Origin: Synechococcus sp. AG-686-F08
GTDB taxonomy: Bacteria > Cyanobacteriota > Cyanobacteriia > PCC-6307 > Cyanobiaceae
Length of the DNA: 37,258 nucleotides
NCBI GenBank assembly: GCA_003210315.1
Contig: QCVQ01000017.1
Span: 1 to 37,258, forward strand
Direction of reading: 5' to 3'
Numbering within the stretch: position 1 is the stretch's first letter; the number at the start of each line of letters is the position of its first letter. This document shows, piece by piece, positions 1-37,258 of the stretch. Below the pieces are notes generated by a model. The model was not told the DNA's origin and did not search any database. It saw only the letters and a program-made list of their open reading frames with translations. Both the position numbers and the translations under genes were made by a program.

Positions 1-4
1 GATG

Positions 5-1315
5 TTAGGCAGCGTCCCGACCCGGTTCAAATGCACCGCGGGGCAGGCGTTCTTTCCAGGGAGCTAGCACGCATAACAAGAGCAGGGATGGAACGGCAGC
101 TGCCATCGTGAGCGCGAAAAAAGTGCTCCAACCCACCTGACCTGCAATCACTCCTCCAGGTGTGGACAAGACTGATCGGCTGAGGGCATAAACCCCCGAT
201 AAAAGTGCATATTGAGCGGCGGAAAAACGAGGGTTACACAAACTCATCAAGAGTGCCAAAAAGGCACTAACCATCATTCCGCTGCAGAAGTTTTCTACGC
301 TCACGGCCACTAAAAGGCCTTTTAATCCGCCGCCAAATCGGGCTAGCCCCCAGTAAGCGAGATTGCTGAACGCCCCAACGACGCCATAGACCCACAGAGC
401 ACGATTGAGGCCCAGCTTGGAAAAAAAGAGTCCCCCAACGGCTGTGCCTGCAATCGATGCGCCAATGCCCCAGCCTCCTTGCACCGTTCCAATCGTTTCC
501 GGTGAGAACCCGCTTTGGATCAGGAATGGCACAGCCATCAAACCCAAAAGCCCATCGGGCCAGCGGTACAACATCACGAGAAGCAAGATCAGTAGTCCTC
601 GTCTCCGTCCCGTTCGAGTGATGAATTCACGGGCAGGCCCAAGTACGGCTTCCCTAAGGGTCGGAACCGGGTTTTGGATCGCAGTGAGTGTTGGCGCAGC
701 AAGGGTGATTGGCACGATGACCAACATCGCGGTGCCAGCTGTGATGAAAGCTGCTTGCCAGCCAAATTGACCCGCGATCACGAAGCAGCCTGCACCAATA
801 AACAACATGGCGCCTCGGTAACCCAGCGTTGCTGATGCCGCACCCCCACCCCGTTCCGGGGGAGTAAGGAGGTCCGTTCGGTAGGCATCGACAACAACGT
901 CTTGAGATGCACTCAACACGGCAATCACACAAGCTGCGAAACCGATCGCGAGAATCTCACTCGTTGAAACTGTTGCCCCGAAGCGAGCAAAACTCACCAA
1001 GCCAACGCCGATCATCAGCTGTAGGACTGCGATCCAACCCCTGCGTCGGTCTGGCCAAGGGATCGCCCAGTGATCCATCAGGGGCGCCCAAAACAGTTTG
1101 AGGGTGTAAGGCAGTTCAGTGAGTCCTAGCAATCCAATCGTTGCAACAGGAATGCCATTGGCGGTTAGCCACCCCTGAAGCAGCGTGCTGACTGACATCA
1201 GCGGCAGACCACTGGCAAAACCCTCCACGCCTACGGTGACAATCCGCCTCCAGCTTGAGGTGATTCTGGTTTGCTCTCTTGACGTGAACATTTTGGCTGA
1301 TCTTATGTTTAGCAA
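5..1315 (-). CDS. AmpG-like MFS permease (PAT family)
   Basis: 436-residue polytopic membrane protein with about 12 hydrophobic segments. The N-terminal half carries an AmpG-type block (LPYTLKLFWAPLMDHW, then a DRRRGW loop), and near residue 135 there is a SASQDVVVDAYRTDLL segment followed by ERGGG and GYRGAM, both typical of the peptide/acetyl-CoA/drug transporter branch of the major facilitator superfamily. AmpG members import muropeptides or related wall fragments across the inner membrane; the substrate here is inferred. The first nine codons may not be used: an internal ATG (position 1291) begins MFTSREQ. The gene stands alone, with the accessory region behind its start, and its stop lies at the very edge of the window, so its downstream neighbour is unseen. 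Confidence 0.85.
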   Translation of the reverse strand: MLNIRSAKMFTSREQTRITSSWRRIVTVGVEGFASGLPLMSVSTLLQGWLTANGIPVATIGLLGLTELPYTLKLFWAPLMDHWAIPWPDRRRGWIAVLQLMIGVGLVSFARFGATVSTSEILAIGFAACVIAVLSASQDVVVDAYRTDLLTPPERGGGAASATLGYRGAMLFIGAGCFVIAGQFGWQAAFITAGTAMLVIVPITLAAPTLTAIQNPVPTLREAVLGPAREFITRTGRRRGLLILLLVMLYRWPDGLLGLMAVPFLIQSGFSPETIGTVQGGWGIGASIAGTAVGGLFFSKLGLNRALWVYGVVGAFSNLAYWGLARFGGGLKGLLVAVSVENFCSGMMVSAFLALLMSLCNPRFSAAQYALLSGVYALSRSVLSTPGGVIAGQVGWSTFFALTMAAAVPSLLLLCVLAPWKERLPRGAFEPGRDAA

Positions 1316-1527
1316 AAGCCTGGTGGATTGATTGGGCTCAAGGATTGTTTTTTGTTGCCCAATGTTGCGCTCGCGATGTGCTCATGCCTGGCAATGAGCG
1401 CGCTAAATTATGAAATAGTGTTCGGCTTTATTTTATGATTTCTCGTTGATGCAAAGAGTTAAAATTTTCCGAGTGGTGCAGAGATAATATAAGCATCAGG
1501 CTTAATCTCTGTCTTGGTACTCATGCG

Positions 1528-1692
1528 TTATTTGGCTTGATTCTCTTTATCCCTTCTCTGTTGAATTTTTTTGGCTCGTTGCTGCACTTCGTAGTTGGAA
1601 TTGCGGGTAAAGGAATAAAATAAAACGACCACAATTGCGGCTAGCCCTAGTGCTAGGAAAACGATATAGTAACCGGGTAAAATGTCAAGCAT
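1528..1692 (-). CDS. 54-aa single-pass membrane protein, unknown function
   Basis: Short ATG-started frame encoding 54 residues. Residues 6-28 form one clear hydrophobic segment (GYYIVFLALGLAAIVVVLFY) followed by a highly charged, Gln/Arg/Lys-rich cytosolic tail (EVQQRAKKIQQRRDKENQ), so it reads as an N-out, C-in small membrane protein. Charge and hydrophobicity are well partitioned, which argues for a real gene despite its size. I do not recognise the family. It lies alone between the permease and the small genes near 1.8-2.5 kb. Its shape resembles the many small single-helix subunits of cyanobacterial membrane complexes, but nothing links it to a particular one. Confidence 0.6.
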   Translation of the reverse strand: MLDILPGYYIVFLALGLAAIVVVLFYSFTRNSNYEVQQRAKKIQQRRDKENQAK

Positions 1693-1778
1693 TTTGATAA
1701 TTTTTTCTTTAACATAGCATGAAAGGTGTTAGGGGGGCTGCTGCGCCATCTGTTGCTGCTGTGGAATCGCTTTTCATT

Positions 1779-1982
1779 TCAAAGCTGCTGAATGCATGCA
1801 ATCCATGATGGATTGTCGCAGTCTTTGATTCCTTTGATTAGTGTGATGGTGAAGGGCTTGTTCACTTGTTTGGCTTGGTAATAATGTCTGTTGTCAGAAA
1901 TTTTGTGCGGGGTTTTCTTTGTTTTAACCACTTCGAGACTATTTGCCTTGGAGACCAGCTCTTTGAATGAAAGGCTAGACAT
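1779..1982 (-). CDS. 67-aa hypothetical protein
   Basis: The minus frame stays open further upstream, but an ATG at 1982 preceded by GGAG with a 4-base spacer gives a 67-residue protein beginning MSSLSFKELV. It is soluble and basic with natural-looking composition (VVKTKKTPHKISDNRHYYQ, then NPSWIACIQQL at the end). I do not recognise the family. Its 5' end overlaps the proposed start of the divergent acetyltransferase by about 20 bases. Either both genes share an overlapping divergent start region, or the acetyltransferase starts further downstream, or this frame is not expressed. Confidence 0.4.
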   Translation of the reverse strand: MSSLSFKELVSKANSLEVVKTKKTPHKISDNRHYYQAKQVNKPFTITLIKGIKDCDNPSWIACIQQL

Positions 1983-2478
1983 TAAGCTCCGGCGACTACA
2001 GCCTTTGGATGATGCATCCTTGGCAAGCGTGATTCGGGCAGCACTTGTGGAATTTGGTGCTGACCGCCCAGGTTTTGCTTGGCAAGATCCTGAGTTAGAT
2101 GCCATGAGCAATACATACAACGTCTCTGGACATCTTTATGTCGTGGCTGTGGCGGGTGAGATTGTTCTTGGGGGAGCTGGATTTGGACCTTTAAGTGGCG
2201 TAGCTGCGACTTGCGAATTGCAGAAGATGTACTTAGATCCGTCAGCCCGGAGGCAGGGTGTTGGTTGGCGCCTGATGGGGCTCTTATTGGTAGAGGCTCG
2301 TCTCATGGGGTATCGCTGGGTTTATCTCGAAACTCTTACGGGGATGGTGGAGGCTCAACAGCTGTATCGGGCTTGGGGATTTCTGAAGATTGCACACCCT
2401 CTCGGTCAAACAGGGCATGGTGGTTGTGACTGTTGGTACCTCAAGGAACTCCAGGGGCCTGATCTTTTAGGTCAATAG
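1963..2478 (+). CDS. GNAT family N-acetyltransferase
   Basis: About 171 residues. The acetyl-CoA binding motif A is clear: ELQKMYLDPSARRQGVGWRL, with the R-R-Q-G-V-G loop that binds the pyrophosphate of acetyl-CoA. It is followed by the motif B region YLETLTGMVEAQQLYRAWGF, where the C-terminal strand and helix are typical of small-molecule acetyltransferases. The acceptor is unknown. The frame is open from a TTG at 1891, but residues coded there look random and lie antisense to another small gene. TTG at 1963 has GGAG nine bases upstream and puts the start just before the first beta strand (DIKLRRLQPL). No operon partner is visible. Confidence 0.75.
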   Translation: MNERLDIKLRRLQPLDDASLASVIRAALVEFGADRPGFAWQDPELDAMSNTYNVSGHLYVVAVAGEIVLGGAGFGPLSGVAATCELQKMYLDPSARRQGVGWRLMGLLLVEARLMGYRWVYLETLTGMVEAQQLYRAWGFLKIAHPLGQTGHGGCDCWYLKELQGPDLLGQ

Positions 2479-2485
2479 AAGAGTT

Positions 2486-2638
2486 TCACTTTTGCTCCTT
2501 TTTGTCCTCTTTAAGGTCGATGCCAAGATCTTTCATGGATGAAATCGTATCGCTTACTGCTGGAACGTAGGCAATCCTCCGTCTCACTGTGTCGAACAGT
2601 TCACTGAGCTTGGTTGGTATAAGTTGTCTTCTTTTCAT
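2486..2638 (-). CDS. 50-aa basic hypothetical protein
   Basis: ATG-started frame of 50 residues preceded by a purine-rich AGAGAAGA about four bases upstream, which serves as a ribosome binding site. The protein begins MKRRQLIPTKLSELFDTVRR and ends in a charged KEDKKEQK tail, with a predicted amphipathic helical character. The small size, good ribosome site and Lys/Arg-rich ends fit a true small gene. I do not recognise the family. It converges with the acetyltransferase, their stops being eight bases apart. Confidence 0.45.
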   Translation of the reverse strand: MKRRQLIPTKLSELFDTVRRRIAYVPAVSDTISSMKDLGIDLKEDKKEQK

Positions 2639-3093
2639 GGGTCTTCTCTAATCGAATCTAACTGTGTGTTGAATTTAGAGCAAGTTTAGCTGTGCCAATC
2701 ACCTGTTCTTGGTGTCCTTTATGGAATTTCATTTTGATGGCTGATGTGACCTAGATGTGATCTTGTGGCGCTAAATTCGTTTGTCCTGACATATGAAACA
2801 CTCTGTCTCCCCTGAATGGGTGAGTTGTAAGCCGTTGCAGATCACCCGTTTGGGGGAGTCTTTTTTGATGCTTACCGGCGATAGTGATCTCATCACTTAG
2901 TACATCCTTTAATGCCTGAGCTACCAGTATTTGAGATGAAGAAAGAGCGGAGCGAGCTCGTTGAATTAATGTCTATTCCCTTCAAATGTGAGCCAAATTA
3001 TTGCCAAACCAAGATGTCATTCTCCAGATTCGTTTCTGAAATGGCAGTGCCAACTTTGCTTCACTCACTCTCCATGATTAGGGGGTAAGGGGC

Positions 3094-3243
3094 ATGGATC
3101 AAAAGCAACGAGCAGCTGCATATCGACTACTTGCAGCAATAGAAGTCAACGAAACCACGAAGGAGGATGCTATCGCCCATGGTAATTGCTACTCCTACCT
3201 GCTCGAGCATTTGCAAGCTGATGAGCAGGAGTGCGATGAATGA
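3094..3243 (+). CDS. 49-aa acidic hypothetical protein
   Basis: ATG start preceded by TAAGGGG, a strong Shine-Dalgarno match with short spacing. The 49-residue product begins MDQKQRAAAYRLLAAIEV and ends QADEQECDE. It is helical, acidic at the C terminus and has two cysteines. Composition and ribosome site favour a real small gene. I do not recognise the family. The surrounding sequence from 2640 to 3093 shows no other convincing frame. Confidence 0.5.
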   Translation: MDQKQRAAAYRLLAAIEVNETTKEDAIAHGNCYSYLLEHLQADEQECDE

Positions 3244-3333
3244 TCGTGAATTGTCATCTGCTGGTCATATTAATCGGGGCAGATCTGTCGGCTAAAGCTA
3301 GATTATAATGAATTAATTCTGATTGAAAATCTA

Positions 3334-3837
3334 CTATTGTTTACTCTCAGGATCAGCAAGGACTGTGGTTGGCATTGCTTTTTCTCCTGCATAGAACACA
3401 ATCAGGTCTACATCTGTTTTCCCTAATGCTTTGCCTGCATGAATCGTGTTCACAACTTCAATTAGAGCATCACCTTGGCGGTAAACCTTTCGGGTCCCAT
3501 CTTGTAATTTGAGTTCTAATGTTCCCTGGAGAATAAAGGCTGCATTGATGAAGGGATGGTAGTGCCAAGGTAAGGTCACTCCGCTTGGTACATGGATCCG
3601 AAGGACTTTGAGATTAGGTTGTCCATCGGGATAATTTGGCAACGTCCTGCCGTCCCACATTTTTGTTGAATTTGCTAACTCCTCAATCTTCACACCGTGG
3701 CTTGCTGAATGTCCGTCGTCGCTTTTTGCAAGTGATGGCCAAACTAGTGATGACGTAATAACGAATGATAGGGGGATTAAAATTTGTCTAATCTGCCTAT
3801 CCTTAAAATATTTTGACGTCAAGCTACCTTCTAGCAC
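3334..3837 (-). CDS. Exported single-domain cupin protein
   Basis: Up to 167 residues. A basic N terminus is followed by a hydrophobic stretch (IPLSFVITSSLVWPSLA, residues 21-37), consistent with a Sec signal peptide. The remainder is one cupin barrel: motif 1 has the metal ligands in WHYHP (His92, His94) and motif 2 supplies His133 in EVVNTIHAGK; the usual Glu of motif 1 is not evident, so the metal site may be three-His. Function within the cupin superfamily cannot be assigned. The start is uncertain: GTG at 3837 gives the full length, but TTG at 3822, with GAAGG just upstream, gives MTSKYFKDRQ and still keeps the signal peptide. A second exported cupin lies at 6878-7309. Confidence 0.75.
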   Translation of the reverse strand: MLEGSLTSKYFKDRQIRQILIPLSFVITSSLVWPSLAKSDDGHSASHGVKIEELANSTKMWDGRTLPNYPDGQPNLKVLRIHVPSGVTLPWHYHPFINAAFILQGTLELKLQDGTRKVYRQGDALIEVVNTIHAGKALGKTDVDLIVFYAGEKAMPTTVLADPESKQ

Positions 3838-3865
3838 TTAATCTTACTCTATTGAATGTCTTGCC

Positions 3866-4081
3866 ATGTTAACGCAAATCGTTCCTGATGTTCCGTCTGA
3901 TGTGTTTGCGATTCAGCGATGCATTTTTCATTCAATTATAGGCTGTTTAGATTTTGCTTTAGCCTATTCCGATCATGCTCAGCTCTCTTTAATGAAGCAC
4001 AGATCAATTATCTCTGCTCTCATTTTTGCAGAACATAAAGAAAGCATTGAATGGATTGTTTTTGATAATGCCTTTGATTAG
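3866..4081 (+). CDS. 71-aa hypothetical protein, doubtful
   Basis: ATG-started frame of 71 residues, beginning MLTQIVPDVPSDVFAIQRC. No clear Shine-Dalgarno, no recognised domain. The composition is plausible for a protein and nothing competes strongly on the other strand, but there is no independent support. It overlaps the next candidate in a different frame. Confidence 0.25.
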   Translation: MLTQIVPDVPSDVFAIQRCIFHSIIGCLDFALAYSDHAQLSLMKHRSIISALIFAEHKESIEWIVFDNAFD

Positions 4082-4211
4082 TATGCTTCTTTGTTTTCAG
4101 TTAGTACTGCTTGACGACTCCGATGAGATATTTTTAGGAAGGAATGAAGCCCGCACAGCAAAGACTCTGCTCGTGGCGGGAGTTCCTCCCTCAGGCTTGA
4201 GTCAGCTGTAA
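4026..4211 (+). CDS. Small hypothetical with N-terminal hydrophobic segment, doubtful
   Basis: TTG-started frame of 61 residues; an internal ATG (4068) gives a 47-residue version beginning MPLISMLLCFQLVLLDDSDE. The hydrophobic start followed by an acidic and then polar tail resembles a short exported or anchored peptide. There is no clear ribosome site and no family recognised. Its 3' end overlaps the stop of the convergent DUF3303-like gene by ten bases. Confidence 0.25.
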   Translation: MQNIKKALNGLFLIMPLISMLLCFQLVLLDDSDEIFLGRNEARTAKTLLVAGVPPSGLSQL

Positions 4212-4474
4212 ACCTTTGCCATAAATGGACCTGCCTGGTCGTCAGTAAGAACTGGTGTTACCTCCCAATCCAAGCATTCGGCCCATTCAGCAGCGTGTTC
4301 GTAGCAGGCATCAGCGTTATCGGCTTCAACCAAAATCCAGCCTTCTACTGAGCCAGGACCGTGAAACCGCTTCCATGACTTGCATTCCGGGAATGGTGCG
4401 CCTGTCGACAAAAACTTTTTAGCCGCAATGGCGTGGTATCCAGTTTTGAACGACCAGTGCATCAAAAATGTCAT
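4202..4474 (-). CDS. DUF3303-like small protein
   Basis: 90 residues starting MTFLMHWSFKTGYHA. It shows the pattern of the DUF3303 / dimeric ferredoxin-like barrel proteins found in cyanobacteria: a first strand with W-x-F, a central KSWKRFHGPGSVEGWILVEADNADACYEH segment (strand-turn-strand-helix), and a final EVTPVLTDDQAGPFMAKVYS strand. The family is soluble, about 90-100 residues, of unknown biochemical role; the full length is present here. Its start overlaps nothing real on the other strand: the plus-strand frame beginning at 4468 is antisense to the 3' end of the acyltransferase pseudogene. Confidence 0.7.
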   Translation of the reverse strand: MTFLMHWSFKTGYHAIAAKKFLSTGAPFPECKSWKRFHGPGSVEGWILVEADNADACYEHAAEWAECLDWEVTPVLTDDQAGPFMAKVYS

Positions 4475-4602
4475 GGAAGAGTCTTAGAACAGAAAGATCT
4501 AGTTTGCATGGCTTGCTGAGGATTCATGTAGCGTGTGATACACAACTGGTGATTCTGGCAATTGTGGTGATTTGTCTCCTTGGATTTTGGAACTTTGATT
4601 CA

Positions 4603-5741
4603 TTAAATAATGTCCTTAACGATAGGAATTCTGCGCAATTGATGGCTTGTGGAAAAGGACAGGACGATAGCGATCGCTGTTGATCCCACACCAATGATTC
4701 AAATGTTCTTTATCCCAAGAGAATAAAAACTAACCATAACCCCTGCAAGTATCGGTGTGTGAATTGAATAGGCGCCAAAGCTGTCTTTACCCGCGTTCAC
4801 AAGCCAATTGCTATTCAGCTTTTCATGTCCTTGATTCCAAGTTAAAATAGCAGCAATAAATCCCCAGCCAATTAGTGGCGTTAAAAATGCCATTATTGGT
4901 TTAATTGGCTGCACGTTAGCCCTGTCAAGCGAAGCCACTGCTGTTGCATAGTTTGCAGCTAATAGGCAAAGTATGAGAGCTAGTGAGAGTTGTAGCCACC
5001 GTAAGGCAAGGCGTTTGTTGATTCGTTCCAGCCATTGGTGTGATGCTGCCTTGCAGCCAAGAAAAAATAGAAATGTATAGGTCTATAGGTGCATGCCCTG
5101 ATAGCCAAGCCCATCAAAATTGGAGTTTTTCAAATCTGACCAAAAGCCAGAAAAGCATCCCATGATGAGTTCTAGGGTCCCAAGGATGATGGCGCTCATC
5201 AGCCAGGATTTTATGCCGGGTAAGGGTTTTATGTTGTCAACTATGAATTTGCTTTTTCGAATGGTAATCCACAAGCAGTATGTCGAATTTAATAAAATGA
5301 GTACTAAGAGAAACCATTGTGGACCTATCCTGTTGAGAGGCAATTCGTTAAATGCGATTCCAAACACAGTGCTGTTTGGAATAAAGATTCCTGCTATAGG
5401 GGTTATATTGTTGAGGATAAAAATTGCAATAATGAGAGGAGCTACAAGACGCAGTAGTCGATGTGTGGTGAAGTTCGCAACTCCTCTTTTCCGCACTGAA
5501 CTTGGCAGTAGATAGCCGGAAATTAGGAACAGTATGTTCATGTAAATGTATTACAGATCCAGCCAAGTCAAAAGCTTATGGCTTCGTACGCAGGTGCTGC
5601 TTTGATGATCTGTTTGAGATCAGTTGTGAATAATTTGCCTACTAATATTGTATGAGTTGCAATCACTAGAGCTAGCATAATTGCTTTGACCTGATCTAAA
5701 AAAATTATTCTTCCCGTTTTTTCTGTCGCATTTATGTGCAT
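4603..5741 (-). pseudogene. Acyltransferase-3 (OpgC/MdoC-like) pseudogene
   Basis: Reading the minus strand from ATG 5741 to TAA 4603 gives a complete 379-residue acyltransferase-3 family protein if four lesions are repaired. The N terminus has RIIFLDQVKAIMLALVIATHT (LD and H typical of the family), the middle LFLISGYLLPSSVRKRG and RLLRLVAPLII, then the GPQWFLLVLILL helix, and the expected C-terminal LRRIPIVKDII. Lesions: TGA at 5568-5570 (probably from a Trp codon), loss of one base between 5544 and 5543, TAG at 5083-5085, and TGA at 4699-4701. Total length plus one base is exactly 380 codons. The family moves acyl groups onto membrane or envelope glycans using about ten membrane helices. 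No intact copy is in the window. Confidence 0.85.
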
Positions 5742-5790
5742 GAGTAAACCTTGGTTTTTGTTGGTTGGCGGCTTGTGGTGAGTGTCTGAT

Positions 5791-5973
5791 TCATTCGTTT
5801 TTTGGCATTTTTTCTGGCCTTCTTTGTTTTCTGAGCCGTTTGTTCAGCATCAGCTTCAATCGATCACTGTTGGCTTTTAAAGTAGCCATGATCTGAGCAA
5901 TTGATTGATCGACATGTGGTTGAGGTATGGAGAGATCTTGCGGCTCATTTTCTAGTAAGCATCTCTGGGGCAT
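5791..5973 (-). CDS. 60-aa basic hypothetical protein
   Basis: ATG-started frame of 60 residues beginning MPQRCLLENEPQDLSIPQPH, then a predicted helical, strongly basic C-terminal half (SIAQIMATLKANSDRLKLMLNKRLRKQRR). The helix-plus-basic-tail composition looks protein-like, but there is no good Shine-Dalgarno and I do not recognise a family. It lies just upstream of the acyltransferase pseudogene on the same strand and may be an independent small gene. Confidence 0.35.
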   Translation of the reverse strand: MPQRCLLENEPQDLSIPQPHVDQSIAQIMATLKANSDRLKLMLNKRLRKQRRPEKMPKNE

Positions 5974-6006
5974 TAGAGTTCACTGGTTTCAATATTGTGC
6001 GTCATC

Positions 6007-6207
6007 GTGGCAAAGCTCGGCGAGATAAAGCTCAAGCAGATTCAACAGCTCAATACCGCTGATAGCCCACTTCTTATTCGTAAGCACAAGGAAGTGCTCA
6101 ACCTGATGATGAGGAGGCTCCAGCTTGATACCTATGGTTTGACTTGGGCTCAGTTCTTAAAGGGTGTAGGCATAGGCGGTCTATCCGTCTGGCTTCTAAT
6201 GCGTTAG
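6007..6207 (+). CDS. 66-aa hypothetical, possible C-terminal membrane anchor
   Basis: Frame open from TTG 5995; GTG at 6007 gives the more natural start MAKLGEIKLKQIQQLN. The 66-residue protein is a basic, helical N-terminal part (SPLLIRKHKEVLNLMMRRLQ) followed by LTWAQFLKGVGIGGLSVWLLMR, a short hydrophobic C-terminal segment that could anchor it in a membrane. Composition is convincing for a real protein. I do not recognise the family, and no operon partner is seen. Confidence 0.45.
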   Translation: MAKLGEIKLKQIQQLNTADSPLLIRKHKEVLNLMMRRLQLDTYGLTWAQFLKGVGIGGLSVWLLMR

Positions 6208-6414
6208 TGCTTGGATTGGGCTGCTGAAGAGTGAATGTGTTGGAAGTTCTTTTCTCACCGTGACCATCTCAATCTGTCGTTGCGTCCCTTGGTAAATGGG
6301 TTGTTGATTAAATTTTGTTGTGATGATTATTGGTTGCATGCTTGAAGCTTCATGGCCAATAGGCAGTTTTCATGAGTCGTTGCTCCAGTATCAGCGGCAT
6401 GAACCGCCTCTTGT

Positions 6415-6717
6415 TCAGCCAATCCCCATCATTGGGGCCATCCATTCCGCATGCATTGCTGTGAGCATAGACATATTGAATTGATGAATAGCAGGGTTGG
6501 TTTTGTCGGCAACCCATAAAAGGCCAAATGGAGCATTCAGGGCCAGTTGCATCCGCCAGCGCCAAGTGATGATCTTCCAGATTTTGCTCAACAATGGCTT
6601 TGGCATGAGATCGAAATCGTTCATCTTTTCTGCATCATCGGTAGTGACTATGGCGAATCTCGTCCATGGATGGAGCCCTTGGCTGAATGGGCAAGGTAAG
6701 GGAGCCAGCTTCTTCAA
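6415..6717 (-). CDS. Hypothetical protein, possibly frameshifted remnant
   Basis: Minus frame of 100 residues from TTG 6717, or 69 from ATG 6624 (MNDFDLMPKPLLSKIW). The aromatic-rich centre (KIITWRWRMQLALNAPFGLL, then HQFNMSMLTAMHAEWMAPMMG) has natural composition. After the stop, a second minus frame continues to 6350 with WLNKRRFMPLILEQRLMKTA, which could be the original C terminus joined by a frameshift. In-frame coding character also seems to continue upstream of 6717 (ETCRKHLDWLKK) without a start codon. I do not recognise the family. It may be a short real gene or a decayed larger one. Confidence 0.3.
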   Translation of the reverse strand: MKKLAPLPCPFSQGLHPWTRFAIVTTDDAEKMNDFDLMPKPLLSKIWKIITWRWRMQLALNAPFGLLWVADKTNPAIHQFNMSMLTAMHAEWMAPMMGIG

Positions 6718-6877
6718 CCAGTCAAGGTGTTTCCTGCATGTTTCCCACAGAAGTGCCGGTTACATCGCTAATGCGAATTAGAGCATGCTGGATTGAGTTA
6801 TTAGCAGGCCACGATCTTGGTGCTGATGCCAGTTTTTCTGATGTTGGCTAGTTTGATTGAGAATTCTATATTGCAAA

Positions 6878-7309
6878 ATGAAGTATCTTTCTTTTTCTCT
6901 TTTCACTCTTTTAGCCTGTTGCGGTGCTCAATCAATGGCCCATAACTATGAAGGTGGCATCACGGCTAAGTCCATCAGTATTCAGCACAATTCCACTGAT
7001 GTTTTGAAGCAACCTTTCAACTATCCTCAAGGTATCCCAAAGATTAATCCTCTTAATGTCACGCTGGGTGTGCATGAAGAGACCAGCTGGCACAAGCATT
7101 CCGTGCCCCTGTGGGTGTATGTCACTGAAGGATCCTTCACCGTTGACTACGGCTCTAAAGGCAAAAAAGTCATGAACAAGGGTATGAGCTATGTCGAGGC
7201 TATGAACTGGTGCCATAAGGGGATCAATGGACCCCAAGAGTCAAAGGCTATTGTTGTTTATATGGGTGCAGCCAGTACAGCGAACCACCTTCCATGTAAT
7301 CCTCAATAA
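6878..7309 (+). CDS. Exported single-domain cupin protein
   Basis: 143 residues from ATG 6878; an upstream in-frame TTG at 6857 would add seven residues before the signal and is less likely. Residues 1-21 are a Sec signal peptide (MKYLSFSLFTLLACCGAQSM); cleavage after SMA or lipid attachment at the LLAC cysteine are both possible. The mature part is one cupin barrel with metal ligands His72 and His74 (WHKH), Glu84 (VTEGSF) and His113 (NWCHKGIN), a complete 3-His/1-Glu set. The ligand and reaction are unknown. It resembles in architecture the other exported cupin at 3334-3837, but the two are too different to be a recent duplication. Confidence 0.8.
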   Translation: MKYLSFSLFTLLACCGAQSMAHNYEGGITAKSISIQHNSTDVLKQPFNYPQGIPKINPLNVTLGVHEETSWHKHSVPLWVYVTEGSFTVDYGSKGKKVMNKGMSYVEAMNWCHKGINGPQESKAIVVYMGAASTANHLPCNPQ

Positions 7310-7389
7310 TGATATAAAAGGGGTGCATGATTAACTTGAATAAACTTCTGGCCCCATAGTGATTCCCCGTCATGCGCGGCGTTGTTTTG

Positions 7390-7409
7390 CCTTGAAAATT
7401 TTTTCAAGG
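7390..7409. repeat. Perfect inverted repeat, CCTTGAA stem
   Basis: CCTTGAA and TTCAAGG separated by AATTTT form a 7-bp stem that could extend to 9 bp on paper. It lies 80 bases after the cupin stop. It lacks a T-run on the plus side, so it is at best a weak terminator or a processing structure. Confidence 0.35.
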
Positions 7410-7454
7410 GTCTTTATCTGACCTTTCCATCGGTCTGAACAACGACTGGTGTCG

Positions 7455-7658
7455 TCAACGTCGTCCGCGTATAAACCCATCGCGGCGTGCATCGTTCAGA
7501 TTTGCCTCCCCTAGTGCCGGAATCGACTGTCCGGTTCGAAAGCTTCGGAAGGGCCAGCCCGGTCTGGTGTCACAAATTTCACGGTCACACGTGCAGATGT
7601 AAGTGTTGGCGTTATTACCGTTTTGGCGCCATTCGCTGAAGATCAAGGAAAGCGGCAC
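7455..7658 (-). CDS. 67-aa hypothetical protein, doubtful
   Basis: ATG-started frame of 67 residues beginning MPLSLIFSEWRQNGNNANTY, with a cysteine cluster (TYICTCDREICDTRPGWPF) and an Arg-rich end. It is more GC-rich than its surroundings. The three cysteines in eight residues could bind a metal, but the motif matches no family I know. No Shine-Dalgarno stands out. It is the best candidate in this otherwise sparse stretch. Confidence 0.3.
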   Translation of the reverse strand: MPLSLIFSEWRQNGNNANTYICTCDREICDTRPGWPFRSFRTGQSIPALGEANLNDARRDGFIRGRR

Positions 7659-8485
7659 ATCTCTTTGCTCAAACTGTTTTGTGGGAGGCTCCTGTGCCTG
7701 GGTTGTTGGCGCCAGGATCCATTAGATTGCCAGCAATGATGCAAGGGGGAAGAGGCAAAGAGAACGAGGCATTGCTTCGGGATAGGCGAATCGGTAGGGA
7801 ATGCATCCATTGGGGAGATGGTTCCGCTAACGCTATTTTTGCAGGTTTACAGCGTTTATCTGGGATCTAATTCATCTTAGAGTTTAGGTATGAGATGGTC
7901 GTTTGATATTTTTTCTATTCCTTAATGCAACGTTGTGAGAACGGCTTCAAGGATGCTCAATTCCTTTTCGCAATTTCTCATGTCCCATAAGAAATTTTTT
8001 TTACTTGCTCAGGACTTGAAGCTTCTTGGCGACTTGTCTATGGACATTCAAGAGTTGGTTATTGTGTTTGGGGTCGGTTTTGCCTTTCGATGTCGATCGT
8101 AAGAATAGGAGCAAAATATGACTTTTGCAGGGCTGTCAGTAAATTTTGTCTTCGCTTAAAGTATATGCTTTGGGTGAATTGAATGATGAAGTGATCAGGG
8201 TAATTTCCTAGCCTGGATGTTTTCAGTCAAAAAATCTGATCGTTGAATATGCTTGCTTTGTGGGGATTCAAATATTGTCTGTGAAAACGAGAGGAGCCAT
8301 CAAGTGCAATCGTTGAGGCCTGTTTGTTTGTTCGATTCTGACTATCGATGAAGCAGTGCTGCAATCCAAATGTCGCCCCGGATTTGATCTGGTTCAAGAT
8401 TGCAGAGGGCAATCATTTAAGCCATCATTCATTTCGGGCTTGATGTTTGCCGTTATCCAGCTATGCATCTTGAGGATCTTGAATC
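7659..8485. other. 827 bases without a convincing gene
   Basis: Several frames of 60-70 codons exist on both strands but have random-looking composition and no ribosome sites. One short plus frame, 7953-8102 (49 residues, beginning MLNSFSQFLMSHKKFFLLAQ), has AAGG directly before its ATG and is the least unlikely; I would not call it without expression data. No hairpin terminator, tRNA or repeat was seen. Confidence 0.5.
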
Positions 8486-9376
8486 GTGATTCCATCAGGA
8501 GGAACCGCCGCAGACTTACGGGCGTTGCTGTCGCAAGAGTCCTGTCACGTGATGCCGTGCTGTTTTGATGCTTTATCGGCAAGGATTGTGGAACAGGCGG
8601 GCTGTCCGCTCACGTTTATGAGTGGCTTTTCGGTGGCTGCAGCCCGTGCTGGTTTGCCTGATACGGGCTTGCTCACGGTGACTGAAATGCTGGATCAAGG
8701 CCGTTATCTCTGTGATGCCATTTCGATACCAGTGATCGGTGATGGTGATACGGGCCATGGCAATGCAGCCAATGTGCAGCGCACCATGCACCAGTTCAAG
8801 CAGGCAGGGTTTGCCGGGATCATGCTTGAAGATCAGGTTTCACCAAAACGCTGTGGGCATACGGGGGTGAAGGAGGTCGTTGACCGTGATGTTGCGATCG
8901 AGCGCATTAGCGCTGCCGTTGAAGCCCGCCGCCAGGGAGCCGATCTTGTGATCGTGGCCCGAACCGATGCGCGATCGGCGTTTGCGGAACGCTACGGCGA
9001 GGACCGTGCCCTTGATGAAGCCCTTTGGCGACTCAAAGCGTTTGCCGATCTTGGCGCTGATGTGCTGTTTCTAGAAGCTCCACGCTCGGAAGAAGAGATG
9101 CTGCGTTTTTGCAATGAGGTTCCGGGTAAGCGCATGGCCAACATGTTGGAGGGAGGCGTGACGCCATTGCTTCGTCCCGAACAGCTCAGCGCTATGGGTT
9201 TCCATTTGGTGGCTTATCCCCTCACCCTGCTCGCATCTGCAGCGTTCGCCATGCGTCAGGCGGTGAGTGATCTACAGAATGGAACAACTCCTGAAACAAT
9301 GCTCAGCTTTTCTGAACTCAAGGCTTTGGTGAACTTTGATACATACGACGACTCTGTTATTAAGCAAGTGCGTTGA
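8486..9376 (+). CDS. Isocitrate lyase/PEP mutase family enzyme
   Basis: 296 residues from GTG 8486, with GAGGA about nine bases upstream. It is a single TIM-barrel member of the ICL/PEPM superfamily, with the signature KRCGH at residues 121-125, the metal-binding loop GDGDTGHGN (85-93), LED (114-116), and VARTDAR near 158. Members cleave or form C-C or P-C bonds in 2-oxo or hydroxy acids: 2-methylisocitrate lyase, oxaloacetate decarboxylase, petal death protein-like lyases and carboxyphosphonoenolpyruvate mutases. The Cys in KRCGH is typical of lyases rather than decarboxylases, so a 2-methylisocitrate- or alkylmalate-type lyase is more likely than a phosphonate mutase. No propionate or phosphonate pathway genes are nearby. 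Confidence 0.85.
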   Translation: MIPSGGTAADLRALLSQESCHVMPCCFDALSARIVEQAGCPLTFMSGFSVAAARAGLPDTGLLTVTEMLDQGRYLCDAISIPVIGDGDTGHGNAANVQRTMHQFKQAGFAGIMLEDQVSPKRCGHTGVKEVVDRDVAIERISAAVEARRQGADLVIVARTDARSAFAERYGEDRALDEALWRLKAFADLGADVLFLEAPRSEEEMLRFCNEVPGKRMANMLEGGVTPLLRPEQLSAMGFHLVAYPLTLLASAAFAMRQAVSDLQNGTTPETMLSFSELKALVNFDTYDDSVIKQVR

Positions 9377-9392
9377 CTAAATGTTGTTGCCA

Positions 9393-9419
9393 AGCCTGGA
9401 TTGTGTCTCAGGCTATTTT
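9393..9419 (+). terminator. Possible terminator after the lyase-family gene
   Basis: AGCCTG, ten-base loop, CAGGCT, then ATTTTG, 17 bases after the stop of the upstream gene. The stem is perfect but short and the T-run is weak. Confidence 0.4.
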
Positions 9420-9837
9420 GCACTAGTTGCCCCAGTAGAATGAATAAAAGAAAGATGTTATTGGTTCTTTTAGTATTTTTAATGGCTTAGCTGATGGGTT
9501 GGGGCACTGGCAATCGCATACAGACAACAGGACTAGGCCAATCTTCAACCTGCGCGATCTCGATGCGGAAATGATTGCGTGATGTTGGCGACTTCTATCA
9601 GCCTGAAGGGTCCCAAGGCATCACTGCCTTTCATTGCAGCTCCCATCACAGCAAATCGGGTCTATCAAGAGCAGAAAAGGAAACAAGTAAAATTGCTCAT
9701 GCAAAGCAAAGTTCGAGAATGCATCATTTAATACAGCGGTCTCAAGAGGGGGGCCGCTTTTCAACGAAAATTGGTTTGTCCTGGATTAATCGAGGTTTCA
9801 GGATCAAGCGAGAGTTGCCTGCATCGTTCTCGTTTTG
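9420..9837. other. 418 bases without a convincing gene
   Basis: A tiny frame at about 9439 encodes a hydrophobic MNKRKMLLVLLVFLMA and then meets a TAG; reading through would continue LMGWGTGNRIQ. This could be the start of a decayed exported protein but is too short to call. The longer plus frame from 9575 runs antisense into the ferredoxin gene and has random composition. Confidence 0.4.
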
Positions 9838-10137
9838 TCATTTTAATGAAAAAGGATCAATCATATCGGCCTGAATTTTGCAGTCTGATAGTGGGTAAGA
9901 AACGCATAAGAGTGCTAATCCGTTCTTGAGCTGCTCTTCATCAAGAAAGCTCTGATCTGCTTGGTCGATGGATCCTTCGAGGACTTTTCCGCAGCAGGTC
10001 GAGCAAGCACCTGCATGGCAAGACGATGGAAGCTTGATACCTTGCTCCTCTGCTGCATCAAGGATGTAGGAGTCCTCGGAACAAGAAAAGTTTTGCTCTT
10101 GCTCCGAGGAAACGACCGTGATTTTGAAATTAGCCAC
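9838..10137 (-). CDS. Plant-type [2Fe-2S] ferredoxin
   Basis: 99 residues, the standard length for photosynthetic-type ferredoxin. The cluster ligands are Cys40, Cys45, Cys48 ([13 protein letters not shown]) and Cys78 ([12 protein letters not shown]), the classic C-x4-C-x2-C...C arrangement of the beta-grasp fold. The protein is acidic, as expected for binding to photosystem I, FNR and ferredoxin-dependent enzymes. It has an extra Cys49 where most photosynthetic ferredoxins have Ala, so it is probably one of several paralogues rather than the main PetF. It stands alone, with a degraded frame upstream on the same strand (10160-10393). Confidence 0.92.
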
Positions 10138-10159
10138 GTTTTGACTCCGTTTCTCTCAT

Positions 10160-10393
10160 TCATAGCTGCCGAACTCTGTGAGGACAGGCACCAGTAGGTG
10201 CAATGAGCTTTTTGTTGACCATTCCCAATGAGTCCAGATCAAGGAAGGCATTGATTGTCTGTTCGTGAACCCAGGTATGGCCGCGGTGTCTTCAGTGGAT
10301 GGTGAGCGCAGAGTCCTGAAAGATTGATCAACCTTTGGTGACCAGACCAGCTAGGTGGGTTTTGCTGCCGTTACGCCATGTAATCAAGATCAC
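10160..10393 (-). pseudogene. Possible decayed coding remnant upstream of ferredoxin
   Basis: One minus frame of 78 codons reads as protein-like segments separated by TGA codons at 10328-10330 and 10292-10294: VILITWRNGSKTHLAGLVTKG, then SIFQDSALTIH, then HTWVHEQTINAFLDLDSLG and KKLIAPTGACPHRVRQL before its final TGA. The composition is coherent across the stops and unlike random sequence, but I cannot identify a family. It could be a pseudogene of a small soluble protein or a coincidence. Confidence 0.3.
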
Positions 10394-10506
10394 AGCTCCA
10401 CTTGATGGAGGACATCACTTCAGACATTGATCTGGGAGATGGTGTGCGCATCGGAGGGGTGTTTCACCCTTCCCTTCTCACTCAACCATTTCAAAACCAT
10501 TTCAAA

Positions 10507-10710
10507 ATGATGTCAAACACTGAACTTTCACTGACTCAGCTCGAAGCATGTGCAGGCGGTTGGTACTTGCCAGCGGCATACATCATTGCCAAGGAAGGGT
10601 CCAAGGCGATCCAGTTTTATAAGGATGCTGCAACCAATGTTGCTGAGGGGAAATCGCTCGGAGCTGCTGTCGTAGCCGCTGGCCATAGTTCAGGAACAAT
10701 TGATGATTGA
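10507..10710 (+). CDS. Double-glycine leader peptide (bacteriocin-like precursor)
   Basis: Two adjacent ATGs (10507, 10510) open a 66-67 residue peptide with a double-glycine leader: MSNTELSLTQLEACAGG, in which the L-S-x-x-Q/E-L spacing before GG matches leaders cut by C39-peptidase ABC exporters. The predicted mature part is 49 residues, WYLPAAY to SSGTIDD, with an Ala/Gly-rich helix near the end (SLGAAVVAAG), similar in character to class II bacteriocins and other small secreted picocyanobacterial peptides. The frame is open further upstream to ATG 10405, but that part looks non-coding. No C39 exporter or immunity gene is in the window, so export would depend on one encoded elsewhere. A hairpin terminator follows. 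Confidence 0.65.
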   Translation: MMSNTELSLTQLEACAGGWYLPAAYIIAKEGSKAIQFYKDAATNVAEGKSLGAAVVAAGHSSGTIDD

Positions 10711-10749
10711 GCTTCAATGATTAGTTTGCTTCTATAATAAATAGTCGTT

Positions 10750-10774
10750 AACCTCGCCTTTGTGTGGGGTTTTT
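10750..10774 (+). terminator. Rho-independent terminator after the GG-leader peptide
   Basis: AACCTC pairs with GGGGTT (one G-U pair) across a ten-base loop, followed directly by TTTTT. It sits 40 bases after the peptide stop on the same strand and supports this being a transcribed gene. Confidence 0.55.
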
Positions 10775-10988
10775 AATGTAGTGAAGCCGCCGAATAGCTT
10801 TCTCTTGCGGATGGCACTCGTGACTCAGTTCACACTTGCACGAATGAAGATTAGGCCTGGCTCTCTGTTGTTATTCGCAGCTTGAAAAGGAAGGAGCAGC
10901 TCTGTGTGAGCTCATCAGCGTGTTGCTTCATGGTGTTGGTCGGTCTTTTTTGGGCTCACCCAACCTGTTCTGCTTAGGGGCCTCTTCG

Positions 10989-11735
10989 CTATTTCAGCTG
11001 TGTGGTCGTATCGATTGGCGCAAGGTTGGTGCTCACACTACAAATATCGTCCAGCGACTCCAAGGCTTCTTCCAAACGTTGGCAGGATTCTGCAAGGACT
11101 GGGTCTTGGATCTCCACAAGCACTAGGGGGTGCCAGCAGTGCTCCCAATCGATCACGGTCCAGCCGCGATCCAGCAGTCCTTGTTGAAGCTTTTCTAGGG
11201 CTTCAAATTCACCATGAACCATGGTGTTGCCATCGCTTTCCAACACATATCCCTCTGCATCGAGTTCGATAAGGGTCTCCAGGAGAGGCTCCTCCTTGCA
11301 ATGTCCCTCGAGTCGCACCTCGCTGCGATGCTGAAAGAGGTAGCTCACGCAGCCGGTCTCTCCGAGGTTGCCGCCGTGTTTGCTGAAGGCCAGACGAACC
11401 TCGGCCGCCGTGCGGTTGCGGTTGTCGCTGAGTGCTTCCACAAGGACAGCGATGCCTTCAGGGCCATATCCCTCGTAGCGGATCAACTCCAGGCTGGAGC
11501 CTGCCTCCCCCTGGCCCGATCCTTTGGCAATGGCCCGTTCAATATTGCCTGCCGGTAATCCGGCCGATCGTGCCTTCGTGATGGCCGTTCGCAACTGAAA
11601 ATTGCCGTTGGGGTCAGCTCCGTTGCGTGCTGCCACCGTGATCTCTCGACCAAGCCTGGTAAAAAGCGCACCTCGCTTTCCATCCACCACCGCCTTGGTG
11701 CGTTTGATTTGAGACCATTTGCTGTGGCCAGCCAT
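10989..11735 (-). CDS. yebC: YebC/PmpR family translation/transcription factor
   Basis: 248 residues, full family length. The N terminus [22 protein letters not shown] is the diagnostic YebC start, followed by the [26 protein letters not shown] segment and a central [28 protein letters not shown] block; then [14 protein letters not shown]. YebC-family proteins bind the ribosome or nucleic acids; several act on translation of difficult sequences and others were described as transcriptional regulators. The gene follows truB by 17 bases on the same strand, so the two are probably cotranscribed. Confidence 0.93.
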
Positions 11736-11752
11736 AGGGAGCAGGAGAGGGA

Positions 11753-12691
11753 TCAGCCGCGCGCTTCAAACACGACCTTGGGTTTGAGCTGGTCTTCGCT
11801 GTTGGCGATTCCAATGCCCAGCATGATGTTGTCTTCACTGAGAACAACGGTGGGCCCATCACCATTTTGATGGGCAATCGTGCGGCCGCAGCTCCAGTCG
11901 TTGCGTTCGAGCTCGGAGAGCGTTCGGATTGGTAGGTGGGTTAAGGCGAGTTGGGGAGGGATGAGAGTGAGTGGCTCTATCGCTGGAGAGCTCTGTTCAT
12001 TGGGATGCAATGGCAAGGCGATCGCATGGGTCTCTACAAATCCCAGCGCTTGGGTGCGCCGCAGCGAGTCAAGACAGCCGCCGCATCCGAGGACCTGGCC
12101 AAGATCTCTGGCCAACGAACGGATGTAGGTGCCAGCTGAGCAGTGCACTTCAAGGGTGAGCTTGCCTTGTTCTGAATCCCAATGCTCAAGAGAAACGGAA
12201 TGGATCGTCACACTGCGGGCCGGTAAGTCCATCACCTCACCGCGGCGGGCCCTGGTGTAGGCGCGTTCGCCGTTCACGTGAACTGCCGAAATCTGTGGAG
12301 GACACTGCTCGATGCTGCCGCGGAATGGATTGAGGGCTTGATCCATTTGCTCCAGGCTTAAACGCGGCCAGTCCCGAACCTCCACGACCTCTCCCTGGAG
12401 GTCATCGGTGCTGGTGCTAGTCCCCAGCTGGATCACACCGCGATAGGTTTTCTCTCCTGGCAGATAGGGCAGCAGTCGGGTGGCTTGGCCTACGGCAATC
12501 GGTAAAACGCCAGTTACGGCCGGGTCCAGGGTGCCGCCATGCCCCACTCTTTTGGTTTGGAGGACGCGACGCATCCGGCTCACGCAGGCATGAGAGGTCA
12601 GACCTGAGGGCTTGTCGATCACCACGAATCCGAGTGGTGCATCCAAGGGGTTCCAACGGCAGTTGTTCTGAATGTCGCATCCGGCCTGCAC
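11753..12691 (-). CDS. truB: tRNA pseudouridine(55) synthase
   Basis: Up to 312 residues. TruB converts U55 of tRNA to pseudouridine. The N-terminal [14 protein letters not shown] motif and the catalytic loop [21 protein letters not shown] (catalytic Asp in L-D-P) are present, followed by [15 protein letters not shown], the [11 protein letters not shown] insertion and [14 protein letters not shown]. The C-terminal segment probably forms the PUA-like part. The start is uncertain: GTG at 12691 gives the coordinates stated, but TTG at 12646 gives [15 protein letters not shown], closer to family starts. Either way the start lies within 60 bases of the divergent methyltransferase start. The gene leads into yebC. 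Confidence 0.95.
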
Positions 12692-12702
12692 TTACATTGA
12701 CG

Positions 12703-13497
12703 ATGTCCGACCGGCAGAAGATGCAAAGTCTGAGCAATTCTCCCCGCGTAGACATCGAGACCTTCTTGGACAGTGGCTTTTCTGTTCGTGACCATTTGGC
12801 TCAATACCTTCAGCTCACGTTGGAGCAGGTGGATCAGCGCTTACCCGATGGCAAGGATGATTTAGCCGCACTCCATCCGGGTGCTTTTCAAGCGGATCAA
12901 GCCACTGAGTTTTACGAGAGCACCGTGGGCACCGGGCATCTCTTTGAATTGGCGGCTTGGCATCTCAGCAGCTCTGACTACATCGCGGATACGCTGCGTT
13001 TGCAGGAGGATTTTGCTCGAGGGACCGTCCTCGATTTTGGAGGTGGGATTGGCACCCATGCCTTGGCTGCAGCGGCATTGGAGGCTGTTGACCGAGTTCA
13101 TTTCGTTGATCTGAATCCACAGAACAGGGCTTTTGTCTGGTCCAGGGCTGTGGCCCTTGGTTTGGATCAAAAGATGTCGGTTCATCGTGATCTTTCCGAT
13201 CTCACTGGCCAACGTTTCGATACGGTCGTTTGTCTTGATGTATTGGAGCATCTCCCTGATCCGTCGGATCAGCTCATGCAATTTCATGCATACATGAATG
13301 AGGATGGAAAGGCCTTATTAAACTGGTACTTTTTTAAAGGACATAGCGGCGAATATCCTTTTCATTTTGATGCCCCAGACCTTGTTGATTGCTTTTTTCG
13401 TACGCTGCAATTGAATTTCCTTGAAGTCTTCCACCCACTATTGATTACAACAAGAGTCTACAAACCAATAAATATTGCTCCCGAATTTAGACAATAG
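12703..13497 (+). CDS. Class I SAM-dependent methyltransferase
   Basis: 264 residues from ATG 12703 (MSDRQKMQSL); a second ATG at 12721 is possible. The Rossmann core is clear: motif I TVLDFGGGIGTHALAAAALE, an acidic loop VHFVDLNPQN for the ribose hydroxyls, motif post-I DLSDL, and motif IV DTVVCLDVLEHLPDPSDQL. The C-terminal part (ALLNWYFFKGHSGEYPFHFD) is less conserved and probably carries substrate specificity. It resembles methyltransferase domain 11/23 proteins with unknown substrate. Divergent from truB; the shared promoter space is tiny. Downstream composition becomes AT-rich, marking the edge of the island. Confidence 0.85.
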   Translation: MSDRQKMQSLSNSPRVDIETFLDSGFSVRDHLAQYLQLTLEQVDQRLPDGKDDLAALHPGAFQADQATEFYESTVGTGHLFELAAWHLSSSDYIADTLRLQEDFARGTVLDFGGGIGTHALAAAALEAVDRVHFVDLNPQNRAFVWSRAVALGLDQKMSVHRDLSDLTGQRFDTVVCLDVLEHLPDPSDQLMQFHAYMNEDGKALLNWYFFKGHSGEYPFHFDAPDLVDCFFRTLQLNFLEVFHPLLITTRVYKPINIAPEFRQ

Positions 13498-13845
13498 ATC
13501 ACATTATAATGATTAATTAAAAGCGTCTAGTGCATCTTTTGCATGAGACATTGAGAGGAATCTTCAATAAATAACTGATAGCACTGGCTTTGATGCTCTC
13601 GAATTTGGATCGAGGGATTGATCCTTGCATTTAAAGATTTTACCTGAGAAGTTGTTATTGCTTTATGCTATTTATTTGGTCGTGGTAGATTTGATGGAGG
13701 GTAGAAATAAGGTGGCTAATTAGTAAATCTATTCTCCTATCAATTCAATCTAGCTGTGTCTAGGAAGGTTGCTTGAAGTACTTGTTTGCCAAGGCAAGAC
13801 GGAAAAACTTTAATGACCTGTGCGTCACAACCTAACTGTCTAAAA
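13498..13845. other. 348 bases, AT-rich, no gene seen
   Basis: Only frames under about 25 codons occur. This stretch marks the change from the core truB region into the AT-rich island. TATAAT occurs at 13504-13509 but without a convincing -35 partner. No direct repeat or attachment-site-like sequence was recognised. Confidence 0.5.
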
Positions 13846-14169
13846 TTAATAAACACCGCCTGATCTGAAGTCATGTTCTTCTTCTTTTAGATTGGAAGAA
13901 CTACATGTAGATTGAGAATAGTGAATTAGATTTTTATAGCCAGCTGGTACTAATCCAGGACATAGGATTCCAACTTCAATAGCTTGGGGGCAAAAATATA
14001 CTCCTTTCCATCGATTGATAAATCTCCCTTTGATCTCATCTGAAAAATTAAAGCCACTCTCTGCGGCAAATTCTATGATCTGTTTTGGATTCATTGATGA
14101 GAGGCGAGAACGAAATTGCTCGTCACTACGTGCTCGATCAATAAATGCATGTAATTGAGATTTAGACAT
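13846..14169 (-). CDS. Nif11-like leader peptide protein
   Basis: 107 residues from ATG 14169. Residues 1-48 form a Nif11-like domain: MSKSQLHAFIDRARSDEQFR, then SSMNPKQIIEFAAESGFNFS, matching the helix-helix pattern of leaders on cyanobacterial ribosomal natural product precursors. The remaining 59 residues do not have a Gly-Gly cleavage site at the usual junction. This tail has three cysteines (60, 70 and 89), a Ser cluster (STCSSSN) and ends in SGGVY, so a modified core peptide is possible but not shown. No lanthionine synthetase, radical SAM maturase or C39 exporter is in the window. It diverges from the first AraC regulator across a 322-base intergenic region. Confidence 0.8.
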   Translation of the reverse strand: MSKSQLHAFIDRARSDEQFRSRLSSMNPKQIIEFAAESGFNFSDEIKGRFINRWKGVYFCPQAIEVGILCPGLVPAGYKNLIHYSQSTCSSSNLKEEEHDFRSGGVY

Positions 14170-14350
14170 AGCATAATCATCTCTCCTAGATTTATACCCT
14201 GCATTGACTTAAAATTGAGGCAAAAACATACTCCCTGCGAATAATATTGAGTACAATGCAGAAATAGCAAATATGAATTTTCGCTTTTATGTATCTTGCA
14301 AGATGCCTTGCCGTGACGTCCTATAAATAATTATTACATTGCGATTGCTT

Positions 14351-14415
14351 GTGTGAGTTCTATGCATTCAAGAGTTCATTGGTTCAACGTTCAAATGTCA
14401 TAGAACCTCACAATC
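14351..14415. promoter_or_regulatory. Inverted repeat enclosing three GTTCA repeats
   Basis: GTGTGAGTTCTATG (14351-14364) is nearly matched in inverse by CATAGAACCTCACAATC (14399-14415). Between the arms GTTCA occurs three times, at 14374, 14382 and 14389, so 8 and 7 bases apart. The element ends 76 bases before the first AraC gene and lies in the region shared with the divergent Nif11 gene. This is a plausible operator; AraC proteins commonly bind spaced repeats. The 322-base gap (14170-14491) shows no gene. Confidence 0.45.
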
Positions 14416-14491
14416 ACGCAGTAAAAAGAGAATAGAGATTATAATTTGCACTTGCTTGATTTTTAGAAAAATCACACCAAGGCATTAACAG

Positions 14492-15526
14492 ATGAAGGCA
14501 AGGAAGGCAAAAGAATATGTTTTCAGTAACTTGCTTGGAATGGAAACGTATTGCAAGAATCACTATAACGAATATTACTCGACTTCTAATTTTTCTTGCA
14601 ATATCACCCAATTAAGCAAAGGTGAATTGCAAACGAGTTCAATCTGTGCGCCGATCAATAATGTTCATCTCGAAATTTTCAAGTCAAATCAAACACTGCT
14701 TTATGAAGAAGAAGCTAATCAAAATTCAATTGCATTTTGCTGGATAAACAATCAAGGGAAAAAGCCAAGCAGTAACACGATCATTAGTGGTCATAAGATG
14801 AAAGATTTAAGCATAGCAGGATTTAATCGCCTAAATAAAACTGGTGGCAATACATGGGATATTGTCGGTGCAAACACTATTCTCTGCTGTATGAGTCTGA
14901 AGTGGAAGATATTGAAAGAAAAAATTGATGAGATGAATGCTTACAATGCATATGCAAGGATTGAAGAATGTATTGGCATTGATTCTAACAGTACTTCTAG
15001 TATCCAGCTAAAAAAATTATTTGAAAAGCATTTTGCCAAGGGAATAACTACAGCTGGTGGGTTTTATGATTTAGCTATTGCAACTCTAGAGGATTCTTGT
15101 GAGCTACAGAATCACATTACAGAGAGATCTGAATCTACTGAACTAATAGAGGACCTTGTTAAATTATTACATGAAGACAGAGCTGGCTTACCACCTTTGA
15201 CGATTGGAGAAATTACTAAATACTTGAACTCTGAGCAAGAATCTGTAGGCCAGGCCTGTAGATCGACTTTTAATATGAATATTCTTGATCTAATTAAAAG
15301 TATACGTCTAGAACAAGTCAAGAAGTCATATCTAAACCCACATGTTCCACGTGGTTTGAAGCAATTTACTAAGCAGCATAATGCTATGTATTATGGCTTT
15401 AGAAATTGGAATTCTTTTCAACGTCTTTACTTTAAGACTTTTCGAGAGAGTCCAGAAGACACAATTGATAAGGCAAGCAAGATGAGTGTCCTCGTCTCTG
15501 ACTTGCGTAGAGGAAGCATGTCATGA
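14492..15526 (+). CDS. fciA: AraC-family regulator, FciA-like
   Basis: 344 residues. The N-terminal two thirds resemble an AraC-binding-like sensor domain (for example GHKMKDLSIAGFNRLNKTGG). The C-terminal AraC DNA-binding region (about 235-335) has a first helix-turn-helix in LTIGEITKYLNSEQESVGQA, the linker helix LIKSIRLEQVKKSYL and a second, less canonical one around NAMYYGFRNWNSFQRLYFKT, ending RESPEDT. The stop overlaps the next gene by four bases (ATGA). Two tandem AraC genes beside a phycoerythrin lyase are the hallmark of the marine Synechococcus CA4 island, where FciA and FciB respond to light colour with opposing effects. Which copy is A or B is assigned by order only. Confidence 0.75.
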   Translation: MKARKAKEYVFSNLLGMETYCKNHYNEYYSTSNFSCNITQLSKGELQTSSICAPINNVHLEIFKSNQTLLYEEEANQNSIAFCWINNQGKKPSSNTIISGHKMKDLSIAGFNRLNKTGGNTWDIVGANTILCCMSLKWKILKEKIDEMNAYNAYARIEECIGIDSNSTSSIQLKKLFEKHFAKGITTAGGFYDLAIATLEDSCELQNHITERSESTELIEDLVKLLHEDRAGLPPLTIGEITKYLNSEQESVGQACRSTFNMNILDLIKSIRLEQVKKSYLNPHVPRGLKQFTKQHNAMYYGFRNWNSFQRLYFKTFRESPEDTIDKASKMSVLVSDLRRGSMS

Positions 15527-16479
15527 ACATCAAATTTTCCTATACAGATCCATTGCAACTGTCTGAGACTCTTCAGGAATATGGTCAAGCCATAAGAATT
15601 ACTCAACTTGAAAATGGTGAAGGTAGTTATTCGATGGCCCATACAAAATCTTCTTGTATGGCGATAGCTGAGATCAGTGCATCAAAACCACTTTTATATG
15701 AAGGATGGGGCACAAGTTGGTCAGTCGATTTTAACTGGATTACACCAATGCGTAAAGCAAATTATCCTTTTGGATATTGCGAAGGTTTTGATATGAACGA
15801 TAATAGTCTTGGAGGTTTTAATACTTTTCATTCAAATCCAGGCGACTCATGGGGAAAATATTCAGAATCATGTTCTTCAACTGCATGTATGTTGGACAAG
15901 AAAACACTACTCAATAAACTTAAAGAATGTAAGGCAAGTCAAGCTATTGCTAATTTGAGCGAATCTATCGGTTTGGTAATTGATCATGAAGCTTTTTCTC
16001 AATTGCGTAGACTGGCTCGACGGGATCTTGTTAGGGGGATTTCAAATCCATCTAAATACTACGATTTAATGACGATATGTCTTGAAGAAGGAAATCATAA
16101 GTTGTATAAAAAGAAACAGGTGAAAAATCAGAAGTTGCTTGGTGAGATTGTTAGCCTTTCTCATGATCCTGACAAAATGAGTGCACCAATGTCATTGTCA
16201 GATGTTTGTCAGCACTTAAATGTAGGACAAGCTTCTTTATATAGAACATGTCAAGATTATTTTGGTCTGGGAATCATAGAAATGATGACGCAGGTAAGAC
16301 TTGAAGAGGCCAGAAGGTCAATGATTTATTACTCTACGACTTCAAATTGTGATAATAATACTATTCGCGAAATAGCGATTCGCTTTGGATTTAAGCATCA
16401 AGGTAGATTCTCGCGGAGATACTTTACTAGTTTTGGAGAGTTGCCTAGTCACACACTTAAGCGCGCCAAGCTTTTTTGA
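15523..16479 (+). CDS. fciB: AraC-family regulator, FciB-like
   Basis: 318 residues, starting within the last codons of the upstream AraC gene (four-base overlap), so translation is probably coupled. The N-terminal domain is paralogous in layout to the upstream protein: both have a W-rich central region and a G-F-(D/N)-F/R-x-N pattern (GGFNTFHSNPGDSWG versus AGFNRLNKTGGNTWD). The C-terminal DNA-binding domain is canonical: MSLSDVCQHLNVGQASLYRT, the linker MMTQVRLEEARRSM, and REIAIRFGFKHQGRFSRRYF ending FGELPSHTLKR. Its second helix-turn-helix is better preserved than that of the upstream paralogue. The pair looks like an old tandem duplication. Confidence 0.75.
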   Translation: MNIKFSYTDPLQLSETLQEYGQAIRITQLENGEGSYSMAHTKSSCMAIAEISASKPLLYEGWGTSWSVDFNWITPMRKANYPFGYCEGFDMNDNSLGGFNTFHSNPGDSWGKYSESCSSTACMLDKKTLLNKLKECKASQAIANLSESIGLVIDHEAFSQLRRLARRDLVRGISNPSKYYDLMTICLEEGNHKLYKKKQVKNQKLLGEIVSLSHDPDKMSAPMSLSDVCQHLNVGQASLYRTCQDYFGLGIIEMMTQVRLEEARRSMIYYSTTSNCDNNTIREIAIRFGFKHQGRFSRRYFTSFGELPSHTLKRAKLF

Positions 16480-16683
16480 ACAGTTAGGCAGGCATCAGCC
16501 AAGCTTGCGTTGGAAGATAAAGTGTATTTGTTCGAATGAGGCTGAGAAATTGTTCAAATAACAAACCCAAGGAAAAGCTTAAGATCGCGTTGCCCCTATC
16601 CATTTCTTATCAAAAAGAGTAGAATTTGTGGAAACTACAAGTGTCCATTATCTGAGATGCTTGAAAATGTATTTCGCTAAAGA

Positions 16684-16851
16684 ATGAAACGAATTACCTT
16701 TGAGTTGAATGATGACCTCCATAAAAAGCTCAAGCTGCTTTGCTATACAGAATCTATGTCAATAGGTTATATCCTTAGGCAGTGTGTTTCTGAATTTTGC
16801 GATAAGCATGATGCGCATTTAATTGAATTAATTGATAATCGATCGAAGTAG
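16684..16851 (+). CDS. 55-aa ribbon-helix-helix protein
   Basis: ATG-started 55-residue frame: MKRITFELNDDLHKKLKLLC, then ESMSIGYILRQCVSEFCDKH. This has the shape of a CopG/Arc-type ribbon-helix-helix DNA-binding protein: a short N-terminal beta strand (KRITFEL), helix A (DDLHKKLKLLCYTES), the turn at MS, and helix B (GYILRQCVSEFC). Such proteins dimerise, pairing strands into a sheet that enters the DNA major groove. No toxin partner follows. It sits between the second AraC gene and the lyase, on the same strand, and is thus a candidate third regulator of the island. Confidence 0.6.
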   Translation: MKRITFELNDDLHKKLKLLCYTESMSIGYILRQCVSEFCDKHDAHLIELIDNRSK

Positions 16852-17033
16852 CTTGTTGGGTTATTGAATTAGATTTACAGCTTCGGCCTTTTGGATTAAT
16901 ATTTATTGCGTAATTGGCTCCTGCTTTTTTTTAATGGCTTAGTAAGTCTGCTTAAGCCTAGCGGGAACAACTTGAGTTGTAGTTAAAACAAGACTGCGCA
17001 TTGAGTTCTCTTGTGAAAACTGAAACTCTGCAT

Positions 17034-17063
17034 TTGTGCAATGCATATGCTGTGCTTGTGCAA
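17034..17063. promoter_or_regulatory. TTGTGCAA direct repeats, 22-bp period
   Basis: TTGTGCAA occurs at 17034-17041 and again at 17056-17063, start to start 22 bases, about two helical turns. The pair lies 91 to 120 bases upstream of the lyase ATG. Direct repeats at about 21 bases are typical of AraC-family sites, so this is a candidate site for the adjacent regulators. A TGAGTTCT at 17002-17009 also occurs in the element upstream of the first AraC gene. The remainder of 16852-17153 holds no gene. Confidence 0.45.
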
Positions 17064-17153
17064 ATAAATTTTGCCATTAGGAGACATATGAAATGTATTT
17101 TCCCCATTTATCTTTGAATTTTTGGGTAAAATTTTTTTAATCGTTTTATCCTT

Positions 17154-18383
17154 ATGGCTGAAAGATTTGATGTTCTTGTTCAAGGGATGAGTGAAAGTGA
17201 CGCTTCAGCACTTTTGTTGGAAAATACTTTAAATGTTCAAAGACCTGCAGATCGTTATTTCGCAGCCACTAGGCTTGGCCTGAGTACCACTGAAGAATCA
17301 CTTGATTTGCTCCTTCATGCTGTTGATAAGCTATCAACCGATGAATTGTATGACAGGATAACTCGTCGCAAATCTATTGAAGCACTTGGAAGGAGAAAAG
17401 ATCTGCGTGCAATACCAACTTTAGTGGGCGCTTTAAACTGTGATGACACCGAGGCTGTCATTAACGCAATTAATTCTCTCGTCCGAATTGGTTGGCAGCC
17501 ACTCCCTGATGATATAGACCTCCTTTTATCACTATTGAATGGTGAAGTTACGCAGATGCGTGCAGTCATTCAAGCTCATACCAGACTAACCATTAGGAAT
17601 TCAAAATCTAAATCTGTTATCTACGCACTTTGTGCTCATGAAAGTGTTTTGGTTTCCGGTGCAGCACGAGCATATCAGGCAAGAATATATGGAAGAGTGG
17701 ATCTTTTAGATCCCTTAGTTCCACAACTTACTGATTTGGTGGCTGGGAAAAGACGTTCAGCCGTAATTGACTTAGGTGATGCTGGTGATGACAGCAGACT
17801 CGCCGATTTGGTGCATGCACCAGTCTCTATGTCTCTCAGGGCAAAAAGTTTCTTTGATATTGTTGATGCTAATAACTCAATTTCCACTTCAAAGAATCAC
17901 ACGCTTCTAGAACAGCTTTTGACTGATAATCCTCAAACTCTTAATTTCAAAGCTGACTGGCAGTGTGATATGGATCCTGGCGAAATAGAGAGAAATCTTA
18001 GTCATAGGGATGAAGCGCGTCAATATGGGGCAGCATTAAGCCTCATGAATATTGATTCAAATACTTGTCTCGAAATTATAGAAAGTATGCAAGAAAGACT
18101 TTGGTCTGATTACGTTACCCATTATTATCTTACCTGTATTATTGGTTTGCGTAGGTTTCACCAAAAAAGTGATTTGGTGAGAGCTGCTCTCTCGGAAACC
18201 ACTCCTCAATATACAAAGTCGAGGATAGCGGCAGCTTGGGCTTGTTTGGAGCTTGAACTTTATGATCAGATGGATCTCATCTATGAGCTTTCTAATTCTG
18301 CCTTTTGGAGACCACTTCGCTGGACTTGCCAACAAGTTATGGCACGTCTGATTGAAAAACAACAAATGAATTATCAGGTTTGA
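17154..18383 (+). CDS. mpeW: E/F-clan phycobilin lyase, MpeW/MpeZ/MpeY type
   Basis: 409 residues of helical HEAT/PBS-lyase-like repeats, starting MAERFDVLVQGMSESDASAL, with the conserved YDRITRRKSIEALGRRKDLR block near residue 65-85, AVIQAHTRLTIRNSKSKS near 138-155 and SGAARAYQARIYGR near 170-183. This is the pattern of the CpeY/MpeY/MpeZ/MpeW group, which attach (and in MpeZ isomerise) a bilin on alpha-phycoerythrin. In CA4 strains MpeZ attaches phycourobilin and MpeW phycoerythrobilin at the same Cys of MpeA. The symbol mpeW is chosen only because the island lies outside any phycobilisome rod region (the CA4-B layout); mpeZ cannot be excluded from the sequence alone. Confidence 0.7.
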   Translation: MAERFDVLVQGMSESDASALLLENTLNVQRPADRYFAATRLGLSTTEESLDLLLHAVDKLSTDELYDRITRRKSIEALGRRKDLRAIPTLVGALNCDDTEAVINAINSLVRIGWQPLPDDIDLLLSLLNGEVTQMRAVIQAHTRLTIRNSKSKSVIYALCAHESVLVSGAARAYQARIYGRVDLLDPLVPQLTDLVAGKRRSAVIDLGDAGDDSRLADLVHAPVSMSLRAKSFFDIVDANNSISTSKNHTLLEQLLTDNPQTLNFKADWQCDMDPGEIERNLSHRDEARQYGAALSLMNIDSNTCLEIIESMQERLWSDYVTHYYLTCIIGLRRFHQKSDLVRAALSETTPQYTKSRIAAAWACLELELYDQMDLIYELSNSAFWRPLRWTCQQVMARLIEKQQMNYQV

Positions 18384-18798
18384 TAAGTGATATTGATTAA
18401 TTAGATAATGCTTGTTCGACTCAGGTTGTTTTGAAATTAGATTAATATTGTTTTTGTAGTTCAATTTATTTTATTGCAGCCATATTCGCTTTGGTGGATT
18501 TGCGAAACCTTTAGACTTGTCCTAGCTCTAGATGTCGTGAGTGGTTGTTAAAGCATCGTCCTGAGATCTGGACTTTGGAGGAGATTTGAGGGAGGTTGCC
18601 TCTTTGTTGATAGTTAGGGACCTATTTTTTCTGAAATTTATAGATCTAAAGTAAATTTTGTTTTTCGGCATGACAAAAGAACCATGCCGATAATTCTGCC
18701 CGATATCTCCGAGAATTCAGAGAAGCTGAGTCCCTGTGTTTGTTTGATTAGTCATGGGTTAGTCAGCATATCTCTTATGCGTGTTGAGTCTTTTTTGA
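18384..18798. other. 415 bases without a gene, contains one perfect hairpin
   Basis: AT-rich, no frame worth calling. The notable structure is the inverted repeat at 18666-18689. No T-run terminator for the lyase gene was found close to its stop. Confidence 0.5.
18666..18689. repeat. Perfect 7-bp inverted repeat, CGGCATG/CATGCCG
   Basis: CGGCATG, ten-base A-rich loop, CATGCCG. The plus-strand T-run precedes rather than follows the stem, so it is not a standard plus-strand terminator; read on the minus strand it is followed by A-rich sequence. A protein site or an RNA structure is possible. Confidence 0.4.
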
Positions 18799-18969
18799 TC
18801 AACCAGCAACAGCAGAGATGCTGTGGGGAGCTTGCGGAAAGCTTGTAGGCATTGGGTCAGGCTTCCCTTCTGCCAACGCTTTGGCACGGATGTACATTTG
18901 GCTCGACGTTGAACCTGCTGCTTCCATCGCCTTGGCGACGACGTCCCAGTTGCGAATTTCTGTGGACAT
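18799..18969 (-). CDS. 56-aa small conserved-looking hypothetical protein
   Basis: ATG-started frame of 56 residues: MSTEIRNWDVVAKAMEAAGS, then SQMYIRAKALAEGKPDPMPT and a final PHSISAVAG. It is soluble, with two predicted helices and a proline-rich end, and its GC-rich codon use matches the core genes rather than the AT-rich island beside it. The composition is highly protein-like. I believe similar short proteins are common in marine picocyanobacteria but cannot name a family or a role. It lies between the lyase and the rplU-rpmA terminator, and may mark the point where core chromosome resumes. Confidence 0.65.
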   Translation of the reverse strand: MSTEIRNWDVVAKAMEAAGSTSSQMYIRAKALAEGKPDPMPTSFPQAPHSISAVAG

Positions 18970-19377
18970 TCGGTGACCCTCGAGGGAAGTGTTTACAAAA
19001 CTTAAAGCCTTTTGAGGCTGCCTGTGGCTGCGGCGGGCATCAATCTGGTTCTGATTGAAGAAGAGGGTCAGTTCATATCAATCGCATCTGTTGCTATGGG
19101 GTATGGGCCCCCAAGATTGAGGCTTTCTCTACAGGCATCAGTAATAGGAGGAGGATGCGAACAGCGTTCTCTCATGAGATAACAAGCCACAGTTCAGAGA
19201 TGTTGTCTCTGAGCGACATGACCATCACAGCCATTCCTTTCTCTTAGATGTTTTTTGGATCGGAGCGATTCAGGCCGTTCTGCGTTTCCATTGCGTTTGC
19301 ACTCATGGCATTAATGACGCAATGTGCCTCATGCTGCAGCGCTTGATTCTAAAATATTGTTTTGATAATTCTATAAA
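18970..19377. other. 408 bases without a convincing gene
   Basis: A plus frame at 19155-19247 (30 residues, MRTAFSHEITSHSSEMLSLS) is preceded by AGGAGGAGG almost touching the ATG; the ribosome site is strong but too close and the peptide unremarkable. Nothing else stands out before the terminator. Confidence 0.45.
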
Positions 19378-19415
19378 AAAAGAGCAATGATCTCAGTAAA
19401 GATCGCTGCTCTTTT
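19378..19415 (-). terminator. Rho-independent terminator of rplU-rpmA
   Basis: AAAAGAGCA pairs perfectly with TGCTCTTTT (9 bp), with an inner GATC/GATC stem across a two-by-two internal loop and an eight-base loop. On the minus strand the stem ends in CTCTTTTTTT, a strong U-tract, 45 bases after the rpmA stop. T and A runs on both sides make it possibly bidirectional. Confidence 0.85.
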
Positions 19416-19460
19416 ATAAACTAGCTTTAATTATTGATGCAGTTGCTTGGTCCGTTTGGA

Positions 19461-19727
19461 TTACTGAGCTGCTGCAACTGTGATGCGCTTGCGATTGCGG
19501 AGTCCGCGGCGGATTGACTCAAACTTGACGATTCCGTCGGTCAACGCAAACAAGGTGTCATCCTTGCCACGACCAACATTGACGCCAGGCATCACCGAGG
19601 TGCCACGTTGGCGGATCAAAATGGAACCAGCCGTCACGCTTTCGCCGCCGTAGGCCTTGACTCCTAGGCGCTTGGAATTGGAATCGCGTCCATTACGGGT
19701 TGAGCCTGTGCCTTTCTTGTGGGCCAT
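19461..19727 (-). CDS. rpmA: 50S ribosomal protein L27
   Basis: 88 residues, [20 protein letters not shown] at the N terminus, then [22 protein letters not shown] and [19 protein letters not shown], all diagnostic of L27. The basic N-terminal tail reaches toward the peptidyl transferase centre. There is no N-terminal extension of the Firmicute processed type. The gene follows rplU by 42 bases on the same strand, the usual bacterial pair, and is followed by a strong terminator. Confidence 0.98.
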
Positions 19728-19769
19728 GAGAAATCAAAGAGGTGGAGAGAATGAAGCTGGTTGAAGCAC

Positions 19770-20147
19770 TCAGCTGATGGCTTTACCGCCAACGGAAATG
19801 GATTCGACCATCACTCGTGTGAGCTCCTGTCTGTGACCATTCTTACGTCGTGTCTTCTTTTTGGGGCGCATTTTGTAGACAATCACTTTTTGACCACGGC
19901 GGTGGGCCATCACCTTGAGTTCCACACTGGCGCCCTCGACGTAAGGCTTGCCAACGGTGGCTACATCACCGTTCTTGACCAAAAGCACCTTGTCGAGGGT
20001 GATCTTGGCGTCCACGTCTGAATGCAGACGGTCGAGATCGTAATAACGGTTGGGTTGTACCCAAAACTGCTGCCCAGACGCTTCGACGATGGCGTATGAG
20101 CCTGTCTCTGGGGTGGTTTGTGAGCTGCTGCTGCTGGTTTCTGCCAT
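19770..20147 (-). CDS. rplU: 50S ribosomal protein L21
   Basis: 125 residues. After a Ser/Thr-rich N-terminal extension of about 15 residues ([16 protein letters not shown]) comes the L21 core: [40 protein letters not shown] and the basic [20 protein letters not shown] followed by [15 protein letters not shown]. It binds 23S rRNA. It is the first gene of the rplU-rpmA pair and diverges from kaiA. The intergenic region carries a hairpin in what would be its 5' leader. Confidence 0.97.
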
Positions 20148-20169
20148 GGGCTACTGGACGCGAACAGGC

Positions 20170-20191
20170 TCGGTGACTTAGAAGCCACCGA
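20170..20191 (-). promoter_or_regulatory. Hairpin in the rplU leader
   Basis: TCGGTG and CACCGA enclose CTT/AAG, giving a hairpin with one A-C mismatch and a tiny loop, 23 to 44 bases upstream of the rplU ATG. Ribosomal protein genes often carry autoregulatory leader structures; whether this one binds L21 is not known. Confidence 0.35.
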
Positions 20192-20282
20192 TTTGGCCTG
20201 TGCCGCAATCGAAAGACAAACAAAGATCTTCGACCTTCGAGCTCTCTTTCGTCAAGATTCAATTGCACACTTTTCGTTTTGG

Positions 20283-21179
20283 ATGACCAGGCCGGCACTC
20301 ACGATCGCGTTCTTGTTGAGGTCGCCTGAGCTCGAATCGGCTTGCTGTCAGTGGTTACCTGGTAATCGCTACACCCCCGTCGATCTTGGACTGGAGGACT
20401 CAGCGGTCGATGTTGTCTCCGCTTTGGAACGACAACGTGAGGCTGTAGATGCTGTTGTGATTGAGCAATCACTCCTTCAAGACCAGACAAGAGAAGACCT
20501 ATTGGCTCGTGGTTTGCTCTTCCCCGCCGTTGTGGTGGGCGAATTGATGGGTCGTGTCGATTACCACCCCGAAGAAGTTCACCTGCCGGGCGATCAGCTT
20601 GAGCAGCTTGGCTACAACGTTGATGCAGCGATTTCACGCTTCCTTCGCCACGGGCAGAAAGACATTCGCCCTGAGGACGGATCGTCTGAATCCGACCAAG
20701 TTGGCGGGCAGCCCGAGGGAAGTGCTTGGAAGTTGCCGAGCCGCCTACAGGAGAGGCTTGGCTATTTAGGAGTCTTCTACAAGCGAGATCCATCGCGATT
20801 CTTGGCCAATCTTCCACCCCATGAACAGCGTGAGCTGCTGCAGTCGTTGCAGCGCACCTACCGAGATTTGTTGATTGGTTATTTCCGTGACCCTGCTGCT
20901 GCCAACCAGGCTTTAGAGAGTTTTGTAAACACAGCTTTTTTTGGCGACTTACCCATTACCCAAACCGTTGAGATCCATATGAATCTGATTGACGACTTTT
21001 GGAAACAACTCAGACTTGAGGGGCATAAAGACGACTTCCTTCAGGATTACCGCCTTGCACTGCTGGATGTCATGGCTCACCTCTGCGAAATGTACCGACG
21101 GTCAGTTCCTGGAGATATTCCCTTAGTTCCTGCTGGGGCTCAACGCCGACAGCTACAGGATTCAGAGGTGACGTTATGA
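20283..21179 (+). CDS. kaiA: Circadian clock protein KaiA
   Basis: 298 residues from ATG 20283 ([20 protein letters not shown]); the open frame begins 90 bases earlier but that part is not KaiA-like. The N-terminal pseudo-receiver domain (about 1-135) is present ([29 protein letters not shown]), then a linker, then the four-helix C-terminal domain that dimerises and binds Kai[38 protein letters not shown] and [20 protein letters not shown]. KaiA stimulates KaiC autophosphorylation. Its stop overlaps the kaiB start by four bases. A full-length KaiA separates this organism from Prochlorococcus, which lacks kaiA. Confidence 0.97.
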
Positions 21180-21535
21180 GCCCTAGGAAGACTTATATCC
21201 TCAAGCTTTATGTGGCAGGGAACACCCCGAATTCGATGCGTGCACTCAAAACGCTTCGCAATATTCTTGAAACTGAATTCAAGGGTGTCTATGCCCTAAA
21301 AGTCATTGATGTCTTGAAAAATCCTCAGCTAGCTGAAGAGGACAAGATTCTGGCTACACCCACGTTGTCCAAAATTCTCCCGCCCCCTGTGCGTCGGATT
21401 ATTGGTGACCTTTCTGACCGCGAACGGGTGCTGATCGGACTTGATCTTCTTTACGACGAGCTTGTTGACAACGATCTCAACTCTTCCCTGATGGATGCGT
21501 TCGAAGTCTCGGATAGCGAAGAGGCAGATTCTTAA
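21176..21535 (+). CDS. kaiB: Circadian clock protein KaiB
   Basis: 119 residues: [20 protein letters not shown], then [20 protein letters not shown] and [20 protein letters not shown] followed by [20 protein letters not shown]. This is the thioredoxin-like KaiB core, with an acidic C-terminal tail ([10 protein letters not shown]). KaiB switches fold to bind phosphorylated KaiC and sequester KaiA. It starts inside the kaiA stop (ATGA), consistent with translational coupling. The next gene, kaiC, follows after about 66 bases. Confidence 0.98.
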
Positions 21536-21601
21536 GTCACGGGGTGATCTAGAGGGTGCTGTTGATTTTCCTCATTAACGTTGGAGAGCAAGGTTGCGGT
21601 T

Positions 21602-23137
21602 ATGCAGATTTCTAGCTCAAGTGGTTCCCCTCAGATGCAGGTTCAGAAGCTTCCTACTGGAATCGAGGGCTTTGATGATGTGTGCCATGGCGGCTTGCCC
21701 ATTGGACGCAGCACGCTGATTAGCGGAACGTCGGGAACGGGTAAAACCGTTTTTTCCTTGCATTTTCTCCACAATGGAATTGCTCATTACGATGAGCCAG
21801 GAATTTTTGTCACGTTTGAGGAGTCGCCACTCGATATTCTGCGTAATGCTGCAAGTTTTGGTTGGAACTTGCAAGAGATGGTGGAGCAAGACAAGCTCTT
21901 TATTCTTGATGCTTCTCCGGATCCCGATGGTCAGGATGTGGCGGGCAGTTTCGATCTGTCTGGCCTGATTGAAAGAATTAATTACGCCATCCGAAAGTAC
22001 AAAGCCAAAAGGGTGGCGATTGATTCGATCACGGCGGTCTTTCAGCAGTACGACGCGGTGTTTGTAGTGCGACGGGAGATCTTCCGTCTTATCGCCCGCT
22101 TGAAGGAGATCGGTGTCACCACCGTGATGACCACTGAGCGAATTGATGAATATGGTCCTATCGCGCGTTATGGCGTTGAAGAATTTGTCTCTGACAATGT
22201 TGTGATCCTGCGCAATGTGCTGGAGGGCGAGCGACGACGACGGACCGTTGAGATTCTCAAGCTGCGAGGCACCACCCACATGAAAGGTGAGTTCCCATTC
22301 ACGATGGGTGCGCATGGAATCAGCATTTTCCCTCTTGGTGCAATGAGGCTCACGCAGCGTTCATCCAATGTGCGCGTGAGTTCTGGAGTGCCGCGGCTTG
22401 ATGAGATGTGTGGTGGCGGCTATTTCAAGGATTCAATAATCCTCGCGACGGGCGCGACTGGTACAGGTAAGACGTTGTTGGTTTCGAAATTCATTGAGGA
22501 TGCTTGTAGTAATAAGGAAAGGGCAATCTTGTTCGCCTATGAAGAATCACGTGCTCAATTAATGCGTAATGGCACAAGTTGGGGCATTGATTTTGAGCAG
22601 ATGGAGCAAGATGGGCTTTTGAAGATTATTTGCGCTTACCCAGAGTCCACCGGCCTAGAAGACCACTTGCAGATTATTAAAACGGAGATCAGTCAGTTCA
22701 AGCCAACGCGAATGGCTATTGACTCATTGTCTGCGCTGGCTCGTGGCGTAAGTCGTAATGCATTTAGGCAGTTTGTGATTGCATTGACTGGGTATGCTAA
22801 GCAAGAAGAAATTGCTGGCTTTTTTACAAATACTTCCGAAGAGTTTATGGGAAGTCATTCAATCACTGACTCCCATATTTCAACTATTACTGACACTATC
22901 TTGTTGCTCCAGTATGTCGAGATACGTGGTGAAATGGCTCGAGCGATCAATGTTTTCAAAATGCGCGGGTCTTGGCATGATCGTGGTATTCGTGAATTCT
23001 TGATCACGGGCAATGGCCCACAAATTCAAGATTCATTCTCGAACTTCGAGAGAATTATTAGCGGCGTTCCTCATCGAGTCACGATGGATGAGCGCAGTGA
23101 ATTATCTCGTATCGCCCGAGGAGTGGCCCCAGAATAG
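21602..23137 (+). CDS. kaiC: Circadian clock ATPase/kinase KaiC
   Basis: 511 residues from ATG 21602, with AAGG eight bases upstream; an in-frame TTG at 21581 is less likely. Two RecA-like halves are seen: the CI Walker A GTSGTGKT near residue 42 with FVTFEES as catalytic acidic region, and the CII Walker A GATGTGKT near residue 285. The phosphorylation pair is Ser427-Thr428 in DSHISTITDT, equivalent to S431/T432 of the S. elongatus protein. The C-terminal SELSRIARGVAPE tail is the KaiA-binding segment. KaiC is the central oscillator, with ATPase, autokinase and autophosphatase activity. It converges with nblS, 47 bases apart. Confidence 0.98.
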   Translation: MQISSSSGSPQMQVQKLPTGIEGFDDVCHGGLPIGRSTLISGTSGTGKTVFSLHFLHNGIAHYDEPGIFVTFEESPLDILRNAASFGWNLQEMVEQDKLFILDASPDPDGQDVAGSFDLSGLIERINYAIRKYKAKRVAIDSITAVFQQYDAVFVVRREIFRLIARLKEIGVTTVMTTERIDEYGPIARYGVEEFVSDNVVILRNVLEGERRRRTVEILKLRGTTHMKGEFPFTMGAHGISIFPLGAMRLTQRSSNVRVSSGVPRLDEMCGGGYFKDSIILATGATGTGKTLLVSKFIEDACSNKERAILFAYEESRAQLMRNGTSWGIDFEQMEQDGLLKIICAYPESTGLEDHLQIIKTEISQFKPTRMAIDSLSALARGVSRNAFRQFVIALTGYAKQEEIAGFFTNTSEEFMGSHSITDSHISTITDTILLLQYVEIRGEMARAINVFKMRGSWHDRGIREFLITGNGPQIQDSFSNFERIISGVPHRVTMDERSELSRIARGVAPE

Positions 23138-23184
23138 GAGTTAATAGTTTCTGAAGTATGGATGCTGATTGAGTTGGTATCGCG

Positions 23185-25266
23185 TTACGTAATCCCGATC
23201 GCTTCTTGGTCAAATCGACTTTGTCGCTCAGCTTGCAGTCTTATTTCGTCTTGGTCGGATTGAGCAAGAGGTAGGTCAAACCAGAAGGTTGTGCCAACAT
23301 CTGGTTCGCTTGCCATGCGAATCACGCTGCTGTGTTTCTCTAAAATTCCTCTAACAATGGAGAGACCAAGACCAGTTCCTACTTCTGTATGGACCGCATT
23401 TTCTACGCGATAAAACCTTTCGAAAATGCGTTGTTGTTTGTCTTCGCTGATTCCATAACCCGTGTCACTCACTTCCACCCGCAGTTTTGGAAGAGGTGAA
23501 ACCATTTCGCATTGCGGTGCCTGCAGTGAATCCTCTGGAAGAGGTCCCATCCAGCAACTGTCGGGCCAGGCGTATGCGCGTATCACGATGCGGCTCCCGC
23601 TTCGGCTGAACTTGAGAGCATTCCCAACGAGATTGTCCAGCACCTGGAGGATCAGGTCCCAATTGCCAAGAATGTCTGGTAGATCGATCGAGGCTTCAAG
23701 GTCTAGTTCCACTTGTTTGTCGGAAGCGTTCAGTTGATAACTGCGGAGGGTTTGCTCTAGGCCAGGCCTGAGATCGAGTTCAGTAAACTGAACGCTGGGA
23801 TGGGACTCGAGTCTTGAAAGATCGAGGACATCGTTCACGAGTCGTGTGAGTCGATCCGTTTCTGCATTGGCAATGCCGAGAAACTCTTGTTTGTCTGTGT
23901 CGCTGAGTTGATCCCCCATTTCGTACAGGGTTTCGACGTAGCTCTTGATGTTGAACAGCGGAGTGCGCAGTTCATGGGACACGTTGCTGATGAAGCGGCT
24001 TTGGGCCGCGTTGAGCTCCACTTCTCTTGTGAGATCTTGCATGGTGACCGCGATCCCTTTCAGGTTTTCTCCGCTGGGTTCTCGTACGGCTTGGAGCACG
24101 AAACGCAGGGTGCGCGGCGGCTCCCCGATGCTGCTTCGTAATTCATTGCTGTCACGACCTTGATTCAGGACTCCATCGAGAGGCTCATGGAGCTCGTTGG
24201 CTAATAAGTCTGGAATCGAATTGAGAAAATCCTGTCCTTCAAGATTGCGACCCTCCCAGCGAAACAAGCGTCGAGCCGTTGGATTGGCCAACACAATTTG
24301 TCCTTTCTCATCCAGCAAGACCGCGCCATCCGCCATCGTTGCAATCAGAGAAGCCTGCTTTACCTGGGCAGCCTGCAACTCTTCAATGTTGGCGGCGTCG
24401 TAGTCCTGGAGCTGCAAGGCCATCGCATTAAAGCCATCCAACAACTCCCCAAGTTCTCCCCCTATGGGGAGGCCGATACGGGCTTGGAAATCACCAGCAG
24501 CAATGGATCGAACGCCGCGTAGCAGTTCCTTCACGGGTCGGGTAATGGTCAATGCATTGAACACAGCGCCAAGAATCACCAGCACCCAGATCGAGATGAA
24601 AACGGCCACGGTGACCTCGCGGGTGAGCGAGGCACTCGCAAGAGCCGAGTCATTGGGATTCACCCCGAGGGCGAGAACACCGAGGTAGCGACCCTCCTGA
24701 ATCAAGGGCACAAAAACATCGGTCACTTGCCCATCAGGCGTCAAATGTTGACGGACAAGGGGATTTTTAGGCCTCGATCTCAGTTCACTGGGGAGTTCAA
24801 GACGTCGATTAAGACGTAGGTCACCTCTGGTATCGGCGTCATTCCCACTGATGGGAATGCCGAGGTAAACGACGCCTTCGGGATCAGCAAAAAAGATGTA
24901 GCGAAGGCTGCGGCTTGAACGCCAAAACTGTTCGGCCACATTGGCCAGTTCTCGGTCATGTCCGTCTGCCACTAGCTCGGTAACATTTCCCGCTAGCAGC
25001 AGCCCCAAGTCGCGGGCGTAGCGGGTGTCATTCATCACCGCATCGCGTTGAATCCCATTGAGCGCGAAAAAGGTGATGCTGGTCATCATCAGGCTCACCA
25101 CGAGCGTGGCGATGGCCAGAAGTTTGGTCTGAAGGCTGAATTCGGCCCACCAGAGGCGGATGCCACTCCAAAGGCCCTGTTGCTCTGGGGCCGTGTCCGA
25201 AGAAACTGACCCTGCCCATGAGGACGGCGTGGAGTTCGCAGAAGCTGGTGCCGAACCGCTACTCAT
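23185..25266 (-). CDS. nblS: Sensor histidine kinase NblS/Ycf26 (Hik33-like)
   Basis: 693 residues. TM1 about 47-70, a periplasmic sensor region to 217, TM2 218-239, HAMP 240-293 (LTITRPVKELLRGVRSIAAG), PAS about 303-415 (GAVLLDEKGQIVLANPTARR), the HisKA box with His431 (FISNVSHELRTPLFNIKSYV) and a HATPase_c domain (LDNLVGNALKF, DTGYGIS, GTGLGLS). This order and the H-box are those of NblS/Hik33/DspA, the essential cyanobacterial kinase that responds to high light and nutrient stress through the RpaB response regulator. The HATPase contains an insertion (AYAWPDSCWMGPLPEDSLQA). It lies 13 bases after purD on the same strand. Confidence 0.92.
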   Translation of the reverse strand: MSSGSAPASANSTPSSWAGSVSSDTAPEQQGLWSGIRLWWAEFSLQTKLLAIATLVVSLMMTSITFFALNGIQRDAVMNDTRYARDLGLLLAGNVTELVADGHDRELANVAEQFWRSSRSLRYIFFADPEGVVYLGIPISGNDADTRGDLRLNRRLELPSELRSRPKNPLVRQHLTPDGQVTDVFVPLIQEGRYLGVLALGVNPNDSALASASLTREVTVAVFISIWVLVILGAVFNALTITRPVKELLRGVRSIAAGDFQARIGLPIGGELGELLDGFNAMALQLQDYDAANIEELQAAQVKQASLIATMADGAVLLDEKGQIVLANPTARRLFRWEGRNLEGQDFLNSIPDLLANELHEPLDGVLNQGRDSNELRSSIGEPPRTLRFVLQAVREPSGENLKGIAVTMQDLTREVELNAAQSRFISNVSHELRTPLFNIKSYVETLYEMGDQLSDTDKQEFLGIANAETDRLTRLVNDVLDLSRLESHPSVQFTELDLRPGLEQTLRSYQLNASDKQVELDLEASIDLPDILGNWDLILQVLDNLVGNALKFSRSGSRIVIRAYAWPDSCWMGPLPEDSLQAPQCEMVSPLPKLRVEVSDTGYGISEDKQQRIFERFYRVENAVHTEVGTGLGLSIVRGILEKHSSVIRMASEPDVGTTFWFDLPLAQSDQDEIRLQAERQSRFDQEAIGIT

Positions 25267-25279
25267 GGTGCATCAATGC

Positions 25280-26617
25280 TTAACAAAGCTTAGGTGCGCG
25301 GACTTGATGACCAATGTCTGTCCTGAATTGCATGCCGTCGTAACGGACCTGCGTTAGTCCTTTGTAGGCCTTAGCGAAGGCCTGATCAAAATCCGTCGCT
25401 TGAGCCACCATCGCCAAAACGCGGCCGCCGGAGGTCTCCAGCTCCCCTTCGGGGTTATGTCGCGTGCCCGCATGAAACAACTGAATTGCGTCTTTGTTGG
25501 TGGGGACGGGGTTGAGCTCAAGCGCAATCGGATCTCCTTTGCGGGGGCTGTCGGGATAGCCAGCTGCTGCCGCCACCACACAGGCACTGCAAAGGGGCAC
25601 TGGCGTGAGTGGTGGTGCGTCTTCAAGACGTCCGAGCGCACAGGCCTGGAGCACGCGAGCGAGTTCAGGCCCCATCAACGGCATCAGGGTTTGGCATTCA
25701 GGATCGCCAAAACGGCAATTGAATTCGATTACCTGTGGTCCCTCAGCAGTAAGCATGAGACCTGCATAAATGACCCCCCGGTAGTGGATTCCTCGCTTGC
25801 GCAAAGCCGTAAGGGTTGGTTCCAGGATCAGTTCGCGCGCCTGCTTGAGACCCGCTTGATCGAGAAGGGGGGCTGGTGCATAAGCGCCCATCCCTCCGGT
25901 GTTGGGTCCTTGATCCCCTTCCAGGAGTCGTTTGTGATCCTGCGCAGGCGGAAGCAGAACCATGTCCTCGCCATCACAGAGGGCAAACACTGATACTTCA
26001 GGCCCCGTGAGGCGTTCTTCCAGGACAAGCCGCTCACCGGCCTCTCCGAACCGGCCTTGAAAAGCCTGTTCAATAGCGGTTGCTGTCTCTTCCACGGTGT
26101 TCGCGACGGTCACCCCTTTTCCCGCCGCGAGTCCATCAGCCTTCACGACCAAAGGGCGTTGCAGTTGTTGCAGAAGGGCAATTCCCTCCTGCTCGTTGGC
26201 CACGGTCCAGTACCCAGCCGTGGGAATCCCCGCTTCTTGCATTAATTGCTTCGCCCAGGCTTTGCTCGCTTCGAGCTGTGCACCCTCCGCGCTCGGGCCA
26301 AAGACTGCAAAGCCATGTCCTCGAAGCGTGTCTGCAAGACCAGCGGCCAAGGGGGCTTCTGGACCGATCACAACCAAATCAATGGCATGGTCGCTGCATG
26401 CTGCAACCATGCCTTCGTGATCTGTTTCTGCGATCGCCAGTGGAGTGCAGCCTTCCAAATCGCCCGTGCCAGCGTTTCCTGGGCTGATCCAGATCTCTTC
26501 TATTTCTGGGCAACGTCTAAACGCCCAGGCCAACGCTTGCTCTCGGCCGCCACCTCCGACCACGAGCACATTGCGTAACGGCGGCAGCGAGAGGGGACGG
26601 GTGGTGGAGATGGACAT
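25280..26617 (-). CDS. purD: Phosphoribosylamine-glycine ligase (GAR synthetase)
   Basis: 445 residues. The N-terminal nucleotide-binding domain has NVLVVGGGGREQALAWAF and the ATP-grasp portion KADGLAAGKGVTVANTVEET, with LVLEERLTGPEVSVFALCDG and DHKRLLEGDQGPNTGGMGAY, then EFNCRFGDPECQTLMPLM. PurD catalyses the second step of purine synthesis, joining phosphoribosylamine and glycine with ATP. Full length. It probably shares a transcript with nblS. The divergent gene starts about 100 bases upstream. Confidence 0.98.
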   Translation of the reverse strand: MSISTTRPLSLPPLRNVLVVGGGGREQALAWAFRRCPEIEEIWISPGNAGTGDLEGCTPLAIAETDHEGMVAACSDHAIDLVVIGPEAPLAAGLADTLRGHGFAVFGPSAEGAQLEASKAWAKQLMQEAGIPTAGYWTVANEQEGIALLQQLQRPLVVKADGLAAGKGVTVANTVEETATAIEQAFQGRFGEAGERLVLEERLTGPEVSVFALCDGEDMVLLPPAQDHKRLLEGDQGPNTGGMGAYAPAPLLDQAGLKQARELILEPTLTALRKRGIHYRGVIYAGLMLTAEGPQVIEFNCRFGDPECQTLMPLMGPELARVLQACALGRLEDAPPLTPVPLCSACVVAAAAGYPDSPRKGDPIALELNPVPTNKDAIQLFHAGTRHNPEGELETSGGRVLAMVAQATDFDQAFAKAYKGLTQVRYDGMQFRTDIGHQVRAPKLC

Positions 26618-26719
26618 GGGCGGGTGCGGAACAGGGGGTGACCACTAGGTTTGGAGTTCAGGCGCAATGCTCGACGCGTTGTCCTGACCTGTCCATCTTT
26701 GTTGAACGACTGTCAGCCC

Positions 26720-27706
26720 ATGGGGCTTTCCTCCCTACCACTGTTGTTTTTATTGGCGGCAGCCCCGCCGGTGGAGGCGGCGCCTTTGCCACCTGTCGCG
26801 CTGCCGATGTCTGAAGAGGCCTTTGAAACGGTCCTGGAAAAAGGTGGCATTAACCAGTTGTCGGTGGCGTGTGCCGATTCGGATCGTTTTGGCTTGCAAG
26901 AGCGTCTTCGTCTGCTGCGCAACCGTTTGATGGTGGTGGCACCTTCTCCGCAACCGTTTGCTGTTGTGATGGCGAATGCCCGGGCGTTGATGGCCTGCAA
27001 GGCTCCTGATAGCACCCAGATCGTGCTGAGTCGATTTGGCCCCGGGCCAGGATGGCAACGAAGGGAGTGGTTGCTGCTGTCATGGCAATCGGCCAGTGCT
27101 GCCCTGGATCAAGATCGCGCCGTGCTTGCGCTTCGGCGTTTGGCTGATGGCGATCTCACGCGTCTTGAAACTGAGCTGTTGATCGTGGGCCAATCGGATG
27201 AAGGCTTGCCGCTGACGCGTTCAGCTCTTGATTTGCTTGCAAACCATGAGATAGCAGCCGGCAGGCCCGAGGCGGCCGTCACGGTTCTCCTGGCGGGTCG
27301 TACTCCAGGGGTGGTGGCCTCTCGCAGGCTTGGTCAAGTTGCAGAGCTGCTGGCGCCGCTTGATCCAAAGCGCGGTGATCTATTGCTGGAAGCGGCTTTG
27401 GATCAAGCGGCAGCTGAGCAAGCCTGGGGTTTGGCTGAAGAGTTGCTTCGCCTGCAGTTGCGTTTGGCGCTGCAACATGGTGGCGATGCCGACCGACCTC
27501 GCGAACGGTTGCGACGTTTGGCGAGCCGGGTTGATGACCGCTTAACGCTGCTCGAGTTGGAACAGATCTCCCCAGACTTCGATCCTCAGCGTTTGCAAGA
27601 CCTTGAGGATCAGCTCCGCTCTCCTCGAGCGGCTGGTGGACATGCCTCCCTGGGAGAATCGGATTCATCCGAAGCACCTGCTTCCAATCCATTGGCCACG
27701 CCATGA
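26720..27706 (+). CDS. Exported helical-repeat protein, unknown function
   Basis: 328 residues from ATG 26720; the frame opens at 26651 but [20 protein letters not shown] is a clean Sec signal peptide, cleaved around the VEAAP. The mature protein is alanine/leucine/arginine-rich and helical throughout ([39 protein letters not shown]), suggesting TPR-like or other helical repeats, and ends in a Ser/Pro/Ala-rich low-complexity tail. No catalytic motif is seen. Its stop overlaps purC by four bases. It heads the run leading into Omp85 and the lipid A genes, so an envelope role is plausible, but not shown. Confidence 0.75.
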
Positions 27707-28455
27707 CCAGCACCCGTGGGCCGCTTCTCTATGAGGGCAAGGCCAAACGCATCTATGCCTCAAACAAAGAGGTTGAGGTTTTGGTTGAATTCAAGAACGA
27801 TGCCACTGCTTTTAACGCCCAAAAGCGCGCACAACTTGAAGACAAAGGACGACTTAATTGTCAGATCTCGGCATGTCTGTTCGAGTTGCTGGAGCGAGAA
27901 GGAATACCAACCCATTACTGCGGATTGGAGTCGGATCATTGGATGGTGGTTCAACGGGTCGAGGTGATTCCGATTGAAGTGGTTCTGCGCAATGTGGCCA
28001 CCGGATCACTCTGCCGTCAAACCCCCATTTCTCAAGGCACTCCCTTGGATCCTGCATTGCTGGATCTTTATTACAAGGACGATGATCTTGGTGACCCTCT
28101 TTTGACAGAGTCGCGTCTGTTCTTGCTCGACTTGGTCAGTCCGGAAAGTCGTCAGGAAATCGAGACTTTGGCAAGACGGGTTAATGCTGTTTTGACCCCT
28201 TTCTTCTCTGGTCTCAATCTGCAATTGGTGGATTTCAAGCTTGAGTTGGGACGCAACGCAGCGGGGGAATTATTGGTGGCTGATGAGATCAGCCCAGACA
28301 CCTGCCGCCTTTGGGACATGAACAGTCGGGATGAAAAAGAGCGCATTTTGGATAAGGATCGTTTCCGTCAAGACCTCGGCGGCGTGATTGAGGCCTACGG
28401 GGAGGTCTGCAAACGGGTCCAAGGGGCCACCCCCAAACCCCGTAACTACAGGTAA
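27703..28455 (+). CDS. purC: SAICAR synthetase
   Basis: 250 residues. [20 protein letters not shown] is the SAICAR synthetase ATP-binding entry, followed by [29 protein letters not shown] and LRNVATGS, then VDFKLELGR and [20 protein letters not shown]. PurC joins aspartate to carboxyaminoimidazole ribotide in purine synthesis. The start overlaps the upstream stop (ATGA), so it is coupled to the exported protein before it. Omp85 begins 47 bases later. purC and purD are close but on different strands. Confidence 0.98.
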
Positions 28456-28502
28456 GGTCACCGGACATTTCCGGCTAATTCGGCCGATATCCGCACCACC
28501 TC

Positions 28503-30773
28503 ATGGTCAATCCCTCCTCATGCCGAACCAGGAACGCCGTTCGGCGGGGAGCTTTAGGGCTTGCTCTTGCCCTGCCGCTTCTGACCACCCTTCCTGCCCG
28601 AGCACAAGCTGAGGCTGATTCCGATCAAAGTTCGGAAGAACAGATCCAGCTCGAAGATGCGTTGACTGGGGAAACCGAAGAGCCTCAATCTGAGCCTCAA
28701 GCGGTGGAGGTTGAAGAGTTTGAGGATGGGCAGGAAGCACCAGTCGCTGAAGAGAACCAAGTCCCTGAGCAGCCCAGAGTGCTGATTACAGAGGTGATGA
28801 TCGAAGGGATCGATGGTCACCCTGAGCAAGAGCGGGTGGAATTAGCTGCTTATGACGCCATGACTGTTCGTCCTGGTAGTCGCGTCACCAGGGATGAGCT
28901 GAAAGTTGACTTGGAGGCGATCTACGCCACCGGCTGGTTCTCGGACGTACGCATAGAACCAGTTAATGGCCCTCTTGGGGTGCAACTTGTTGTTCAAGTT
29001 GTCCCAAATCCGGTGCTCACAAAAGTTGAGCTGCTGCCTGAAGACAATGAGATTCCTCCACAAGTGATTGAGGATGCCTTCAGCTCTGACTATGGACGCA
29101 CGCTGAATCTCTCCGAACTTCAGCTTCGGATGAAAGAAATTCAGACCTGGTACACAAGTGAGGGGTACGCCCTTGCAAGGGTTACAGGCCCAACGCGAGT
29201 GAGTCCAGATGGGGTTGTAGAGCTCAAGGTTGTTGTTGGCACGGTGGCTGGCGTTGAAGTGCAGTTTCTCAATAAGGAAGGAGAAACCACCAACGAAAAA
29301 GGTGAGCCAATTCGCGGAAAAACCAAACCCTGGGTTGTGACGAGGGAAATCTCAATCAAGCCAGGAGAGGCCTTCAATCGCAATCAGCTTGAGGGTGATA
29401 TCAAACGCCTTTATGGAACGTCGCTCTTTAGTGATGTCAAAGTCACGCTGAAGCCTGTTGCTGGAAATCCAGGAGAAGTCAATATTGTTTTGGGAATCGT
29501 TGAGCAGTCAACAGGTTCCCTTTCAGGTGGCTTGGGATATAGCCAAAGTCAAGGTGTGTTTGGGCAGGTTCAAGTACAAGACAGCAATTTATTCGGGCGA
29601 GCCTGGAACTTGGCTCTCAACCTCACCTACGGGCAGTACGGAGGTCTGGCAAACTTTACGTTTACCGATCCATGGATTAGGGGTGATGCGCATCGCACGT
29701 CATTCCGGGCTTCTCTCTATTTAAGTCGCGAAGTTCCTCAGGTTTTTCAGAGCCAAAATAACGGTGATATTGTTACTGTCACTGATTACCAAGACAACAA
29801 CTCCTCCCGCGTTTACGAAATAAATACAAATGACAATCCTGCTGGTAGGAAGTTTGATGATGTTGGAGAAGCGTCGGACCTCTTTCCTGAGTACAGCTGG
29901 TTTGATTACCAAGGAGATTCTGTGGCCTTGCAAAGGGTTGGCGGAAATATTATTTTCGCAAGACCCCTCAACGGAGGCGACCCTTATAAAAATGCCCCCT
30001 GGCAAATTCTTGCTGGCTTAAATGTCCAGAGCGTCAGGCCAATCAACTTTGAGGGCACCTCGCGCATTTATGGCACGCCAAGCGAGGGCGACGATAGAAG
30101 CGTTCCCAGCGAGGACATTATTTGTATCTCTTACAACTGCGCCACCGAAAATAATCTTGCCGGTCTTAGATTTGCGGCGACTTACAATACTTTGGATGAT
30201 CCCCGCAATCCAAGGTCGGGTAATTTCTTTAGTTTCGGTACTGAGCAGTTCTTGTCTGTTGGCGAGAATTCACCAACCTTTAATCGGGTGAAGGCAAGTT
30301 ATACCCAATTCTTTCCTGTGAATTGGCTGAAAATTGCTAAGGGATGTAGGCCAAAACCAGGCGAAAAAGAAAACTGCCCTCAGGCGATTGCTATTCAACT
30401 CAAGGCTGGTTCTATCGTTGGAGATCTACCTCCCTACGAAGCTTTTTGCTTGGGTGGATCTAATTCAGTGCGTGGTTGGTACGACTGCGATTTAGCAGTT
30501 GGGCGTAGTTATGGCGAAGCAACGCTCGAATATCGTTTCCCACTAATTAGTATTTTTGCGGGCGAACTGTTTTTGGATGCAGGTACAGATTTTGGTTCCC
30601 AGAGCAGTGTTCCTGGAAAGCCTGGAAAATTGCTTAAAAAACCAGGTTCCGGCTTCTCTATCGGTACAGGTGTGATTGTGACGACCCCCGTTGGTCCTCT
30701 GCGCCTTGAGGTTGCCAGTCAGGATTTGACCGGTGAATGGCGCTTCAACTTGGGTGTGGGCTGGAAGTTTTAA
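28503..30773 (+). CDS. bamA: Omp85/BamA outer membrane assembly protein
   Basis: 756 residues. A signal peptide (GALGLALALPLLTTLPARAQ) is followed by an acidic linker rich in Glu/Gln (residues about 35-95), then POTRA-like repeats (about 97-375), each with the ATGWFSDV or YGTSLFSDV pattern and ending near VNIVLGIVEQSTGS. The C-terminal 16-strand barrel has the conserved CLGGSNSVRGWYDCDLAVGR near residue 650, the VRGW being the family's VRGF/Y motif, and ends in FNLGVGWKF with a terminal aromatic. It inserts beta-barrel proteins. Cyanobacterial Omp85 usually has three POTRA domains, as here. Cys pairs in the barrel loops (IICISYNCATE, KGCRP...ENCPQ) may form disulfides. Confidence 0.93.
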   Translation: MVNPSSCRTRNAVRRGALGLALALPLLTTLPARAQAEADSDQSSEEQIQLEDALTGETEEPQSEPQAVEVEEFEDGQEAPVAEENQVPEQPRVLITEVMIEGIDGHPEQERVELAAYDAMTVRPGSRVTRDELKVDLEAIYATGWFSDVRIEPVNGPLGVQLVVQVVPNPVLTKVELLPEDNEIPPQVIEDAFSSDYGRTLNLSELQLRMKEIQTWYTSEGYALARVTGPTRVSPDGVVELKVVVGTVAGVEVQFLNKEGETTNEKGEPIRGKTKPWVVTREISIKPGEAFNRNQLEGDIKRLYGTSLFSDVKVTLKPVAGNPGEVNIVLGIVEQSTGSLSGGLGYSQSQGVFGQVQVQDSNLFGRAWNLALNLTYGQYGGLANFTFTDPWIRGDAHRTSFRASLYLSREVPQVFQSQNNGDIVTVTDYQDNNSSRVYEINTNDNPAGRKFDDVGEASDLFPEYSWFDYQGDSVALQRVGGNIIFARPLNGGDPYKNAPWQILAGLNVQSVRPINFEGTSRIYGTPSEGDDRSVPSEDIICISYNCATENNLAGLRFAATYNTLDDPRNPRSGNFFSFGTEQFLSVGENSPTFNRVKASYTQFFPVNWLKIAKGCRPKPGEKENCPQAIAIQLKAGSIVGDLPPYEAFCLGGSNSVRGWYDCDLAVGRSYGEATLEYRFPLISIFAGELFLDAGTDFGSQSSVPGKPGKLLKKPGSGFSIGTGVIVTTPVGPLRLEVASQDLTGEWRFNLGVGWKF

Positions 30774-31627
30774 TGAAGTCCTGGCCTGACGATTACAACG
30801 GGCCTTGGACGTTGGCATCCAGTGTGTCGCGCTCAGGGATTGGGCTGCACAGCGGACAGCAGTGTGAAGTGACCCTTGTTCCTTCAGAGCAGGAAGGGTT
30901 CTATGTGCGCTGGCTTGATCAAACCTCGGAGCCCATACGTCTCGACCCTTCACAGGTGCGAGACAGCCAACTTTGTACCACCCTCGATTTTGGAGATAGA
31001 CAACTTTCCACGGTGGAACATTTGCTTGCTGCCCTCGCTGGCTGCGGTGTGTCCCATGTTGAATTGCAGGTGTCGGGCGCTGAAATACCGCTGCTCGACG
31101 GTTCCGCTTTGGGCTGGGTGGAGGCGATTGCTGAAGCTGGTTTAACGACAGCGTCGACACCGCGTCGTCCCCCTTTGGTGCTCTCTGAACCGCTGGCTTT
31201 TTATCGTGGAACTAGTGCCATCGTTGCCACTCCTGCTGATCGCTTCACGCTGGTCGGAGTTATTGATTTCCCTCAACAAGCGATTGGCCGTCAGCAATTA
31301 GCCCTTGAGCTCTCTCCTCAGACGTTTATTGATGAGATCGCCCCTGCTCGGACCTTTGGGTTTCGCGAGCAAGTGGAACAACTTCGCTCCTTGGGTCTTA
31401 TTCGTGGAGGCGCCTTAGATAATGCTCTTGTTTGTGATGGAGATTCCTGGGTGAATCCCCCGCTGCGTTTCCCAGATGAACCAGTGCGCCATAAGATCTT
31501 GGACCTAATCGGAGATCTGGCTCTCGTGGGTTTCCCTCAAGCCCAGGTGCTGGTCTATCGCGGATCCCACGGCCTTCATACTGAATTGGCCGCTGCACTT
31601 GCCGATCAACTCGTTCCTCAACGCTGA
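30773..31627 (+). CDS. lpxC: UDP-3-O-acyl-N-acetylglucosamine deacetylase
   Basis: 284 residues from ATG 30773, which shares its A with the Omp85 stop (TAATG); the frame opens upstream but that part is the Omp85 tail. The zinc site is present: [16 protein letters not shown] (His in EHL) and [14 protein letters not shown] (His and Asp). [16 protein letters not shown] and [20 protein letters not shown] carry further active-site residues, and [10 protein letters not shown] the C-terminal His. LpxC commits UDP-GlcNAc to lipid A synthesis. Next gene fabZ starts five bases after its stop. Confidence 0.97.
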
Positions 31628-31632
31628 GCCAC

Positions 31633-32097
31633 TTGACCGTTCTTGCCTCTACCGACACTCCCACTCCGGTGCTGAATGCCGAGCAGATCATGGGTTTGCT
31701 GCCGCATCGTTATCCATTTGCCTTGGTGGATCGAGTGCTGGAGCACGTTCCAGGCGAACGCGCTGTTGCGCTCAAGAACGTCACCTTTAATGAGCCACAG
31801 TTTCAGGGACATTTCCCTGGTCGTCCTCTGATGCCCGGGGTCTTGATTGTGGAAGCGATGGCTCAGGTGGGTGGTTTGATCGTGACTCAGATGCCAGATC
31901 TGCCTAAGGGCCTATTCGTTTTCGCTGGAATTGATGGAGTTCGCTTTCGTCGGCCGGTGGTTCCAGGAGATCAGTTGAGGATTACTTGCGAGTTGCTCAG
32001 CCTTAAACGCAAGCGTTTTGGCAAAGTGAAGGCGGAGGCCACGGTGGATGGACAGCTTGTCTGTTCCGGTGAGCTGATGTTTTCTCTGGTGGATTGA
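31633..32097 (+). CDS. fabZ: 3-hydroxyacyl-ACP dehydratase FabZ
   Basis: 154 residues starting at TTG 31633; no ATG is available before the conserved core. The hotdog fold has the catalytic His in [14 protein letters not shown] and Glu in [15 protein letters not shown], plus the [14 protein letters not shown] motif. FabZ dehydrates 3-hydroxyacyl-ACP; the 3-hydroxyacyl pool also feeds lipid A, which is why it sits between lpxC and lpxA in many Gram-negative operons. Six bases separate its stop from lpxA. The TTG start suggests translation relies on coupling to lpxC. Confidence 0.97.
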
Positions 32098-32102
32098 TCG
32101 TG

Positions 32103-32954
32103 ATGAGTGATGAGCTCTCCACATCAGTGATCACGGACGATCGTCCTGCCCAGGTCCATCCCATGGCGGTGGTTGACTCCCGAGCAGAACTCGCCCATGG
32201 CGTTGTGATCGGTCCTGGAGCCGTGATCGGCCCTGATGTGAGCATTGGTGCTAACACCTGGATTGGTCCGCACGTTGTGCTCGATGGTCTGCTGCGAATT
32301 GGAGCGCACAATCGCATTTATCCCGGCGCTTGTTTGGGGCAAGAACCTCAGGATTTGAAATACAAAGGTGCTCCGACGGAGGTTGTGATTGGTGATCACA
32401 ACACCATTCGTGAATGCGTCACGATTAATCGTGCCACTGATGAAGGAGAGCAAACTCGAATTGGTGACAACAACTTGCTCATGGCTTATTGCCATCTTGG
32501 ACATAACTGTTTGCTTGGAAACAACATTGTGATGTCGAATGGCATCCAAGTAGCAGGCCACGTACTGATTGAAGATCGGGCTGTGATTGGGGGGTGTTTA
32601 GGAATTCATCAATTTGTCCACATCGGCGGCATGGCCATGGTTGGCGGCATGACCCGTGTGGATCGTGATGTTCCTCCCTACTGTCTCGTTGAAGGTCATC
32701 CAGGCAGGGTGCGGGGTCTCAATCGTGTGGGCTTAAGGCGCCAGGGCCTGCACCGCCTCGAGGGGGGCCAGGAATTCAAACAGCTCCAGGACATTTGGTC
32801 GTTGCTTTATCGCTCCGATCACGTCATTGCTGACGGCTTAAACCTTGCGAGACAGCAGGTTTTGCTGCCTGCCGCGAATCATCTCTGCACGTTTTTGGAA
32901 GGTTCACTGTCGACAGGTCGACGGGGTCCCATTCCTCCTTCATCGAGTCGCTGA
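32103..32954 (+). CDS. lpxA: UDP-N-acetylglucosamine acyltransferase
   Basis: 283 residues from ATG 32103 ([20 protein letters not shown]); GTG at 32100 is possible. The left-handed beta-helix hexapeptide repeats are visible ([32 protein letters not shown]), followed by [20 protein letters not shown] and the catalytic region [20 protein letters not shown]. Then comes the C-terminal helical domain ([19 protein letters not shown]). LpxA adds the first 3-hydroxyacyl chain to UDP-GlcNAc. Its TGA overlaps the lpxB ATG by one base. Confidence 0.97.
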
Positions 32955-34138
32955 TGCTGCGTCTGCTCATCAGCACCGGAGAGGTATCAGGAGATTTGCA
33001 GGGAAGCCTGCTCATTCAGGGGCTTTGGCGTGTCGCGAAGCGTCGTGGACTCGATTTAGAAGTCCTCGCTTTAGGGGGTGAGCGGATGCAGGCAGCCGGA
33101 GCTGAGTTGCTGGCTGATACCTCTCCGATGGGAGCGATCGGTTTGTGGGAAGCCCTTCCTTTGGTGGTTCCCACGATTCGTTTGCAAGCCAGGGTGGATC
33201 GGGTGTTGAAGGAGCGCCCACCCGATGGGGTGGTGTTGATCGATTACATGGGCGCCAACGTGCGCTTGGGCCACAGCCTTAGAGGCCGTCTGCCGGATGT
33301 GCCAATCACTTATTACATCGCCCCCCAGGAATGGGCTTGGCGCATTGGCGAAGGCGGCACCAAAAGTTTGCTGCAGTTCACAGATCGCATCCTGGCGATT
33401 TTTCCTGAGGAAGCTGAGTTTTATGCCGGTCGAGGCGCTGAGGTCACCTGGGTGGGGCATCCCCTTCTCGACATGGTTCCGGTGTCGCCTGATCGCGAGG
33501 CTGCTCGGCGTGCGTTGGGTTTGCCTTCGGAAGGAGCTCTCTTGCTCTTGATGCCTGCATCGCGGCCTCAGGAACTGCGCTATCTCATGCCCGAATTGGT
33601 GCAGGCTGCCGCCACGCTTCAGGCGCGTGACCCATCTCTGAATGTGATGGTGCCTGCCGGATTGGAACGCTTTGAGGAGCCATTGCAACGGGCCCTGGAT
33701 CAAGCGGGGGTTCGAGGGACCGTCATCCCTGCCGACCAGGCGGATGCCATGAAGCCCCACCTCTTTGCAGCAGCCGATTTAGCACTGGGTAAATCGGGCA
33801 CTGTGAATTTGGAATTGGCTTTGCAGGGTGTACCGCAAGTGGTTGGCTATCGCGTCAGCCGTGTCACCGCCTGGGTGGCACGCAGAATTCTCCGTTTTCA
33901 CGTGGATCACATCTCCCCGGTCAACCTTTTGCTGAAGGAGCGACTGGTGCCGGAGCTATTGCAGGAGGATTTCAACGCCGATCAGTTGGTGGAATTGGCG
34001 ATCCCGCTGTTGGACAACCAATCGGAGCGGCAAAGGGTCTTAGATGGGTATCAGCGCTTGCGTGACACCCTTGGGGAACCGGGTGTGACCGATCGTGCTG
34101 CGGAAGCCATCCTTGACCAGATCAAACAGCCCTCTTGA
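32954..34138 (+). CDS. lpxB: Lipid-A-disaccharide synthase
   Basis: 394 residues starting [20 protein letters not shown], the LpxB N-terminal motif. Middle signatures: [40 protein letters not shown] (GHP follows), and [31 protein letters not shown] and [20 protein letters not shown] near the C terminus. LpxB joins UDP-2,3-diacylglucosamine and lipid X to give the lipid A disaccharide. Overlaps lpxA by one base; msrA follows after four bases. The other lipid A enzymes are not in the window. Confidence 0.97.
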
Positions 34139-34142
34139 GCTC

Positions 34143-34775
34143 ATGCGTGCATTGATCCCACTGGTTTTGACCAGCATTATGTTGTTGAGTCCGATGTCAG
34201 CCCTGGCATCTGTTCAGGATGCTGTGCTTGCTGGCGGCTGTTTTTGGTGCCTTGAGCATGATTTAGAAGATGTTGAAGGTGTGATCTCGGCTGAAAGTGG
34301 TTATAGCGGTGGTCATGTGGAGAATCCCACTTATCAACAAGTTAGTGGTGAAAAAAGTGGGCATCAAGAAGTGGTACGTGTGCGATTCGATTCCGATAAA
34401 ATTAGTTATGCCAACCTTTTGCAGCATTATTGGCGCAACGTCGACCCTCTTGATGGGCAAGGCCAGTTTTGTGATCGAGGTGATTCGTATCGGCCAGTCA
34501 TTTTCACTGCTGGAGAAAATCAGGCCGCTGAAGCTCAAGAAAGTGTTGCTTCAGCTGCAAGTGAATTAGGGATACCAAAATCTAAGATTAAGGTGCAGAT
34601 TCGTGATGCAGTTCAGTTCTGGCCGGCAGAGGATTACCACCAAAATTATGCTAATAATAATGAGCTTCGTTATCGCTATTACCGTTTCAGCTGTGGGCGC
34701 GATCGCCGTCTCGATGCGGTGTGGGGCGAGCGCGCAAGGCTGGGGGATGCGTGGATGACGCCTGTATCAAATTGA
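34143..34775 (+). CDS. msrA: Exported peptide methionine sulfoxide reductase MsrA
   Basis: 210 residues from ATG 34143. Residues 1-22 (MRALIPLVLTSIMLLSPMSA, then LA) are a signal peptide with cleavage after SALA. The MsrA signature GGCFWCLEHDLEDVEGVISA holds the nucleophile Cys33, then SGGHVENPTYQQVSGEKSGH and DPLDGQGQFCDRGDSYRP; a further Cys (RFSCGRD) near the C terminus may serve as resolving Cys. MsrA reduces methionine-S-sulfoxide. The signal peptide suggests periplasmic or envelope work, fitting its position in the outer-membrane operon. Four bases after lpxB. Confidence 0.93.
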   Translation: MRALIPLVLTSIMLLSPMSALASVQDAVLAGGCFWCLEHDLEDVEGVISAESGYSGGHVENPTYQQVSGEKSGHQEVVRVRFDSDKISYANLLQHYWRNVDPLDGQGQFCDRGDSYRPVIFTAGENQAAEAQESVASAASELGIPKSKIKVQIRDAVQFWPAEDYHQNYANNNELRYRYYRFSCGRDRRLDAVWGERARLGDAWMTPVSN

Positions 34776-34916
34776 ACTTTTTCCGAAAACCGAAGAAAAT
34801 CTGTAATTTGAATATTGGTTCCATTCAGGCGTTTCTCAGTGAAGATGCGGGTTTTCCCCTCTCGACGCTCCCATTCTTTGTCCTTACCATTAGCCCAAGA
34901 TTTGTGGAGGGGCTGT

Positions 34917-35090
34917 ATGTATCTGCTGACGATCAAGGATGGTCTGGTAACGCGTCATGTGGGTCCTTATCCGTCGCCGAAGCAAGCTTCGGATGATTTG
35001 GACCGTGTGCTTGCAACGTGTTCTGAGCGTGCACGCTGGCAGATTCACGCCCTTGAGTGCCCACGCGCCATGTCTGCGGTTGCGTCCTAA
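34917..35090 (+). CDS. 57-aa small hypothetical protein
   Basis: ATG 34917 is preceded by GGAGGGG with a 3-5 base spacer, one of the best ribosome sites in the window. The 57-residue product starts MYLLTIKDGLVTRHVGPYPS, continues PKQASDDLDRVLATCSERAR and ends PRAMSAVAS. It reads as two strands then a helix and is strongly protein-like. I do not recognise a named family. The frame upstream of this ATG is non-coding. Its last four bases overlap the stop of the convergent membrane protein gene. Confidence 0.7.
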   Translation: MYLLTIKDGLVTRHVGPYPSPKQASDDLDRVLATCSERARWQIHALECPRAMSAVAS

Positions 35091-35323
35091 TCGGCTCGTC
35101 GGCCTGGATAACCGCTGAGAAGCCCGCTTTCGATCATCAAGCCGATTCCTGCATTGATGCAGATCAGGCTGAGGGTTCCATACCAGAACCAAGGCCCACG
35201 GTCTTGTCCAAGCAGCTGAATAATGCGTCGACTGATGGCTTCCCCAAAGAGGCAGAGTCCTGCAGGTAAAAGCAGAACTCCAAGTTGAGCTCGCACGTAC
35301 CAGCGCAAGGGTCTGGAAGCCAT
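35087..35323 (-). CDS. 78-aa two-helix membrane protein
   Basis: Start chosen at ATG 35323 (MASRPLRWYVRAQLGVLLLP); the frame is open further upstream but that portion runs inside the 3' end of pepA. Residues 12-27 (AQLGVLLLPAGLCLFG) and 47-68 (FWYGTLSLICINAGIGLMIE) are hydrophobic segments separated by a basic linker, giving a hairpin-type inner-membrane protein. No family recognised. It follows pepA by 32 bases on the same strand and is probably cotranscribed with it. Confidence 0.65.
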   Translation of the reverse strand: MASRPLRWYVRAQLGVLLLPAGLCLFGEAISRRIIQLLGQDRGPWFWYGTLSLICINAGIGLMIESGLLSGYPGRRAD

Positions 35324-35355
35324 TGGTTTTGGTTGGTGCACAGTCTTGGAAAAAC

Positions 35356-36846
35356 CTAGGTCTCGGCCTGCTGTGTTTGTGCGCACACCCAATTCACCAA
35401 GGTGCGCACTCCATAGCCAGTGGCTCCAGCAGGATCCATTCCTCTCCCCTTGTCGCTCCACACCGTTCCCGCAATGTCGATGTGGGCCCATGGAATAGAG
35501 CTTTTGACAAATTCCTTGAGGAACAAGGCGGCTGTGATGGATCCTCCTGGACGGGGACCTGTGTTTTTCAAGTCTGCAAGGAGTGATTTCAGGCCCTTGC
35601 GATAAGCCTGGTGCATTGGCATGCGCCAGATCCCCTCACCTGCATCTTTTGCTGCACCTTCTAAGGAGTTGGCAAGTGAGTCGTCTCCCGTCCAAAGTCC
35701 AGCAATCTCGTCGCCAAGGGCAATCACGCAGGCTCCGGTCAATGTGGCCAGGTCAACGATGGCATCGGGTTCAAGGTCGGATGCGTAGACCAATGCATCC
35801 GCGAGGGTGAGCCGGCCTTCCGCATCCGTGTTGTTGATTTCAATCGTGGTGCCATTCGATGCCGTGACGATGTCACCTGGATGCACGGCAGAGCCGTTGA
35901 TCATGTTTTCGCATGAGGCCACCAACATGTGCACTTCCACCCCCTTGGGGCGTAGTTCGGCGATCGAGCGCATCGCGCCAAGCACTGCTGCACTGCCTCC
36001 CATATCGAATTTCATCATGTCGATCTGAGCAGCACCCACTTTCAGGTTGTAACCACCGGAATCAAAGGTGAGCCCCTTGCCGACCAAGACGACCCGTTTG
36101 GTCGCAGGACCGGAAGGGCGGTAGGTGAGATGGATGAACTTGGGCTCCATATCTGAGCCTTGGCAGACAGAAAGGAATGACCCCATTCCCTTCGCTTCAC
36201 AATCGCTCCGCTCAAGCACCTTCAAGTCCAAGCCATGCTCGCGAGCCATCTGAGCTGCGCTGTCGGCAAGGGCAGATGGGGTAACACTGTTTGGAGGCGC
36301 CGCTACGAGCTCTCTTGCCAGTTCCACCCCTGCGCAAATGGGATGGACCGCCTCTAGGGCACTGCTGAGGGTGTTGGGGAGGGGGCCGAGCAGTTCCAGT
36401 CGCTCGGGGTGGAGGCTGGGCTCGGGTTTACTGCGAAAACGTTGATCGCTATAGAGCGCGAGCCTGACCGCTTGCGCTGCAACGGTCACCGCTTGTGCAG
36501 GATCAACGGCATTCCATGGCATAAATAGTCCGAGGCTGCCCGTCTGGTCCTTGCTCGCCCGGGCCGCCGCCGCACCTGCCAACCGAAAGCTATTGACTTC
36601 AAGTGCCTCCAGAGGCCCCAGGCCTATGAGCACGAGCGATGAGCAGTCGGGGTTAAGGAGTTGAAGGCTTGCACTCTCTCCGTTTTTCCCTTGGAACTTG
36701 CGCTGTTCCAACCAGTCGCCAAGGGAGATGGAAAAGCGTTCCTCCATTGCTGGTATCCAGCCATTGGGATCCCCCTCCGCAATGCCTAGGGCCAACACGG
36801 TTCCCGACCAGGCCTTTGGCTGGGCCGAAGAGAGGGAGATCTGCAT
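35356..36846 (-). CDS. pepA: Leucyl aminopeptidase (M17)
   Basis: 496 residues, full length for M17. The N-terminal domain is variable. The catalytic domain has VLVGKGLTFDSGGYNLKVGA, IDMMKFDMGGSAAVLGAM and the family signature NTDAEGRLTLADALVYAS, providing two-metal ligands (Lys, Asp, Asp, Glu) and the catalytic Arg. The GYNLKVGAAQIDMMKFD spacing is the cyanobacterial/plant form. Cytosolic; removes N-terminal residues and, in some organisms, binds DNA. It is the second gene of a minus-strand run: the GIY-YIG-like gene upstream (37-base gap) and the small membrane protein downstream. Confidence 0.97.
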   Translation of the reverse strand: MQISLSSAQPKAWSGTVLALGIAEGDPNGWIPAMEERFSISLGDWLEQRKFQGKNGESASLQLLNPDCSSLVLIGLGPLEALEVNSFRLAGAAAARASKDQTGSLGLFMPWNAVDPAQAVTVAAQAVRLALYSDQRFRSKPEPSLHPERLELLGPLPNTLSSALEAVHPICAGVELARELVAAPPNSVTPSALADSAAQMAREHGLDLKVLERSDCEAKGMGSFLSVCQGSDMEPKFIHLTYRPSGPATKRVVLVGKGLTFDSGGYNLKVGAAQIDMMKFDMGGSAAVLGAMRSIAELRPKGVEVHMLVASCENMINGSAVHPGDIVTASNGTTIEINNTDAEGRLTLADALVYASDLEPDAIVDLATLTGACVIALGDEIAGLWTGDDSLANSLEGAAKDAGEGIWRMPMHQAYRKGLKSLLADLKNTGPRPGGSITAALFLKEFVKSSIPWAHIDIAGTVWSDKGRGMDPAGATGYGVRTLVNWVCAQTQQAET

Positions 36847-36883
36847 GGAGATTGGGCACGTGAGTCGATGCTACGAGGCACCC

Positions 36884-37258
36884 TCAATCGGCATGGAACG
36901 GCGTGGACCAACGCTCACGGGTCTCCTTGTTGAAAGGCGGTTGCCAGAGACGAATCAAGGTTTGTTCCAGCTGTCGTCGAGGACGGGTGTCCTGCGGGAC
37001 ATCGGCCCAGAAACGGATGCTTGTGCTGCAGCACAAACCTGTGGTCATGCAGGCCTCTTGGTAACTCGCCAAGTAGGCCTTGCAGTCGTGCTCGCCCTTC
37101 CAGCGCCGATCCGCCGCCTTGGTTTCTCCGATGTAGAGAAGGATGGGATATTCGAGTTCTTTCGGGCGATCCATCACGAGATAGATGGCAGCCCCTTGGT
37201 GGGGACTGTTGGGCCAGCGCCAGAAGCTCAAAGGTAAGGGCCTTAGCTGCAGAGGCTG
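36884..37258 (-). CDS. GIY-YIG-like nuclease domain protein, 5' end beyond window
   Basis: The visible 124 residues remain open through the window edge; TTG 37231 would start inside conserved-looking sequence (PLQLRPLPLSFWRWPNSPH), so the true start is probably outside. The domain begins GAAIYLVMDRP and continues ILLYIGETKAADRRWKGEHD, matching the G-I-Y / Y-I-G core with an Arg after it, then LRxW-like QLEQTLIRLWQPPFNKETRE, where the Glu would be the metal ligand. GIY-YIG domains cut DNA; small stand-alone members are mostly uncharacterised. Cotranscription with pepA is likely. Confidence 0.7.
   Translation of the reverse strand, partial: QPLQLRPLPLSFWRWPNSPHQGAAIYLVMDRPKELEYPILLYIGETKAADRRWKGEHDCKAYLASYQEACMTTGLCCSTSIRFWADVPQDTRPRRQLEQTLIRLWQPPFNKETRERWSTPFHAD

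Follow-up and report, generated by a model that had tools for sequence, protein, structure and literature searches.

The protein Unk10 of marine Synechococcus (Cyanorak CK_00002279) is named and listed in the available text of Six 2007 (PMC2246261), and the available text of Humily 2013 (PMC3877281), in which a Crocosphaera sequence is used as root, places its gene, in reverse-strand orientation, at the CA4-A island's 5' end, gives the protein a length of 107–118 aa and a Nif11 domain, and lists RCC307 among the strains that carry such an island. The accessible part of a 2024 paper (PMC10904595) still calls Unk10 a protein of unknown function, and no function is given for it in the accessible portions of the open-licence literature found under unk10, CK_00002279, or Nif11 together with phycobilisome or phycoerythrin. 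Two other small Nif11 proteins, viz. Unk7 and Unk8, are described in the available text of PMC2246261 as encoded beside the PEII genes and are reported from PEII strains in general, the distribution of Unk10 instead being that of mpeU and the CA4 islands; mpeU itself is reported, in the text available for that study, from all 29 strains of the medium-, high- and variable-phycourobilin (PUB) types and as absent from low-PUB strains (PMC5318389). The same text describes interruption and complementation of mpeU in the laboratory strain Synechococcus RS9916. A further described class with an N-terminal Nif11 region consists of the Nif11-derived RiPP precursors (N11P, TIGR03798; prochlorosins), whose defining features, taken from the accessible text of PMC2887384, are a Nif11-like leader that ends in Gly-Gly, a hypervariable core rich in Cys, Ser and Gly, and the presence, close by or elsewhere in the genome, of a modifying enzyme or a C39 exporter.

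The stretch of DNA analysed here, a window of 37,258 nucleotides from Synechococcus sp. AG-686-F08 (contig QCVQ01000017.1), contains an ORF with an ATG start, 107 aa and a stop codon, and its sequence identifies it as Unk10, an orthologue of this known conserved small protein. We found no difference between it and CK_00002279, the length class, the N-terminal Nif11 domain and the place in the island being the same as those in the available text of PMC3877281. Residues 1–45 match Nif11 in Pfam (PF07862, E 1.4e-10, 41.7 bits against a cut-off of 23.8) and TIGR03798 is matched at 38.3 bits (curated cut-off 32.3), while residues 49–107 form a 59-residue tail with Cys60, Cys70 and Cys89 and a Ser/Thr-rich run at 85–92. 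With both profiles above their cut-offs, these results confirm the Nif11 leader and the tail with three Cys and a Ser/Thr cluster that had been noticed in a sequence-only reading of this DNA; the same reading was wrong in calling the gene an orphan, since both the family and the island to which it belongs are conserved. Copies that are 76–97% identical over the whole length are present in 17 other genomes of the genus and copies that are 49–50% identical in two further ones. The similarity is full-length and includes the tail, the length falls within the range of about 107–118 aa, and the gene has the location typical of the family, which is either within the PEII region or, as here, on the reverse strand where a CA4-A island has its 5' end, with the same order in RCC307 and other islands. 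unk10 is a known gene in a known island, and what is added here is its independence of fciAB, its linkage to mpeU across many genomes, the constraint on its tail, its arrangement in genome G032, and two homologues from filamentous organisms.

In the window, fciA, fciB, fciC and mpeZ follow in series on one strand (14492–18383; Table 1) outside the phycobilisome region, as is characteristic of a CA4-A island, and the island is flanked by truB/methyltransferase and by rpmA-rplU-kaiABC. The lyase, named by its position and after PMC3877281, is a putative bilin lyase-isomerase, of which copies with 62–89% identity are present in 23 other genomes; the copies of fciC that are 78–93% identical to that of the window occur in 15 loci, all of which also contain fciB. 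RCC307 (L067) has the same gene order, with identities to the window of 79% for unk10, 73% for fciA, 63% for fciB and 65% for mpeZ. A promoter motif common to unk10 and fciA was considered and rejected, little being conserved outside near relatives when the alignment was inspected by eye. The genes rpmA, rplU and kaiA-kaiB-kaiC that adjoin the island lie at 19461–23137, and in six near relatives rpmA (L27) likewise occupies this side of the island.

Table 1. Features of the unk10 locus and the CA4-A island in the window
Feature	Position	Strand	Basis
unk10, 107 aa, Nif11 domain and conserved Cys-containing tail	13846..14169	-	ORF; PF07862 and TIGR03798; orthologues; name from PMC3877281, PMC2246261
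unk10 Nif11 domain, residues 1–46	14032..14169	-	Pfam match 1–45; predicted helices
unk10 conserved tail, residues 47–107, Cys60/Cys70/Cys89	13849..14031	-	Alignments, pN/pS, AlphaFold
unk10-fciA divergent intergenic region	14170..14491	.	Alignable among near relatives, little common beyond; alignment of 16 regions, window included
fciA, AraC-type regulator	14492..15526	+	HTH_18 below cut-off; same place in CA4-A islands; 73% to RCC307 copy; name PMC3877281
fciB, AraC-type regulator	15523..16479	+	HTH_18 5e-16; same place in CA4-A islands
fciC, 55-aa ribbon-helix-helix protein	16684..16851	+	ORF; RHH_1 E 0.006, below cut-off
mpeZ-type putative bilin lyase-isomerase, E/F clan (HEAT repeats)	17154..18383	+	HEAT_2/HEAT_PBS; CpeY-family match below cut-off

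The presence of a Nif11 domain raises the question of whether Unk10 is a Nif11-leader RiPP precursor, whose 59-residue tail would be modified by an enzyme encoded elsewhere. The TIGR03798 match above its cut-off is common to Unk10 and these precursors, and the three Cys and the Ser/Thr cluster of the tail speak for the same interpretation. A genome-wide search of the kind that the sequence-only reading had proposed found LanM (a PF13575 match) in 11 and C39 in 26 of the 49 genomes with unk10, the C39 counts including two matches below the curated cut-off. Against this, LanM was not found in 38 of the 49 genomes, 23 genomes yielded neither LanM nor C39 although 16 of them are 98–100% complete, and the association of unk10 with LanM is not significant (Fisher's test over 72 genomes, p 0.09; for C39, p 0.21). 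No LanM or C39 was found in the window's own genome, which is 59% complete, and the earlier statement that the window holds no maturation enzyme stood, none of the 28 proteins scanned there (those of the main genes) matching a RiPP-maturation or C39 family in Pfam. Unlike N11P and the prochlorosins, Unk10 has no Gly-Gly boundary, its long tail is conserved in place of a hypervariable core, and no linked modifying or export gene was seen. The absence of a Gly-Gly site that had been claimed for the protein holds at the leader boundary; a G104-G105 pair does exist near the C-terminus, but it is mostly not kept in relatives, the majority of which have GQ, GK, GA or GH at these positions. By comparison, seven of nine other Nif11 proteins from four LanM-bearing genomes (G008, G013, G015 and G028) contain a Gly-Gly that precedes a variable tail, an eighth has Gly-Ala instead, and the ninth has no such motif. 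In the window's own genome there are eight further Nif11 ORFs, unk7 and unk8 among them, and all lack a Gly-Gly.

The tail of Unk10 is under stronger constraint than its Nif11 part. The 20 sequences from the genus align over their whole length, with one single-residue gap in two of them, and most of the invariant columns fall within F42–C89. In an alignment of 23 sequences that includes Okeania, Hormoscilla and others, Cys60 and Cys70 are invariant (23/23) and Cys89 is present in 22, being lost in Hormoscilla; His83 is variable. Pairwise pN/pS values pooled from 17 genomes amount to 0.254 for residues 1–46 and 0.147 for residues 47–107, the tail subdividing into 0.110 for residues 47–90 and 0.234 for 91–107; pS over these genomes is near saturation, and the seven nearest ones (pS 0.25–0.37) give the same order, with 0.266 for the Nif11 part and 0.111 for the tail. 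From the 24 unk10 loci, L066 and L082 were left out of A2, and L074, which has one ambiguous residue, was additionally left out of A3.

AlphaFold, run with 22 sequences, gave Unk10 a mean pLDDT of 75.4 and a pTM of 0.65, the five models ranging from 58.6 to 75.4. Helices are predicted at residues 3–15, 17–24, 28–37 and 44–51 in the Nif11 part and at 63–69 and 81–89 in the tail; the block means of pLDDT are 80, 83 and 75 over residues 61–90, 63 for residues 51–60, and 50 and 48 over residues 91–107. No solved structure matched the model in a fold comparison against the PDB, and the best relative there at the sequence level is the Nif11-domain chain 9zn4 (E 0.009), which matches the Nif11 part only. 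A strictly conserved tail with a globular predicted fold had been named beforehand as the result that would speak against a modified peptide, and this is largely what is seen: the tail is conserved over most of its length and residues 61–90 are predicted to be helical or ordered, although residues 91–107 are poorly predicted and the models vary. We have rejected the RiPP precursor on the conserved and more constrained tail, the missing leader-type Gly-Gly, and the many unk10 genomes in which LanM or C39 was not found, and with it the proposal that the tail is the substrate of a distant modifying enzyme; it is already largely refuted, and we regard it as very improbable. A metal site composed of Cys60, Cys70, His83 and Cys89 was also dropped in view of the variation at His83 and the loss of Cys89 in Hormoscilla, two observations that weaken a catalytic-thiol reading as well.

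The Unk10 profile was matched at E 1e-3 by 58 of 400 genomes of the family, of which 49 have unk10 (48 full-length; the copy in G289 is cut by a contig end and was counted) and nine, left out of this count, match in the Nif11 domain only. Our comparisons are based on a set of 72 genomes, consisting of 71 with a PEII-type alpha gene (identity at least 76%; the hits in G020 and G125 are truncated) and G014, a genome 70% complete that contains unk10 and mpeZ and has no alpha-phycoerythrin match. A PEII alpha gene is present in 48 of the 49 unk10 genomes, the remaining one being G014, and a search of the other 328 family genomes found no unk10. All of the genomes with mpeU (at least 54% identity; 43/72), mpeZ (at least 62% to the window lyase; 24/72), an mpeW-type lyase (38–40%, in the CA4-B position; 9/72), or fciA (28/72, a relic in G021 being left out) also have unk10. 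The association is significant for mpeU (Fisher's test, p 1e-13) and fciA (p 8e-7) in these 72 genomes, though the values ignore shared ancestry and gene linkage itself produces co-occurrence of unk10 with the genes linked to it. Together with the reported occurrence of mpeU, these results indicate that unk10 has nearly the same pattern as mpeU. The genomes with unk10 and without mpeU are G006, G014, G024, G032, G055 and G172; G006 and G172 have fciAB and neither mpeZ nor mpeU, and G032 and G055 have none of mpeU, fciA and mpeZ.

The 23 genomes of the set that lack unk10 comprise 11 of a separate g9/g49 group (PEII alpha 76–77%), nine of the low-PUB type, and three incomplete ones (G020, G294 and G346). 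Pigment types are here assigned from gene content and not from spectra; those called low-PUB have a PEII alpha identity of 84–86%, MpeY of 44–48%, no mpeU and no intact island gene, and six of the nine are 99–100% complete. PEII as such does not require unk10, which the g9/g49 group and the low-PUB genomes lack while carrying PEII. The unk10-bearing genomes G208 and G284 resemble the low-PUB class in their PEII alpha and MpeY identities and differ from it mainly by having mpeU. Outside the family two homologues were identified, in Okeania (51–52%) and Hormoscilla (49%); among 61 genomes of Okeania's family only Okeania itself has one, and in a phylum sample of 386 genomes the 15 with a match all belong to the window's own family. 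The six alpha-phycobiliprotein hits that were aligned from these two organisms lack the PEII Cys-75, so that unk10, of which both have a homologue, is not strictly tied to PEII. The possibility of a phage-borne gene was rejected, with no match in annotated phages (where near records may be omitted) and 39 pattern matches in IMG/VR that included 0 relatives. The fciA relic of G021 (C1:2255910-2256164), which has three stops and lies in a low-PUB-type genome without unk10, is a possible trace of a lost CA4 island. On contig C202 of G125 (L064, L071) there are two copies of unk10 about 18 kb apart, 80% and 66% identical to that of the window; no lyase was seen near the second copy, which is close to the contig end.

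The gene order around unk10 falls into a few arrangements. In 25 of the 49 genomes unk10 adjoins mpeZ and/or fciAB (23 with mpeZ, and G006 and G172 with fciAB only); in 10, for which no fciA was found, it comes directly downstream of mpeU in the same orientation; in nine it is part of the CA4-B order mpeU-fciA-fciB-(mpeW reversed)-unk10 (four mapped, five from coordinates); in three (G032, G208 and G284) it is elsewhere in the phycobilisome rod region; and in two it is unlinked, viz. G055 and G279, the latter copy lying near a phycobilisome-protein gene. In 12 mapped mpeU-linked loci the neighbour of unk10 is cpeZ, which in the eight mapped loci of the mpeU-unk10 type stands on the other side of unk10, the remaining four containing the CA4-B block. 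A third arrangement of the island genes is present in G032 (L138:14065-16505), where an fciC-like gene, unk10 and, 46 bases on, a CpcE-CpcF-like fusion (both matches below curated cut-offs) follow on one strand with no fciA found. In the simplest reading of these orders, unk10 was originally the neighbour of mpeU and an insertion of the CA4-B genes separated the two, although the CA4-B block may instead have been lost from between them; gene order thus suggests that unk10 stood beside mpeU and that colour-acclimation genes came to adjoin it. The Hormoscilla homologue is near pentapeptide, CpeS and CpeZ-like genes, the CpeZ-like protein having its best NCBIfam score, below cut-off, with NblB; the Okeania and Hormoscilla contigs both end close to the homologue.

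These arrangements bear on the suggestion in the sequence-only reading that this Nif11 protein has a regulatory role in the island. Unk10 could be a colour-response regulator that binds a bilin or one of FciA, FciB and FciC and adjusts transcription of mpeZ and from the divergent fciA promoter, as its head-to-head position with fciA in the 16 CA4-A-type loci compared, its presence in 28 of 28 fciA genomes, and the retention of fciAB and unk10 without mpeZ in G006 and G172 might indicate. In five loci that lack fciAB (L049, L051, L052, L053 and L056) fciC persists between unk10 and mpeZ, which, like the fciC-like gene upstream of unk10 in G032, points the same way. However, no fciA was found in 21 of the 49 unk10 genomes, in 10 of which unk10 follows mpeU, and Unk10 matched no DNA-binding family among the Pfam and NCBIfam profiles. 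Seven mpeZ genomes without fciA found, of which G008, G028 and G279 are 98–99% complete, keep unk10, and among four of the seven (G017 being identical to G014, and G015 and G279 more distant) its pN/pS is 0.068, so that unk10 is under purifying selection where fciAB have been lost. In the mpeZ-less G006 and G172, examined for relaxed selection on unk10, the private changes in the gene number 6 and 8 at the amino-acid level and 6 and 6 synonymous, both kinds being more numerous there. A role in the island in the broad sense is thus upheld, but two observations weaken the regulatory version: purifying selection maintains unk10 in genomes in which no fciA was found, and the gene follows mpeU in such genomes. 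A role in phycoerythrin chromophorylation or assembly fits better, and we consider a regulator unlikely.

It is similarly improbable that Unk10 is a structural or assembly component of the phycobilisome rod, e.g., a small linker-like protein or a chaperone for PUB-carrying PEII hexamers, in place of a lyase partner. Such a component would agree with the finding that 22 of 49 genomes have unk10 within the region of the rod genes, with its phyletic tie to mpeU, and with the encoding of Unk7 and Unk8 in the PEII region, but in CA4-A islands unk10 moves with mpeZ, away from the rod structural genes, and no linker-domain match was found for the protein in Pfam or NCBIfam.

We favor over the regulator, the rod component and the RiPP precursor a function of Unk10 in PUB chromophorylation or phycoerythrin assembly, mainly of PEII, as an accessory partner of the E/F-clan lyase-isomerases (MpeU, MpeZ and relatives), and place its probability at about one half. 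This accessory role is favored because unk10 is usually accompanied by bilin lyases, whether or not the regulators are present, and because its presence marks the genomes with an extra PUB lyase; in the window the gene is likewise carried on the CA4-A island near mpeZ. The Nif11 helical module would be a protein-recognition unit, directed at either the lyase or the nascent phycoerythrin subunit. The working part would be the tail, which is conserved, partly helical and furnished with two or three fixed Cys, and which may hold a bilin or a subunit thiol or make the contact. Identity, conservation, linkage, co-occurrence and selection are observed here; which partner is involved, which biochemical step is performed and what the Cys do is what we infer. 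The gene is common to CA4-A islands, CA4-B islands and PEII regions of the high-PUB type, and the gene order described above makes a formerly unexplained gene of the island open to testing as a component of phycourobilin attachment.

CpeZ is a non-catalytic helper of an E/F lyase. Among the phycoerythrin lyase accessory proteins of this type, Unk10 would be comparable at most in being such a helper, as it is no HEAT-repeat protein and no sequence similarity to CpeZ was seen. Unk7 and Unk8 resemble Unk10 in being small Nif11 proteins, but their tails differ and are without its Cys pattern. Full-length paralogy was rejected, profile comparison aligning only the Nif11 part for Unk7 and Unk8 and nothing meaningful for Unk9. 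A broader and distinctly more speculative proposal is that the Nif11 module, known chiefly from RiPP leaders to which modifying enzymes bind by recognition, was recruited as a recognition module to chromophore attachment, such that Unk10, and perhaps Unk7 and Unk8, would be uncleaved adaptors presenting phycoerythrin subunits to lyase-isomerases, the gain of unk10 being one step toward extra blue-absorbing phycourobilin.

Three additional observations were made in the course of this work. In the window's own genome (L039:7004-7884), unk9-unk8-unk7 are divergent from mpeY, and Unk7 and Unk8 are further PEII-tied Nif11 proteins. A TTG-initiated ORF of the window at 10402–10710 (+) contains an inner double-glycine leader pattern and has weak, below-cut-off matches to CCRG-2 and CTB-bacteriocin, making it, by its sequence, a better bacteriocin or RiPP candidate than unk10. 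Lastly, an acyltransferase-3 family gene at 4699–5541 (-) looks broken, consisting of two ORF pieces with a stop between them.
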